From: Glaciihabitans sp.
Lineage (GTDB): Bacteria; Actinomycetota; Actinomycetes; Actinomycetales; Microbacteriaceae
Direction: 5' to 3'
Assembly (NCBI GenBank): GCA_025465535.1
Contig: JAODMY010000072.1
Span: 1-64,000, forward strand
DNA: 64,000 nucleotides
Position numbers and translations under genes: made by a program. This document shows, piece by piece, positions 1 through 64,000 of this stretch (the first letter of the stretch is position 1; each line of letters opens with the position of its first letter). The notes beneath the pieces were generated by a model. It did no database searches, was not told where the DNA came from, and saw nothing but the letters and a program-made list of their open reading frames with translations.

Positions 1-114
1 GACCTTCCCGCGGACGAGCAGACGGCAGCGCTCCTGTCCGCTCGTGCCGCTTCCGTCCAGCATCCGACGATCGCGGAAGAGGTCGCGGAGCACCCGGAGA
101 TCGCACAGGGTTGA
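1..114 (+). CDS. 3' end of an unidentified protein-coding gene (partial)
   Basis: Frame 1 is open from base 1 to TGA at 112-114 (DLPADEQTAALLSARAASVQHPTIAEEVAEHPEIAQG*); the next gene starts 4 bp later. Confidence 0.5.
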   Translation, partial: DLPADEQTAALLSARAASVQHPTIAEEVAEHPEIAQG

Positions 115-118
115 GACA

Positions 119-814
119 GTGATCGCCGTTGATGGAAAGTACGTCCTCACCGAGCTCTCTGAGCTCGTCGACCCCGCGCACACCGCGCTCGTGGTTGTCG
201 ACATGCAACACGACTTCATCGACCCGGATGGGCTGTTCGGCCAGCTCGGGATCGACCTGTCGATGTACGAGGAGTCGCGACCGCGACTGGCCGCACTCCT
301 GGCCGACGCACGCCGCAACGGGGTGCTGGTGATCCACATCCAGAACACGGCCCTCCCGGACCGGATGAGCGATTCACCCGCGCAGATCCGCTTCAACCTC
401 AGGATGCACGATGGGGCAAGGCACGGTGGACCGCCACTGCGGTACACCGTGCCCGGCTCCGTCGGCCACGAGTTCGCCGACGGTTTTACTCCGCTTCCTG
501 GCGAACTCGTGGTCCGGAAATACCGCTCAAGCGCGTTTTGGGGCACCAATCTGGAACTGCTGCTCCGGAGCAACGCCATCCAGACGGTGGTCGTGGGTGG
601 CTGCACAACGGAGGGATGCGTGGAGTCGACCGCGCGGGATGCGATGTTCAACGATCACTACGTGGTCGTCGCGACGGACTGCGTCGGCAGCGACGACCGA
701 GCGCAGCATGACGCTTCGATGCTGCTGATGCAACACCGATTCGATATGGCGAACGCCGAAGAGATCGCCTCGGCCTGGCGCGAGCACACAGGGCACGACG
801 GAGAGGAAAACTGA
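119..814 (+). CDS. isochorismatase-family cysteine hydrolase
   Basis: LVVVDMQHDFIDPDG near the N-terminus and VVVGGCTTEGCVESTARDA with the catalytic Cys. GTG at 119 is the likely start; the ORF track begins at 44. Confidence 0.85.
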   Translation: MIAVDGKYVLTELSELVDPAHTALVVVDMQHDFIDPDGLFGQLGIDLSMYEESRPRLAALLADARRNGVLVIHIQNTALPDRMSDSPAQIRFNLRMHDGARHGGPPLRYTVPGSVGHEFADGFTPLPGELVVRKYRSSAFWGTNLELLLRSNAIQTVVVGGCTTEGCVESTARDAMFNDHYVVVATDCVGSDDRAQHDASMLLMQHRFDMANAEEIASAWREHTGHDGEEN

Positions 815-1566
815 TGAGCAGGAAGCTGGAGGGCCGCGTCGCCGTTGTCACGGGTGCGGCCTCGGGTATCGGCAAGGGAATCGCGATCGCATTCGCGCGT
901 GAGGGAGCCCGGATCGTGGTTGCCGATCGCTCGGGCGAGACGGAGGCGGCCGCGGTGCTTGCCGCCATCGCCGAACTCGGTGGTGAAGCGATCTTCGTTC
1001 GCACCGACGTGAGCGACGAGACCAGCGTGAACGAGATGGCGGCAAAGGCCATCGAGCGTTTCGGCCGCGTCGATATCCTCGTGAATAACGCCGGGATCTT
1101 CTCGGAGTCACTGCTGGAGAACATGCCCGTTGCGGAATGGGATCGGGTCGTCGGCATCAATCTTCGCGGCACCTTCCTCTGTTCTCGGGCGCTCGTCGGG
1201 CAGATGCTGGATCGCGGTGACGGCAGGATCATCAATATCGCCTCCCAGCTTGGTCAGATCGGGGGAGTCTCTGCCGCGCACTACGTCGCGAGCAAGGCTG
1301 GCGTGATCGGGCTGACCAAGGCGCTCGCACGGGAGGTATCGCACCGTGGGGTGCTCGTGAACGCGATCGCACCCGGCCCGATCGAGACACCACTTCTCGA
1401 TGGTGAAACGGAGGAGTGGCGCAGCGCGAAACTTGCCGAGCTGCCGATCCGGCGTTTCGGAACGGTCGATGAGGTGACGCCGACGGCGGTGCTGTTGGCT
1501 TCATCAGACGGTTCGTACTATGTCGGTCAGACGCTGGGCCCCAATGGCGGGGACGTGATGCTCTAG
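814..1566 (+). CDS. SDR family NAD(P)-dependent oxidoreductase
   Basis: VTGAASGIGKGIA, NNAG and YxxxK (YVASKAG) motifs; overlaps the upstream stop. Confidence 0.9.
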   Translation: MSRKLEGRVAVVTGAASGIGKGIAIAFAREGARIVVADRSGETEAAAVLAAIAELGGEAIFVRTDVSDETSVNEMAAKAIERFGRVDILVNNAGIFSESLLENMPVAEWDRVVGINLRGTFLCSRALVGQMLDRGDGRIINIASQLGQIGGVSAAHYVASKAGVIGLTKALAREVSHRGVLVNAIAPGPIETPLLDGETEEWRSAKLAELPIRRFGTVDEVTPTAVLLASSDGSYYVGQTLGPNGGDVML

Positions 1567-1589
1567 GCCAAGGCCCTGAGCAGGAAGAA

Positions 1590-2954
1590 TTGCAGATGAA
1601 TATTGCAGAAGTTGTCGCCTCCGCACGAGAGGCCGGCGTCAAGCTCATTCGTTTCGAGTACTGCGACGTTAGTGGAATCGCGAGAACGAAGGCGATCCAC
1701 ATTGCCCAACTCGAACACAAACTGCTCGAGGGCGTCAGCCTGACTCGAGCGCAGATGTCGATCAACATGCTCGAAGAGATGGTGCCAATCGAGGGGTTCG
1801 AGCCCATCGGTGAGATTCGACTTGTGCCCGACATCTCGACGTTCACGGTGCTCCCGTGGGTGCCATCCAGCGCGAGCGTCATGTGCGACCAGCTCGGACA
1901 TGACAGGGTCAATTGGGGAGCCTGCACCCGCTCATACCTGAAAGACGTCATCGAGCGTGCCGCCGGTCACGGGCTGTCCGTCCAGGCGACCTTCGAGAAC
2001 GAGTACTACCTGGCTCGCGAGGAGGATGGCCGCTACATTCCGTTCGATGTTCCGGACCACGCGCCGGTCTACAGCGCGATCGGACACGACCTGAACGCCG
2101 AGATCATGGTGGAGACCATCGATGCGCTTGAGTCACAGGGGATATCCGTCGAGCAGGCCATCAACGAGTTCGGCGCGGGCCAGCACGAGATTTCGATTCG
2201 ACACTCAGACGCGCTTCGCGCCGCGGACAACCAGATGAAGTTCCGGGACACGATCAGGGGGGTCGCGCGCAGGCACGACCTGTTCGCATCCTTCGCGCCG
2301 AAGCCCTACCCCGACCAGATCGGCAGCGGCGCTCACGTGCACTTCAGCCTCTGGGACCTCGCGGGCAAGAACAGCCTGCTGTATGACAAGAGCGCCGAAC
2401 GGGGCCTGTCGAAGATGGGAAGGCACTTTATCGCGGGGGTCGCGGAGCACCTGCCGGCGCTCGTCGCGTTGACGGCTCCGAGCTACAACTCCTATCGCAG
2501 GCTCACGCCGAATTCGTGGGCCTCCGCGACGACCGCGTGGGGGTTCGACAACAAGGAGGCGGCGCTTCGCGTCTGCTCGCCGTTCTACCAGCGCGAGGAG
2601 CAGAGCTACAACATCGAGTTCAAGACCTCCGACGCGAGTGCGAATCCGTACCTCTCCCTCGGAGCGTTGATTGCGTGCGGCCTTGACGGCATCGAACGGG
2701 AGCTTGAGCCGGGGGAACCGAGCGAGCACGACCCCGCATACCTCTCCGCCGAGGAGCTCGTCCGAGGCAAGGTTCGTCCGCTGCCGACCTCGATGGACGA
2801 CGCGCTGGACGAACTCGAAAGGGACACCTTCCTGCTCGGTACCATGGGCGACATGCTCGCCCGTTGCTACCTTGGCGTTCGTCGTTCGGAGGCCGAGGCG
2901 TTTGGTGCGGAAGACCTGGACTTCGAGATTCGCAACCATTTCTACCGGTTCTGA
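1590..2954 (+). CDS. glutamine synthetase family protein (gamma-glutamyl-amine ligase / GS-like)
   Basis: GS beta-grasp RFEYCDVSGIARTKAI and catalytic motifs NEFGAGQHEIS and GSGAHVHFSLWD. ATG 1596 is an alternative start. Confidence 0.85.
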   Translation: MQMNIAEVVASAREAGVKLIRFEYCDVSGIARTKAIHIAQLEHKLLEGVSLTRAQMSINMLEEMVPIEGFEPIGEIRLVPDISTFTVLPWVPSSASVMCDQLGHDRVNWGACTRSYLKDVIERAAGHGLSVQATFENEYYLAREEDGRYIPFDVPDHAPVYSAIGHDLNAEIMVETIDALESQGISVEQAINEFGAGQHEISIRHSDALRAADNQMKFRDTIRGVARRHDLFASFAPKPYPDQIGSGAHVHFSLWDLAGKNSLLYDKSAERGLSKMGRHFIAGVAEHLPALVALTAPSYNSYRRLTPNSWASATTAWGFDNKEAALRVCSPFYQREEQSYNIEFKTSDASANPYLSLGALIACGLDGIERELEPGEPSEHDPAYLSAEELVRGKVRPLPTSMDDALDELERDTFLLGTMGDMLARCYLGVRRSEAEAFGAEDLDFEIRNHFYRF

Positions 2955-4111
2955 TGACGAACTTCGTTGACCTGGCGGATGTGCCGGTCGTTGACAACCA
3001 CGCTCACGCGATCGAGGCGCGGCAGCCGACCGGGCTTGCCAGCTGGAGGGCGCTGTTCACCGAGTCTCCCGACCCCGGGATGCGGGCGCACGAGGTGGCG
3101 GATACCGCGTTCTATCGCCGACTGATTCGGTCGTTGGAAGCGTTCTACGGCGTATCCGGTGAGGATGGCGTGCTGCGCGCGCGAGAAAGCCGCAGCGCTG
3201 CGGAGCTGGTCTCCGAGCTGTTTCGCGACGCCTCGATTCTGGGCGTCGTCATCGATACGGGGTATCCCGCGCCGGAGAACGCGATGGAAGTGGCTGACTT
3301 CATGGCGGCGAGCGGTGCGGAATATGTCGGCCTGCTTCGGCTCGAGGTCGAGTTCCAGCGGCTGCTCGTCGAGTACGGATCCTACGACGATTTCATCGCG
3401 AGCGTGCGCGAATTCGTGTCCGACGTTCGAGGCGGGGGATTCGCCGGTTTCAAGAGCATTGCCGCCTACCGCACGGGGCTTGCGATCGAGCGATGGTCGG
3501 ATGATGCTGCGCGCGACGCATACGCGCAGGCTCGGGTCGAGGTCGAGCTGACCGGCAGCGTCAGACTCGGCTACAAGCCGCTGCTCGACACTCTCCTTCA
3601 CCTCGCATTCGAGGCGGCGGCGGTCCAGGAGCTTCCCGTTCAGTTCCATGTCGGGTACGGGGATCCCGATGTTGACCTGCGTCGAGCGTCGCCGCTCGAA
3701 TTGCGGAACATCCTCGAGGATTCGGCGTACCGGTCAATGCCGGTCGTGCTCCTGCACGGCTGTTGGCCCTACTTTCGCGAGGGTGCCTACCTCGCCTCCG
3801 TGTACGGCAACGCCTATCTCGACCTGTCGTATGCCGTCCCGTTCATCTCGATCGGTGAGATGACGTCGATGACGCGGGCGGCCCTCGCGGTGGCTCCGTT
3901 CAGCAAACTGATGTACAGCTCCGACGGCTCTCGAATCCCCGAACTGAGCTGGATCGCAGCGAAAGACGGGCGACAGGTGATCGGCTCCGTCCTCGGTGAG
4001 CTCATCGCCGACGGTGACCTTGATATCGATCAGGCACGAGATGCGGGGGAACGGATCCTTCGGGACAACGCGCTGCGGCTTTATGGATTTCGTTCGCAGG
4101 TGACGAGATGA
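2954..4111 (+). CDS. amidohydrolase family protein (Amidohydro_2, FluG/NodGS N-terminal-like)
   Basis: VVDNHAHAIEA metal-binding motif and FHVGYGDPD / LLHGCWPY; ATG 2954 overlaps the GS stop. Confidence 0.75.
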   Translation: MTNFVDLADVPVVDNHAHAIEARQPTGLASWRALFTESPDPGMRAHEVADTAFYRRLIRSLEAFYGVSGEDGVLRARESRSAAELVSELFRDASILGVVIDTGYPAPENAMEVADFMAASGAEYVGLLRLEVEFQRLLVEYGSYDDFIASVREFVSDVRGGGFAGFKSIAAYRTGLAIERWSDDAARDAYAQARVEVELTGSVRLGYKPLLDTLLHLAFEAAAVQELPVQFHVGYGDPDVDLRRASPLELRNILEDSAYRSMPVVLLHGCWPYFREGAYLASVYGNAYLDLSYAVPFISIGEMTSMTRAALAVAPFSKLMYSSDGSRIPELSWIAAKDGRQVIGSVLGELIADGDLDIDQARDAGERILRDNALRLYGFRSQVTR

Positions 4112-4875
4112 AGCAGCTCGAGGGCAAGCGGGCGTTCGTCACGGGCGGCGGTGGCGCGCTCGGCCGAGCGAGCAGCGTGCTCTTTGCTCGTGAGGGTGCG
4201 GTGGTCGCCGTCATCGACATCAACCGGGCTGCGGCCGAGGAGACCGTTCGACTGGTCTCCGCCGTCGGTGGTCGAGCGATCGCGATCGAGGCGGACATCC
4301 GCGAGGAGGCGCAGGTCGAACTCGCCGTGAACCAGGCGGTCGCCGAGTTCGGGGGACTCGACACGCTGTTCAATAACGCGGGGATCATGCCTCACCAGGA
4401 CGAATCCTTCCTCGATGGCGACCTTGAGCTCTGGCACCAGATCAGCAGCATCAACCTGGATGGAACCATGCTGTGCTCGAAGCATGTCGTGCCCCACATC
4501 GTGGCAGCAGGCGGGGGCGCTGTGGTCAACATGAGTTCGTTCCTGGCGGTGCTCGGCACGACCTACCCACAGGATGGCTATGCCGCGAGCAAGGGCGCGA
4601 TCGCCTCGTTGACCAGGTCGATGGCTGTCCAGCTCGGCAGCAGGGGCATCCGGGTCAATGGGCTTGCGCCCGGGCCCATTATGACCGCGCACGTCGAGCA
4701 GTTCTTCCCGGATCCTGCCGCACGCGCCATCCGGCTCGAGCGAGTGCCGCTCGGCCGTTTCGGGCAACCGGAGGACGCCGCGGGGCTCGCGTGCTTCCTT
4801 GCATCGGATGCGGCATCCTGGCTCACGGGCCAGGTCATCGTGCTCGACGGTGGCATTTCCAGCAATTACCTGTAA
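4108..4875 (+). CDS. SDR family oxidoreductase
   Basis: VTGGGGALGRA, NNAGIM, YAASKGA; ATGA overlap with the upstream gene. Confidence 0.9.
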   Translation: MKQLEGKRAFVTGGGGALGRASSVLFAREGAVVAVIDINRAAAEETVRLVSAVGGRAIAIEADIREEAQVELAVNQAVAEFGGLDTLFNNAGIMPHQDESFLDGDLELWHQISSINLDGTMLCSKHVVPHIVAAGGGAVVNMSSFLAVLGTTYPQDGYAASKGAIASLTRSMAVQLGSRGIRVNGLAPGPIMTAHVEQFFPDPAARAIRLERVPLGRFGQPEDAAGLACFLASDAASWLTGQVIVLDGGISSNYL

Positions 4876-4890
4876 GGAAGAAGACAGACC

Positions 4891-5646
4891 ATGTGCCGAC
4901 TATTGGGCTACGTCACCCGGACGCCGACGACTCTCGCGGAATTGCTCGGCGAAGCAGACCTTCAGGAATTCGCTGAGCTGTCCCGAAAGCACGCGGACGG
5001 CTGGGGGCTCGCCTGGCCGGAGAACGATGGTGTCGAGGTGGCGAAGTCGCCGGATGCGGCCCGTACGAGCCCGCTGTTCGCCCGGATGTCCCACGAGCAC
5101 GTTTCCGATCTCGGCCTCATGCACCTGAGGTGGGCGACGCTCGGCCTGAACGTGGTCGCCGAGAACACCCATCCGTTCACCGACGGCTCGATCGCATTCG
5201 CGCACAACGGTTCCATCAAGCCACCGGAGTCTCTCGACACCCTCATCCCCGACGACCTGAAGGCATTGCGGAAGGGCACGACGGACAGCGAACGGTATTT
5301 CCTCATGCTGCTCGACCGCGCTCGTCACACCGACCCGGCGACGGCGCTGGCCGAGACCGTGAACCTGATCGCGTCATCCCTGAAGTTCAGCAGTCTCAAC
5401 GCCATGGTCGCCACGAGCACGCAACTCGTCGCGGTGAGCCGATTCGATGCCATCGCCGAGGCGAAGGAAGCGGAGCCCCTCTACTACCAGCTGCGCTACC
5501 GGGTGACACCGAACGCCGTGGTCGTAGCCTCCAGCGGGTGGGGCGACGGTTGGACCATACTTCAGAACGGTGAGATGCTCGTCGTCGATCGTGGCACGCT
5601 TGACGTGTCAGTAAGTCAGCTATCCGAAGTGAACGTGGTTCGATGA
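4891..5646 (+). CDS. class II glutamine amidotransferase (EgtC/YafJ-like)
   Basis: Begins MCRLLGY with the N-terminal nucleophile Cys2; HADGWGLAW, LRWATLG and NTHPFTDGSIAFAHNGS motifs. Confidence 0.85.
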   Translation: MCRLLGYVTRTPTTLAELLGEADLQEFAELSRKHADGWGLAWPENDGVEVAKSPDAARTSPLFARMSHEHVSDLGLMHLRWATLGLNVVAENTHPFTDGSIAFAHNGSIKPPESLDTLIPDDLKALRKGTTDSERYFLMLLDRARHTDPATALAETVNLIASSLKFSSLNAMVATSTQLVAVSRFDAIAEAKEAEPLYYQLRYRVTPNAVVVASSGWGDGWTILQNGEMLVVDRGTLDVSVSQLSEVNVVR

Positions 5647-6302
5647 CGAAAGAAATGGCCGCGACCGCTCGCGAGCCACGCGCCAGCGAACTGGCGTACA
5701 ACGATCTACTCGAACGGATCATCAATCTCCGGCTGCCTCCGGGTTCGCTCATCAATGAGCAGGCGATGGCCAATGAACTCGGGCTGGGCAGGATGCCGGT
5801 TCGGGAAGCGATAGCGCGGCTGGCCACCGACAGGTTCATCACGGTCGTCCCTCGGCGTGGCGCCGTCGTCGCACCGGTTGGCCTGGACGATGTCCTCAAC
5901 ATGTTCGAGGCACGGGAGGCCATTGAGTGCGGCGTAGCATATATCGTGGCCACGCGAGCAACGAAGGAGGATCTCGATATTCTCCGAGAACTCGTGAAGG
6001 CCGCGGATGGTGCGCGCGAGGGGAACGACCACGAAGCGTTCCTGCATGACGATCACGCGATCCACGCGTTCCTCGTGCACATGGTCCGCAACTCGCTGTT
6101 GCAGGATGCCGCTGATCGACTGCTCCTCCACAACCTGCGATTCTGGCGGATGTACTGGGGTTCCCGGCCCGCCCAGACGTCGACCATGATGTCCCATTCC
6201 GATCTGGTCGCTGCTCTCGAGGCCCACGACCCCGACCTTGCAGCCAAGGCGATGCGTGAGCACCTCTCCGCGTCGCTGAGTTTGGTGCAGGCGTCGTTCT
6301 GA
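5643..6302 (+). CDS. GntR family transcriptional regulator (FCD-type)
   Basis: Winged-helix N-terminus (LPPGSLINEQAMANELGLGRMPVREAIARL) and an FCD-like C-terminal region (FLHDDHAIHAFLV). Confidence 0.9.
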   Translation: MTKEMAATAREPRASELAYNDLLERIINLRLPPGSLINEQAMANELGLGRMPVREAIARLATDRFITVVPRRGAVVAPVGLDDVLNMFEAREAIECGVAYIVATRATKEDLDILRELVKAADGAREGNDHEAFLHDDHAIHAFLVHMVRNSLLQDAADRLLLHNLRFWRMYWGSRPAQTSTMMSHSDLVAALEAHDPDLAAKAMREHLSASLSLVQASF

Positions 6303-6358
6303 CTTTTTGATCCGCGCGATGGTCGCCGGGTCACCGATCCAACAAGGAGTTTTGCTTG

Positions 6359-6430
6359 ATGTTCACGCACGTGCCCTGTGTACGGGTTCGACCCGTTTTT
6401 TGTGGCGATGACAAGGCGGCCGGCCTGTGA
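6359..6430 (+). CDS. candidate leader peptide upORF (MFTHVPCVRVRPVFCGDDKAAGL)
   Basis: Good Shine-Dalgarno (aaggag) before ATG 6359; its TGA overlaps the GTG start of the CoA-transferase gene (GTGA at 6427); spans a terminator-like hairpin. Confidence 0.4.
   Translation: MFTHVPCVRVRPVFCGDDKAAGL
6382..6401 (+). terminator. terminator-like hairpin ACGGGTTCGACCCGTTTTTT
   Basis: Inverted repeat ACGGGT/ACCCGT with a T run, located just upstream of the next co-directional gene. Confidence 0.55.
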
Positions 6431-7644
6431 AGCCGCTCGAGGACATCAGGATCCTCGCGGTCGAGCAGTACGGCGCAGGGCCGTTCGGCAGCGTTCACCT
6501 CGCGGACCTCGGGGCCGAGGTCATCAAGGTCGAGGACCCGAGCAATGGCGGCGACGTCGGACGCTACGTTCCGCCCTACCAGGAGGGCGAAGACAGCCTG
6601 TTCTTTGAGGTGTTCAACCGCAACAAGCGCAGCATCAACATTGACCTGTCGACTCCCGAAGGGCGGCAGGTATTCGAGGATCTCGTTCGCGTCAGTGACG
6701 TCGTCTACTCAAACCTCCGTGGGGACGTTCCCGCGAAGATCGGGATCACCTACGACGACCTCAAACACCTCAATCCCAAGATCGTCTGCTGTGCGCTGAC
6801 GGGATTCGGGATGACCGGACCGCGGGCGAAGGAGCCGGGTTACGACTACGTGCTGCAGGGGATGGCCGGGTGGATGGACATCACCGGTGAGCCATCCGGG
6901 CCGCCGACCAAGTCCGGGCTTTCGCTCGTGGACTATTCGGGCGGGCTCGTCGCAGCGATCTCGATTCTCGCCGGCGTCCACGCCGCGCGCCGCGACGGGG
7001 TGGGGATGGACTGCGACGTCAGCCTGTTCGACACCGCGATCTCGATGCTTACCTACCCGGCGATCTGGAACCTCAACGGCGACTTCGAGCCGGTTCGGAC
7101 CCACAATTCGGCGCATCCGTCGCTCGTCCCCTTCCAGGCCTTCCAGACCAGCGACAGCTGGATCGTCGTCGCCTGCCCGAAGGAGAAGTTCTGGCAGCGG
7201 CTCGGGGATGTCATGGAGCGGCCCGACCTCGTGACCGACGAACGGTACGCGACGTTCGCGGACCGTCGCCGCAACGCCGGCGAGCTGATCCCGATCCTCG
7301 AGGAGATCTTCGCGTCTCGCACCGAGGAGGAGTGGCTGCGACTGCTGCGTGCGGCCGGCGTCCCCTGCGGACCGGTGAACACGGTTTCGCAGGCCCTCGC
7401 CGACGATCACACCATTGCTCGCGGGATGGTCGTCGAGACCGAGCATCCGGTATTCGGCACGGTTCGACAGGTGCGCAGCCCCGTGCGGGTCGGCGCTCCG
7501 GTCACCGATTACCGCCGCGCACCGCAGCGCAACGAGGACGCGGAATACATCTACTCCGAGATGCTGGGTTACGACGTCGAGCGGATCGAACGGCTGACCG
7601 CCGGCAGCAAAGAAGAAGTCGCTTCGGAAGGAATGAGCAAATGA
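6427..7644 (+). CDS. CaiB/BaiF CoA-transferase family protein
   Basis: GPFGSVHLADLGAEVIKVEDPSNGG, FEVFNRNKRSINIDL, GYDYVLQGMAGWM motifs. Confidence 0.9.
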   Translation: MKPLEDIRILAVEQYGAGPFGSVHLADLGAEVIKVEDPSNGGDVGRYVPPYQEGEDSLFFEVFNRNKRSINIDLSTPEGRQVFEDLVRVSDVVYSNLRGDVPAKIGITYDDLKHLNPKIVCCALTGFGMTGPRAKEPGYDYVLQGMAGWMDITGEPSGPPTKSGLSLVDYSGGLVAAISILAGVHAARRDGVGMDCDVSLFDTAISMLTYPAIWNLNGDFEPVRTHNSAHPSLVPFQAFQTSDSWIVVACPKEKFWQRLGDVMERPDLVTDERYATFADRRRNAGELIPILEEIFASRTEEEWLRLLRAAGVPCGPVNTVSQALADDHTIARGMVVETEHPVFGTVRQVRSPVRVGAPVTDYRRAPQRNEDAEYIYSEMLGYDVERIERLTAGSKEEVASEGMSK

Positions 7645-8138
7645 CCGAACGCGAGGGCTGGCAGGGTCGGTTCTTCGAGGACTTCGAAGTCGGGGACGTT
7701 TACCGGCACGGACTCGGACGAACGATCACGGCAACCGACAACACCTGGTTCACCCTGCTCACCCAGAACACCGCGCGCGTGCACTTCGATGCCAACTACG
7801 CCAAGCAGACGGAGTTCGGGCGACCGCTGGTGAACTCGACGTTGACTATTGCGCTCGTGACGGGCCAGTCGGTCAACGATGTTTCCTACAACGTCATGGC
7901 CAATCTCGGCTGGGATGAGGTGCGACTCCCCAATCCGCTGTTCGAGGGTGACACCGTCTACTCGTCGTCCGAGGTGCTGAGCCTGCGCGAATCGAAGTCT
8001 CGCCCGCAGGTCGGAATCGTCGCCGTGCACACGATCGGCACCAACCAGGATGGCGTGCCGGTCATCACGTTCAATCGGACCGTGATGGTCTATCGTCGCG
8101 GATTCGGGCCCGTCGCCGGGCCGGCCATCCCGGAATGA
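7641..8138 (+). CDS. MaoC family dehydratase
   Basis: RTITATDNTWFTLLTQNTARVHFDANYA, FEGDTVYSSSEVL; ATGA overlap with the upstream gene. Confidence 0.85.
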   Translation: MTEREGWQGRFFEDFEVGDVYRHGLGRTITATDNTWFTLLTQNTARVHFDANYAKQTEFGRPLVNSTLTIALVTGQSVNDVSYNVMANLGWDEVRLPNPLFEGDTVYSSSEVLSLRESKSRPQVGIVAVHTIGTNQDGVPVITFNRTVMVYRRGFGPVAGPAIPE

Positions 8139-9064
8139 CGACCGTCTCGTCTCGGGATCCGGAGATCGAGCAGAGGAGTTCGGTCGCGAGATCGTTTCTC
8201 TTCGTTCCGGGCGACCGACCCGATCGGGTCGGCAAAGCGCTCGGCTCCGGGGCCGACGCGATAATCATCGACCTCGAAGACGCCGTTCGGCCCGAGGTGC
8301 GGCCGTACGCGCGATCCGTCATCCGGGAGCTGGGCGAACAACCCGGGGTCCCGTCACAGCCTCTGATTTTTGCGAGGGTGAATCCGTTCGGGTCTACCGA
8401 CTTTGCGGAGGATGTCGAAGCCGCTATCGATGGTCGGGTCGATGGCATCGTGATGCCGAAGTTCGTCCCGGGTCAAGCCGCGACCGAGATGGATGCCGCA
8501 CTGTCGGCGATCGAGTCGAGTCGGGCCGGTTCGGACCGGATGCCGGTCATCGGCCTGGTCGAGTCGGCTGCCGGTCTGCTCGGCCTGTCGGCCCCCACCG
8601 GGTTTCCCTCCCGGGTGAAGCGGCTGGCCTTCGGCGCCGCGGACTTCTATGCTGATCTTCGAATCTCATATCACCCGTCGGGCATACACACCGATCTGGC
8701 GATGGCGGCCCTGGTTGTCGCGAGCGCCGCGCAGGGCCTTCCCGCGCCACTCGATTCCCCGCACTTCTCGATCGGCGACGACGTCGGGCTGGAGGCGGCC
8801 GTCGGCAGGGCTCGCGACCGGGGATTCGGTGGCGGGCTGTGCATCCACCCCAATCAGATTGCTCTCGTCAACGCTGGATTTGCAGCATCGGAGGATGAGC
8901 GGGCCTGGGCAGTGAAGGTGCTTGCCGCGTGGGATGATCCGTCGAGCGCTGGAGCAATCCGGGTCGGCGACGAACTCATCGACGAAGCGATGGCTCGCCG
9001 TGCCAGGCAGATCATCGTCCAGGTCGAAAGCCTCCGCGTACTCGGCGAAAAAGACGTCACGTAG
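8135..9064 (+). CDS. HpcH/HpaI aldolase / CitE-like CoA ester lyase
   Basis: RSFLFVPGDRPDRVGKALGSGADAIIIDLEDAV, CIHPNQ motif. Confidence 0.9.
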   Translation: MTTVSSRDPEIEQRSSVARSFLFVPGDRPDRVGKALGSGADAIIIDLEDAVRPEVRPYARSVIRELGEQPGVPSQPLIFARVNPFGSTDFAEDVEAAIDGRVDGIVMPKFVPGQAATEMDAALSAIESSRAGSDRMPVIGLVESAAGLLGLSAPTGFPSRVKRLAFGAADFYADLRISYHPSGIHTDLAMAALVVASAAQGLPAPLDSPHFSIGDDVGLEAAVGRARDRGFGGGLCIHPNQIALVNAGFAASEDERAWAVKVLAAWDDPSSAGAIRVGDELIDEAMARRARQIIVQVESLRVLGEKDVT

Positions 9065-9434
9065 CCGGCACCTGTTTGGCGCGGAGGGCCGACCAGGTCG
9101 GGTCGATCGAGACGTTACTCACGACCTCCCAGCCCTCGGCATCCATTCCCTCCCGGATGCTGTCGCGGTTGATGTCTGCTTTGTTTCCCTTGGGGTAGCA
9201 GATCCAGACGGCCTTCGCGCCCGCAAGCGGAGGGAGGCTTTCGCTCAAACGCTGCTGGAGTTCGGCTGCGTCGGCGACGAAGATCAGCGCGGCGTCGGCC
9301 GCGGCCGGTTCCCCGATCAAGCGGGAGTCGGCGGGAAGGGGGCCGAGCAGTTGTGCGGCACTCGAAAGCCCGATGAGATGCACCGCGTAGCCGGCCTTGA
9401 TCTGGAGTTTGTCCGCGGTGGTTTTTTGTTGCAT
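9057..9434 (-). CDS. DUF3052-like protein
   Basis: TADKLQIKAGYAVHLIGLS...AVWICYPKGNKADINRDSIREGM resembles the actinobacterial DUF3052 family. Confidence 0.6.
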   Translation of the reverse strand: MQQKTTADKLQIKAGYAVHLIGLSSAAQLLGPLPADSRLIGEPAAADAALIFVADAAELQQRLSESLPPLAGAKAVWICYPKGNKADINRDSIREGMDAEGWEVVSNVSIDPTWSALRAKQVPAT

Positions 9435-9448
9435 AGGGTAAACCTATG
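9432..9448. promoter_or_regulatory. symmetric bidirectional leaderless promoter
   Basis: CATAGGGTAAACCTATG: the plus strand has TAGGGT (9434-9439) 6 nt before ATG 9446; the minus strand has TAGGTT (9446-9441) 6 nt before ATG 9434. Confidence 0.55.
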
Positions 9449-10747
9449 TCCAGCGCCATGACGACAACCGAATACACGACTGCCGAATACACGATTCCTG
9501 GGATGCACGTGCGTGAGCACACCGTGACCGTGCCGCTCGACTGGGCTGACCCGGAGGGTGCCGGAATCCGGGTGTTTGCACGCGAGCTCGTGGATCCGCG
9601 CCGCAGGGACGAGGCGTTGCCGCTACTCGTGTTTCTCCAGGGCGGCCCCGGCGGTAAATCGCCCCGACCCGAGACCACGGGTGAGTGGATCGGCAGCGCG
9701 CTGAAGACGCACCGCGTGGTGCTGCTCGACCAGCGGGGCACGGGGCGAAGCTCGCGAGTGACCGGCGACGTCATCAGCCGTTTCGGCGCCGAGGATGGCG
9801 CGCGCTACCTGCTGAACTTTCGCGCGGACTCCATCGTCGCCGACCTCGAATACCTGCGGAAGACCGTCTTCGGCGGCGCAAAGTGGTCGACGCTCGGCCA
9901 GAGCTATGGTGGATTCCTGACGCTGACCTACCTGTCGAAAGCGCCGGAGGCTCTCGAAAGCTGCTACGTCGTGGGTGGGCTGGCGGGCATCCATCCGTCC
10001 GCCGACGAGGTGTATCGCCGCACCTATCCGCGGGTCGAGGGCAAGACGGCCCGCTTCTATGCGCGGTACCCACAGGATGTGGATCGCGTCGCTGCCGTCG
10101 CGGACTTCATCGACGCCCACGACGTGCGCCTGCCGGACGGCGATCGGCTCAGCGTGCGGCGCCTTCAGAGCCTCGGTCTCGACTTCGGCATGAAGCCGAG
10201 CTTCGAGCGGATGCACTGGCTCTTCGATGAGGCCTGGACGAACGAGGGTGCGACTCCGGATGCGCTCGCTGACGTCTTCCTCAACGAGGTCTACCAGCGC
10301 ACGAATTTCTGGGACAACCCCCTATTCGTCGTGATGCAGGAGAGCATCTACGGCAGTGGGCCGAATCCGACCCGGTGGGCGGCATCCCGTGTCCTGCCCG
10401 CGAATTTCTCGACGTCCAACCGGCCGCTGCAGTTCACCGGCGAGATGATGTTCCCGTGGATGCTCGAGGAGATCGCCTCCCTTCGCCCCTTTGCCGCCGC
10501 AGCCAATGCTCTGGCCGAGACCGCCGAGTACCCGCCGCTCTACGATCTCGATCGGCTCGCGTCGAACGAGGTTCCGGTGAACGCGGCGGTGTACTTCGAC
10601 GACATGTACGTCGATCGGGACCTCTCTCTCGAGACGGCGGCGCAGGTCGGTAACGTACAGACCTGGGTGACCAACGAGTATGAGCACGACGGGATCCACG
10701 ACGGCTCGACCGTGTTCGACCGGTTGGTCGAGCTTCGCCAGCGCTGA
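9446..10747 (+). CDS. alpha/beta-fold hydrolase, prolyl aminopeptidase-like
   Basis: FLQGGPGGKSPRP, LLDQRGTGRSS, LGQSYGGFLTLTYLS nucleophile elbow. Confidence 0.85.
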   Translation: MSSAMTTTEYTTAEYTIPGMHVREHTVTVPLDWADPEGAGIRVFARELVDPRRRDEALPLLVFLQGGPGGKSPRPETTGEWIGSALKTHRVVLLDQRGTGRSSRVTGDVISRFGAEDGARYLLNFRADSIVADLEYLRKTVFGGAKWSTLGQSYGGFLTLTYLSKAPEALESCYVVGGLAGIHPSADEVYRRTYPRVEGKTARFYARYPQDVDRVAAVADFIDAHDVRLPDGDRLSVRRLQSLGLDFGMKPSFERMHWLFDEAWTNEGATPDALADVFLNEVYQRTNFWDNPLFVVMQESIYGSGPNPTRWAASRVLPANFSTSNRPLQFTGEMMFPWMLEEIASLRPFAAAANALAETAEYPPLYDLDRLASNEVPVNAAVYFDDMYVDRDLSLETAAQVGNVQTWVTNEYEHDGIHDGSTVFDRLVELRQR

Positions 10748-10764
10748 CCTGACACAATCCGAGG

Positions 10765-11268
10765 ATGGTGTCCCTCCAGCGCGGAGTTCGTTCGATCGTT
10801 GCGGCGTTCTCGCGGTCACGCTTCTTCCGTCGCTACGGATCTCGGATCATGCCCCCACTCGAACGCGGTTGGGCGAGGGTCACGGGCGGCCGATCTCCGC
10901 TGAGCGGTGTGCTCGTTCCCTCTCTCGTGCTGCACACGATCGGCACGAAATCCGGACTCGAGCGGGACACGCCCCTGATGTACTGCCCGGAGCCAGACGG
11001 ACGGATGCTCGTGACCGGCAGCAACTTCGCTCGCGACAAACACCCGGCCTGGACCGCGAACCTCGCCGCGCATCCGGATGCCGCTGTCACAATCCGCGGG
11101 AAGCGGCTTCCCGTGCACGCGGCCCGCATTGCCGACGAGGAGCTCGACGAAACCTGGGCCTGGATCGAGCGGCAGTGGCCGGGCTACCGAGGCTACGAGC
11201 GAAATTCCGGGCGGGTTCTCAGGATCTTCCGGCTGGTTCCGTCCGACGAGGCCAAGCCGAATCCCTAG
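10765..11268 (+). CDS. nitroreductase/deazaflavin (F420)-dependent oxidoreductase family protein
   Basis: LHTIGTKSGLERDTPLMYCPEPDGRMLVTGSNFARDKHPAWTANLAAHPDAAVTIRG resembles the DUF385 family. Confidence 0.8.
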   Translation: MVSLQRGVRSIVAAFSRSRFFRRYGSRIMPPLERGWARVTGGRSPLSGVLVPSLVLHTIGTKSGLERDTPLMYCPEPDGRMLVTGSNFARDKHPAWTANLAAHPDAAVTIRGKRLPVHAARIADEELDETWAWIERQWPGYRGYERNSGRVLRIFRLVPSDEAKPNP

Positions 11269-11278
11269 GCTTGATCGT

Positions 11279-12307
11279 ATGCGATATGTGATCATCGGAG
11301 CCGGGGCAATCGGCGGAAGTATCGCGGCACGGCTCGCGCAACACAGCGTCGAGCATCCTCCGCTCCTCATTGCGCGAGGCGCGCACGGCGACGCCATCCG
11401 GGCGAACGGACTGCGCCTGCGCACGCCGGACGAGGATGTGTTCGTGCCGATCGACGTCGCCTCCTCGCCCGCTGAGGTGAAGTTGCGGGCGGACGACGTG
11501 CTGGTGCTCGCAACCAAGACCCACCAGGCCGAGACCGCGCTGACGCAGTGGGTCGACCAGCCCGTGTTCGACGACACCGATTCGGTGGTCGGCACGGCCG
11601 GTGATCGACTCCCGGTGCTTCTCGCGCTCAACGGCGTCGCCAGCGAGCGAATCGCCCTGCGCCTGTTCGACCGCGTGTACGGCGTCTGCGTCTGGATGCC
11701 GGCCGTGCACCTCGAGCCGGGCGAGGTCATCCTGCGAATCGCGCCGGCCAGCGGCGTCTTCATCATCGGCCGTTATGCGTCGGCACAGGATGACGCAGAT
11801 TGCGAGCTTCTTGCGACCGTCGAGTCCGACTGGACCGCGAGCTCGTTGGGGATCCACGTGGTCGATGACGTCATGCGCTGGAAGTACACGAAGCTGCTGA
11901 GCAATCTTGGTAACGCGCCGCAGGCTCTCCTCGCCAGGACCGAGCCGATCGACGAGCTTGTCGACACCCTGCGCGATGAGGCGATCGCGGTTTACCGTGC
12001 CGCCGGAATCGACTGGGCGAGCGACGAGGAGGAAAAGGTCTGGCGCGGCGACCTGTTCGACGTCCGCAAGGTTCCGGGGACTCCGGACGAGCTCGGCGGT
12101 TCGTCCTGGCAGTCGCTGGCACGCGGATCCGGGTCGATCGAAACCGACTACCTGAACGGCGAGATCGCGTATCTCGCGCGCAGCCTTGGAGGTCGAGCAC
12201 CCCTGAACGCTGTCGTGCAGAGGCTCGCACGCCAGGCCGCCGTCGGTGGTGCGCCCGTCGGTTCGATGACGGTTGCCGACCTCGAGGCCGAGTTCACGCG
12301 GGTCTAG
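11279..12307 (+). CDS. 2-dehydropantoate 2-reductase-like (ketopantoate reductase family)
   Basis: MRYVIIGAGAIGGSIAARLAQ Rossmann motif and KYTKLLSNLGN. ATG 11279 is preceded by TAGGCT, consistent with leaderless transcription. Confidence 0.8.
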   Translation: MRYVIIGAGAIGGSIAARLAQHSVEHPPLLIARGAHGDAIRANGLRLRTPDEDVFVPIDVASSPAEVKLRADDVLVLATKTHQAETALTQWVDQPVFDDTDSVVGTAGDRLPVLLALNGVASERIALRLFDRVYGVCVWMPAVHLEPGEVILRIAPASGVFIIGRYASAQDDADCELLATVESDWTASSLGIHVVDDVMRWKYTKLLSNLGNAPQALLARTEPIDELVDTLRDEAIAVYRAAGIDWASDEEEKVWRGDLFDVRKVPGTPDELGGSSWQSLARGSGSIETDYLNGEIAYLARSLGGRAPLNAVVQRLARQAAVGGAPVGSMTVADLEAEFTRV

Positions 12308-12325
12308 CGAGGTAGGAACCAGTCG

Positions 12326-13357
12326 TTACGACAGGTTCGGCTCCCAGCCGAGTGCCGGCGCGATGTGGCTCGCGACCGTTTCCAGCAGGTGGGTGTTGTA
12401 CTCGACGCCAAGCTGGTTCGGGACGGTCAACAGGATGGTGTCGGCCTCGCGAACGGCGGCATCCTCGAGGAGTCCGGCGACGATTTTCTCGGGCTCACCG
12501 ATGTAGCTCTTGCCGAACCGGGCGATCGTGGTGGCGTCGAGGTGACCGACCTGGTCCTCCTCGTCGCGACCGGATCCAAAGTAGGCGCGATCCTCATCCG
12601 TCGTGATCGGCAGGATGCTGCGGCTGACCGAAACGCGCGGCTCGCGTTCCCAGCCCGCCGCCTTCCACGCCTCGCGGAACAGGGCGATCTGTTCCGCCTG
12701 AAGGTCGCCGAACGGGACCCCGGTGTCCTCGGTGAGCAGGGTCGAGCTCATGAGGTTGAGACCCTTCTCTGCCGTCCACTGGCCGGTCGCGCGGCTGCCC
12801 GCACCCCACCAGATGCGCTCGGCGAGCCCGGGCGACTGCGGCATGATCGGCAGGGGATTCGTGGATCCCGTCATCTGTGGATTCGCGTTCGCGACACCCG
12901 CGCCCTGGATAGCGGCCATGAACAGGTCGGTGTGCGCGCGCGCGAGAGCCGCGTCATCCATGCCCTCCGGTGGGACGAAGCCGAACGATTCGGAACCCCT
13001 CAGCGCGGTCTCGGGTGAGCCACGGCTGACGCCGAGCTGGAGCCGACCGCTGCTGATGAGGTCCGCGGCTGCCGCTTCCTCGGCCATGTAGAGCGGATTC
13101 TCGTAGCGCATGTCGATGACACCGGTGCCGATTTCGATGCGACTCGTTCGCGCCGCGATCGCGGACAGCAGCGGGAACGGCGAGGCCAGCTGGCGCGCGA
13201 AGTGGTGAACGCGGAAGAACGCGCCGTCGATCCCGAGCTCTTCGGCAGACACGGCCAGGTCGATCGACTGGAGCAGCGCATCCTGGGCGGTTCGTGTCTG
13301 CGATCCGGGGGCGGGCTGCCAGTGCCCGAACGAGAGGAATCCGATCTTCTTCTTCAC
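12326..13357 (-). CDS. LLM class flavin-dependent oxidoreductase
   Basis: KKKIGFLSFGHWQP, IEIGTGVIDMRYENPLYMAEEAAAADLISSGRLQLGVSRGSPE. GTG at 13357 is the likely start. Confidence 0.85.
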   Translation of the reverse strand: MKKKIGFLSFGHWQPAPGSQTRTAQDALLQSIDLAVSAEELGIDGAFFRVHHFARQLASPFPLLSAIAARTSRIEIGTGVIDMRYENPLYMAEEAAAADLISSGRLQLGVSRGSPETALRGSESFGFVPPEGMDDAALARAHTDLFMAAIQGAGVANANPQMTGSTNPLPIMPQSPGLAERIWWGAGSRATGQWTAEKGLNLMSSTLLTEDTGVPFGDLQAEQIALFREAWKAAGWEREPRVSVSRSILPITTDEDRAYFGSGRDEEDQVGHLDATTIARFGKSYIGEPEKIVAGLLEDAAVREADTILLTVPNQLGVEYNTHLLETVASHIAPALGWEPNLS

Positions 13358-13401
13358 GCTAACTGCAGCGCCGCACAGCGCTTCGCTATTCCCAACGTGA
13401 A

Positions 13402-14877
13402 TCAGTGCATGTGCGTGAACGCGTCCCAGGCGGCCCGACGATCGGCGCGGGAGTCGAGCTCGACCCGGTCGGGATCGTCGAAGACGTAGTTCGCGCGGGT
13501 GGCCCTGTCGTATTGCGGCCACGACGCATCCACTGTTCCGTCAACGGCGAAGCGGAACCAGAAGTCCTGCATCCGTTGGCTGATGGCCGCGAGGGTGTTC
13601 GCCCCACCGAAGAGCGTCGTGAGTTTGCCGACGGCCGTGCGAGTTCGATCGAAGACAGTGAGGAGGTCGGCGCCGTGGGTCGCATCGATTTGGAGGGCCC
13701 GAAGGAGTGGCGTCGCGTACTCGAGCCGATAGACCCAGGTTGGTGCGATTGCGGACTGCGATTGGCCGATTTCATAGGTCGGAAACCAGAATGCGAAGTC
13801 CCCGCCGAAGTCGAGCGTGCCGCGGCGATCGGGGAAGCGATAGACCTTTCGCATCAGTGCGTCGCCGGCGGCCGAGGTATTCGCGAGCAGTCCATCGATG
13901 CGGGTTCGCGTGGTCGCGAGGATGCGGCGCTTGCCCCAGAACACCGATCCTTCGCGCGCGCAGGTGCCGATGATGAGGGGGACCGGATGCGTGTTCCCGG
14001 CCTTGAACGCATCCATCGGATGCTCGGGCAGGTAGTCGCCGTCGACGACCGGACTGAAGGCCTGGTCGCCGGGGTACTGGTCGGGGATCCGGGTGAACAG
14101 CAGGCGAGCGGCGGTGACCATGGCATCCATGCTCGACGTCCGCAGCGCATCGGCCTCGCGTCCGGGCTCGGCCCCAAGCAGCTCGAGGAACTCGCGTGCC
14201 CACTGGCGTGTGACATCCGGACGGTAGACCGCGTTGCTCGGTGGACTCTGCGCGATCGCCCGCGCCAACAGCCCGCGAGCGGCCGGAGTCGCGAGCAGCG
14301 TCGTGACCGCATTGCCGCCTGAACTCTCGCCGTAAACGGTCACGTTTGACGGGTCACCGCCGAATGCCGCGATGTTGTCGCGCACCCACTCGAGCGCCGC
14401 GACCTGGTCGCGCAGGCCGAGGTTGTTATCAAATCCAAACTCACTGAAATCGAGATAGCCGAAGGCGTTCAGCCGATAGTTGAAAGTGACGTGGATGGCC
14501 CCGCGACGGACGAAGTTGGCTCCGCGGAGTGGGATGTCGGCGGGGGAGCCCACGCCATATGCCCCGCCGTGGATATAGACCATGACCGGCAGTGAACGAT
14601 CGATGGATGCCGGCGCAATGACGTTGAGCGTGAGGCAGTCCTCGCTGCGCGGAGTACTTCTTCGCGTGCCGACGAATGGTCCCTTTCGGTCCTGCGGTGC
14701 CGAGGGGCCGAACCGGGTCGCATCCCGCACGCCCGTCCACGGCGGTGTCCGCTGGGGAGCGCGAAGCCGCAGTTCGCCAACGGCCGCAGCGGCGAACGGT
14801 ATGCCTCGCCAGGCGCGAACTCCGTCGGCCGCCAGACCCCGAACCACGCCCGCCGCGGTCGCGATGTCGAGGGTCAT
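13402..14877 (-). CDS. carboxylesterase/lipase family protein (type B)
   Basis: EDCLTLNVIAP, VMVYIHGGAYGVGS, VTVYGESSGGNAV nucleophile motif. Confidence 0.9.
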   Translation of the reverse strand: MTLDIATAAGVVRGLAADGVRAWRGIPFAAAAVGELRLRAPQRTPPWTGVRDATRFGPSAPQDRKGPFVGTRRSTPRSEDCLTLNVIAPASIDRSLPVMVYIHGGAYGVGSPADIPLRGANFVRRGAIHVTFNYRLNAFGYLDFSEFGFDNNLGLRDQVAALEWVRDNIAAFGGDPSNVTVYGESSGGNAVTTLLATPAARGLLARAIAQSPPSNAVYRPDVTRQWAREFLELLGAEPGREADALRTSSMDAMVTAARLLFTRIPDQYPGDQAFSPVVDGDYLPEHPMDAFKAGNTHPVPLIIGTCAREGSVFWGKRRILATTRTRIDGLLANTSAAGDALMRKVYRFPDRRGTLDFGGDFAFWFPTYEIGQSQSAIAPTWVYRLEYATPLLRALQIDATHGADLLTVFDRTRTAVGKLTTLFGGANTLAAISQRMQDFWFRFAVDGTVDASWPQYDRATRANYVFDDPDRVELDSRADRRAAWDAFTHMH

Positions 14878-14944
14878 GCGTCGAGCTTAAGTCGCTTTGC
14901 CCGAGTTATGGCTAAGAGTCTGCTGGGTGAGTGGCGATGTTCTC

Positions 14945-15010
14945 GTCTGCCCCCGCCAGATGCGTCTGCCCCCGTACGTACGGGGGCAGACGCATCACCC
15001 GGGGGCAGAC
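14945..15010. repeat. 66-bp palindromic repeat, copy 1
   Basis: Contains a perfect 38-bp palindrome GATGCGTCTGCCCCCGTAC|GTACGGGGGCAGACGCATC (14959-14996) with outer arms GTCTGCCCCCG/CGGGGGCAGAC. Confidence 0.9.
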
Positions 15011-15039
15011 AGGGTCTCGCTGACCCTAGAATTTCGTCC

Positions 15040-15204
15040 ATGATGGATTGGATCGCGGAAGCGCTCTTCGGGCTTTTCAGCAGTGTGATGCCAAATGGTT
15101 TCCCCGCATCCAGGCGCAAACGCGAAGAGGCGAAGCTGGCCCAGCGTGCCGGGGAGAAACCTCAGCCACCGTTTCTTCCGTCAACGACTGGGCTAGACAA
15201 GTGA
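15040..15204 (+). CDS. small hypothetical protein between two palindromic repeat copies
   Basis: MMDWIAEALFGLFSSVMPNGFPASRRKREEAKLAQRAGEKPQPPFLPSTTGLDK; TAGAAT (15027-15032) lies 7 nt upstream of ATG 15040. Confidence 0.5.
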   Translation: MMDWIAEALFGLFSSVMPNGFPASRRKREEAKLAQRAGEKPQPPFLPSTTGLDK

Positions 15205-15230
15205 GCCGCTCCCTCATCAAGTAGCTAGTC

Positions 15231-15296
15231 GTCTGCCCCCGCCAGATGCGTCTGCCCCCGTACGTACGGGGGCAGACGCATCACCCGGGGGCAGAC
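15231..15296. repeat. 66-bp palindromic repeat, copy 2 (identical to copy 1)
   Basis: Base-for-base identical to 14945-15010; perfect 38-bp palindrome at 15245-15282. Confidence 0.9.
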
Positions 15297-15337
15297 GCAG
15301 TTTCAGCGGTCAGCCGATTAGCTCCGCTCGAGTCGGG

Positions 15338-16501
15338 TCAGCTCGGATCGAGCAGGTGCTGGATGAGCATGGTCGCCGCCCCGACGACCCCGCCGGTTTC
15401 ACCGGCGCGCGACTCGGTGATGGTCAGGTGGCGCGTCGCCAGCGGCGTCGACTGTCCGTAGACGACCTCGCGAACACCGGCGACGAGATTCTCGTCCGCG
15501 CGGGCGATGCTGCCGCCGATCACGATGATCGACGGATTCAGGATGTTCACGCAGGTCGCGACGACCTCGCCGAGATCCCGGCCGGCCTGGCGGATCGCAT
15601 CCGTCGCCCGGGTGTCGCCGCGTTTGGCGAGCTCGACGACATCCGCACTGGAGGCCGCCTGGAGTCCCTGTGCCGAGAGTGCCCGAGCAATGCCGGGGCC
15701 GCTCGCGAGTTCTTCGAGGTCGGCATCGACATCACCGTGGGCGGGCGTGCGCGAGGTGAACGGAACGCGCACGTGACCGAGATCGCCGGCCGTTCCCTGG
15801 GCCCCGCGCTGAAGTTTTCCGCCACTGATGATCCCCGCTCCGATACCGGTGGCGACCTTGACGAACAGCAGGTCGTCAATCGCTCGCCAGACGGTGGCGT
15901 GTTCGCCAAGCGCCAGCAGGTTGACGTCGTTGTCGACCAGCACGGGAACGTCGAAGGTCGCCCGAATGTAGGCGGGAACGTCGAAGCGATCCCAGCCCGG
16001 CATGATCGGGGGATTCGTGGGCATGCCGGTCGAGTGCTCGACCGGACCGGGAAGTCCGATTCCCACGCCCACGATGTCTGAGGCCGGCCGGCCGAGGCGC
16101 TCCCGCAGGAGCTCCGCCGCATCCAGGGCCCAGCGGAGGACCGTCTCCGGCCCGTCGGCGATATCGAGCGAGGTCGATTCGAGGTCGAGAACGGTACCGG
16201 AGAGATCGGTGAGGGCGACAAGGCCATGGGTTGCACCGAGGTCGATGGCGAGCAGGATGCGCGCCGCGGGCTGGAACGCGACGAAACCGGGCGGTCGTCC
16301 GCCTGACGAGACCCCGTTGGTCGACACCGCGACAAGGCCTGTTTCGATGAGGGAGTCGAGACGCGCGGCGACGGTCGATCGGGCAAGCCCGGACAGCTCC
16401 GCGAGTTCGGATCTGGTCCGTGCCGATCCGTCGCGCAGATGCACGAGAAGTCGGGCGGCCTCCGGGGTCAGGAGCGGTTCCGGGCGGGCCATACTCGCCA
16501 T
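15338..16501 (-). CDS. ROK family transcriptional regulator
   Basis: N-terminal wHTH (RTRSELAELSGLARSTVAARLDSL) and ROK kinase fold (LLAIDLGATHGLVALTDL, VGIGLPGPVEHSTG). ATG 16501 chosen over the ORF-track start. Confidence 0.85.
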   Translation of the reverse strand: MASMARPEPLLTPEAARLLVHLRDGSARTRSELAELSGLARSTVAARLDSLIETGLVAVSTNGVSSGGRPPGFVAFQPAARILLAIDLGATHGLVALTDLSGTVLDLESTSLDIADGPETVLRWALDAAELLRERLGRPASDIVGVGIGLPGPVEHSTGMPTNPPIMPGWDRFDVPAYIRATFDVPVLVDNDVNLLALGEHATVWRAIDDLLFVKVATGIGAGIISGGKLQRGAQGTAGDLGHVRVPFTSRTPAHGDVDADLEELASGPGIARALSAQGLQAASSADVVELAKRGDTRATDAIRQAGRDLGEVVATCVNILNPSIIVIGGSIARADENLVAGVREVVYGQSTPLATRHLTITESRAGETGGVVGAATMLIQHLLDPS

Positions 16502-16534
16502 TGAACCACACCGATCGAACACCGAAACGAAATA

Positions 16535-16571
16535 TGTCGACAAAGTGCTGACTTTTGCATGTTCTTCGACA
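16535..16571. promoter_or_regulatory. possible ROK-regulator operator in divergent intergenic region
   Basis: Inverted repeat TGTCGA (16535-16540) ... TCGACA (16566-16571) between divergent ROK and isomerase genes. Confidence 0.3.
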
Positions 16572-16619
16572 GAAGTATGCTGAGATGGATGTCCCGAGAC
16601 ATTTTCGATGAGGAGAATC

Positions 16620-17369
16620 GTGAGCAATTCCAGGTTGTCAGTGCAGTTGTACACCGTGCGCGAAGCGATGAGCGAGGATCTGCCTGGCACGCTCCAGCGC
16701 ATTGCCGACATCGGTTTCAGTCAGGTCGAGCCGTATAACTTCGACGCAGTTGCTGGGCTGGGGGATGCGCTGAAAGCCGCGGGTCTCACGGCACCGACGA
16801 CGCACGCTCACTTCGTCGGCGAAGACGACGCTCGCCTCGAGGAACTGTTCGCCGCGGCACACGACCTCGGAATCGCGACGGTCATCGATCCACATGTGCC
16901 TGTCGAACGCTGGCAGACGGCCGAATCCGTCGCCGAGATCGCAGGCCAGCTGAACGCCGCCGCGGTCATCGCGGCAAAGCACGGAGTCGTTGTCGGCTAC
17001 CACAACCACGGCCACGAGCTGCGTTCCGTGATTGACGGTGAGCCCGCGCTCGAGTTGTTCGCGCGTCACCTGTCCCCGGAGGTCGTGCTCGAGGTCGATA
17101 CCTACTGGGTTGCGGTCGGCGGCCAGGATCCGGTCGCGGTGCTGAAGCGGCTCGGCGACCGGGTCGTCGCCATCCACGTGAAGGATGGGCCGCCATCCGA
17201 CGACAATCTCGACCAGGTCGCCGTCGGAAGCGGAGGGATGCCGGTGAAGGAGATCATCGCCGCCGCGCCAAATGCGCTCCGAGTGGTCGAGCTCGACGAC
17301 TCGCGCGGCGATCGGTTTACGGCAATCGCCGATAGCTACGCGTTTCTCGTGAAGGAGAACCTCGCGTGA
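16620..17369 (+). CDS. sugar phosphate isomerase/epimerase family protein
   Basis: LSVQLYTVREAMSEDLPGTLQRIADIGFSQVEPYNF, VGYHNHGHEL, VLEVDTYWV. GTG 16620 or ATG 16608. Confidence 0.85.
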   Translation: MSNSRLSVQLYTVREAMSEDLPGTLQRIADIGFSQVEPYNFDAVAGLGDALKAAGLTAPTTHAHFVGEDDARLEELFAAAHDLGIATVIDPHVPVERWQTAESVAEIAGQLNAAAVIAAKHGVVVGYHNHGHELRSVIDGEPALELFARHLSPEVVLEVDTYWVAVGGQDPVAVLKRLGDRVVAIHVKDGPPSDDNLDQVAVGSGGMPVKEIIAAAPNALRVVELDDSRGDRFTAIADSYAFLVKENLA

Positions 17370-18475
17370 GCGCCTCCACAGGCCGCGTCGGTGTCGGCGT
17401 CATCGGCGCCGGCGTCATTAGTTCCCAGTACCTCGACAACCTCACGACGTTCCCCGACCTCGAGGTCCGCTTCATCGCCGACATCGATCTCGAGCGCGCG
17501 GAGGCCCAGGCAAAGAAGTACGGTGTTGCCGGTCACGGTTCCGTCGAGCAGTTGCTTCAGGATGACGGCATCGAGATCGTCGTCAATCTCACGATTCCGA
17601 AGGCGCACGTCGAGGTGGCGCTGCAGGTGCTCGCCGCGGGCAAGCATGTCTGGACCGAGAAGCCCTTCGCCCTCGATCGCGAGAGCGGAATCACGCTTCT
17701 GGATGCGGCACACTCCGCGGGCCTTCGGGTCGCGACCGCGCCCGACACCTTCCTCGGTGCCGGCCTGCAGTCATCCCGTCGGTATCTCGAGAGCGGTGCG
17801 ATCGGCACGCCGTTGACGGCCCTCACGCTGCTGCAGAGCCCCGGCCCGGAGTCGTGGCATCCGAATCCCGACTTCCTGTTCCAGGAGGGCGCCGGCCCAC
17901 TGTTCGACATCGGACCGTACTACCTCACAACGTTGGTGCAGTTCTTCGGACCCGTCAAGCGCGTCACCGCCGTCGCCGGCAAGGCCAAGCCGACGCGCAC
18001 GATCGGTTCGGGGCCGCGGGCAGGGGAGCAGTTCGACGTCACGGTTCCGACGCACGTCAGCGCGCTGTTCGAGTTCGAGAGCGGGCAGACCGCCCAGAGC
18101 GTGTTCAGCTTCGACTCGAAGGTGCGTCGCACGCAGTTCGAGGTGTCCGGGGTGGACGGGACTCTTGTGGTCCCGGATCCGAACACCTTCGACGGCGACC
18201 TCATCGTGTGGGGGGATGGCGACGAGTCCACGACCGTTCCGAGCGTCGGCAGTACGTCGACTCGCGGAACCGGAGTGGTCGAGCTGGCGCAGTCGATCCG
18301 CGCCGGACGACCGGAGCGCGCATCCGGCGAACTCGCATTCCACGTTCTCGACATCATGGTGTCGACGATCGAGTCAGCCGAGAAGGGGGCTCCCGTCGAC
18401 ATCGCGAGCTCCGTCGTCGTCGCCCCGCCGCTTCCGGAGAGCTGGGATCCTCGCGACGCGACACTCGCGAAATGA
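17366..18475 (+). CDS. Gfo/Idh/MocA family oxidoreductase
   Basis: VGVIGAGVISSQYLDNL, VNLTIPKAHVEVALQVLAAGKHVWTEKPFA. Confidence 0.9.
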   Translation: MSASTGRVGVGVIGAGVISSQYLDNLTTFPDLEVRFIADIDLERAEAQAKKYGVAGHGSVEQLLQDDGIEIVVNLTIPKAHVEVALQVLAAGKHVWTEKPFALDRESGITLLDAAHSAGLRVATAPDTFLGAGLQSSRRYLESGAIGTPLTALTLLQSPGPESWHPNPDFLFQEGAGPLFDIGPYYLTTLVQFFGPVKRVTAVAGKAKPTRTIGSGPRAGEQFDVTVPTHVSALFEFESGQTAQSVFSFDSKVRRTQFEVSGVDGTLVVPDPNTFDGDLIVWGDGDESTTVPSVGSTSTRGTGVVELAQSIRAGRPERASGELAFHVLDIMVSTIESAEKGAPVDIASSVVVAPPLPESWDPRDATLAK

Positions 18476-19572
18476 GTTCGCCAGCGATCGGCGCCGGTTT
18501 TGTGGGCGGTGGCTTCATGGCCACCGTCCACAGCAGGGCGTCGCGCTCCGCACGCGCTCGCCTGGTCGGGATCGTCGGCTCCCGGCCAGAGCGGTCGATC
18601 GAGGCTGCGGAGGAGCTCGGTATCGAGCGCGCGTTCGACAGCCTCGACGACCTCCTCGCCGACGATTCGATCGAGGTGGTGCACGTGTGCACGCCCAATT
18701 CGCTGCACACCGAGCAGGCCCTCGCGGTCATCGCCGCGGGCAAGCATGTCGTGTGCGAAAAGCCGCTGGCGATCTCGGCCGCCGAGGCGAAGATCCTCGT
18801 GGATGCCGCCTCAGCAGCCGGAGTGACGGCCACGGTCCCGTTCGTGTACCGGTTCCATCCGATGGTTCGGGAAGCGCGCGCCCGGGTGGCGAGCGGCGAG
18901 GCCGGGCGGGTGCTCAGCATCCATGGTTCGTATCTTCAGGACTGGCTGCTCGATGCATCCGATGACAACTGGCGCGTGGATTCGGCGCTGGGTGGCCAGT
19001 CGCGTGCGTTTGCCGACATCGGTTCGCACCTCGTCGATCTCATCGAGTTCATTACGGCCGAGCGGATCTCGCGAGTGTCCGCGATCAAGCGCACGTTCTT
19101 CCCCGATCGATCCCTTCACACGGCGGTCGCGACCGAGGATGCGGTGGCCGTCGCTCTCGAGACCCGGAGCGGTGCGCTCGGCACGCTGTTGATCTCGCAG
19201 GTCGCTCCCGGCCGCAAGAATCGGCTGTATCTGGAGATCGCGGGCAGCTCCGAGAGCATCGGCTTCGACCAGGAGCAGCCGGAGACGCTCTGGCTCGGGC
19301 GCCGCTCGGGCAGTCAGCTTCTGCCGCGGGATCCCGACCAGCTGTCGGATGACGCGCGTCGCCTGTCCGTCGTCCCCGGTGGTCACGCGCAGGGCTATGT
19401 CGACGCCTTCGCGGGTTTCGTCTCCGACAGCTACGCGGCAATCCGTGGCGCTGCACCCGAGGGACTGCCACGGTTCGAAGATGGACTGAGGGCCGCACGA
19501 ATTACGGATGCCGTGATGACGGCCGCCGGAACCGGCAAGTGGATCGACATCCCCGAAGGAGACAACTCATGA
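18472..19572 (+). CDS. Gfo/Idh/MocA family oxidoreductase (second copy)
   Basis: [54 protein letters not shown] overlap with the upstream gene. Confidence 0.9.
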
Positions 19573-20573
19573 CTCATCCCGTCACGCTGTTCACCGGCCA
19601 GTGGGCCGATTTGCCATTCGAAGAGGTCGCGAGGCTCGCGAGCGAATGGGGTTACGACGGACTCGAGATCGCCGCTTCCGGCGACCACCTCGATCTCGAG
19701 CTCGCCGACACCGACGACGCGTACCTGAAGTCGCGGCTCGACATCCTCGATCGCCACAACCTCAAGGTCTTCGCGATCTCGAACCATCTGACCGGCCAGG
19801 CCGTCTGTGACGACCCGATCGATTTCCGCCACAAGGCGATCGTTCGGCCGAGCACCTGGGGCGACGGGGACCCGGAGGGTGTTCGCCAACGCGCCGCGGA
19901 AGACATGAAGCGCTCGGCGCGCGTTGCCCGCAAGCTGGGCGTGGATGTCGTGGTCGGCTTCACCGGGTCGAGCATCTGGCCGTACGTCGCACAGTTTCCA
20001 CCCGTGCCGGCATCCGTCATCGAGGCCGGGTACGAGGACTTCGCAACCCGATGGAACCCGATCCTCGACGTCTTCGATTCCGAGGGCGTCCGATTCGCGC
20101 ACGAGGTGCACCCGAGCGAGATCGCGTACGACTACTGGACAAGTGTTCGCACCCTCGAGGCCATCGATCACCGCGAGGCGTTCGGCTTCAACTGGGATCC
20201 GAGCCACATGATGTGGCAGAACATCGACCCCGTCGGGTTCATCGTCGATTTCAAGGACCGGATCTACCACGTCGACTGCAAGGACACACGGATGCGCCCG
20301 CACAACGGGCGCGCCGGAGTGCTCGGCTCGCATCTTCCTTGGGGTGAGCCGCGCCGCGGCTGGGACTTCGTGTCGACCGGTCATGGAGACGTGCCATGGG
20401 AGGACGCGTTCCGCGCGCTCGAGGCGATCGGCTACGCCGGTCCGATCTCGATCGAGTGGGAGGATGCCGGCATGGATCGCCTCCACGGAGCGAAGCAGGC
20501 CATCGAGTACATCCGCTCGCTGCTCTGGGACCAGCCGACGACATCCTTCGATGCGGCGTTCAGCAACCAGTAG
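19569..20573 (+). CDS. sugar phosphate isomerase/epimerase family protein (second)
   Basis: [59 protein letters not shown]. Confidence 0.85.
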
Positions 20574-20613
20574 CGTTACTGCCTGCTCGTCCCATCCTCA
20601 GTAACATCGTGCC

Positions 20614-20940
20614 ATGGCAAAGCGGAAACCTCCTCCAGAAAAGAAGGTGTGGGCGCGCATTGTCAATCAGGGCTGGGAGATCTACCTGACCAATGGCGAG
20701 ACCCTGCGACCCATCGAACTCATAGGTCGAGAGCAAGCAGAGCGATTGGCGCGGACCCTGAGCGTATACCGGATCAGCTTTCTGAGCCCTGTCGTGAACC
20801 TGACTGGGAACGAAAAGCAGATTGCGGCCGAGCTTGCACTGGTCGATGACTCCGGCCGATCCGATTTCGACACAAATACGGCCCGGATCTTCGGAGCTGA
20901 TACTCAGACCCGCGCGGTCGTATTTGAGTACAACCACTGA
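20614..20940 (+). CDS. hypothetical protein
   Basis: 108-aa ORF; TAACAT (20602-20607) 6 nt before ATG 20614 suggests leaderless transcription. Confidence 0.55.
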   Translation: MAKRKPPPEKKVWARIVNQGWEIYLTNGETLRPIELIGREQAERLARTLSVYRISFLSPVVNLTGNEKQIAAELALVDDSGRSDFDTNTARIFGADTQTRAVVFEYNH

Positions 20941-20962
20941 GCTTCGAGTACAACCACTGAGC
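20924..20962. repeat. 20-bp-period duplication at the stop codon (tt-gagtacaaccactgagc x2)
   Basis: gagtacaaccactgagc at 20926 and again at 20946. Confidence 0.8.
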
Positions 20963-21048
20963 CGAATCGACGAAGCTAACGCAATGTCGGTGGCTCTCCA
21001 TAAGCTACGTACACGTACTACATAGGTGCGCGACGCGAGGGAGCAACA

Positions 21049-21495
21049 ATGGCAGGCACCGGCGGGGGATACGGCTTCACGCTGATGAAGGCCGCACAGG
21101 TCTGGCGCACCGAGGCGGGCCTCGCGCTGCGTGAGCATGAGCTGACCGTCCCGCAGTTCTTCGTCGTGATGGCGCTGTACCGGCAGGCTCGGCACGATTG
21201 GGATCCGCTCACCCAGGCCGAAGTCGGCGTGCGCCTCGGGATGGATGCCAACACGACCTCGCAGATCGTCCGCGCGCTCGAGCGCCGCGGCCTGCTCACT
21301 CGCGCACCGCATCCGGACGACGGGCGGGCCCGCTCGCTCGCGCTGACACCGGAAGGAATCGAGCGTGGACGAGCCGCCTCCGCGACCGCTCGCGCACTCA
21401 ATGACGTGTTCTTCTCGGCCGTCGCCCCCGAGCAGCAACAGGCACTCGGCAACGTTCTCGACACCCTCACCACCGCATCGGAGGCACGATCATGA
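21049..21495 (+). CDS. MarR family transcriptional regulator
   Basis: LTQAEVGVRLGMDANTTSQIVRALERRGLLTRAPHPDDGRARSLALTPEG. Confidence 0.9.
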   Translation: MAGTGGGYGFTLMKAAQVWRTEAGLALREHELTVPQFFVVMALYRQARHDWDPLTQAEVGVRLGMDANTTSQIVRALERRGLLTRAPHPDDGRARSLALTPEGIERGRAASATARALNDVFFSAVAPEQQQALGNVLDTLTTASEARS

Positions 21496-22418
21496 CCACA
21501 TTCACCATCGTCCCGGACGGCCCGTTCTCGCTCGCTGCCGCAGCGGGATTCGGCTTCGGACCGAACACCGGGCGTCCCGTGGACAAGGACGCTGGCATGA
21601 AACTCGCGTTCGTGACCGATGACCTGGCTCACCAGGTCGAGGTCTCGCTGGGCCAGGATCCGAGTGGGGCTGTCACGGGAAGCATCGATTTCGAAGACGA
21701 TGCTGACGCCACCGCAATCGAGCGCCAGGTTGCCCGCATCCTCTCGCTCGACCACTCGGGTTCAGACTGGCTCGCGGTCGGCGAGAGGGATCCCGTGCTC
21801 GGCGACATGCAGCGCACTCACGAAGGACTTCGACCCGTGCTGTTCCACTCGCCGTACGAGGCCGCCGCCTGGTCGATCATCAGCGCGCGACGCCACCGCG
21901 CCCAAGGGACGGCGGTGCGCAATCGGCTCGCGGCCACGTTCGGGCGTGTCTTCGGCGAAGGCGCTGAGCAGGTGCTCGCGTTCCCGATGCCGGAGCAGCT
22001 GCTGAAGGTGCGCGAACTCCAGGGACTCGAGGAGACACGCATCCAGCGCCTGCACGCCGTCGCGAACGCGGCGCTGGCGGGCGAGCTGGAGCCCGCCCGC
22101 CTGCTCGCGATGGATCCGGGCGACGCCCTCGCCCACATCCAGAAGCTCCCCGGAATCGGGCCGACCTACTCGATGCTCATCCTGCTGCGATCGACGGGGG
22201 CCACCGACATCATCACGGGGCTCGAGCCGCGGATGCCCAGCTACCTCGCGCACTTCTATGGGCTTGGCACCGAGGCCACACCGCAACAGATCGCCGAGAT
22301 CATGGATCGCTGGCGCCCGTACCGAACCTGGTCGTCGGTCCTGACGCGCGTTGCCGGGGACAGTCTCGGCCTTCCGCTACCGGCCGCACCGTCATCCGCG
22401 AACCGGTCGCGCAGGTAA
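21492..22418 (+). CDS. HhH-GPD superfamily DNA glycosylase (AlkA-like)
   Basis: FHSPYEAAAWSIISARRHRAQGTAVRNRLAATFG and HhH motif LPGIGPTYSMLILLRS. Confidence 0.8.
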   Translation: MTTFTIVPDGPFSLAAAAGFGFGPNTGRPVDKDAGMKLAFVTDDLAHQVEVSLGQDPSGAVTGSIDFEDDADATAIERQVARILSLDHSGSDWLAVGERDPVLGDMQRTHEGLRPVLFHSPYEAAAWSIISARRHRAQGTAVRNRLAATFGRVFGEGAEQVLAFPMPEQLLKVRELQGLEETRIQRLHAVANAALAGELEPARLLAMDPGDALAHIQKLPGIGPTYSMLILLRSTGATDIITGLEPRMPSYLAHFYGLGTEATPQQIAEIMDRWRPYRTWSSVLTRVAGDSLGLPLPAAPSSANRSRR

Positions 22419-22504
22419 CATCTGTGGTAGTTCGAGCGTAAGGAAATGTCACGCCTCCGGTTCCCGTTTTTCTCGCAGCCTGGTTTTTCGACCCGGTCTC
22501 CTGC

Positions 22505-23353
22505 GTGGTCGCCATCGTCCTTGCGGTCGTCTACGGTGCCGGCGTGCTCGCCCTCCGTCGCAAAGGCGAACGCTGGTCCGGCTGGCTGACCGCGGCGTTC
22601 ATCTTCCTCGGAATCGGCTCGTTCGTCGTCGTCAATTTCGGATTCCTCGGGGTCTACAGCCACGACCTGCGCTGGGCGTTCAGCACGCGAACGGCACTGC
22701 TGCTCTTCGTGATTCCGGCGCTGCTCGCGCTCGGTCGGCCGGTCACGCTGGCTCGGCGGGCACTGAGCGGCCGCGGGGTCGGCATGCTCGACCGTTTCAT
22801 GGCGTCCCGACCGATCCGCGTCGCCGGCAATGCCGTGATCGCACCGCTCGTGACCGTTGCCATCTTCTCGATCTTCCTGACGAAGTTCTCCGGTGCGATG
22901 CGTCTGAGCTCGCTCGGGCAGGCAACGATGACGATCGTGATTCCGCTCATTGGCCTCCTGCTGGTGTTGCCGCTCGTCGAGTACTCGTCGCATCGGTCGT
23001 CGTTCTTCGTCACGGTCGAGTTCCTGCTCGCGATGGTCGAGCTCGTGATCGACGCGATTCCCGGCATCCTGATTCGACTGAACGGCGGTGTGCTCGACGG
23101 GCTGCCCGCGATCGCCGGCTGGCATCCGTTGTGGTGGCCTTCTCCGATCCGCGACCAGCAACTCTCGGGGGACCTGTTGTGGTTCATCGCAGAACTCGCC
23201 GACATCCCCGTGCTGATCATCCTGTTCGTCCGCTGGTCTAGGGTCGATCGCAAAGAGGCGAAGTCTTACGACGACCTGAGTGACGAAGAGATGGATGCGC
23301 TCACCCAGGAGTACCTTCGCCTCCACCGCGGGGAGTCGCCAGACCCTCGCTAG
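22505..23353 (+). CDS. ctaG: cytochrome c oxidase assembly protein (CtaG-like membrane protein)
   Basis: Multi-TM protein with ALLALGRPVTLARRAL, SGDLLWFIAELADIPVLIILFVRW. Homologous-looking coding extends 5' of GTG 22505. Confidence 0.7.
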   Translation: MVAIVLAVVYGAGVLALRRKGERWSGWLTAAFIFLGIGSFVVVNFGFLGVYSHDLRWAFSTRTALLLFVIPALLALGRPVTLARRALSGRGVGMLDRFMASRPIRVAGNAVIAPLVTVAIFSIFLTKFSGAMRLSSLGQATMTIVIPLIGLLLVLPLVEYSSHRSSFFVTVEFLLAMVELVIDAIPGILIRLNGGVLDGLPAIAGWHPLWWPSPIRDQQLSGDLLWFIAELADIPVLIILFVRWSRVDRKEAKSYDDLSDEEMDALTQEYLRLHRGESPDPR

Positions 23354-23365
23354 GCCTCCATCCTT

Positions 23366-23404
23366 AGGTCACAGTGACCTATGTCACTGTGGCCCATGCC
23401 ACAA
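23366..23404. promoter_or_regulatory. candidate PadR operator palindromes
   Basis: AGGTCACaGTGACCT (23366-23380) followed by TGTGGCccatGCCACA (23389-23404), overlapping the PadR gene start. Confidence 0.5.
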
Positions 23405-23412
23405 TGGTCGGC

Positions 23413-23928
23413 ATGGTTCTGGAGATCTTCGTGCTCAGTGTGCTTCGCACCGGGCCGGTGCACGGCTATGAGCTGAAGCGGCGCGTACAGCGTCCCTCGT
23501 TCACGTTGCTGAGCAACAACTCGCTGTACCCGATGCTCCGCCGGTTTGAAAGCGACGGCATTGTCACCAAGACGGTCGAGGCCCAGGAGGGCAAACCGTC
23601 GAAGAACGTGTACGCGATTACCGACCGGGGGCGCGCTCACCTGACCGAGTTGCTGCGCAATCTGCCGGTGAGTGTCGCGGCAAACGAGGAGGAGTTCCTC
23701 GTCCGCCTCAGCTTCTTCCCCGAGCTTCCGATCGATTCGCGACTCGACGTGCTCGCGGCGAGGACCGCGGTTTTGGATGCCAGGCACGCCCAGGTCGCGA
23801 CTCTGGTCGAGGAGACCGACGAGTCCCCGAGGCGCGAGTGGCAGAACCTCGTGATGAAGCGCGTGCTCGAAGGGATCGACAACGAACGACGATGGATCGC
23901 CTCGCTGGCGAAGAAGGCAGAGCTGTAA
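23413..23928 (+). CDS. PadR family transcriptional regulator
   Basis: LEIFVLSVLRTGPVHGYELKRRV, LYPMLRRFESDGIVTK. Start at ATG 23413 or 23404. Confidence 0.88.
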   Translation: MVLEIFVLSVLRTGPVHGYELKRRVQRPSFTLLSNNSLYPMLRRFESDGIVTKTVEAQEGKPSKNVYAITDRGRAHLTELLRNLPVSVAANEEEFLVRLSFFPELPIDSRLDVLAARTAVLDARHAQVATLVEETDESPRREWQNLVMKRVLEGIDNERRWIASLAKKAEL

Positions 23929-25382
23929 TGACCCAGACCATTGCCCCCGCAACGTCGACGCCGATCGGTGCGATCGCCCGATACGCGCTCCTGATCGGCC
24001 CACTCCTCAGCATGATCGACTCGAGCATCGTGAACGTCGCCGTGCCATCGATCGCGAAAGACTTCGGTACGAACGGCAACGCTGTCGACCTTGGCCAGAT
24101 CCAATGGATCGTGAGCGGATACCTGCTCGCACTCGGCGTCTCGCTCGCCGCGACCGCATACCTCGCCAAGCGATTCGGGGTCCTGCGCGTGTACACGATC
24201 AGCACCGTCCTATTCGTGCTGGCGTCGGCGGCCTGCGCGGCGGCCGTCAATGTCGACTGGCTGATCGCGTTTCGAGCCGTGCAGGGCTTCGTGGGTGCGC
24301 CGCTGGTGCCGCTCGCCCTCAGCATCCTGCTCGGCAAGGATGGGATCGGCGGTGGCAAGATCCCGATCTCCGCGGCCCTCACGCTCTTCCTGGCCCCCGC
24401 CCTCGGCCCGACCATCGGCGGCCTGATCCTGAGCGGAGACGACCCGTCGGACTGGCGTTGGATCTTCCTGATCAACGTCCCCGTCGGAATCATCGGACTG
24501 CTCCTCCTCGTGAAGGTGCCGCGCCACGTCGGGGCGTCCGCCGACAGGTCCACCAGGTTCGATCCGTTCGGATTCCTCCTTCTCGCGATCGGCCTCACGG
24601 CTGCTCTCTTCGGCGCGACCGAGGGCGCATCCCAGGGCAAGGATGTGGGCTGGGGCGCGCCGATCTCCTACCTGCCGCTCGGCATTGGGCTGCTGATGCT
24701 CGTCGGCTACACGTTCTGGGCGCTGAACCGTGCCAATCCGGCGGTGAACGTCGCGATGATCCGGCACCGCAACTCCGCCATCGCGCTCGTGCTTCAGGTG
24801 CTGTGTTCCGTGATCGCATTCGGGACGGTCTTCCTGCTGCCGATCTTCACTCAGAACGTCCAGGGGCACACGGCCTTCCAAACCGGGATCGCCCTCCTTC
24901 CGCAGGGCATCATCATGGGAATCGGAACCTTCGTCGGACAGAAGCTTTCGGGACGGATCCCGCTCAAGGTCCTCGTCGTGGCCGGATTTGCGATCCTCGC
25001 CATCTCGAGCGTGTTCCTGATCTTCCTGGACAAGGACACGTCCCTCGTCATCATTGGCGCCATCCTCTCCGGGCGTGCGATCGCCATCGGATTCGTGACG
25101 GCACCGCTCCTGATCGCGATGCTTGCACCGCTGTCCGAGAGGGAACTGCCCGACGGCAACACCCTGTTCAACATCACGCAGCGCCTCGGTGGATCGATCG
25201 GTGTCAGCATCCTCGGCTCGATCGTAGGAGCGGCGGGGCTCACGACCGCCGGGATAACGGATCGGTTCCACTGGGTGGGCGGGGGACTGGTCGCCCTCGC
25301 GGTAATCGCCGGCATCCTGTCGCTGTTCCTCACCCAGGACAAGAACGCTCCCGTGCGTGAGGTCAGCGTGGTCGCCGAGTAG
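23928..25382 (+). CDS. MFS transporter, DHA2 (EmrB/QacA) type
   Basis: LLSMIDSSIVNVAVPSIAKDFG, WIVSGYLLALGVSLAATAYLAKRFG; overlaps the PadR stop (TAATG). Confidence 0.92.
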   Translation: MTQTIAPATSTPIGAIARYALLIGPLLSMIDSSIVNVAVPSIAKDFGTNGNAVDLGQIQWIVSGYLLALGVSLAATAYLAKRFGVLRVYTISTVLFVLASAACAAAVNVDWLIAFRAVQGFVGAPLVPLALSILLGKDGIGGGKIPISAALTLFLAPALGPTIGGLILSGDDPSDWRWIFLINVPVGIIGLLLLVKVPRHVGASADRSTRFDPFGFLLLAIGLTAALFGATEGASQGKDVGWGAPISYLPLGIGLLMLVGYTFWALNRANPAVNVAMIRHRNSAIALVLQVLCSVIAFGTVFLLPIFTQNVQGHTAFQTGIALLPQGIIMGIGTFVGQKLSGRIPLKVLVVAGFAILAISSVFLIFLDKDTSLVIIGAILSGRAIAIGFVTAPLLIAMLAPLSERELPDGNTLFNITQRLGGSIGVSILGSIVGAAGLTTAGITDRFHWVGGGLVALAVIAGILSLFLTQDKNAPVREVSVVAE

Positions 25383-25393
25383 CTCCAACCCGC

Positions 25394-25440
25394 GTCTGCC
25401 CCCGTGTGATGCGTCTGCCCCCGTACGTACGGGGGCAGAC
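25394..25440. repeat. palindromic repeat, partial/variant copy 3 in inverted orientation
   Basis: Perfect 28-bp palindrome GTCTGCCCCCGTAC|GTACGGGGGCAGAC (25413-25440) plus one outer arm; same core as copies 1 and 2; between convergent genes. Confidence 0.85.
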
Positions 25441-25451
25441 AGGGCTCTCGG

Positions 25452-25859
25452 CTACTCGCCTTGGCCGTCGTCGCGTGGGTCGTGGGTGTCACGCCCGCGC
25501 AGTTTTTCGAGGTCGCGTCTCTCGCGCTTGGTCGGGCGACCGGCGCCCCGATCGCGCATCGGGGCGAGCGCAACCTCTTCGCGTGGCGGGGGCGGGGGCG
25601 TCAGATCGGTGTAGCTCGCGGCGGCAACCGGGGCGCTGACCCGCTTGGTCAGGATGGCGCCAACGACGACAATCTTGTCGAAACCCGACTCGCGAAGGCG
25701 GATTTCATCGCCGACGTGAACGGATTGAGCCGCCTTCACCCGCTCTCCGTTGATGCGGACATGCCCGGCCCGACAAGCCGCCGTCGCGAGCGAGCGCGTC
25801 TTGATGAGCCGCACGGCCCAGATCCAGCTGTCGACCCGGGCGGTGTCTGCCGTCGCCAT
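25452..25859 (-). CDS. RNA-binding S4 domain protein (Hsp15-like)
   Basis: VDSWIWAVRLIKTRSLATAACRAGHVRINGERVKAAQSVHVGDEIRL. Confidence 0.9.
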   Translation of the reverse strand: MATADTARVDSWIWAVRLIKTRSLATAACRAGHVRINGERVKAAQSVHVGDEIRLRESGFDKIVVVGAILTKRVSAPVAAASYTDLTPPPPPREEVALAPMRDRGAGRPTKRERRDLEKLRGRDTHDPRDDGQGE

Positions 25860-26377
25860 CAGTGCGCGGAAGCGAGCTCGGACTCTGCGCGTTCGGGCTC
25901 TGTCAGTTCGGGCTCTGTCAGTTCGGAGCCGGCCAGTTCGGCTTTCCAGCGGACCAGGCTGCGGACGGTCTCGCTCGAGTCGTCCGCGAGTCTCTCCATC
26001 ACATCCGCCGGCACGAAGAAGTTGACCGCGAGCCAGCCGCGAACCACCTCCGATTCGTCATCCGCCATCGAGCGCAGGATGTCGCAGGATGTCGACTCAT
26101 TCCTCGCCACGCAGCCGCGAACTCCCGCATCGGGATCCTTCGACAGGCGAATGACGACATCCTCCGGCGCGTGATAGCTGCTCGCCGCGCTCTCCCGGAT
26201 CTTGGGATTGGCGTCGGCGGCGAGGAGTCGCAGCCGCGCGATCTTGCTGGCGGTCACCGGGGGAGCAGGATGCTGTGTCGCGGCGAGTGCCGCCGCCTCC
26301 TCGGAGGTGAGCATGGATGGCGCAGCTTCACGCATCGCGCGCCGCTGGGCCGGGGTATTGAACCGAATGCACGACAT
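25859..26377 (-). CDS. HEAT/leucine-rich-repeat-variant-like repeat protein
   Basis: Repeated LLAADANPKIRESAASSYHAPEDVVIRLSKDPDAGVRGCVARN units; ATG 26377 likely start; ATGA overlap with the S4 gene. Confidence 0.7.
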   Translation of the reverse strand: MSCIRFNTPAQRRAMREAAPSMLTSEEAAALAATQHPAPPVTASKIARLRLLAADANPKIRESAASSYHAPEDVVIRLSKDPDAGVRGCVARNESTSCDILRSMADDESEVVRGWLAVNFFVPADVMERLADDSSETVRSLVRWKAELAGSELTEPELTEPERAESELASAH

Positions 26378-26400
26378 ATCGACCACCGTACTCGCGTGGG

Positions 26401-27225
26401 TCAGGCCGCAGCGGATGCCGCGCGCCGTCGTCGCGGAAACCACGGTACGACTGCCGAGGTGGTCGCTTGGTACTCCGCGTACTCGGGATATTTCGAGCGC
26501 GTGATGCTCTCCGTGAATATGGTCGAGCCGATGAACAGCGTGGTCAGCAGGAACGCGCCGAGTACCGTCCACTGCAGGATCGAGCCCGCAGCGACGACGC
26601 CGAAGAAGAACAGCGTCCACCACTGCGCCTGCTCGAAGAAGAAGTTCGGATGACGGCTGAAGCGCCAGAGACCGGTCTGCGCGAAGCGGGGCTGGGGAGC
26701 GCGCCCGGCAGCGATCTCGGACTTCTTCCAGCCCTGGAAGTTCCACTGCTGCTGGTCTGACACCGTCTCACCGACCAATAGTCCGAGGAAGACGATGGTG
26801 ACAACGACATCCCAGAATCCGAAGGGCGTCGTGCGGTGGCTCCAGGCTGTGAAGGCGGGCAGCGCAATGAGCAGCAGAATGACGTTTTGCCAGAGCACGA
26901 TGAAAAAGAAGTTGAAGAGTTCGAACTGCCAGCGGTTCATCCGGCCACGCAATACGGCCCAGCGGTAGTCCTCGACTCCGCGGTAACCGCCCTTGCGTGC
27001 GAAGTTGTAGGTCAGCCGGGCTCCCCACAGGGTGACGAGCACGGCCATGACGTCGAGGCGCTCGTTGGCGAGCCCCGTCGCGCCGGCGAAAATCCAGACG
27101 TAGACCACGGGGATGATCGACCAGATGCGGTCGACCCAGGAGTGGTCGTGCGTGATGAGCGAAGCGACCCAGACGAAGGCGCACACGCCGATGGCGGTGA
27201 GGAAACAGACGTAAAGTGGGGTCAC
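26401..27225 (-). CDS. DUF1295 / steroid 5-alpha reductase-like membrane protein
   Basis: SWVDRIWSIIPVVYVW, RLTYNFARKGGYRGVEDYRW, SRHPNFFFEQAQWW. GTG 27225 likely start. Confidence 0.85.
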   Translation of the reverse strand: MTPLYVCFLTAIGVCAFVWVASLITHDHSWVDRIWSIIPVVYVWIFAGATGLANERLDVMAVLVTLWGARLTYNFARKGGYRGVEDYRWAVLRGRMNRWQFELFNFFFIVLWQNVILLLIALPAFTAWSHRTTPFGFWDVVVTIVFLGLLVGETVSDQQQWNFQGWKKSEIAAGRAPQPRFAQTGLWRFSRHPNFFFEQAQWWTLFFFGVVAAGSILQWTVLGAFLLTTLFIGSTIFTESITRSKYPEYAEYQATTSAVVPWFPRRRRAASAAA

Positions 27226-27268
27226 TTCGACGAGCCTAGCGTTGCTCGTACTTCGGTAGACTCGCAGC

Positions 27269-27886
27269 ATGGGAGCCACAGGCCAGAGCGAGGTCAGCTC
27301 CCGAATTTTCACAATTCCGAACCTCTTGAGCTTTATTCGGCTCGCCCTCGTTCCGGTTTTTCTGGTGTTGATCATCCTCCGCGCCGACTTCGCGGCACTC
27401 GTGGTTCTCGTGATCTCGAGCGTCACCGACTACTTTGACGGCCAGATCGCTCGCCGGTTCGGGCAAGTCACCAGGCTCGGGCAATTGCTTGATCCCGCGG
27501 CGGACCGCCTCTTCATTTTCGCCGCCCTGATCGGCCTTTCTGTCAGCGGCATCATCCCGTGGTGGCTCGGAGCCGTCATCATCGGCCGGGATGTCATGCT
27601 CGCCGTTCTCGGAATCATCCTCGCCAACAACGGTTTCGGCCCACTGCCCGTGCACCACCTCGGCAAATTCGGAACATTTTCACTCCTCTATGCACTGCCC
27701 ATTCTCATGCTCGGTGGGGCGTTCCATCAGATCGGCTGGATCACCAACCCGGTTGGATGGGCGTTCGCTCTTTGGGGCGCATTCGTTTACTGGTGGGCCG
27801 GCGTGATATATCTCCGTGAAACCGCGCGAGTTATTAGGATTCCGAGGGGTATAGCTACCGCTTCATCAGATACGCTGGGGGGCTGA
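27269..27886 (+). CDS. CDP-alcohol phosphatidyltransferase family protein
   Basis: SVTDYFDGQIARRFGQVTRLGQLLDPAADR (D-x2-D-G-x2-A-R-x8-G-x3-D-x3-D type motif). Confidence 0.92.
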   Translation: MGATGQSEVSSRIFTIPNLLSFIRLALVPVFLVLIILRADFAALVVLVISSVTDYFDGQIARRFGQVTRLGQLLDPAADRLFIFAALIGLSVSGIIPWWLGAVIIGRDVMLAVLGIILANNGFGPLPVHHLGKFGTFSLLYALPILMLGGAFHQIGWITNPVGWAFALWGAFVYWWAGVIYLRETARVIRIPRGIATASSDTLGG

Positions 27887-27896
27887 ATGGAGGTTC

Positions 27897-28394
27897 ATGA
27901 TGGTTGATTCACATGACGCGGGTCCGACGGAGCCGTTTACGCCTCCTGTTCCATCGTCGTCACCCACCGACACGACCATGACTTTCACGGCCGGGTTCGC
28001 GGCTCAGGTCGCTTCCGTTGGCGGCGATGTCGCGCCGCAGGAGCACGAGGCCATCGCCGCGCTGCCGTCCGGTTCCGCTCTTCTCGTCGTTCGCCGCGGA
28101 CCGAATGTGGGCGCGCGCTTCCTGCTCGATGCCGATGTCACGACCGTTGGGCGCCATCCGGATGCGGACATCTTCCTTGACGACGTGACCGTGTCCCGTC
28201 GTCACGCCGAGTTTCTTCGCGAAGGCAAGAACTTCCAGGTCAAAGATTTGGGCAGCCTTAATGGCACCTACTTCGACGGCAATCGCATTGACGGTGTTGC
28301 CGCGTTGAGCGATGGCTCAGAGGTGCAGGTCGGAAAGTTTCGATTGACGTTCTATGCATCGCGCGTCGATCTCGCGCACGTGGCAAGCCGCTAG
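27897..28394 (+). CDS. FHA domain protein, GarA/OdhI-like
   Basis: FHA core NVGARFLLDADVTTVGRHPDADIFLDDVTVSRRHAEF, SLNGTYFDGNRID; upstream TDTTMTF resembles the GarA ETTS-type phosphosite. Confidence 0.88.
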   Translation: MMVDSHDAGPTEPFTPPVPSSSPTDTTMTFTAGFAAQVASVGGDVAPQEHEAIAALPSGSALLVVRRGPNVGARFLLDADVTTVGRHPDADIFLDDVTVSRRHAEFLREGKNFQVKDLGSLNGTYFDGNRIDGVAALSDGSEVQVGKFRLTFYASRVDLAHVASR

Positions 28395-29095
28395 TGGCTC
28401 GCGTATCGGCCCAGGCGTCCGTCAAGTCGGAGTCGGGGGGCGCATCCCTGCTCAGTATCGGCCAGGTGCTCGCCCGGCTGAACCCCGAATTCCCTGATCT
28501 GACCCCGTCGAAACTTCGCTTCCTCGAGGAACGCCAACTCATTTCGCCCGCCCGCACCGAGTCCGGCTACCGCAAATTCTCGCCCGCGGACCTCACGCGG
28601 CTCCGCTTCGTGCTCACGATGCAGCGCGACCACTACGTTCCGCTCAAGGTCATTCGCGGCTATCTCGATGAGTTGGATGCCGGTCGCCAGCCGGTACTGC
28701 CCGGGGGATCCACGCAGGCGCCATCCATGCTTTCGGGGGAGCGCAAGTACACGCGAGACGAACTCATCCGTGAGGCCGGCGCGACCGTCATGCTCATGGG
28801 CGACGCCATCACGGCCTCCCTCATTGTGCCGGCAGACGTGTTCGGGGACGAAGCTCTCTCGGTGCTCCGCGCTCTCGTCGAACTGCAGCGCTCGGGCATC
28901 GAGCCGCGTCACCTTCGTGGATTTCGCGGGGCGGCCGAACGCGAGCTCGGCCTCATCGAGAGTGCGCTCATCCCGGTCGCCCGTCGCAAGGACGCCTCGA
29001 GCCGCGCCAAGGCGGCAGAACTGGCCAAGGAGATCGCCGGCCAGCTGGAGATTGTGCGCGGAAGCCTGATCCGCTCCGCGCTTTCGAAGCTTTGA
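28394..29095 (+). CDS. ftsR: MerR family regulator, FtsR (Rv1828)-like
   Basis: LSIGQVLARLNPEFPDLTPSKLRFLEERQLISPARTESGYRKFSPADLTRLRFVLTMQRDHYVPLKVIRGYLDELD; adjacent to FHA gene as in other actinobacteria. Confidence 0.85.
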   Translation: MARVSAQASVKSESGGASLLSIGQVLARLNPEFPDLTPSKLRFLEERQLISPARTESGYRKFSPADLTRLRFVLTMQRDHYVPLKVIRGYLDELDAGRQPVLPGGSTQAPSMLSGERKYTRDELIREAGATVMLMGDAITASLIVPADVFGDEALSVLRALVELQRSGIEPRHLRGFRGAAERELGLIESALIPVARRKDASSRAKAAELAKEIAGQLEIVRGSLIRSALSKL

Positions 29096-29268
29096 TGGCG
29101 GATCTCCTGGTCCCCATTTTCGACACGCCGCCGATTTTTCGACGAATGTCGTTGATCGAGATTGATCACGTGGGTAGCGTTAGGTTTAGCAAAACCGTCA
29201 ACGTCAACTTCAAGCTGAAGGCTAGACATTGATGCGTTTGCACATCTGTTATATGAGAGGCACGAGCC

Positions 29269-29823
29269 ATGAGTGAGAGCGAAGTCAGCCGTAGTGAGGG
29301 TTCCCGCTACGACCTGGGCCTGCTCTTTACCGACGGGATGCCCGATCTCGACGACACCGCGGGTTATCGCGGCGCAATCGCGGCACGTGCCGCCGGTATC
29401 AGCTACCGCCAGCTTGACTACTGGGCCCGCACGCAGCTGGTCGAGCCGACCGTGCGTGGCGCGGCAGGATCCGGATCCCAGCGACTCTACGGATTCCGCG
29501 ACATCCTCGTCCTCAAGCTCGTCAAGAGACTTCTCGACACCGGCATCTCGCTTCAGCAGATCCGGACCGCCGTCAATCAGCTTCGTGAGGCCGGCGTCAG
29601 CGACCTGGCCCAGACCACGCTCATGAGCGATGGCGCGAGCGTCTACCTCTGCACAACCAATGATGAAGTCATCGACCTCGTCAACCGCGGCCAGGGTGTC
29701 TTCGGTATTGCGGTCGGTAAGGTGCTCCGCGAGGTGGAGACCAGCCTCGTTGAGCTCGACTCGATCAAGGGCGAAGATCCGGCCGACGAGCTCGCCCAGC
29801 GCAGGGCCGTTCGCGCAAGCTAG
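29269..29823 (+). CDS. MerR family regulator (Rv1830/HspR-like)
   Basis: AAGISYRQLDYWARTQLVEPTVRGAAGSGSQRLYGFRDILVLKLVKRLLDTGISLQQIRTAV. Confidence 0.88.
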   Translation: MSESEVSRSEGSRYDLGLLFTDGMPDLDDTAGYRGAIAARAAGISYRQLDYWARTQLVEPTVRGAAGSGSQRLYGFRDILVLKLVKRLLDTGISLQQIRTAVNQLREAGVSDLAQTTLMSDGASVYLCTTNDEVIDLVNRGQGVFGIAVGKVLREVETSLVELDSIKGEDPADELAQRRAVRAS

Positions 29824-29884
29824 TTCTGCGGGTCTCCCCGCATCCGGCCAGCGATTCGCCGAGATGGGTCAACGCGGACAAGAT

Positions 29885-29902
29885 GGGCGTCCGCGGACGC
29901 CC
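29885..29902. terminator. bidirectional hairpin GGGCGTCCG|CGGACGCCC between convergent genes
   Basis: 18-bp perfect palindrome nested inside GGTCAA...TTGACC. Confidence 0.45.
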
Positions 29903-29955
29903 CAATTGACCGCATTGGCCCAAATTAGCGCCGCGCGACCAGCGCAGCGGCCTAA

Positions 29956-30753
29956 TTACGCGAACTCGCCGAGCTTGGCGGTGCGCATGACGCGCTCGAG
30001 CAGCTGATCGAAGTTGCGCGCCATTTCCTGCGCGCTCTCGCCTGGCCAGACGTGCAGCGGCTTGGCCGCGCCCTGTGCCTGCTGCAGCGAGGTCCGCTCA
30101 GGAAGTTGCGGGGAGAGCACGAGCGGTCCGAACATGTCGCGCAGCTCTTTGATCCGGAACTGGTGTTCAAGCGACTGGACGCGCGCACGGTTCACGATAA
30201 TGCCGAGCGGCTGAAGCCGGGGCGAGAGTCCGCGACGGATCTCTTCGATGGCTCGCAGCGCGCGGTCGGCCGCCGCGACGGAGAACAGGCCGGGCTCGGT
30301 CACGACGGTTACCCGGTCGCTTGCCGCCCAGGCGGTGCGGGTCAGGGCATTCAGCGACGGTGCGCAGTCGACGAGCACGAGGTCATAGTCGGCCTCGACA
30401 TTCGCGAGAGCCTCCTCGAGCTTCCAAATGTCGCGGATGCTCGGGTGTGGTCCGTCGAAATTGATGGCGGAAGGGGATCCGATCATCACGTCGATCTTGC
30501 CGGAGCGTCCCCTTGTCCAGCCGCTGGAGGTGATGGCGGCGCGAACGATCTTCTCCTTGGGGGAGGCGAGAACATCGGCCACATTCAGGTGACCGGCGAC
30601 ATTGATGTCCATACCGGTCGAGACATCCGACTGCGGGTCGAGATCGACGACGAGGGTGCGCAGGCCCTTGGCAAAAGCGGCTGAGGCCAGCCCGAGCGTC
30701 ACTGTGGTCTTTCCCACGCCCCCCTTGAGGGAGCTGACGCTGAGTACATGCAC
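29956..30753 (-). CDS. ParA family ATPase
   Basis: SLKGGVGKTTVTLGLASAAF Walker A, VVDLDPQSDVS, LVLVDCAPSLN. ORF extends to 30774; GTG 30753 also plausible. Confidence 0.88.
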   Translation of the reverse strand: MHVLSVSSLKGGVGKTTVTLGLASAAFAKGLRTLVVDLDPQSDVSTGMDINVAGHLNVADVLASPKEKIVRAAITSSGWTRGRSGKIDVMIGSPSAINFDGPHPSIRDIWKLEEALANVEADYDLVLVDCAPSLNALTRTAWAASDRVTVVTEPGLFSVAAADRALRAIEEIRRGLSPRLQPLGIIVNRARVQSLEHQFRIKELRDMFGPLVLSPQLPERTSLQQAQGAAKPLHVWPGESAQEMARNFDQLLERVMRTAKLGEFA

Positions 30754-30873
30754 GAGTAACGACGATACCTTCACTAGTCTTAAGAAACCTAAATGAACAC
30801 GCTTCGAATGACGCTGTCGGCATGTCGCGTAGTTGAGTCCACTTTAGGATTGGCCCAGTTGTGAAAGGACCAC

Positions 30874-33800
30874 ATGTTCAAGAAGATCCTGGTTGCTAAC
30901 CGCGGTGAAATTGCCATCCGCGCGTTCCGTGCGGCGTTCGAACTCGGGGCCGCCACGGTCGCCGTTTTCCCGTACGAAGACCGCAATTCCATGCATCGGC
31001 TGAAGGCGGATGAGGCCTACCAGATCGGTGACAAGGGTCATCCGGTTCGGGCCTATCTTGACGTCGCGGAGATCATCCGGGTGGCCAGGGAATCCGGCGC
31101 GGACGCGATTTATCCCGGCTACGGATTTCTCTCAGAAAACCCGGATCTTGCCCAGGCCGCTGCCGACGCCGGCATCACCTTCATCGGCCCGCCGACCCGC
31201 GTTCTCGAAATGGCCGGCAACAAGGTCACCGCAAAGGAGCACGCGATCGAGGCGGGCGTTCCTGTCCTGAAGTCGACTCCGGCATCCCGCGACATCGACG
31301 AACTTCTGGGCGGCGCGGACGCGATCGGGTTCCCGATCTTCGCCAAGGCAGTCGCGGGCGGTGGCGGCCGGGGGATGCGCCGGGTTGAGAAGAAGGAAGA
31401 TCTTCGCGAGGCGCTCGAGGCCGCAATGCGAGAGGCCGACAGCGCGTTCGGCGACCCGACAATGTTCCTAGAGCAGGCGGTTGTCCGACCGCGCCACATC
31501 GAGGTCCAGATCCTCGCTGATGCGACGGGGGAGACCGTCCATCTTTTCGAGCGCGACTGCTCTGTACAGCGACGTCACCAGAAGGTCATCGAGATCGCTC
31601 CGGCGCCGAACCTCGACGAAGACATCCGCCAGGCGATGTACCGCGATGCGATCGCGTTCGCGCGCTCCATCAACTACGAGAACGCGGGAACCGTCGAGTT
31701 CCTGCTCGATACCGTGGGGGAGCGCAAGGGCAAGCACTTCTTCATCGAGATGAATCCGCGCATCCAGGTCGAGCACACGGTGACCGAGGAGGTCACCGAC
31801 GTCGACCTGGTCCAGTCCCAGATGCGGATCGCGGCCGGGCAGTCCCTCGAGCAGCTCGGGCTCCAGCAGAAAGACCTGCGCCTGCGTGGCGCAGCTCTGC
31901 AGTGCCGCATCACCACCGAGGATCCGGCCGCGGGATTCCGCCCGGACACGGGCAAGATCACGACGTACCGTTCGCCCGGCGGCGCCGGGATCCGTTTGGA
32001 CGGCGGGACCATCAACGCGGGCGCCCAGATTTCTCCGCACTTCGATTCGATGCTCGTGAAGATGACCTGCCGCGGCCGCGACTTCACCGCGGCGGTCACT
32101 CGGGCCAAGCGCGGGCTTGCCGAGTTCCGCCTGCGCGGGGTGACGACGAACATCCCGTTCCTGCAGGCTGTGCTGGATGATCCGGACTTCGCGGCGGGAG
32201 ATCTGAGCACGTCGTTCATCGAGGAACGGCCGTGGTTGGTGCGTGGCCACCAGTCGAAGGATCGTGGCACGAAGATCGTGAACTGGCTCGCCGACATGAC
32301 GGTCAACCAGCCGAACGGCAGCGGTGAGGGCATCATCAACCCGGCGCTGAAGCTCCCGGATATCGACCTTGACTCGCCGGCCCCGGCGGGTTCTCGGCAG
32401 AAGTTGCTCGAGCTCGGACCGGTCGGTTTTGCAGCCGCGCTTCGTGCGCAGACCGCCCTTGCCGTGACCGAGACAACGATGCGCGACGCCCACCAGTCGC
32501 TGCTGGCGACCCGCGTGCGCACCCGCGACCTCGTCGCCGTCGCTCCGTACGTTGCCCGGCTCACACCGGAACTCCTTTCGGTCGAGGCATGGGGCGGCGC
32601 GACCTACGATGTGGCGCTGCGTTTCCTCGCCGAGGACCCGTGGGAGCGACTTGCCGCGTTGCGGGAAGCGCTGCCGAACATCAACATCCAGATGCTGCTT
32701 CGCGGTCGAAACACAGTCGGCTACACGCCGTACCCGACCGAGGTGACGGATTCGTTCGTGCGGGAGGCTGCGGCGACCGGCGTTGACATCTTCCGCATCT
32801 TCGACGCGCTCAACGACGTCTCGCAGATGAAGCCGGCCATCGACTCCGTCCTGGCTACTGGAACGACGATCGCCGAAGTCGCGCTCTGCTACACGGCAGA
32901 CCTGCTGGACCCGGACGAGAAGCTGTACACGCTCGACTACTACCTGCGCCTGGCCGAGCAGATCGTCGAGGCCGGTGCGCACATCATCGCCATCAAGGAC
33001 ATGGCGGGCCTCCTTCGGGCCGAGGCCGGCGAGAAGCTCGTGACGGCCCTGCGTTCGCGTTTCGACCTTCCCGTCCACCTCCACACCCACGACACCGCGG
33101 GCGGCCAGCTCGCGACGCTGCTGGCCGCGAGCCGTGCCGGTGCGGATGCGGTGGATGTGGCGAGCGCTCCGATGGCCGGTACCACGAGCCAGCCGTCGGC
33201 ATCCGCCCTCGTCGCGGCGCTCGCCCACACCGAGCGCGACACGGGACTCTCCCTCCAGGCCGTCTCGGACCTCGAGCCATACTGGGAGGCCGTTCGCCAC
33301 GTCTACCGGCCGTTCGAGTCCGGACTGCCGGGTCCGACCGGTCGCGTGTACAAGCACGAGATCCCGGGTGGGCAGCTTTCGAATCTCCGACAGCAGGCCA
33401 TCGCACTGGGGCTCGCCGACCAGTTCGAGAAGATCGAGGACCTGTACGCGGCCGCCAGCCGGATCCTCGGCCGTCCGCCCAAGGTCACCCCGTCGTCCAA
33501 GGTCGTTGGCGATCTGGCGCTGGCGCTTGCCGCGGCGAACGCCGACCCAGACGACTTCGAGCAGAACCCGCAGAAATACGACATCCCCGACTCCGTCATC
33601 GGCTTCATGGCCGGCGAGCTCGGCGACCTGCCAGGGGGATGGCCGGAGCCGTTCCGCAGCAAGGTTCTCGCGGGCAGGAAGGTGAAGATCGGCGTCGAGC
33701 CGGTCAGCGCGGAAGACCTCGCCGACCTCGAGGTCGACGGGACGACCCGGCGACGGACCTTGAACCGACTGTTATTCGCCGGCCCAACGAGGATCTTCGA

Positions 33801-34272
33801 AGAGAATCGCGAGGTTTTCGGCGACCTCTCCGTCATGGACACGACCGACTACCTCTACGGCCTGCAACAGGGCACAGAGCACGTCATCGAGATGAGCAAG
33901 GGCGTCAGCCTCTACATCGGGCTCGAGGCCATCGGTGAGGCCGACGAGAAGGGGATGCGCACCGTCATGACGACTATGAACGGCCAGTTGCGTCCGGTGT
34001 TCGTTCGGGACCGCAAGGTCGACGTGCAGAGCAAGGCGGCCGAGAAAGCCGACCCGACCAGGCCCGGCCATGTAGCCGCGCCGTTCTCCGGTGTCGTCAC
34101 GCTGCAGGTCGAGGAGGGGGCGACCGTGGTCGTCGGACAGCCGGTCGCATCCATCGAGGCGATGAAGATGGAGGCCGCAATCACGTCGCCGGTTGCCGGG
34201 ACCGTGCGTCGTGTCGCGATCCCGAAGACCCAGCAGGTGGATGCCGGAGATCTCATCATCGACGTTGGCTGA
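30874..34272 (+). CDS. pyc: pyruvate carboxylase
   Basis: Biotin carboxylase N-terminus (FKKILVANRGEIAIRAFRAA), carboxyltransferase domain (TMRDAHQSLLATRVRT), C-terminal biotin motif EAMKMEA; 1132 aa. Confidence 0.97.
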   Translation: MFKKILVANRGEIAIRAFRAAFELGAATVAVFPYEDRNSMHRLKADEAYQIGDKGHPVRAYLDVAEIIRVARESGADAIYPGYGFLSENPDLAQAAADAGITFIGPPTRVLEMAGNKVTAKEHAIEAGVPVLKSTPASRDIDELLGGADAIGFPIFAKAVAGGGGRGMRRVEKKEDLREALEAAMREADSAFGDPTMFLEQAVVRPRHIEVQILADATGETVHLFERDCSVQRRHQKVIEIAPAPNLDEDIRQAMYRDAIAFARSINYENAGTVEFLLDTVGERKGKHFFIEMNPRIQVEHTVTEEVTDVDLVQSQMRIAAGQSLEQLGLQQKDLRLRGAALQCRITTEDPAAGFRPDTGKITTYRSPGGAGIRLDGGTINAGAQISPHFDSMLVKMTCRGRDFTAAVTRAKRGLAEFRLRGVTTNIPFLQAVLDDPDFAAGDLSTSFIEERPWLVRGHQSKDRGTKIVNWLADMTVNQPNGSGEGIINPALKLPDIDLDSPAPAGSRQKLLELGPVGFAAALRAQTALAVTETTMRDAHQSLLATRVRTRDLVAVAPYVARLTPELLSVEAWGGATYDVALRFLAEDPWERLAALREALPNINIQMLLRGRNTVGYTPYPTEVTDSFVREAAATGVDIFRIFDALNDVSQMKPAIDSVLATGTTIAEVALCYTADLLDPDEKLYTLDYYLRLAEQIVEAGAHIIAIKDMAGLLRAEAGEKLVTALRSRFDLPVHLHTHDTAGGQLATLLAASRAGADAVDVASAPMAGTTSQPSASALVAALAHTERDTGLSLQAVSDLEPYWEAVRHVYRPFESGLPGPTGRVYKHEIPGGQLSNLRQQAIALGLADQFEKIEDLYAAASRILGRPPKVTPSSKVVGDLALALAAANADPDDFEQNPQKYDIPDSVIGFMAGELGDLPGGWPEPFRSKVLAGRKVKIGVEPVSAEDLADLEVDGTTRRRTLNRLLFAGPTRIFEENREVFGDLSVMDTTDYLYGLQQGTEHVIEMSKGVSLYIGLEAIGEADEKGMRTVMTTMNGQLRPVFVRDRKVDVQSKAAEKADPTRPGHVAAPFSGVVTLQVEEGATVVVGQPVASIEAMKMEAAITSPVAGTVRRVAIPKTQQVDAGDLIIDVG

Positions 34273-34348
34273 AGACGAGTCCCAACCCCGCCTCGGCCTG
34301 ATTGGTACGCTTGATAGCCGAACTAACAGGGAAGGGTAGGCGATTCTC

Positions 34349-35617
34349 GTGACGCAACGAAACCTCACGCAGCGCAAGAAGGCTGCCTCGTCGAGCCAAT
34401 TGATCGACCCCGAGACCATGAACATCAACATCGACCTGCCGGCGACGGTGCACACGGCCCCCGAGGACGAGGTCGCACTCGCGATCGACGAGACCGCGGT
34501 GAGCCCGGGCCTCGTGGATGTCGGTCTCCAGGGGACGACCTCGATTTCCGTGGTCGCGACCGCGGTTCCGGCTGCGGTCGTGCCCGAGCCAGAGGAGCCG
34601 GTCATCTCTCCGCTTCCCACGCACGATGCGCCCCCGCGGCGGGATCGCCAGCGTGGGGTGCCGTCGACTGGCTCGGAGTCTGCATCAATGCTTACGGCCG
34701 AGCGATTGATCCACACCCGCCGCAGGCGTCGTCCTGCGCCGGAGGGGGCCTGGCCGCGCCTGGTCTTCAACACCAGTCTTCATCTCGTCAACATCGGTGA
34801 TTCGCGCCGGGTGCGGGAGCGCAAGGCCGTCGATGCCCGCATCGAGAAGGCGTTCGAGGGCGGTACTCGTTTCGTGCCCGTCCTTACCCGAAAGGGTGGA
34901 GTCGGCAAGACCACCGTCACCACGCTGCTCGGAATGGCGCTGTCGACCGTTCGCGAGGATCGGATCATCGCGATCGACGCCAACCCGGATCGTGGCACGC
35001 TCGCCGAACGCATCGACAAGCCGTCATCCTCAACGGTGCGAGACGTCGTGATGCATGCCCCATCCATCTCGAGTGTCACCGACTTCACCGAACTCGTCTC
35101 GCGTGACGCGACGCGGCTCGACGTTCTCGCGTCCGACACGGACCCGCACCTCTCTGAGGCCTTCGACGAAGACGACTACAACGTGGTCGCTGACCAGGTC
35201 GCGCGCTACTACTCGATCGCGCTGACCGACTGCGGAACTGGCATCGTGCACTCGGTCATGCGAGCGACCCTGAGGCGGGCAGACTCCATCGTCATCGTGT
35301 CTGGCGGCAGCGTGGATGAGGCTCGCCTCGCGTCGGAGACCCTCACCTGGCTCGAGTCGAACGGCTACGGCGAGCTGGTGAGCAACGCGATCGTGGCGAT
35401 CAACACCGCGACCCATGGCACCAACCTGGTCAAGCTTGATGAGATCGAGGCGCACTTCGTGTCCCGTGTCCGGGCCGTTGTGAAGATCCCGTACGACCCG
35501 CAGCTCGCAACCGGCTCCGTGGTGAGCTATCGCGACCTCAAACCACTGACCAGGGAGTCAGCGCGCGAACTCGCAGCGCTCGTCGTCGACGGCCTCCCCG
35601 CACGACGGGATGCCTAA
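34349..35617 (+). CDS. MinD/ParA-like ATPase (EspI-like)
   Basis: TRKGGVGKTTVTTLLGMALSTVREDRIIAIDANPDRGTLAERI with a long low-complexity N-terminal region. Confidence 0.8.
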   Translation: MTQRNLTQRKKAASSSQLIDPETMNINIDLPATVHTAPEDEVALAIDETAVSPGLVDVGLQGTTSISVVATAVPAAVVPEPEEPVISPLPTHDAPPRRDRQRGVPSTGSESASMLTAERLIHTRRRRRPAPEGAWPRLVFNTSLHLVNIGDSRRVRERKAVDARIEKAFEGGTRFVPVLTRKGGVGKTTVTTLLGMALSTVREDRIIAIDANPDRGTLAERIDKPSSSTVRDVVMHAPSISSVTDFTELVSRDATRLDVLASDTDPHLSEAFDEDDYNVVADQVARYYSIALTDCGTGIVHSVMRATLRRADSIVIVSGGSVDEARLASETLTWLESNGYGELVSNAIVAINTATHGTNLVKLDEIEAHFVSRVRAVVKIPYDPQLATGSVVSYRDLKPLTRESARELAALVVDGLPARRDA

Positions 35618-35620
35618 GGC

Positions 35621-36112
35621 ATGACAGAACGACAGATCAGGCTTTTCGGCGACCCCGTTCTCCGATCGGCCTGCGATCCGATCGTGCCGGGCAACAAGCA
35701 CGTGCGCGAGCTCGTGGATGACCTGCTTGAGACCGTCGCGGTCCCGGGTCGTGCGGGGCTGGCAGCCAACCAGATCGGCATTGCGCTTCGCGCATTCAGC
35801 TACAACATCGACGGCGACATCGGCTACATCCTCAATCCGGTAATCGCCGAAGTCAGTGGAGAACCGGAGACGGTCGACGAGGGCTGCCTCTCGGTTCCCG
35901 GTTTCTTTTTTCCCCGGAAGCGGTATCCCTACGCCCGTGTCACGGGCATTGACCTTGACGGCAACGAGATCGAGATCAGTGGCGAGGGCATCATGGCGCA
36001 GGCGCTCCAACACGAGACCGATCACCTCGACGGACACCTCTACATCGAGGGCCTTGAGCAAGACGTGAAAAAGGATGCCATGCGCCAAATCCGCCAGGCG
36101 TCCTGGTACTGA
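35621..36112 (+). CDS. def: peptide deformylase
   Basis: [32 protein letters not shown] motifs. Confidence 0.95.
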
Positions 36113-36177
36113 GCGACTTCACCCGGAAGCTGGTCAAGTCGGGCGGGCCCACGCCGAACCGCTGAGCCGGGAGTCGA

Positions 36178-36509
36178 GATGGCACTTGTTGTCGCCCCGG
36201 GAGTGCCGTGCCGACAAGTTGCGTCAAACTCGTCGGCGGGCGGCCTACTGACCGCTAAACCGGCTGTCGGGATGACGCTCCTTGTCGCCCCGGGAGTGCT
36301 GTGCCGACAAGATGCGTCAAATTGGTCGGCGGTCAGCCCGCTGACCGCTAAACCGGCTGTCGGGATGACGCTCGTTGTCGCCCCGGGAGTGGCGTGCCGA
36401 CAAGTTGCGTCAAATTGGTCGGCGGGCGGCCCGCTGACCGCTAAACCGGCTGTCGAGATGACGCTCGTTGTCGCCCCGGGAGTGGCGTGCCGACAAGTTG
36501 CGTCAACTG
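36178..36509. repeat. 93-bp tandem repeat, 3 full plus partial fourth unit
   Basis: Units start at 36178, 36271, 36364 and 36457; each has TTGTCG...CGACAA arms and CCCCGGGAGTG. Confidence 0.9.
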
Positions 36510-36587
36510 GGCAGCGGTCACCGGTCTGCGGTCAGCGGTCACCTGTCTGCGGTCTGCGGTCACCGGGCAGCGGTCTGCGGTCTGCGA
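36510..36587. repeat. degenerate GCGGTCT/GCGGTCA heptamer-like low-complexity tract
   Basis: gcagcggtcaccggtctgcggtcagcggtcacctgtctgcggtctgcggtcaccggg... follows the 93-bp repeats. Confidence 0.75.
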
Positions 36588-36630
36588 AAGCGAAAGCGAT
36601 GGTCAACGGCGCTGCTCGACGCGGCGTCGG

Positions 36631-38460
36631 CTATTTCTTGGGCGTCGGCTGCTTTTCCTCGGTCGGAACGCCCGCGTACATCCCGTCGATGACGTCTGAG
36701 AAGTCCTTAAGGATGACGTTGCGCTTGATGCTCATCTTCGGGGTGAGGTGGCCGCTCTCCTCGGTCAGGTCGCTGTCGAGGATGTGGAACTTGCGGATCG
36801 ACTCCGCCCGCGACACGTTCCCGTTTGCACGGTCGACCGCTTTCTGCACTTCGGCGATGACGATGGGATTCGCGCTTGCCTCAGCCAGCGTCTGATCGGC
36901 GGGCTGGCCCTGGCTCTTCAACCAGGACGGCAGCATCTCCCGATCGAGGCTGACGAGGGCCGCGATAAATGGCTTCTGTTCGCCGACGACGATGACCTGG
37001 TCGATGATCGGATCCGCGCGGATGGGATCCTCGAGGACAGCGGGCGACACATTCTTGCCTCCCGCGGTGACGATGATCTCTTTCTTGCGACCGGTGATGG
37101 TCAGGTAGCCGTTCTCATCGAGCGTGCCGATGTCGCCGGTCTTGAACCAGCCGTCGTGCATCACCTCGTCGGTCGCCTTCTGGTTTCCCCAGTAGCCGTC
37201 GAAGACATCGATGCCCTTGCCTTCGATCTCGCCATCGTCGGCGATGCGGATCGAGACCCCGGGAAGAGGCGGCCCGACCGTGCCGATCTTGAAGTTGGAC
37301 GGCAGGTTGACCGTCAGGGGAGCGGTGGTCTCGGTGAGGCCGTAGCCCTCGAGGATGCTGATGCCGAGGCTCCGGTAGAAGTGGCCGAGTCGGAGCCCAA
37401 GGGGCGCGGATCCGGATACCGCGTACTGCACACGGCCGCCGAGTGCGGCGCGAATCTTCGAGAGCACGAGACGGTCGAACAGGGCGAACTGGAGCTTGAG
37501 ACCGAGCGGCACGGATCCGGCGTCGATCGCCTTCGAGTGAGCGATGGCGACGTCCGCGGCCTTGCGGAAGATCTTGCCGCGGCCACCCTCTTCCGCCTTC
37601 TGCTCCGAGGAGTTGTAGACCTTCTCGAAGACGCGCGGAACGGCGAGCAGGAACGTCGGACGGAAGGATGCCATGGCCGGCAGCAGCTGGCGCGTGTCGG
37701 CCTGGTGCCCGACCTTGACCCCCGCGTCCACGCACATGACCGCAATGAACCGCGCGAAGACGTGAGCCATCGTGACGAACAGGAGCGTGCTCATCCCGTC
37801 GTTGACGACCTGGGGGAGTGCTGCCTTGGCGTTGCGCGAGAGCTCGAAGAAGTTGGAGTGGGTGAGGATGCAGCCCTTGGGACGCCCGGTCGTGCCCGCG
37901 GTGTAGATGAGGGTGGCGACATCCGATCCCTTGGCGAGCGCGCGTCGGCGATCGATCTCGGCATCCTCGATGTCGACGCCGGCGGTCGTGAGTTTGTGGA
38001 CCATGCCCGTGTCGATGCGCCACACCAGGCCGACCTTCGGCAGGTCGGAGTGCACCTCGTCGAATCGGGCGTAGTGGTCGGCGGTCTCCGTGATGATCGC
38101 GATGGCTCCGGAGTCTTCGAGGTCCCAGAGGATCTGGCTGGGTGAAGACGTCTCGTAGACGGGCACGAGGATTGCACCGGCAAACCAGACGGCGAAGTCG
38201 ATGAGGCTCCACTCGTAGCGAGTTCGGCACATCATGCCGATCTTGTCGCCCGGCTTGATCCCCGCTGCGACGAATCCTTTGGCCAGGTCACGAACCTGCG
38301 TCAGGAACTCTGCCGCGGTGACATCGGTCCAGCCGCCATCCGTCTGCGGAAGGGAGAACAGGGCCAGATCCGGAGTGGCGTTGACCCGATCCATGAGGAG
38401 GTCGGTGACATTGGCATTCGGGTCAGCCTTGACGGCTGCGGGCATATCAAATTGCTGCAC
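36631..38460 (-). CDS. AMP-dependent long-chain fatty acid-CoA ligase (FadD15-like)
   Basis: LIYTAGTTGRPKGCILTHSN, GYGLTETTAPLTVN, DGWFKTGDIGTLDENGYLTITGRKKEIIVTAGGKN. Confidence 0.93.
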   Translation of the reverse strand: MQQFDMPAAVKADPNANVTDLLMDRVNATPDLALFSLPQTDGGWTDVTAAEFLTQVRDLAKGFVAAGIKPGDKIGMMCRTRYEWSLIDFAVWFAGAILVPVYETSSPSQILWDLEDSGAIAIITETADHYARFDEVHSDLPKVGLVWRIDTGMVHKLTTAGVDIEDAEIDRRRALAKGSDVATLIYTAGTTGRPKGCILTHSNFFELSRNAKAALPQVVNDGMSTLLFVTMAHVFARFIAVMCVDAGVKVGHQADTRQLLPAMASFRPTFLLAVPRVFEKVYNSSEQKAEEGGRGKIFRKAADVAIAHSKAIDAGSVPLGLKLQFALFDRLVLSKIRAALGGRVQYAVSGSAPLGLRLGHFYRSLGISILEGYGLTETTAPLTVNLPSNFKIGTVGPPLPGVSIRIADDGEIEGKGIDVFDGYWGNQKATDEVMHDGWFKTGDIGTLDENGYLTITGRKKEIIVTAGGKNVSPAVLEDPIRADPIIDQVIVVGEQKPFIAALVSLDREMLPSWLKSQGQPADQTLAEASANPIVIAEVQKAVDRANGNVSRAESIRKFHILDSDLTEESGHLTPKMSIKRNVILKDFSDVIDGMYAGVPTEEKQPTPKK

Positions 38461-38575
38461 GGTATCTCCCTTGGCACCGGTAAGTCATGGTTATTACTCT
38501 ATCCGGAGCACTCCAAGCTACTGGTTCTCGCCATGGCGCTAACCTCCGGCGGCATCCTCAGTACACTCGTTTCTC

Positions 38576-39538
38576 GTGCATGCCATCGGGATCGACATCG
38601 GCGGGACCAAGATCGCGGGAGCTCTCGTTTCCGACCAGGGCGAGATCATTCGCGAGGAGCGTGTCCCCACGAGCGCGGGTGACGCTGATGCAATCGTCGA
38701 CTCTGTCGTCACGATGGTCGAGCGACTGTCCGAGGGTACCGAGGTCGTGGCGGCCGGGGTGGCGGCGGCCGGATTCATCGACGCCGCGCAGTCCATCGTC
38801 TATTACGCGCCCAACATCAATTGGCGCAATGAGCCGCTCCGAGCTCGCCTGCTTGAGCGCCTCGACGTTGACATCACCATCGACAACGACGCGAATGCCG
38901 CGGGCTGGGCGGAGTTCCGTTTCGGCGCCGGCCGCCTGTACAGCGATATGACAATGCTCACGATCGGCACCGGCGTCGGCGGCGCGATCGTCACCCAGGA
39001 CCGCCTTTTCCGAGGTGGATTCGGTGCGGGCGCCGAAATCGGTCACCTTCGTGTGGTGCCGGATGGCTTGCCATGCGGATGCGGCGCGCGCGGCTGCATC
39101 GAACAGTACGGCTCCGGTCGTGCACTTCTTCGGATGGCAAACGACATCGCGGACGTCGGTGGCATCGGCCTCGCCCTTGCGGACGCAAGGAGAGAAACCG
39201 GTTCACTCACCGGCGAGCAGGTCGGCGCACTTATCGTGGCGGAGGATGCCGGTGCCCTGCAGGCGCTGCGGCAACTTGGCGGATGGCTGGGTGCGGCATG
39301 CGCGAGCCTTGCCGCCGTGCTCGATCCACAGGTCTTTGTGTTCGGCGGGGGAGTGGCCGTCGCTGGCGATCTGCTCCTCGACCCGATCCGGGAATCCTTT
39401 CTCGCTCACCTGCCCGCGCGCGGCTTCCACCCGGAGCCGGTGTTTGCGACGGCCGAATTGGTCAACAACGCCGGTGTCGTGGGCGCGGCGGATCTCGCGC
39501 GCATCCACGCCGAGTCTCGCCGAACGCCGTCGCACTAG
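38576..39538 (+). CDS. glk: ROK family glucokinase
   Basis: AIGIDIGGTKIAGALV, TIGTGVGGAIV, zinc motif CGCGARGCIEQY. Confidence 0.85.
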   Translation: MHAIGIDIGGTKIAGALVSDQGEIIREERVPTSAGDADAIVDSVVTMVERLSEGTEVVAAGVAAAGFIDAAQSIVYYAPNINWRNEPLRARLLERLDVDITIDNDANAAGWAEFRFGAGRLYSDMTMLTIGTGVGGAIVTQDRLFRGGFGAGAEIGHLRVVPDGLPCGCGARGCIEQYGSGRALLRMANDIADVGGIGLALADARRETGSLTGEQVGALIVAEDAGALQALRQLGGWLGAACASLAAVLDPQVFVFGGGVAVAGDLLLDPIRESFLAHLPARGFHPEPVFATAELVNNAGVVGAADLARIHAESRRTPSH

Positions 39539-39565
39539 GCTAGAAGCGGTGTCAGGAGGCTTCCG

Positions 39566-40270
39566 ATGTTGTACTGGGTGATCAAGAACATGATCGTCGG
39601 TCCCTTTCTCCTGACCGTGTTCCGTCCGTGGGTCGTCGGCCGTGAGAACATCCCCAAAACGGGTGCGGTGATCTTCGCCGGCAACCATCTGTCGTTTATC
39701 GACTCGGTGTTTCTGCCTGTCGTACTCGATCGCCATATTTCCTTCCTCGCCAAGAGTGACTACTGGCACAAGAAGGGCATCATGGGGTTTCTCTCGAAGA
39801 CCTTCTTCAAGGGCACGGGGATGCTGCCGATCGATCGTTCGGGTGGCAAGGCCTCAGAGGCTTCGCTGAACACCGGACTCAGTGTTCTCGCCCAGGGTGG
39901 CCAGCTCGGTATCTACCCGGAGGGAACGCGCAGCCCCGACGGCCGGATGTACCGCGGTCGCACCGGTGTCGCCAGGATGATTCTCGAGTCCGGCGTGCCG
40001 GTAGTCCCGGTTGCCATGCTCGACACAGACAAAGTCATGCCGACCGGATCTAAAATCCCCAAGGTGCGTCGCGTCGGGATCATCTTCGGCGAACCCCTCG
40101 ACTTCACTCGTTTTCGCGGGCTCGAAGGGGATCGTTTCGTGCTTCGGTCGATCACCGACGAGATCATGTATGAGCTCAATCGGCTGAGCGGCCAGGAATA
40201 TGTCGATGTTTATGCCTCGACGGTCAAAGAGAAGATCAGCACAAGGAATCTCGCCAGCAAAAGTCACTGA
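39566..40270 (+). CDS. 1-acyl-sn-glycerol-3-phosphate acyltransferase (PlsC family)
   Basis: FAGNHLSFIDSVFLP (variant NHxxxxD) and GIYPEGTRSPDG motif. Confidence 0.92.
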   Translation: MLYWVIKNMIVGPFLLTVFRPWVVGRENIPKTGAVIFAGNHLSFIDSVFLPVVLDRHISFLAKSDYWHKKGIMGFLSKTFFKGTGMLPIDRSGGKASEASLNTGLSVLAQGGQLGIYPEGTRSPDGRMYRGRTGVARMILESGVPVVPVAMLDTDKVMPTGSKIPKVRRVGIIFGEPLDFTRFRGLEGDRFVLRSITDEIMYELNRLSGQEYVDVYASTVKEKISTRNLASKSH

Positions 40271-40320
40271 CGTTCTCGTCAGATCCCGTCTCCATTCCAT
40301 TACAGCGCAAGGAAATACCC

Positions 40321-41697
40321 GTGGTTGACCCAGAAGACACAGTTGTGCTCGCCGATCCGTCGGTGCTTGCCGGCCTCGACCACTGGCGCACGCTGCCGAT
40401 CAGCCAGCAGCCGGCGTGGCCCGATCCGGATGCCGTAGCGGCAGCCAGCGCCGAGATCGCGACGATGCCCCCGCTGGTGTTTGCCGGCGAGGTCGACATC
40501 CTGCGCGAGCGCCTGGCACGCGCTGCAAGGGGCGAAGCGTTCCTGCTGCAGGGCGGCGACTGTGCCGAGACGTTCGCCGGAGCTACGGCCGAGGCGATTC
40601 GCAACCGGGTGAAGACGATCCTGCAGATGGCCGTCGTGCTCACCTACGGCGCGTCGATGCCCATTGTGAAGATGGGGCGGATGGCCGGCCAGTTCGCCAA
40701 GCCGCGCTCGAGCGACACCGAGACCCGCGGCGACGTGACCCTGCCCGCGTACCGAGGCGACATCGTCAACGGCTACGACTTCACTCCGGAATCGCGCGAG
40801 GCCGATCCGCGTCGGCTTGTGCAGGGTTACCACACCGCCGCATCCACCCTGAATCTCATCCGCGCATTCACCCAGGGTGGATTCGCCGACCTCCGCCAGG
40901 TGCACAGTTGGAACCGCGGTTTCGCCTCGAACCCCGCCAATCACCGCTACGAGAAGCTCGCGAGCGAGATCGACAAGGCCATCCGGTTCATGGAAGCGGC
41001 GGGCGCCGACTTCGACGAGCTCAAGCGCGTGGAGTTCTACTCCAGCCACGAGGGTCTGCTCATGGACTATGAGCGCCCCATGACGCGGATCGACTCGCGC
41101 AACGGCACCCCGGTCAACACCTCGGCCCACTTCGTCTGGATCGGGGAGCGCACCCGGGCGCTGGAGGGTGCGCACGTCGACTATTTCAGCCGCATCCGCA
41201 ATCCGATCGGCGTCAAGCTCGGTCCGTCGACCACCCCGGAAGACATGAAGCAGCTCATCGACAAACTCGATCCTGAGCGCGAGCCCGGTCGACTGACGTT
41301 CGTGGCTCGCATGGGCGCCGGCAGGGTTCGGGATGCCCTTCCCCCGCTTCTCGAAGCGATCAAGGGGATGGATGCGACTCCGCTCTGGATCACCGACCCG
41401 ATGCACGGCAACGGGCTCACCACCCCCACGGGATACAAGACACGCCGCTTCGACGACATCGTGGACGAGGTCAAGGGATTCTTCGAGGTGCACCGCGCGG
41501 TCGGGACGTACCCCGGCGGCATCCACATCGAACTGACCGGCGACGACGTGACGGAGTGCCTCGGCGGTTCGGAGCAGATCGACGAAGCGGATCTCGCAAC
41601 GCGCTACGAATCGTTGTGCGACCCTCGCCTGAACCACATGCAGTCGCTAGAGCTGGCGTTTCTGGTTGCGGAAGAACTCAGCGCGCTCGACGACTGA
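40321..41697 (+). CDS. class II 3-deoxy-7-phosphoheptulonate (DAHP) synthase
   Basis: WPDPDAVAAASAEIATMPPLVFAGEVDILRERLARAARGEAFLLQGGDCAETF, KMGRMAGQFAKPRS. Confidence 0.95.
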   Translation: MVDPEDTVVLADPSVLAGLDHWRTLPISQQPAWPDPDAVAAASAEIATMPPLVFAGEVDILRERLARAARGEAFLLQGGDCAETFAGATAEAIRNRVKTILQMAVVLTYGASMPIVKMGRMAGQFAKPRSSDTETRGDVTLPAYRGDIVNGYDFTPESREADPRRLVQGYHTAASTLNLIRAFTQGGFADLRQVHSWNRGFASNPANHRYEKLASEIDKAIRFMEAAGADFDELKRVEFYSSHEGLLMDYERPMTRIDSRNGTPVNTSAHFVWIGERTRALEGAHVDYFSRIRNPIGVKLGPSTTPEDMKQLIDKLDPEREPGRLTFVARMGAGRVRDALPPLLEAIKGMDATPLWITDPMHGNGLTTPTGYKTRRFDDIVDEVKGFFEVHRAVGTYPGGIHIELTGDDVTECLGGSEQIDEADLATRYESLCDPRLNHMQSLELAFLVAEELSALDD

Positions 41698-41737
41698 CGT
41701 GGCTGCAGCATGGCCGCCACCCTGCCGCCGCCGTTGC

Positions 41738-43684
41738 CTAAAAACCGTTGAACTTGATCGTCAGTGCGGTGCCCTTCGGCACCGACTCGCCCGCGCCTGG
41801 ATCCACGCTCTCCACCGTGACCAGCTGACCGTTGCCGACGTCGGCCAGTGGGCTGTATTTGAGGTTGAAGCCGGCATTCTTCAGCAGGACCTTGGCGTTC
41901 GCCCAGGTCTGGTTGATGACGTTGGGGATCAGCACCATCTGCGGTCCCCGCGACGTGATGAGCAGCACGTCGTTCTGGCCCTTCTGGAAGATTCGTGCAG
42001 CCCCATTCGTGGTCTGCGGGTCGATCTTGATGACGTCGCCCTTGGGCACCGTCGGGTCGTAGACGGATGTCCCCGGAGTTGCTCCGAGCCCGGCTGCCGA
42101 GAGTTTTGCTTCGGCTGCGCTCACGGTCATACCGTTCACGATGGGCAGAGGGCCAGCTGAGACGACGAGTTGGATGGTGCGCGCCTCGCTGTAGGTGGAT
42201 TGAGTGCGCAGGCTCTTCCCGTTGGCGTCGAGGTCGTCGATGACCTGGTCGATCGGAACCTTCGCGTCGAACTGCTCGACGGATGTCTTCGCCGCAACGA
42301 AACCGGCCTTGATCACCAGTCTGCGCGCGTCGCTCTCGGGGGATCCCACCACGTTGGGCAGCGCCAGCTGCGCCGGTCCGATTGAGCGGATGAGTGTGAT
42401 CGGTGCGTTCTTGGCGATCGTGCTCCCGATGGCGGGATCGGTTCCCATCACTTCGCCCGTCGCGACCGTCGGGTCGGTGTGTTGCCCCGTCGCCGAGTCG
42501 ACCTTGAGCCCCAGCTTCTCGAGTTGCGCGCGAGCATCGGCCACGCTCGTACCCCTGAGGCTGCTTGGGATGATCACCTGCGAGCCGGGACCCGAACCGA
42601 AATACCACGCGGTACCGCCGACCAGAGCAAGCAAGACGAGAAAAAGTGCGATCAGCCACCGCCCGCGCGTGCGTCGCCTGTGCGCGCGGGCCGAGAGTTC
42701 GTCAACGCTCCCCGTGATAGGCGCGGTCTCGCGACGGCGAGCCGGCGACAGTATCTGGGTTTCGAGCGTTCCGCGCTGACCGGGAGGCACCGCGGTCGGG
42801 AATACCATCGTGCGCTGCGTGGCCGTGGCCGCCGTGCCCGCCTGAAGGCCGGACTGGATGGAGAGAACCTCATCCAGCATCGCGCGCGCATCGCGAGGTC
42901 GTTCATCCGGCTCGCGAGCGGTTGCCCAGAGCACGAGTTCGTCGAGGTCGACCGGGACCCGGGGATTCTTGCCGCTGGGCGTTGGGACTGAATCGTTCGC
43001 GTGCTGGTAGGCGATCTGCATGGGCTGCTCGCCCTTGAACGGCTGCTCGCCGGTCAGCATTTCGTAGGTCATGATTCCGACGGCGTAGATATCGCTGCGG
43101 GTATCGGCGACCCCGCGTGTCACGAGTTCGGGTGAGAGGTAGGCGATCGTGCCGAGGAGCGCGGCGCCCGTCGCAGTGTTCGCGCTGGCCGCACGCGCGA
43201 GTCCGAAGTCGCCGATCTTGATACGGCCGTCATCCGCCAGCAGGACATTCTCTGGCTTGAGGTCGCGGTGGACGATGCCAGCCTTGTGTGCGGCGGAGAG
43301 TCCCGCGAGCACGGCCTCAAGGATGTCGAGGGTCTGTTCCGTGGTGAGCTTCTTGTGTTCCTGCAGAAGGTCACGAAGGGTGATGCCGGGCAGATATTCC
43401 ATGACGAGGTACGCCATGTCGGTGTCCTGGCCCTGGTCGAATACGTTGACGACATTGGGATGCGCAAGGCGCGCTGCCGACCGCGCCTCCTGGATGAACC
43501 GTTCCTTGAACTTAGTGTCGTCGGAGAGGTGACCGTGCATGATCTTGATCGCAACACGACGCTCGAGGCGAAGATCGGTGGCGAGATAAACCGTTGCCAT
43601 CCCCCCGCGCGCGATGCGCGAACGGACCTGGTATCGGCCGTCGATGAGACGACCGATCGTGGGATCCGTTGAGTTGACAGTCAC
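41738..43684 (-). CDS. PASTA-domain serine/threonine protein kinase (at the pknL locus by synteny)
   Basis: Kinase motifs IARGGMATVYLATD, VHRDLKPENVLL, DFGLARA; TM segment; four C-terminal PASTA-like repeats. Confidence 0.93.
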   Translation of the reverse strand: MTVNSTDPTIGRLIDGRYQVRSRIARGGMATVYLATDLRLERRVAIKIMHGHLSDDTKFKERFIQEARSAARLAHPNVVNVFDQGQDTDMAYLVMEYLPGITLRDLLQEHKKLTTEQTLDILEAVLAGLSAAHKAGIVHRDLKPENVLLADDGRIKIGDFGLARAASANTATGAALLGTIAYLSPELVTRGVADTRSDIYAVGIMTYEMLTGEQPFKGEQPMQIAYQHANDSVPTPSGKNPRVPVDLDELVLWATAREPDERPRDARAMLDEVLSIQSGLQAGTAATATQRTMVFPTAVPPGQRGTLETQILSPARRRETAPITGSVDELSARAHRRRTRGRWLIALFLVLLALVGGTAWYFGSGPGSQVIIPSSLRGTSVADARAQLEKLGLKVDSATGQHTDPTVATGEVMGTDPAIGSTIAKNAPITLIRSIGPAQLALPNVVGSPESDARRLVIKAGFVAAKTSVEQFDAKVPIDQVIDDLDANGKSLRTQSTYSEARTIQLVVSAGPLPIVNGMTVSAAEAKLSAAGLGATPGTSVYDPTVPKGDVIKIDPQTTNGAARIFQKGQNDVLLITSRGPQMVLIPNVINQTWANAKVLLKNAGFNLKYSPLADVGNGQLVTVESVDPGAGESVPKGTALTIKFNGF

Positions 43685-43759
43685 CGTTCGATTCTAGGTT
43701 CGTCAGCACTGCGCACCGGTCAGAACACGGCGGGTGAAGCCACTTAGTGCGCGGTGACG

Positions 43760-45247
43760 CTATCCGAGCTGAGCGAGCCAGGCTGTGGCGGACGCTTGCC
43801 ACTTGGCGTAGGCATCCGGGTACGCCGAGATCTCAACGGCCTGCGCGGCCTGGGTGACGGTCATCGACTGCCAGTTTGGAATATCGAGCAGCCCGCGGGT
43901 CTTGCCCTTGTTCGGATTGCTTGGCCCACCGTAGAAGAGTTCACTCGCATAGGTCGTGTTCTCGAGCTGCTCCACCGTGCCCCACCCGGTGCTCGGACGC
44001 TGCTGGAACAGGCCGACCGAGTCGCGGTCGCCGCCACTCAGGTTGATGAGTCCGGATTCCTGCGCGGCTGCGGCAAGGGCGATGATGATCCCGTAGCTCG
44101 GAACACTGAGCTTCTTGCCGACCGCGATGATGGTGAGGGCATTGACTTTCATCGCCGGGCTCAGCGGTGTGATCGTCGCTCCAACTTGCGCGGGCTGCGT
44201 GCCTGTCGACCCCGGAGCGGTGGTTGCGGGGGCGGTGGATGTCGTGGTTGCGGGGATGACCAGCGTGCGCCCCGCGTAGATGATGCTCGAGGAACTGAGA
44301 CCGTTGGCTTGAAGAATCGCCGTGACGGTGACCCCGTACTTCTTCGCGATCGACGTCACGGTGTCACCCGACTTGATCGTGTACTTGGTGGATGACGTCG
44401 ATGTCGCCGTGGTCGGAGCGCTGGTCGCCGGCGGAGCAGCCACGGGTGTGGTCGGTGCCGAAGCCGGTGTCGATGCGACGGCCGTCCCGGTCAGCTTGAG
44501 GACCTGGCCCGGGAAGATGAGTGACTTCGAAGTGAGGCCGTTGAGCGCGAGCACCGACGCGGTAGACAGGTGATATCGGGCGGCGATTGCGCTTACGGTG
44601 TCGCCGGACTTCACGGTGTAGCTGGCTGGGGTTGAGGTCGTCGTGGTTGTAGTGCTCGGCGCACTCGAAGTCGGAGTTATCGCCGGCTTGCTCGTGGCGG
44701 GAGTCGGTGCCGGCGCGGCAACCGCCTTCGTCAGCTTGAGGACCTGGCCGGGGAAAATGAGTGACTTCCAGCTGAGGCCGTTGAGCGCGAGCACGGATGC
44801 GGTAGACAGGCCGTAGCGGCCAGCGATCCCGCTGACGGTGTCGCCCGACTTGACGGTGTAGTTCGTCGGGGTGGATGCGGTCGTCAGAGCGGCGACGGTC
44901 GGCTGGGCGACGACGACTGGCTTCGCACTCGCCCCGGCAGAGGCGACGGCGTCTCGTACCGCGGTGGTGAGATCCGAGGTGTCCGATTTCGGATCCTGGG
45001 GCCGCTTCGGAGCAGCTTCCGTTGTTCCGCCAAGGTTGAGACTGGCCAATGCAAGGGAGCCGACCAACAGCACGGGCATAGTCGAGAGGATGTTTCGTGC
45101 CATCCGACTCTGATCCCGCTGCTCGCGCGCCTCGAGATGACGTGCCGCCGACGGTTCGGATTGGGCTCGGAGTCGGCTTGGTACGAGTCCAGCCAACGGC
45201 GAGGCGGCCCAATCGCTGCGCGCGTCACGCTCTAAGTTGTCTGACAT
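43760..45247 (-). CDS. LysM peptidoglycan-binding protein with transglycosylase-like C-terminal domain
   Basis: Three LysM repeats (YTVKSGDTVSGIAGRYGLSTASVLALNGL etc.); C-terminal IIALAAAAQESGLINLSGGDRDSVGLFQQRPSTGWGT. ATG 45247 likely start. Confidence 0.88.
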   Translation of the reverse strand: MSDNLERDARSDWAASPLAGLVPSRLRAQSEPSAARHLEAREQRDQSRMARNILSTMPVLLVGSLALASLNLGGTTEAAPKRPQDPKSDTSDLTTAVRDAVASAGASAKPVVVAQPTVAALTTASTPTNYTVKSGDTVSGIAGRYGLSTASVLALNGLSWKSLIFPGQVLKLTKAVAAPAPTPATSKPAITPTSSAPSTTTTTTSTPASYTVKSGDTVSAIAARYHLSTASVLALNGLTSKSLIFPGQVLKLTGTAVASTPASAPTTPVAAPPATSAPTTATSTSSTKYTIKSGDTVTSIAKKYGVTVTAILQANGLSSSSIIYAGRTLVIPATTTSTAPATTAPGSTGTQPAQVGATITPLSPAMKVNALTIIAVGKKLSVPSYGIIIALAAAAQESGLINLSGGDRDSVGLFQQRPSTGWGTVEQLENTTYASELFYGGPSNPNKGKTRGLLDIPNWQSMTVTQAAQAVEISAYPDAYAKWQASATAWLAQLG

Positions 45248-45323
45248 TCGCTTCCCGTCATACTCCCGACCCCGAGTTTGCTGAAGTCGTGTTGCCAAGG
45301 CAACCCCCTGTTGCCTGTCACCC

Positions 45324-45352
45324 AAAATGACACAGAACCGTACCCCTGTCAA
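45324..45352 (-). promoter_or_regulatory. putative sigma-A-type promoter for the LysM gene
   Basis: Minus strand: perfect TTGACA (45352-45347), 17-nt spacer, then CATTTT (45329-45324). Confidence 0.35.
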
Positions 45353-45441
45353 TCATTGGGACTGATGTGACTGAAGTGGACTTTGTCAAAAACAGCAGCC
45401 AAATGCGGGGTTCGCGCCCCTCCTCATGACAGGATTAACCC

Positions 45442-45783
45442 GTGGCTGATCTTTCTGGCGTGCAGTGGCTGACCATTCCTGACCTCACAGAATTGCTGGG
45501 TCTGAAGGTAAGTCAAGTTCGTCGACTCATCGAAGACCGCGCGCTGCTCGCGAGTCGGCTGGATGGCGTCTGGCGGGTCCCCGCTGATTTCATCGTCGAT
45601 GGCGAACCAATGAGTGAGCTCAAAGGCACACTCGTCGTACTGGGAGACAGCGGATTCAACGACGAGGAGGCCATGACCTGGCTCCTCAGCCCGGAGGACA
45701 GCCTTGGCGCGAGTCCGATCGAGGCGTTGAGGAACGGCCGCAAGGCCGAGGTGCGTCGCGTGGCTCAGGCGCTCGGCTTCTAG
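45442..45783 (+). CDS. Rv2175c-like DNA-binding protein
   Basis: WLTIPDLTELLGLKVSQVRRLIEDRALLASRLDGVWRVPADFI; adjacent to the Ser/Thr kinase locus. Confidence 0.85.
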   Translation: MADLSGVQWLTIPDLTELLGLKVSQVRRLIEDRALLASRLDGVWRVPADFIVDGEPMSELKGTLVVLGDSGFNDEEAMTWLLSPEDSLGASPIEALRNGRKAEVRRVAQALGF

Positions 45784-45836
45784 TTCCGGCTCAGCGCGTG
45801 CCTAGCCCAGCTCAGCGCGTGCACCGGGGGGCGACC

Positions 45837-45885
45837 TGACACCTGTTGTCGGTTGGGGCGGCTTGGAGTGGCAACAAGTGTCAAC
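45837..45885. repeat. intergenic inverted repeat between convergent genes
   Basis: TGACACCTGTTG...GGAGTGG...CAACAAGTGTCAA; one mismatch in the arms. Confidence 0.55.
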
Positions 45886-45928
45886 TCGTGGATGAATTCG
45901 CTGTAAAAGCTGAATGCGTTCAGTTCGG

Positions 45929-47050
45929 TTATGCAGCACGGTTTGTCACCGTGTCGGTGAGCTGCCCGAGTTGAGCGAGTGCGTCCCGGGTGAGGGGCGC
46001 TTCGGCGAGTGCCTCTCTCGCCAACAGGACATTGTGGGCGATCATGCGCTCGACCTTGTCGACGCTTCCCGAGTCGCGGATCGTGTTCTGCAGCATCCGG
46101 ATCTGCCCGGCATCGAGGTCTGGATCACCGAGCAGCTCGTCAAGTAGGCGCACGGCATTCGCGGGGAGGCTCGCTCGCGCGAGTGCAACGAGAACGGTGC
46201 GCTTACCCTCGCGGAGGTCGTCGCCGGCGGGCTTTCCCGTCACATCCGGGTCCCCGAAAACGCCGAGCATGTCGTCCCGCAACTGGTAAGCGATACCAAG
46301 CGGGAGTCCGAACGCTCGTAGCGCGGTGAGCTGCGCAGGGGTGGCTGCGCCCAGGGACGCGCCGATCGCGAGGGGCGCCTCGACGCTGTACTTCGCCGAC
46401 TTGTAGACGATAACCCGGTGCGCGCGAGCCAGCTGGTCGGCATCCGGGGTGCCCTGCCACGATCGCTCCTCGAGAATGTCGAGGTACTGGCCGGTCGTCA
46501 CTTCGGTGCGCATCCGATTGAATTCGGCGCGCGCGGTGAGAGCGGCCGTCGGGTTGCGTAGGACGGCGAGCCCCTCATCGATGAGCTCGTCGCTCCAGCC
46601 GAGCAGAAGGTCGCCAAGCAGAAGCCCACCCGACATTCCGAAGCTGCCGGCTGATCCCGCCCAGCCGCTTTCGCGGTGCAACGACTCGAACCTCTTGTGT
46701 GCAGCCGGGAGGCCCCGTCGGGTATCCGAGTTGTCCATGATGTCGTCGTGGACGAGCGCGGCCGCATGAAAGAATTCGAGACCGCTCGCCACTTTGACGA
46801 CGGCGTCGAGGTCAAGCGGGGTATCCGATTCACCGAGGGGGTCGAATTCGTCCCGTCCGGAGCCGACAGCGCTCCACCCCCAGTAGCAGAAGAGGGCGCG
46901 AAACCGCTTGCCCCCGCGAAGCATCTCGCGCGAATAATCAAGGAATGTCGCGAGTTCTGGCGCAATTTCGAGGATTCCTGGACCCCTCTCGTCGAGAAAT
47001 TCGTCAATTCGCATCTGAACGAGGTCAACTAACCGGGTACTCACAGGCAC
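45929..47050 (-). CDS. polyprenyl synthetase family protein (isoprenyl diphosphate synthase)
   Basis: LVHDDIMDNSDTRRG (first Asp-rich motif) and QLRDDMLGVFGD (second motif). Confidence 0.93.
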   Translation of the reverse strand: MPVSTRLVDLVQMRIDEFLDERGPGILEIAPELATFLDYSREMLRGGKRFRALFCYWGWSAVGSGRDEFDPLGESDTPLDLDAVVKVASGLEFFHAAALVHDDIMDNSDTRRGLPAAHKRFESLHRESGWAGSAGSFGMSGGLLLGDLLLGWSDELIDEGLAVLRNPTAALTARAEFNRMRTEVTTGQYLDILEERSWQGTPDADQLARAHRVIVYKSAKYSVEAPLAIGASLGAATPAQLTALRAFGLPLGIAYQLRDDMLGVFGDPDVTGKPAGDDLREGKRTVLVALARASLPANAVRLLDELLGDPDLDAGQIRMLQNTIRDSGSVDKVERMIAHNVLLAREALAEAPLTRDALAQLGQLTDTVTNRAA

Positions 47051-47128
47051 CGTCCTAGCCTAGCTAGGCGCTCGGGGATACTATTAGTTTCTAGTTATCG
47101 GCGTACTCCCGAACCGGAGGGAAACAGG

Positions 47129-47506
47129 ATGCCACTTTCCGAGCAGGAGCAGCGCCTCCTTGAAGAGATGGAACGTAGTCTCTATCACAACGATGCCGAC
47201 TTCGTCGCGGCCGTATCTGCTCGCGGCGGCAAGCCGACTTACTCGGCCGTCGTGACCGGAATCCTGATTGCCATCGCCGGTGTCGCCGCCCTCATTACCG
47301 GCGTCATCATCAGCCAGCCGGTTGTCGGCGTCCTGGGATTCATCGTCATGTTCGTCGGCGTACTCATCGCACTCACGCCCCCGCGCGGCGCGCGAGTTGC
47401 GTCATCGTCGCGAACTGATTCCCACAGCGATACGCGCGGCCGCGGATCGTTCCTCCACAATCTCGAGCATCGCTGGGATAAGAGCCAGGACGAGCGCGAC
47501 GAGTAG
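47129..47506 (+). CDS. DUF3040 domain membrane protein
   Basis: MPLSEQEQRLLEEMERSLYHNDADF start and two TM segments; ggagg SD. Confidence 0.88.
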   Translation: MPLSEQEQRLLEEMERSLYHNDADFVAAVSARGGKPTYSAVVTGILIAIAGVAALITGVIISQPVVGVLGFIVMFVGVLIALTPPRGARVASSSRTDSHSDTRGRGSFLHNLEHRWDKSQDERDE

Positions 47507-47560
47507 TTCACACACGCGCTTTTTGTAAGGCAAGCGCGGCGGAAATAACAGTTTTCGCAA

Positions 47561-47591
47561 GGGTCGACCGATAGTGGTCGGCCCTTTTTTT
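47561..47591 (+). terminator. intrinsic terminator after DUF3040 gene
   Basis: GGGTCGACC-gatagt-GGTCGGCCC followed by TTTTTTT. Confidence 0.85.
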
Positions 47592-47748
47592 GTTAATCCC
47601 GCTGCCTGTGGGGCCCATCCGGCTTCAAATTCGGTCCCATTTTGCCAATATTGTGGGATTTTCCTCCACCAGCGCCACCCTTGTGTTTCCGCGAACTTTT
47701 CCGGATTCCGAACTGAAACTGGTGAGTCGCGCGGCAATTACTAGGATT

Positions 47749-47776
47749 TGTGGAGGGGAGTGGAGTAAAGTGGAGC
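47749..47776 (+). promoter_or_regulatory. MraZ operator: three (A/T)GTGGAG direct repeats at 10-bp spacing
   Basis: GTGGAG at 47750, 47760 and 47770, about 45-70 bp upstream of mraZ. Confidence 0.65.
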
Positions 47777-47816
47777 TAATCTGCAATACTGGCCGGGTCG
47801 TTGAGGGGAGCGCGCC

Positions 47817-48248
47817 GTGTTTCTTGGCACCTATGCGCCCAAGCTCGACGACAAAGGTCGCCTCATCCTTCCGGCCAAGTTCTGGGATGAGCTTGCTTCC
47901 GGTGTCGTAATCACCCGGGGGCAGGAGCACTGCCTCTACGTCTTCAGCACGCGCGAGTTCGAGAGCGTGCACGAAAAGATCCGCCAGGCCCCGGTCACGA
48001 GCAAGCAGGCGCGCGACTATCTCCGTTTGTTCCTCTCGGGTGCGAACCAGGAGCAGCCGGACAAGCAGCGCCGCGTGACTATTCCGGTCGGCCTGCGGGA
48101 GTACGCGGGCCTCGATCGTGACCTCACGGTGATCGGCGCGGGAAGCCGTGCCGAGATCTGGGACACCGCGGCGTGGAACCAGTACTACGCCGAGACCGAA
48201 GCCGGATTCGCCAACACGTCGGAGGAGGTGATTCCCGGGCTCTTCTAG
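47817..48248 (+). CDS. mraZ: transcriptional regulator MraZ
   Basis: [26 protein letters not shown] and second SpoVT/AbrB-like half [26 protein letters not shown] start. Confidence 0.96.
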
Positions 48249-48356
48249 CGCCCAGTCGCTGACTCCCAGCCGTTCAGCGCCCTGGCATCACTTCCCCGGT
48301 GACAGGTCGCAGGAATGGATGGGGATCTGTGATTGGGGGCTCAACGCCCCTACCTC

Positions 48357-49310
48357 ATGGCAGATAACTCTCTCCACACTCCCGTAATGCTCGAACGCAG
48401 TGTCGAGTTGCTTGCTCCCGCCCTGTCCGCGGACGGTGCCGTGCTCGTCGACGCGACGCTTGGACTAGGCGGTCACGCCGAGGCGTTTCTCACCCGGTTC
48501 CCGAATATCGATCTCGTCGGCCTCGACCGCGACCCGGAGGCCCTTCGGCTTACGGGGGAGCGACTGAAGCCGTTCGGCGACCGAGTTCACCTCGTGCATG
48601 CCGTCTACGACACGATCGCCGAGGTCCTCCAGTCGCTGGGAATGCCGACCGCTGCGGGCATCCTCTTCGATCTCGGTGTGTCATCGCTGCAGCTCGACCG
48701 GGTTGACCGCGGCTTCTCCTATTCGCAGGATGCTCCGCTCGACATGCGGATGGACTCGACGTCCCCGCTGACTGCAGAGCGCATCCTCGCCGAGTACAGC
48801 GAGTCGGAACTGCGTCGCATCTTCTACGAGTTCGGCGAAGAAAAGCTGGCACCTCGCTATGCGCGCAAGATCGTCGAAGCCCGGACCCTCGCGCCGTTTG
48901 AGCGCTCCGGCGAACTCGTCGATCTCATCATCAAGGCCACTCCGGCCGCCGTGAAGCGAGCGGGGCATCCAGCCAAGCGAGTGTTCCAGGCGCTGCGGAT
49001 CGAGGTAAACCAGGAGCTCTCGGTGCTGTCGCGCGCGATTCCCGCCGCGGTCGACGTACTCGCCGTCGACGGACGGATGGTCGTTCTCTCCTACCAGTCG
49101 CTCGAAGACCGGATCGTCAAGCGCGCGTTTGCCGCCCGCTCTGTGTCGACCGCCCCGGCCGGGCTTCCCATCGAACTTCCCGAGCACCGTCCCGAGCTTC
49201 GCCTGCTCGTGCGGGGTGCGGAGCTTGCGAGCGATTCAGAGAAGCTCGCCAACCCAAGGGCGACACCAGTGCGTCTTCGCGCAGTACAGAGATTGAGGTC
49301 GGTCGCATGA
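48357..49310 (+). CDS. rsmH: 16S rRNA (cytosine(1402)-N4)-methyltransferase
   Basis: LHTPVMLERSVELL, DATLGLGGHAEAFL, GILFDLGVSSLQLD, RVFQALRIEVNQEL. Confidence 0.96.
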   Translation: MADNSLHTPVMLERSVELLAPALSADGAVLVDATLGLGGHAEAFLTRFPNIDLVGLDRDPEALRLTGERLKPFGDRVHLVHAVYDTIAEVLQSLGMPTAAGILFDLGVSSLQLDRVDRGFSYSQDAPLDMRMDSTSPLTAERILAEYSESELRRIFYEFGEEKLAPRYARKIVEARTLAPFERSGELVDLIIKATPAAVKRAGHPAKRVFQALRIEVNQELSVLSRAIPAAVDVLAVDGRMVVLSYQSLEDRIVKRAFAARSVSTAPAGLPIELPEHRPELRLLVRGAELASDSEKLANPRATPVRLRAVQRLRSVA

Positions 49311-49966
49311 GTTCGAATCTTGCCTATTCGCCCGTCCGGCGTCCCGTCGAGGATCTCGTCGAGGAACAGCATCCCCGTCGCGTCCAAATCGTCACGACCC
49401 GTGCGCAGAGGCGTGCTCGTCCGAAGATCGTTTACGGGATCGTCTCGATCGCGATCATTTTCGCGATCTTCCTTGCGCAGCTTCTGCTGACGATCGCGCT
49501 CTCCGGCGGTGCGTACAGGATCACGAAACTGCAGAGCGAGCAGGTCAACTACGGGCGGGTGGCGTCGTCGTTGAACGAGAAGCTCGACACCGTCGGCTCC
49601 ACTCAGAATCTCGCGGCGAATGCGAAGGAGCTCGGAATGGTTGCCTCCTCGGGGCAGGCCTTCCTTCGTCTCTCCGACGACAAGGTGCTTGGGAACTCGG
49701 CGCCCGCTCAGGGCAGCACTGGCGGCAGCAAATCGGGAGCCGACAACAGCGTGCCGAACTCACTGCTTGCCGGGATTCCCCTCGTGAAGGTGCCGGCCAG
49801 CGGACACGGCAGCGCGAATCCCACGAATTCGACCAGCCACGCCTCACAATCGAAGTCGGGTGGTGCGATCTCCCAATCGCCAGCGAGCGGTTCTGGATCA
49901 ACTGGATCAACTGGATCAACCGGGGCAATGGACTCGGGCGACTTGCCGTCGCCGGTGACTCACTAG
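49307..49966 (+). CDS. FtsL-like septum formation membrane protein
   Basis: Position between rsmH and ftsI; single TM followed by coiled-coil-like YRITKLQSEQVNYGRVASSLNEKLD; low-complexity tail. Confidence 0.65.
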   Translation: MSSNLAYSPVRRPVEDLVEEQHPRRVQIVTTRAQRRARPKIVYGIVSIAIIFAIFLAQLLLTIALSGGAYRITKLQSEQVNYGRVASSLNEKLDTVGSTQNLAANAKELGMVASSGQAFLRLSDDKVLGNSAPAQGSTGGSKSGADNSVPNSLLAGIPLVKVPASGHGSANPTNSTSHASQSKSGGAISQSPASGSGSTGSTGSTGAMDSGDLPSPVTH

Positions 49967-49978
49967 GGCGAAGTACAC

Positions 49979-51748
49979 ATGAAAAAGACCAGGAGTGCGG
50001 CCCTGCGGCTCACCCTCACAATGGTCGCGATCTTTGCCATCGTCGTCGTGTTCACCGGGCGACTCGTCGATCTCCAGGTCGTGCAGTCGGCTGACCTCAC
50101 AAAGAAGGCGGTCCAGTCGCGCGAGGCCAAGGTGATCACCTACGGCACACGCGGAGCGATCGTGGATACCAACGGTGATGTTCTGGCGGACAGCGTCGAC
50201 CGGTTCAACATCACCGTCTCGCCAAGGAACTTCCCCGAGAAGGGCTACGACGCCAAGTTCAACGATCCGACGACTCATGTCAGCGCGGACGAGGCCCTCG
50301 GCAAAATCGGCAAGCTGACCGGGCAGACCGTCGCAGAGCTGCAGGCGATCATCCGGAAGGATCCAAAGTCCGACTTCGCCTACCTCTCGAAGAGCGTCAC
50401 GCTGGCGGTGTTCACCGCTGTCGTGAAGCTGAAGATCCCGGGGATTTACTCGCAGCCGCAGCCGGCACGCAGCTACCCCAACGGCGCGGTCGCCGGGAAC
50501 CTGGTCGGCTTCATGGGAACGGATGGCGCTCAGGCGGGCATCGAGCTCATGGAGAACAGTTGCCTCTCGAGCAAGAACGGAACCTCGACCTACGAGAAGG
50601 CGGAGGACGGCACCCGTATCCCCGGAAGCACCGTAAAGCAGACCGCTCCCGTGGACGGCGGCACGGTCAAGCTCACGATCGACCGCGATCTCAACTGGTA
50701 CGTGCAGAATGCGATCGCTGCCCAGGCGAAGAAGATCGGTTCGCCGTGGGCGACCGGAATCGTGGAGCGGGTCTCCGACGGACACCTTCTCGCCGTGGCC
50801 GACTACCCGACGGTCGATCCGAACAACCTCAATGCGACGCCGCAGAGAGCGTTCGGGTCGCTTGCGTTCAGCACGCCGTACGAGCCCGGCTCAACCTTCA
50901 AGGCCATGAGCGCGGCTTCGCTGCTCGATGCGGGAGCGATCACCCCGACGACCCAGATCACCGTTCCGTCGGTTTACACGAACGGCCTGCCGCGCGGCAG
51001 CTACATCAAAGACTCGTTTTCGCACGGCACGCTTCACTACACGACGGCCGGGGTTCTCGAGAACTCATCCAACATCGGAATCTCGATCCTCTCGCAGTCG
51101 CTGAACAAACAGGCGCGACACGATTACATGGCGAAGTTCGGGGTCGGATCGAAGACCGCCGTGGGCTTCAACGGAGAATCGGCCGGTATTTTGCATCCCG
51201 CCAACCAGTGGGACTCCGTTACCAGCCGCACGGTCGAGTTCGGCCAGGGGGTCAGCGCGACCTCGGCCCAGGTCGCCCAGATTTTCGAGACGATCGCGAA
51301 TCACGGAGTTCGCGAACCTTCCACTCTCGTCGAGGGCTGCACCCACGCGAACGGCACTGTGACTGACCAGCCGACGGCCAAGCCCGTGCGCGTCGTGAGC
51401 CAAAAATCAGCCGACGAAACGGTCAAGATGCTTGAGACGGTTGTCACCGGCGGACCGATCGGTTCACTCCTGCAAATCCCCGGGTACCGCATTGCGGCGA
51501 AGACCGGAACCGCGCAGGTCGCGTCGACAAATGGCACCGGGTACACCAACAAGTACATCCTCTCCGTCGCCGGGATCGCGCCGGCCGAGGATCCGGAATA
51601 CGTCGTCCTCGTGACCTTCGGGCCTACTACGCTGGGGACGTCGGCAGGTGCCGCACCAGCATTCAAAAACGTCATGACCGAGGTACTCAAGAAGTACCGG
51701 GTCGAACCATCAACACAGCCAGCGCCCTACGTCAAGACGACGTGGTAA
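49979..51748 (+). CDS. ftsI: peptidoglycan transpeptidase FtsI/PBP (class B)
   Basis: RGAIVDTNGDVLADS, SxxK PGSTFKAMSAAS, KTG motif AAKTGTAQVA. Confidence 0.94.
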   Translation: MKKTRSAALRLTLTMVAIFAIVVVFTGRLVDLQVVQSADLTKKAVQSREAKVITYGTRGAIVDTNGDVLADSVDRFNITVSPRNFPEKGYDAKFNDPTTHVSADEALGKIGKLTGQTVAELQAIIRKDPKSDFAYLSKSVTLAVFTAVVKLKIPGIYSQPQPARSYPNGAVAGNLVGFMGTDGAQAGIELMENSCLSSKNGTSTYEKAEDGTRIPGSTVKQTAPVDGGTVKLTIDRDLNWYVQNAIAAQAKKIGSPWATGIVERVSDGHLLAVADYPTVDPNNLNATPQRAFGSLAFSTPYEPGSTFKAMSAASLLDAGAITPTTQITVPSVYTNGLPRGSYIKDSFSHGTLHYTTAGVLENSSNIGISILSQSLNKQARHDYMAKFGVGSKTAVGFNGESAGILHPANQWDSVTSRTVEFGQGVSATSAQVAQIFETIANHGVREPSTLVEGCTHANGTVTDQPTAKPVRVVSQKSADETVKMLETVVTGGPIGSLLQIPGYRIAAKTGTAQVASTNGTGYTNKYILSVAGIAPAEDPEYVVLVTFGPTTLGTSAGAAPAFKNVMTEVLKKYRVEPSTQPAPYVKTTW

Positions 51749-51777
51749 CGGGTGCGCTGCATCAGAAAGAGGACTGC

Positions 51778-53361
51778 GTGACCGATCGGATCCCCCCGGT
51801 CCTTCGCCCTGAGCATCCAGCCGATCGGACCCCTCCCGTCTTACGCCCGGAGCATCCGCAGGCTCGATCCCTGGCCGGCCTCGTCGCCGAATTCGGGCTT
51901 GAGGCTCGTGGTTCGCTTGACGGTGTCGAGATCACGGGTGTCACGCTGAGCACGGCGGATCTTCACCCGGGAGATCTCTACGTCGGCATCCAGGGCGCCA
52001 ACAGCCACGGAGCGAAGTACGCGGCCCAGGCTCGCGACGGCGGCGCGGTCGCCATCCTCACGGACGCAGTCGGCGCGGACCTCGCTGCGGATTCCGGCCT
52101 TCCCATCGTGTTGGTCGCATCCCCGCGCGAAGCGCTTGGCGAAATCTCCGGGTGGGTCTATCGCACCGCAGAGCGACCACCGCTGCTGTTCGGGACGACG
52201 GGCACGAACGGCAAGACGTCGGTCTCGTACCTGCTCGAAGGGATCCTGAAGCAGCTCGGCCTCGTTGCGGGGCTGAGCTCCACGTCGGAGCGCCACATCG
52301 GCGACCTCAGCATCGTTTCGCGGCTGACGACCCCCGAGGCGAGTGAGATGCACGCGTTGCTTGCGCGGATGCGCGAGAGCAACGTCCGTGCCGTTGCCGT
52401 CGAGGTCAGCGCGCAGGCTCTCACCCACAATCGCGTCGACGGACTCTTCTTCGACGTGGTCGCCTTCACCAACCTCAGCCACGACCACCTCGACGACTAC
52501 GCCGACCTCGAGGAGTACTTCCAGGCCAAGCTCGAGCTGTTCGATCCGGATCGTGCGAAGCGAGGTGTCGTCTCGCTCGACACCAGCTGGGGCCAGCGCG
52601 TGGTCGAGGAATCCCGCATTCCGGTGACGACCATCTCGGCGACTGCCGGCGTGGACGCACAGTGGACCGTCAAGATCCTCGACGAGCGTGCCGCGTACAC
52701 CGAGTTCTCGCTGACCGGCCCCGAGGGGAGATCGCTCACGACTCGCGTGCCCATCATCGGCTGGCACATGGCGGCCAATGCCGGACTCGCGATCGTCATG
52801 CTGGTCGAGGCCGGGTTCGAGCTCGAGGCGATCGGCCAGGCGCTCGAGGCGGACGGCGGAATTGTCGCCTACCTTCCCGGTCGCACGGAGCGCGTCTCCG
52901 GCGATCGAGGCCCTTCGGTCTATGTGGACTTCGGTCACAGCCCCGATGCTTTCCTCAACACCCTTGCCGCGGTCCGCAATCTCACCCCCGGTCGAACAAT
53001 CATGCTGTTCGGTGCCGATGGGGACAGGGATGCGTCCAAGCGGCACGAGATGGGACGGGTCGCGGCGGATGGGTCGGACATCCTCGTCATCACGGATCAC
53101 CACCCCCGCTTCGAGGATCCGGCATCGATTCGCAAGACTCTCCTCGAAGGCGCAGCCCTCGCGGAGCACCAGCCCGAAATTTACGAGGTGAGCCCCCCGG
53201 AGGCGGCGATCCGCAAGGCGGTCTCCCTCGCGAGGCCGGGGGATTCGATTCTCTGGGCCGGGCCTGGACACCAGGACTATCGCGACATCGAGGGCGTGAG
53301 GACGCCCTACTCGGCCAGGGAGGAAGCCCGCGCCGCGCTTCAAGAGGCGGGCTGGGAATGA
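51778..53361 (+). CDS. murE: UDP-N-acetylmuramyl-tripeptide synthetase MurE
   Basis: GTTGTNGKTSVSYLLEGIL P-loop, NLSHDHLDDYADLEEYF, DHHPRFEDP. GTG 51778 likely start. Confidence 0.93.
   Translation: MTDRIPPVLRPEHPADRTPPVLRPEHPQARSLAGLVAEFGLEARGSLDGVEITGVTLSTADLHPGDLYVGIQGANSHGAKYAAQARDGGAVAILTDAVGADLAADSGLPIVLVASPREALGEISGWVYRTAERPPLLFGTTGTNGKTSVSYLLEGILKQLGLVAGLSSTSERHIGDLSIVSRLTTPEASEMHALLARMRESNVRAVAVEVSAQALTHNRVDGLFFDVVAFTNLSHDHLDDYADLEEYFQAKLELFDPDRAKRGVVSLDTSWGQRVVEESRIPVTTISATAGVDAQWTVKILDERAAYTEFSLTGPEGRSLTTRVPIIGWHMAANAGLAIVMLVEAGFELEAIGQALEADGGIVAYLPGRTERVSGDRGPSVYVDFGHSPDAFLNTLAAVRNLTPGRTIMLFGADGDRDASKRHEMGRVAADGSDILVITDHHPRFEDPASIRKTLLEGAALAEHQPEIYEVSPPEAAIRKAVSLARPGDSILWAGPGHQDYRDIEGVRTPYSAREEARAALQEAGWE
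51784..51861 (+). repeat. 39-bp in-frame tandem duplication encoding DRIPPVLRPEHPA/DRTPPVLRPEHPQ
   Basis: Two 39-bp units (51784-51822 and 51823-51861) at the MurE N-terminus. Confidence 0.85.
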
Positions 53362-53891
53362 GCGGGATAACGCTCTCGCAGATCGTGGACCTCACGAGCG
53401 GCCGACTCGACGAGTCGGACTTTCCATCGAACCTGGATCTGAGCCACACCGAGCTGCTTCGGTCGCCATCCGGCGCCCTGATCATCGCGGATATCGGTGA
53501 TGCAATCGGTGACTCAAGCCCGGATTCGACCGCCGCAGCGCTCAAGATGCTCGTCCAGTTGAGCGGTGAATCTGGACGGTCGATTGCCCTACTCGGCGAG
53601 CTGGATGTTCCGGCTGCCGAGGCGAACGACGAGCACGACCGGATCGGTCGGCTTGTGGTTCGACTCAATGTGCAGAAGCTGATTGTGGTTGGTCATGCTG
53701 CCCGCCATATCCACAATGCCGCAGGCCTCGAAGGCTCCTGGGACGGCGAGTCCGAGTTAGTCGGGACGCCGGATGAGGCATACGATTTGCTGCGTGAAGA
53801 TTTGGGTCCAGAGGATATCGTGCTCGTAAAATCTTCGGTCCTCTCGGGATTCGGCGCACTCGCTCACCGACTTACCGGTGTTGCCAAGTGA
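53358..53891 (+). CDS. MurF-derived protein lacking the central ATP-binding domain
   Basis: [16 protein letters not shown] stub fused to a MurF C-terminal-like domain ([69 protein letters not shown]); 177 aa, no GTxGKT motif; between murE and mraY. Confidence 0.8.
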
Positions 53892-55024
53892 TTGCCCTTC
53901 TCGTCGGTGCGGCGGTCTCGCTGGCCTTCACACTCTTTCTGACGCCGAGCTTCGCCAAGCTTTTTCGACGTCTCGGCTGGGGCCAGTTCATCCGCGATGA
54001 CGGACCACAGAGCCACCACGCCAAGCGTGGGACGCCCACCATGGGCGGAATCGTCTTCATCCTCGGCTCGGGGCTCGGTTATCTTGTCGGCCATCTCGTG
54101 GCACGCGTTCCCCTCACCCTGGTTGGCCTCATGGTGTTTTTCCTGGTCGTCGGGCTCGGCGTCGTGGGATTCATCGACGACTTCCTAAAAACGCGGCGCC
54201 AGCGCAGCCTCGGCCTCACCGGATGGGCGAAGATTGCCGGCCAGGTGGTCGTGGCCTCGGGCTTCGCCGCAATCGCGCTCAATTTTCCCGACCAGGACGG
54301 ACTCACTCCGGTCGGATTCGCGGCCGACTCGAAGCACGGCGTTGAGGTATTCATCTCTGCCGTGCGTGACATTCCATGGCTCAATTTCATGACGTTCGGT
54401 GTCGTGATCGGTGCGATCCTGTTTGCGCTCTGGTCGACCATCATCATCGTCAGTGCGTCGAACGGCGTCAACGTCGCGGACGGCCTCGACGGCCTCGCGA
54501 CCGGTGCCACGATCTTCGCTCTCGCCGCCTACATCTTCATCGGCTTCTGGCAGTACAACCAGAACTGCTACAACAACCTCAGGCTCGATCCACACGTCCA
54601 GGACCTCTGCTACCAGGTGCGAGATCCACTCGACCTCGCGGTGACGGCAGCCTGTATCACCGGGGCACTCATCGGCTTCCTCTGGTGGAACACCTCTCCC
54701 GCACAGATCTTCATGGGCGACACCGGATCTCTCGCGCTCGGCGGCGCACTCGGCGGCCTTGCCATCCTGAGCCACACCGAGCTTCTTCTCGTCATCATCG
54801 GCGGACTGTTCCTCATCGTCACCGGGTCGGTGATCGTGCAGAGGGTGTACTTCAAGATCACGCACGGCAAGCGGATCTTCCTGATGAGTCCGTTGCATCA
54901 TCACTTCGAGCTGAAGGGCTGGGCAGAGATCACCGTCGTGGTTCGGTTCTGGCTCATCTCCGCCATGTTCGTTGCCGTCGGGGTTGGGCTGTTCTACCTA
55001 GAGTGGGTTTCGCGCGCATCGTGA
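53888..55024 (+). CDS. mraY: phospho-N-acetylmuramoyl-pentapeptide-transferase
   Basis: [51 protein letters not shown]. Confidence 0.97.
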
Positions 55025-55034
55025 GCACCAGATC

Positions 55035-56546
55035 ATGACGAGTATTGACGAACTGACAAGCTGGAACTCGGACTGGGCCTCCATCCGGGTGCTCGTGCTC
55101 GGCCTTGGCGTCACGGGATTCTCGGTTGCCGACACGCTCGTCGAGCTCGGGGCCGAGGTGCTGGTCGCGGCATCATCGGCGAGGGACGAACAGAAACAGC
55201 TGCTCGACGTCATCGGTGGCGGCTATCTCGAGCACGACCTTCAGAGTGTCCCGGATGAGGTAGTCGGCTTCGACCCAGAGCTCGTGATCGTCTCGCCCGG
55301 CTTCCATCCCGACAACCCGGTTCTCCTCTGGGCGGCAGAGCGCGGCACTCCGGTCTGGGGTGACATCGAGCTGGCCTGGCGGGTGCGCGACAAGGTCACT
55401 CCGGTCGCGGAGTGGATCCTCGTGACCGGGACCAACGGCAAGACCACGACGACCCAGTTGACGGCCCACATGATCGAGGAGGGCGGCGGGAGAGTCGCCG
55501 CTGTGGGCAATATCGGACTCTCGGTCCTCGACGCCGTCCGCTATCCCGCCGGTTTCGACGTGCTCGTGGTTGAGCTCTCGAGCTACCAGTTGCACTGGCT
55601 CGGCCAGACGGCGAACGGATCGCTCTCCCCGTGGGCGAGCGTGTGCCTGAACATCGCGGACGACCACCTCGACTGGCACGGCTCCGCTGCGGGATATCGC
55701 GCAGCCAAGGCAAAGGTCTACTCGAACACGAAGGTCGCGGCGGTATACAACCGCGGCGACGAAGCGACCCTTCGCCTCGTCGAAGAGGCCGAGGTGATCG
55801 AAGGCTGCCGGGCGATCGGTTTCGGGCTGGATGCACCGGGCCGGAGCGACTTCGGAATCGTGGACGGCATCCTGTGCGATCGCGCGTTTCTCGAGGAGCG
55901 GGCAACTACCGCTCTCGAGCTCACCACGGTTGAGGATCTCGTTTCGGCGGGTCTCGGAGCACCGCACCTGGTCGCTGATGTCCTTGCCGCGGCCGCGCTT
56001 GCACGCTCCTTCGACGTGGCACCCGCGGTGATTCGGCAGGCGCTACGCACCTTCGAGCTCGACCACCACCGCACCGAGGTCATCGCGACCGTCGACGGAA
56101 TCCTCTGGATCGACGATTCGAAGGCGACAAACCCGCACGCGGCCGAGGCATCGCTGCGCGCGCATCCCTCCGTGGTCTGGATCGTCGGCGGCCTGCTGAA
56201 GGGCGTTGACATCGACGAGCTGGTCCGATCGCAGGCCGGACGGCTCTCGGCCGCCGTGATCATCGGAGTGGACCGTTCCGCGCTGCGTTCGGCATTCGAG
56301 CGACACGCGCCGCAACTGCCGGTGTTCGAGGTCGACACCGATGAAACTAAAGAGGTAATGCCAGCGGCCGTCAGACTGTCTGCGGCCGTTGCGAAGGCGG
56401 GGGACGTCGTCTTGTTGGCGCCGGCCGCGGCATCCATGGACCAGTTCGTGGATTACGGCGACCGGGGCAGGCAATTCACGGAGGCTGTGCGAGATCATCT
56501 TGGAGGGAAATCGAGTGACGACGACTCGACCTCCGCGCATCCCTAG
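55035..56546 (+). CDS. murD: UDP-N-acetylmuramoyl-L-alanine--D-glutamate ligase
   Basis: VTGTNGKTTTTQLTAHMI, NIADDHLDWHGS, WIDDSKATNPHAAEASL. Confidence 0.95.
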   Translation: MTSIDELTSWNSDWASIRVLVLGLGVTGFSVADTLVELGAEVLVAASSARDEQKQLLDVIGGGYLEHDLQSVPDEVVGFDPELVIVSPGFHPDNPVLLWAAERGTPVWGDIELAWRVRDKVTPVAEWILVTGTNGKTTTTQLTAHMIEEGGGRVAAVGNIGLSVLDAVRYPAGFDVLVVELSSYQLHWLGQTANGSLSPWASVCLNIADDHLDWHGSAAGYRAAKAKVYSNTKVAAVYNRGDEATLRLVEEAEVIEGCRAIGFGLDAPGRSDFGIVDGILCDRAFLEERATTALELTTVEDLVSAGLGAPHLVADVLAAAALARSFDVAPAVIRQALRTFELDHHRTEVIATVDGILWIDDSKATNPHAAEASLRAHPSVVWIVGGLLKGVDIDELVRSQAGRLSAAVIIGVDRSALRSAFERHAPQLPVFEVDTDETKEVMPAAVRLSAAVAKAGDVVLLAPAAASMDQFVDYGDRGRQFTEAVRDHLGGKSSDDDSTSAHP

Positions 56547-57786
56547 GCCAGGCGCCGGGCCGCAGTCGGGACGATCCACGGATCCGCTCGCGAACCCGAT
56601 CGAGCAAGACGGACCCGCACGACGGGGCGGCAGCGCAACGGCGATCGTGGTCGTGCAGAAGGTGTTCGGCGCGGAGACCAGCACGTTCTTCCTGCTGCTC
56701 GGAACGACACTGTTCCTCGTGCTCTTTGGGCTGGTCATGGTGCTCTCGTCGTCATCCGTCGAAGACGGCGCGTCGGCCGCGACCGGCAACGATTTCTTCA
56801 GTTCGTTTTCGCGGCAGGGCCTGTATGCGCTCATCGGTGTTCCGCTCATGCTGATCGCGTCGCGGATGCCGACCTCGTTCTGGCGCAAGTGGGCGTGGCC
56901 ATCCGTGATTGTGACGGTCGGGCTGCAGCTGCTGGTATTCGTGCCGGGCCTCGGTTACACCTACCAGGGCAATCGCAACTGGATCCGCATCGGCGGGTTC
57001 ACGGGGCAGCCGTCGGAGCTGGTCAAGCTCGCCCTGATCCTCTGGGTCGGCTGGGTACTCGCGGCGAAGAAGAACCTGCTGAACGACTGGAAGCATGTCG
57101 CGCTTCCGATCGCCCCCGTCGTCGTTATCGCGATTGGATTCGTGCTCGCGGGCAAGGATCTCGGGACGGCAATCATTCTCGCGGCCATCGTTCTCGGTTG
57201 CCTCTTCTACGCGGGCGTGCGCTTGCGCATCATCGGCGTCGCTCTCGGGGCAATAATCGCCGGTGCGCTCATCCTCACGCAGGTGACCTCGTCTCGAACG
57301 AGCCGCATCAGCACCTGGTTGAGCGGCTGCGCCAATGAAAACTCCCACAACGGAACCTGCTGGCAAACCGTCCACGGTTGGTGGGGAATCGCATCCGGCG
57401 GCATCTTCGGGTCGGGTCTCGGCGAGTCGAAGGTCAAGTGGGGCTGGCTGCCAGAGGCATCGAATGACTTCCTGTTCGCAATCATCGGCGAAGAGCTCGG
57501 GCTGATCGGCGCCGTGCTGGTTCTCGCGCTTTTTGTGGTTCTCGCGATCTCGTTCGTTCGTATCATCCGGACTTCGACCGACCCGTTCGCCAAGGTCGTC
57601 ACGAGCGGCGTCATGATCTGGTTGATCGGCCAGGCCTTCGTGAACATCGCGGTGGTTCTGGGATTCCTGCCCGTCCTCGGCGTGCCATTACCGCTCATCT
57701 CCGCCGGTGGTTCCTCCCTCATCGCATCCCTCGTCGGGATCGGGGTCGTGCTCTCCTTCGCCCGACACGCACCGGTGCGACAGTGA
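56515..57786 (+). CDS. ftsW: SEDS family peptidoglycan polymerase FtsW
   Basis: Multi-TM protein; GNRNWIRIGGFTGQPSELVKLALILW, VLPVLGVPLPLISAGGSSLIASL. GTG 56515 overlaps murD by 32 bp. Confidence 0.94.
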   Translation: MTTTRPPRIPRPGAGPQSGRSTDPLANPIEQDGPARRGGSATAIVVVQKVFGAETSTFFLLLGTTLFLVLFGLVMVLSSSSVEDGASAATGNDFFSSFSRQGLYALIGVPLMLIASRMPTSFWRKWAWPSVIVTVGLQLLVFVPGLGYTYQGNRNWIRIGGFTGQPSELVKLALILWVGWVLAAKKNLLNDWKHVALPIAPVVVIAIGFVLAGKDLGTAIILAAIVLGCLFYAGVRLRIIGVALGAIIAGALILTQVTSSRTSRISTWLSGCANENSHNGTCWQTVHGWWGIASGGIFGSGLGESKVKWGWLPEASNDFLFAIIGEELGLIGAVLVLALFVVLAISFVRIIRTSTDPFAKVVTSGVMIWLIGQAFVNIAVVLGFLPVLGVPLPLISAGGSSLIASLVGIGVVLSFARHAPVRQ

Positions 57787-58853
57787 CGACTTACCTTCTC
57801 GCCGGCGGTGGTACGGCCGGCCACGTCAATCCGCTTCTGGCGGTCGCCGACCGCATCAGGGATCGGGAACCGGATGCGACAGTTCTCGTGCTCGGCACGA
57901 GTGAGGGACTCGAGGCGCGACTCGTTCCAGAGCGCGGCTACGAGCTGCTGACCATCGAGCGGCTGCCGTTCCCTCGGCGCCTCGGAAGAAGCGCGTTTTC
58001 GTTTCCCCGTCGTTTCCGTGCCGCTGTCGCCCAGACGCGCCGTTACATCGAGGAGCGAAAGGTGGATGTCGTGGTCGGCTTCGGCGGCTACGCCTCGGCT
58101 CCCGCCTACCGCGCCGCGCATCTCTCCGGGACACCGCTCGCCCTCCACGAGGCGAACGCGAAGCCCGGCTTCGCAAACCGGCTCGGCGCGCGATACACCC
58201 GATTCATCGGAGTGGCCTTCCGCGAAACCAAGCTGCCGCGTGCGACCTGGGTCGGGATGCCGCTTCGTCGCGAGATCGAACAGCTGGACCGGCACGCCGC
58301 GCGCACGGAGGCGTACTCCTTCTTCGGGCTCGACGCGAGCAAGCGAGTCCTGCTCGTCACCGGAGGATCGACCGGCGCGCGTTCTATCAACACGGCCGTG
58401 TACGACGGCATCGCCAACATTCTCGGCGCGGGCTGGCAGGTCCTGCACATCGCGGGGGCGGCATCCACGCTTGCCGATCTCGGCCAGGCCGACTATCACC
58501 TGCTCAGGTACTGCGATCGGATGGACCTGGCGATCGCAGTCTCGGACCTCGCGATCGCGCGATCCGGTTCGGCGACCGTCAGCGAGTTCGCGGCCGTGGG
58601 GCTGCCCGCGGTGTTCGTGCCGTATCCGGTCGGGAATGGCGAGCAGCGCTTCAACGCGAAGGACGCGGTCAATGCCGGGGGAGCGATCCTGCTGGCCGAT
58701 GCCGACCTCACCCCAGCCTGGATCGCGAGCGACCTTGTTCCGCTCCTACGCAATCCCGCCGCCATCTCGCGACTCGCGGCGCGCATCGTGACCGTCGGCA
58801 CCCGCGACGGCGCCGACCGCATGGTCGACCTGTTGAAGCGCGCCCTGGCCTAA
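57783..58853 (+). CDS. murG: UDP-N-acetylglucosamine--MurNAc-pentapeptide transferase
   Basis: [49 protein letters not shown]. Confidence 0.96.
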
Positions 58854-58864
58854 AATCGATTCCG

Positions 58865-60283
58865 ATGATCAAGCCCGACCTAACGCAGCCTCTGCCCGCC
58901 GAGCTCGGATCGCTCCACTTCGTTGGTATTGGCGGTTCCGGGATGAGCGGGATCGCTCGCCTGTTCCTCGCCGCCGGTCACCGGGTCACGGGATCGGATC
59001 GAAGCGAGAACCACAACACGGAGGCCCTGCGCGAACTCGGCGCGACCATCGCGATCGGGCACGACGCGACCAATCTCGGTGACGCCGACACGCTGGTCTA
59101 CACCGGCGCGCTCTGGCCCGACAACCCCGAGTACCTGCTCGCGGTACAGCGGGGAATCCCTACTCTGCACCGATCTCAGGCTCTCGCCTGGCTGATCAAC
59201 AGGCAGCGCCTTGTCGCGGTCGCCGGTGCCCATGGCAAGACGACGTCGACCGGCATGATCATCACGGCCCTGCTCGAACTCGGGCAGGATCCGAGCTTCG
59301 TCAACGGCGGGGTCATCGAGTCGCTCGGTGTCAGCTCCGCGCGCGGCGAAGGCGAGATCTTCGTCGTCGAGGCGGACGAGTCCGACGGCAGTTTCCTGCT
59401 TTACGAGACCGCCGTAGCGCTGATCACCAATGTGGATGCCGACCACCTCGACCATTACGGATCGCACGAGGCCTTCGACGCCGCGTTCGTCAGCTTCGCA
59501 AACGCGGCCGCAGAGCTCGTCGTCGTCTCGAGTGACGATGCCGGCGCGATCCGGGTGACGAAGTCGCTCGCGGGCAAGCGCATCCTGACCTTCGGCGAGG
59601 ATGCCGCCGCCGACATTCGCCTGCACTCGGTTGTCACGAACGGTCCGGTGTCGTTCTCGGTGCGTTGGCAGGGAGCGGACTACGCGGCCCAGCTTCGCGT
59701 GCCAGGGCATCACAACGCCGTCAACGCTGCCGGAGCTTTCGCGGTTCTCGTGGGGATGGGTTTCGATCCGCAGGCCTCGCTCGATGCGATTGCGACGTTC
59801 GGCGGCACCGAGCGCCGGTTCGAGTTGCGCGGCGTCGTTCGCGGAGTCAGCGTGTACGACGACTACTCGCACCATCCGACCGAGGTCGCGGCCGCGCTGG
59901 CTTCCGCTCGCACGGTGGTCGGGGACGGCAGGATCATTGCCGTCCACCAGCCGCACCTTTACAGCCGCACGAAGATGATGGCCGGCGAGTTTGCCGAGAC
60001 CTACGAGCGCCTCGCGGACCACACCGTGGTGCTTGATGTCTACGGTGCGCGTGAGGATCCCATCCCCGGCGTCACGGGTGCGTTGGTGTCTGAGCGATTC
60101 GCGGACCCGAGCCACGTCGAGTACCTGCCCGACTGGCAGGAGGCCGCCGACCACGCCGCGGCCTTCGCGCGCGAGGGCGACATCATCATGACGCTGAGCT
60201 GTGGCGACGTGTACCGAATCGTGCCGCAGATCCTTGCATCGCTCGAAGCCACGGCCGAGGCAACTCCGGTGGCGACGGCGTGA
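58865..60283 (+). CDS. murC: UDP-N-acetylmuramate--L-alanine ligase
   Basis: [58 protein letters not shown]. Confidence 0.96.
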
Positions 60284-60296
60284 ATCGCGAATCGCG

Positions 60297-61334
60297 GTGA
60301 AGCGTCCAGAGGGCTTCGACCGACCGGAGATTCCGGCGCCCCCAAAAGACCGGAAGCAGGCTAAGCCCAGGCCGGGGAAGCCCACACCGGGCAAGGCGGC
60401 ACCTGGTAAAGCCACGCAGTCGGCTGCGACACAATCCGCTCCGGAAAAATCCGCGGATCCGTCTCGAGCCGCGCGAAAGGCTGGGGGCGAGGCGACCGTT
60501 GAGGCTCCGGATCCGAAAAACTCAGCGCGGGCCCTTGAGCGCGCCCAGCGCAGGATCGAGCGTGCCGAAGCCCGAAGATTCACTCGGAGCAGTCGTCGCA
60601 GGCGCCTGACCTGGCTGAGCGTCGGCGCGATCTTTGTCGTCCTTGTCACAGTGCTTGCCGTGGCGATCTTCTCGCCCATACTCGCCCTGCGCACCATCAG
60701 GGTCGAGGGTGCGACTTCGGTCAAGGTTGCCGCTGTCCAAAGCGCGCTGGATGACCAGCTCGGTACCCCGCTCGCTCTCCTCAACACCAGCCGGATCGAT
60801 CGCGACCTCTCGCGCTTCACCCTCATCCGAAGCTACGTCACTGAGATCATTCCCCCGAACACACTCGTCGTGCGGATTGTCGAACGCCAGGCGATCGGCG
60901 TCGTCAAGGTGGGGAATGTCTACGACCAGGTTGATCCGGCCGGGGTCGTACTGAAGAAGTCGACGACCCCTGGGAACCTGCCGGTGATCGAGATTGGGAG
61001 CGCCAAAGTCGGGGGTGCGGCGTTCGAGGCGGCAGTGAAGGTCCTGCTGGCGATGCCGACATCCCTTTCCGGCCAGATCGACACTATTTCCGCGAGCACA
61101 CTCGACAACGTCAGCCTGACGTTTTCCGGCAGTAAGCACACCGTCATCTGGGGGAGTTCAGCCCAGTCCAACGAGAAGGCGACTGTGCTCGCGGCGATGC
61201 TGAAGATCAAGCAGTGCCAGTCGATGCCGGTGCTGAACGTCACGGCGCCGCTGGTTGTCGCCTGCGGTCGCGGGGTGCCGACCCCGAAGCCGACTCCCGC
61301 GCCGACGTCGACACCGCCGGCCAGCCAGGGCTGA
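60297..61334 (+). CDS. ftsQ: cell division protein FtsQ (POTRA domain)
   Basis: Basic N-terminus, TM, POTRA-like ALRTIRVEGATSVKVAAVQSAL; between murC and ftsZ. GTG 60297 likely start. Confidence 0.88.
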   Translation: MKRPEGFDRPEIPAPPKDRKQAKPRPGKPTPGKAAPGKATQSAATQSAPEKSADPSRAARKAGGEATVEAPDPKNSARALERAQRRIERAEARRFTRSSRRRRLTWLSVGAIFVVLVTVLAVAIFSPILALRTIRVEGATSVKVAAVQSALDDQLGTPLALLNTSRIDRDLSRFTLIRSYVTEIIPPNTLVVRIVERQAIGVVKVGNVYDQVDPAGVVLKKSTTPGNLPVIEIGSAKVGGAAFEAAVKVLLAMPTSLSGQIDTISASTLDNVSLTFSGSKHTVIWGSSAQSNEKATVLAAMLKIKQCQSMPVLNVTAPLVVACGRGVPTPKPTPAPTSTPPASQG

Positions 61335-61404
61335 GCAATCATTCGTTCCGCACTGTTTCGCAACACGCGGGGGCGCTTGCCGGTCACTGTCGCTTCGGCG
61401 ACCT

Positions 61405-61465
61405 ACCTTCAACTCAGGAAATGCATACTGAGCATAACTTTAATCTTCTACCGGAGGTTGAAGGT
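61405..61465. promoter_or_regulatory. inverted repeat in the ftsZ upstream region
   Basis: ACCTTCAACTC (61405-61415) and GAGGTTGAAGGT (61454-61465), one-base bulge, flanking an AT-rich core (catactgagcataactttaatc). Confidence 0.5.
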
Positions 61466-61501
61466 TAGAGCCAGGATGGAAGTTATCAGCGGAGGCCGGA
61501 C

Positions 61502-62662
61502 GTGACATCGAACCAGAACTACCTAGCCGTGATCAAGGTGGTCGGTATTGGCGGTGGCGGCGTAAATGCCGTCAACCGCATGATCGAACTCGGCCTGCGC
61601 GGGGTTGAATTCATTGCCATCAACACGGATGCCCAGGCGCTCCTGATGAGCGATGCAGACGTGAAGCTTGACGTCGGTCGCGAGATTACCCGTGGCCTCG
61701 GCGCCGGCGCGGATCCCGAGGTCGGCCGTCGTGCCGCCGAGGATCACGCTGAAGAAATCGAGGAGGCACTCGCCGGCGCGGACATGGTGTTCGTGACAGC
61801 GGGCGAGGGTGGCGGAACCGGAACCGGCGGCGCACCCGTCGTCGCACGCATTGCCAAATCGATCGGCGCGCTGACCATCGGTGTGGTCACGAAGCCGTTC
61901 GGGTTTGAAGGCAAGCGCCGCGCGTCCCAGGCCGAGACCGGAGTCGCGTCGCTGAAGAACGAGGTCGACACGCTCATCGTCGTGCCGAACGACCGTCTTC
62001 TCGAGATCAGCGATCGTGGCATCAGCATGCTGGAAGCCTTCGCGACTGCCGACCAGGTGCTTCTCGCTGGCGTCCAGGGCATCACGGACCTGATCACGAC
62101 ACCCGGCCTCATCAACCTCGACTTCGCCGACGTCAAGTCGGTCATGCAGGGTGCCGGTTCTGCGCTCATGGGAATCGGATCGTCGCGCGGAGCCGACCGG
62201 GCGATCAAGGCCGCCGAACTTGCTGTCGCGTCCCCGCTGCTCGAGGCGAGCATCGACGGAGCCCACGGCGTCCTCATCTCGGTCCAGGGCGGATCGAACC
62301 TCGGCATCTTCGAGATCAACGACGCCGCTCGCCTCATCCAGGAGGCCGTGCATCCCGAGGCCAACATCATCTTCGGTGCCGTCATCGACGACACTCTCGG
62401 TGACGAGGTGCGTGTGACCGTCATTGCTGCGGGATTCGATGGCGGAGAGCCCGCCGCAAAGCAAAAGGACAACAGGCGCAGTACGTTCGTCGGCGCGGGA
62501 ACGGGTGTGCTGGCAGCGGCCGCAGGCACCAGCCTGGCCGACGCTATTGCCTCGCCCGATGTGAACTGGGCCGACAGCGAACGCCCGGCCACGACACCGA
62601 TCGACCACGCCTTCGATGACGATGTCGACGACGAACTGGATGTTCCCGACTTCTTGAAGTAG
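61502..62662 (+). CDS. ftsZ: cell division protein FtsZ
   Basis: [33 protein letters not shown]-terminal peptide [11 protein letters not shown]. Confidence 0.98.
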
Positions 62663-62711
62663 AGCCGGTTGAACTTCCGAATGGATCTGACTCTCGAAAT
62701 GGACTTGCGTC

Positions 62712-63395
62712 GTGCCACCTGATGAGGCGCCGCTCGCCGAGCGGCTCGAGAGGGTGCGAACGGCGGTAGCGGATGCCGCCGCCGTCGCTGGCAGGAGCCC
62801 AAGCGAGATCACGACGGTGGTGGTGACGAAGTTCCATCCCGCATCCCTCGTGCGAGAGCTGGCCGATCTCGGCGTGCGAGACATCGGCGAGAACCGACAC
62901 CAGGACGCCGCACCCAAGGCCGCCGAGCTCACCGACCTCGATCTCACCTGGCATTTCATCGGCCAGCTGCAGAGCAACAAGGTGCGGGCGGTGCTCGACT
63001 ACGCCAGTGTCATCCAGTCAATCGATCGCGCGTCAATTGTGGCTGCGATAGCCACGACCGGGAAGTCGGTTGACGCGTTCATCCAGCTGAATCTCACCGC
63101 TGATCCGCGTCGGGGTGGCGTTGTGGCGGCCGATCTCGACGCTCTGGTCGAGGATGTCCTGGCCGTTCCTTCGATCCGTCTACGCGGCCTCATGGCGGTC
63201 GCGCCGCTCGACGAAGAGCCCCGCCGCGCGTTCGAGATGGTGAGGAAAGCTTCCGACCGGATGCTTGCGCAGGCGCCCCTGGCGTCCGCGTTGTCGATGG
63301 GAATGTCGGGTGATTTCCGCGAAGCGATCCTCGAGGGCGCGACACACCTGCGCATTGGGACCGCAATCACGGGGAAACGCCCTGATGCCGGTTAA
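62712..63395 (+). CDS. YggS family pyridoxal phosphate-dependent protein (PLPBP)
   Basis: TTVVVTKFHPASLVRELADLGVRDIGENRHQDAAPKAAEL, WHFIGQLQSNKVR, LSMGMSGDFREAILEGATHLRIGTAI. Confidence 0.95.
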   Translation: MPPDEAPLAERLERVRTAVADAAAVAGRSPSEITTVVVTKFHPASLVRELADLGVRDIGENRHQDAAPKAAELTDLDLTWHFIGQLQSNKVRAVLDYASVIQSIDRASIVAAIATTGKSVDAFIQLNLTADPRRGGVVAADLDALVEDVLAVPSIRLRGLMAVAPLDEEPRRAFEMVRKASDRMLAQAPLASALSMGMSGDFREAILEGATHLRIGTAITGKRPDAG

Positions 63396-63431
63396 TCTCG
63401 GCTCAGAAGAAACAGTCTCTGGAGGCACACA

Positions 63432-63896
63432 ATGGCAAATCCGCTGCGCAAGACCATGGTTTACCTTGGGCTCGCCGATGAGGAGTTCGAATACGAGGAT
63501 GAGACACCATCCGCGCCGGTCGCTCCAGTCCAACACGTTGCACCGACCGTGGGCAGATCGGCTCCGGTCACTCCGCTTCGTCGACCAACTCCCAAGCAGG
63601 CAGGTCCGACCGAGATGAACGAGATCCTCACAGTCCACCCGCGCCAGTACAAGGACGCGCAGGTGATAGCCGAGAATTTCCGCGAGGGCATCCCGGTCAT
63701 CATCAACCTCTCCCAGATGTCAGAGCCGGATGCTCGTCGCCTCGTCGACTTCGCAAGCGGACTCTCCCAGGGCCTCTACGGCAAGATCGAGCGGGTGACC
63801 AACAAGGTCTTCCTGTTGTCGCCGGCTCACGTCGCGGTGAGTGGCGAGTCGGCGGAGGCCGATTCGGACGTCGAGGCGTCGTTCTTCCAGCAGTAA
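63432..63896 (+). CDS. sepF: cell division protein SepF
   Basis: [61 protein letters not shown]. Confidence 0.96.
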
Positions 63897-63910
63897 GCAT
63901 CGGGAAATGA

Positions 63911-63935
63911 CGCGAGCGAGTTAGCCTCGCTTGCG
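63911..63935 (+). terminator. stem-loop downstream of sepF
   Basis: CGCGAGCGAG-ttagc-CTCGCTTGCG, one mismatch; no strong T run. Confidence 0.35.
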
Positions 63936-64000
63936 TTGAATTCCCCGTATTGATTTGCAATCCCCATACACGTATCGCGCGTGTACTCTGGGATCTGCAA

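Follow-up and report, generated by a model that had tools for sequence, protein, structure and literature searches.

The dcw cluster of the window (the whole 64,000-nucleotide stretch of Glaciihabitans DNA that was analysed) runs mraZ-mraW-ftsL-pbp-murE-[short murF]-mraY-murD-ftsW-murG-murC-ftsQ-ftsZ, with gene names assigned from the translations. Between murE and mraY lies an open reading frame of just 177 codons that matches MurF at its two ends only. The features at this locus are as follows.

51742..53361, + strand: murE, upstream of the remnant, which it overlaps by 4 bases (ATGA)
53358..53891, + strand: MurF remnant, 177 aa, catalytically dead, between murE and mraY
53358..53450, + strand: remnant of the MurF N-terminus, residues 1-31, from the alignment with the full MurF of G001, G004 and G005
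53451..53888, + strand: MurF C-terminal (glutamate-ligase) domain, residues 32-177, from Pfam, motifs and the MurF alignment
53490..53531, + strand: site of the lost DAYNASPDSM motif
53730..53753, + strand: EGSWDGES, residues 125-132, a retained motif in which E, G, S, W, G, E and S are invariant
53888..55024, + strand: mraY, downstream of the remnant, which it overlaps by 4 bases (GTGA)

The shortened murF gene

The initial annotation described this ORF as a domain-deleted relic of MurF in an intact frame, and that description holds. The ATG of the remnant overlaps the murE stop and its own stop overlaps the GTG start of mraY. Pfam finds Mur_ligase_C alone (PF02875, 36.6 bits with a cut-off of 28.4) and neither a middle (Mur_ligase_M) nor an N-terminal Mur domain. 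The best NCBIfam match is the murF model TIGR01143, which aligns from position 306 to 413 of 418 and scores 44.6 bits (cut-off 288.6). When compared with full MurF proteins of the same genus, residues 1-31 correspond to the MurF N-terminus, and residues 32-177 align from 'MELL..PSGA' to the MurF end. Since the remnant aligns only at these two ends, an in-frame stretch of approximately 295 codons has been lost, which in MurF encodes domain 1 and the ATPase domain. In the AlphaFold2 model (mean pLDDT 92.4) the remnant folds into a compact domain, to which MurF structures are the nearest among solved folds. Judged from its sequence, the ORF is a MurF that has been reduced by in-frame deletion.

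The remnant shares with canonical MurF (TIGR01143; PDB 1gg4, 4cvm and 3zl8) its position between murE and mraY, the fold and sequence of the C-terminal domain and the actinobacterial EGSWxGES loop. Unlike canonical MurF, it has no domain 1, no ATPase middle domain with its P-loop (GxxGKT) and carbamate lysine, and no DxYNAxP motif, as DAYNASPDSM has also gone from the C-terminal domain that remains. With domain 1, the ATPase domain and DAYNASP all gone, the remnant cannot be a ligase.

The genome that holds the window (G000) is a draft of 152 contigs and is 90% complete, which could have allowed an assembly collapse of a normal murF, but the chance of this is negligible: of the six genomes of the genus that were compared (G000-G005), an independent second one (G003, contig JAODBD010000010.1) carries a murF shortened by the same deletion, at 63% identity to the window's remnant, and comparable remnants are found in single-contig genomes, e.g. 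G084 and G198. MurF is full-length in the remaining four (G001, G002, G004 and G005). Several of the genomes compared in this work are drafts. Because of the 90% completeness, the absence of a gene from G000 is weak evidence when taken alone; the same pattern is seen in the single-contig genomes.

Elsewhere in the cluster, an mraW leader RNA (RF01746, window positions 48244-48348, 54.4 bits) lies upstream of mraW. There was no other Rfam match in the window.

TM-MurF and its cassette

The initial annotation suggested a search of the genome for MurF and Ddl, and proposed that a full MurF may exist elsewhere while the dcw copy has become non-catalytic. A profile search of G000 found no canonical MurF above the cut-off. 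Besides the dcw remnant, G000 encodes a single MurF-type protein, a ligase with several hydrophobic segments, here called TM-MurF, at positions 38265-39821 of contig C16. Other weak MurF matches proved to be MurC, MurD, MurE, FolC-like and MurT-like proteins. The proposal was partly right: there is a MurF-type ligase elsewhere and the protein retained in the dcw cluster is non-catalytic, but the ligase is not a canonical full-length MurF. It is membrane-anchored, lacks domain 1 and was acquired with its own Ddl.

TM-MurF has the domains Mur_ligase_M and Mur_ligase_C. It covers positions 65-402 only of TIGR01143, and its score of 185.7 bits falls below the curated cut-off of 288.6. In its structural model (pLDDT 92.2) an N-terminal bundle of six helices stands where the UDP-binding domain 1 would be expected, and the closest solved structures are those of MurF. 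The motifs of a ligase are all present, namely the P-loop, the carbamate lysine, the acidic and histidine metal ligands and DxYNxNP. The P-loop GKT, E239, H269, K283 and D402/N406/N408/P409 are invariant in 38 relatives, as are residues of the helix bundle, e.g. P93, G100, T108 and R110. From these motifs, the neighbouring Ddl and the exclusivity with canonical MurF that is described below, we infer that TM-MurF adds the D-Ala-D-Ala dipeptide.

If a MurF is embedded in the membrane and has no UDP-binding domain, which form of its substrate does it use? By analogy with MurT, we speculate that TM-MurF may act on a lipid-linked precursor; such a lipid stage is hinted at by just two features, the lack of domain 1 and the conservation of the membrane bundle. 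MurT of the MurT/GatD pair (PF08245 and DUF1727) likewise has a Mur-ligase ATPase core without the UDP-MurNAc-binding domain 1, and it amidates lipid I/II, not UDP precursors (PMC6085368). A membrane helix bundle and a C-terminal domain of MurF type, with the dipeptide motif, set TM-MurF apart from MurT.

TM-MurF is the middle gene of a three-gene cassette (approximately 37044-40537 of contig C16; L009:7045-10538), between an alpha/beta hydrolase and a Ddl-type ligase that we call Ddl'. Genomes without TM-MurF have the order gpsA-ddl-DUF3515-thiL, whereas those with it have gpsA-[hydrolase-TM-MurF-Ddl']-DUF3515-thiL, i.e. the cassette took the place of ddl, with gpsA on one side and DUF3515 on the other. 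The comparison genomes contain a canonical Ddl that scores above the curated cut-off, and the cassette genomes have none, save for extra copies in G003 and G115. There was no close match to Ddl' (E <= 1e-30) in seven comparison genomes that lack the cassette. The same three genes are found together in distant members of the phylum, at roughly 38-48% identity. The hydrolase accompanies both ligases even there. The extra Ddl of G003 (C14:20533-21594, L130) scores highly and is found apart from the cassette site, next to another gpsA-like gene.

Ddl' has the domains PF01820 and PF07478 of an ATP-grasp ligase and scores below the TIGR01205 cut-off. Its LYSYAEKYL stretch aligns with the Ddl of M. 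tuberculosis and Thermus, and the tyrosine of the (E/T)KY loop is kept. On these residues Ddl' looks D-Ala-D-Ala specific. This bears on the other proposal of the initial annotation, that the precursor ends differently in this organism, in D-Ala-D-Lac or another dipeptide, and that the D-Ala-D-Ala branch was swapped for this reason. Ddl and MurF were indeed swapped jointly, as a cassette, and murF copies accompany van/glycopeptide clusters in some Actinobacteria (PMC8698665), where, as here, a second MurF lies beside a Ddl-type ligase. However, the cassette differs from those clusters in that no vanH- or vanX-like gene was seen in it and in the architecture of TM-MurF, the KY tyrosine of Ddl' is that of D-Ala-D-Ala ligases, and the active-site motifs of MurF are intact in TM-MurF. 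A different precursor end is therefore very improbable, and one in D-Lac is unsupported by the residues of Ddl'.

Distribution and repeated reduction

We scored 300 Microbacteriaceae genomes for canonical MurF (at the cut-off) and for TM-MurF. Canonical MurF was found in 267 and TM-MurF in 28, and only a single genome, G115, has both. The two enzymes are thus mutually exclusive with one exception (Fisher p ~1e-31, a value that ignores shared ancestry). Lineage is controlled for by the genera g1 and g84, as each of these contains both states. The canonical MurF of G115 is catalytically complete, is encoded in a separate murF-alr-ddl cluster (L124:4745-8708) and comes in addition to a dcw remnant.

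Neither enzyme was scored in six genomes, and for four of them there is a full or partial explanation. The full MurF of G109 is split into two matches, the MurF of G175 is cut by a contig end, G085 is 78% complete, and G048 has a remnant and Ddl', with its TM-MurF probably in a contig gap. A TM-MurF-like match in G002 was set aside and is not among the 28: it has 34% identity, and its 7-kb contig, from an 84%-complete genome with a full dcw MurF, is probably contamination from another organism. On that contig (C20, L128) the distant TM-MurF stands beside a Ddl, which hints that the pair is widespread.

All 27 TM-MurF genomes in which the murE-mraY interval is readable (seven genera) carry one MurF remnant there, open, in frame and 143-337 aa long; G258, where contig ends cut the dcw locus, was left out of this count. 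With G048 there are 28 remnants from eight genera. Their lengths and break points vary by genus. For example, the remnants of g67 consist of little beyond the C-terminal domain, whereas in g80 and g38 eroded parts of the central domain are still present. In g89, which belongs to another family of the same order (G380 and G563; L122 and L123), the cassette is present, murF is fully lost and murE abuts mraY. The remnant is therefore not universally needed.

How often has this happened? In the MraY tree G000 and G003 fall inside g1 among species with a full MurF, and G150 falls inside g84, again with full-MurF species. In the TM-MurF tree, G000, G003 and G150 group with g38 instead (100/98). Because the two trees disagree in g1 and g84, they point to horizontal transfer of the cassette and separate reductions of murF, although MraY is not a fully independent witness as mraY adjoins murF. 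As the simplest account, the trees indicate at least three separate reductions, in g1, in g84 and in the rest.

Selection on the remnant and its possible role

We estimated dN/dS with simple pairwise Nei-Gojobori calculations. For the remnant, two close pairs give 0.20 and 0.19, and G000 against G003, where dS is high, gives 0.18. In most pairs dN/dS is lower near EGSW than towards the N-terminus; in g38 the 80 codons around EGSW give 0.22-0.46, against 0.74-0.94 for a nearly unconstrained N-terminal part. That said, remnants evolve faster than mraY. Conservation is focused on one motif. Of the 70 C-domain columns that are invariant in nine full MurF proteins, 13 are also invariant in all 28 remnants, and seven of these are the E, G, S, W, G, E and S of EGSWxGES (the rest are G80, G97, R102, G112, A115 and A141, in G000 numbering). 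DAYNASP is kept in none of the 28, and over the catalytic AYNASPDS stretch most columns drop to 21-43%. Sequence comparison finds no EGSWxGES in TM-MurF or in the off-cluster MurF of G115. As TM-MurF lacks EGSWxGES and the remnants lack DAYNASP, catalysis and the EGSW patch now lie on separate proteins. A DNA or RNA cis element was rejected as the object of selection: synonymous sites diverge freely and the only Rfam match is the leader upstream of mraW. By these comparisons of sequences, the remnants are under purifying selection.

Our preferred explanation, which we regard as probable though far from certain, is that an imported cassette took over ligation and that the remnant was kept as a non-catalytic subunit with a putative binding partner. 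Having replaced ddl, the cassette would have taken over the D-Ala-D-Ala branch in the synthesis of peptidoglycan precursors, with TM-MurF adding the dipeptide, as its intact active-site motifs suggest. The dcw murF, freed from catalysis, would then have lost its substrate-binding and ATPase domains independently in several lineages, while purifying selection retained the C-terminal domain around EGSWxGES, the patch that TM-MurF lacks. Most probably the remnant serves for docking or regulation, as a subunit that would bind one of the proteins with which normal MurF associates and would thereby keep the precursor machinery assembled or regulated. The literature offers MraY, MurG, MreB, FtsW/FtsQ/FtsZ, Wag31 and PknA/B as candidate partners: MurF binds MraY, MurG and MreB in other bacteria (PMC4929429), and mycobacterial Mur ligases interact with FtsZ, FtsW, FtsQ, Wag31, SepF and PknA/B (PMC3605390). 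In Bordetella, a MurG scaffold for a MurE-MurF fusion has been described (PMC6420597). This, like our model for the remnant, has MurF in a complex of precursor enzymes, but the Bordetella MurF is catalytic whereas the remnant is the C-terminal domain alone.

A bolder version of this explanation, which we put forward as a tentative and rather doubtful hypothesis, is that actinobacterial MurF is bifunctional. In addition to ligation it would have a needed non-catalytic role, through the EGSWxGES patch of its C-terminal domain, in the assembly or regulation of the MraY/MurG/divisome complex. The dcw MurF would have been stripped to this role repeatedly after the import of TM-MurF, which may itself act after MraY on a lipid-linked precursor.

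Could the remnant instead be a subunit of TM-MurF, supplying a C-domain surface without which that enzyme works poorly? The strict co-occurrence of the two within the family and the lack of an EGSW motif in TM-MurF would fit, but TM-MurF has its own C-terminal domain with the catalytic motif, and g89 has TM-MurF without a remnant. EGSWxGES is also present in the full MurF of genomes without TM-MurF, so the partner of the motif predates the cassette. We consider a TM-MurF subunit unlikely.

It is similarly improbable that the remnant is a functionless, slowly decaying pseudogene, a redundant murF that is eroding from its 5′ side. The variable lengths and break points, the relaxed N-terminal parts in g38 and the complete loss of the gene in g89 are what such decay might produce. 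However, every one of the 28 remnants is an open, in-frame sequence, neutral evolution would predict approximately 17 nonsense hits between G000 and G003 where none is observed, dN/dS is ~0.2 in close pairs and the seven motif residues are invariant over eight genera. The refutation named in the initial annotation, a short form confined to one assembly with decaying relatives, was checked and fails. Still less plausible is an ORF that is kept merely for translational coupling of murE and mraY, with an irrelevant protein sequence. The overlaps with both neighbours are kept at the window locus, yet coupling would not conserve specific residues such as those of EGSWxGES, synonymous sites diverge freely, and the direct junction of murE and mraY in g89 implies that no intervening ORF is needed.

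MurF is regarded as a single-purpose essential ligase and as an antibiotic target. The survival of a protected, non-catalytic MurF domain suggests a second job for MurF. These genomes amount to a natural separation-of-function experiment with several runs, in which a different locus took over catalysis and selection kept mostly a single patch of the C-terminal domain. EGSWxGES is thus a specific surface with which to probe the long-debated physical complex of Mur ligases. The remnant resembles pseudoenzymes in general in its conserved fold, its lost catalytic residues and its purifying selection. Unlike them, it has been cut to one domain, repeatedly, after displacement by a horizontally acquired analogue. 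Our literature search, which covered open-access papers only and is weak evidence of novelty, found no report of a truncated or pseudo-MurF or of such a cassette.

Some smaller observations can be added. In G115, the dcw remnant keeps the EGSWxGES that the off-cluster MurF of the same genome lacks. The N-terminus of the window's MurE (window positions 51780-51865) contains a tandem repeat of PPVLRPEHP in two copies, and G003 has one copy.
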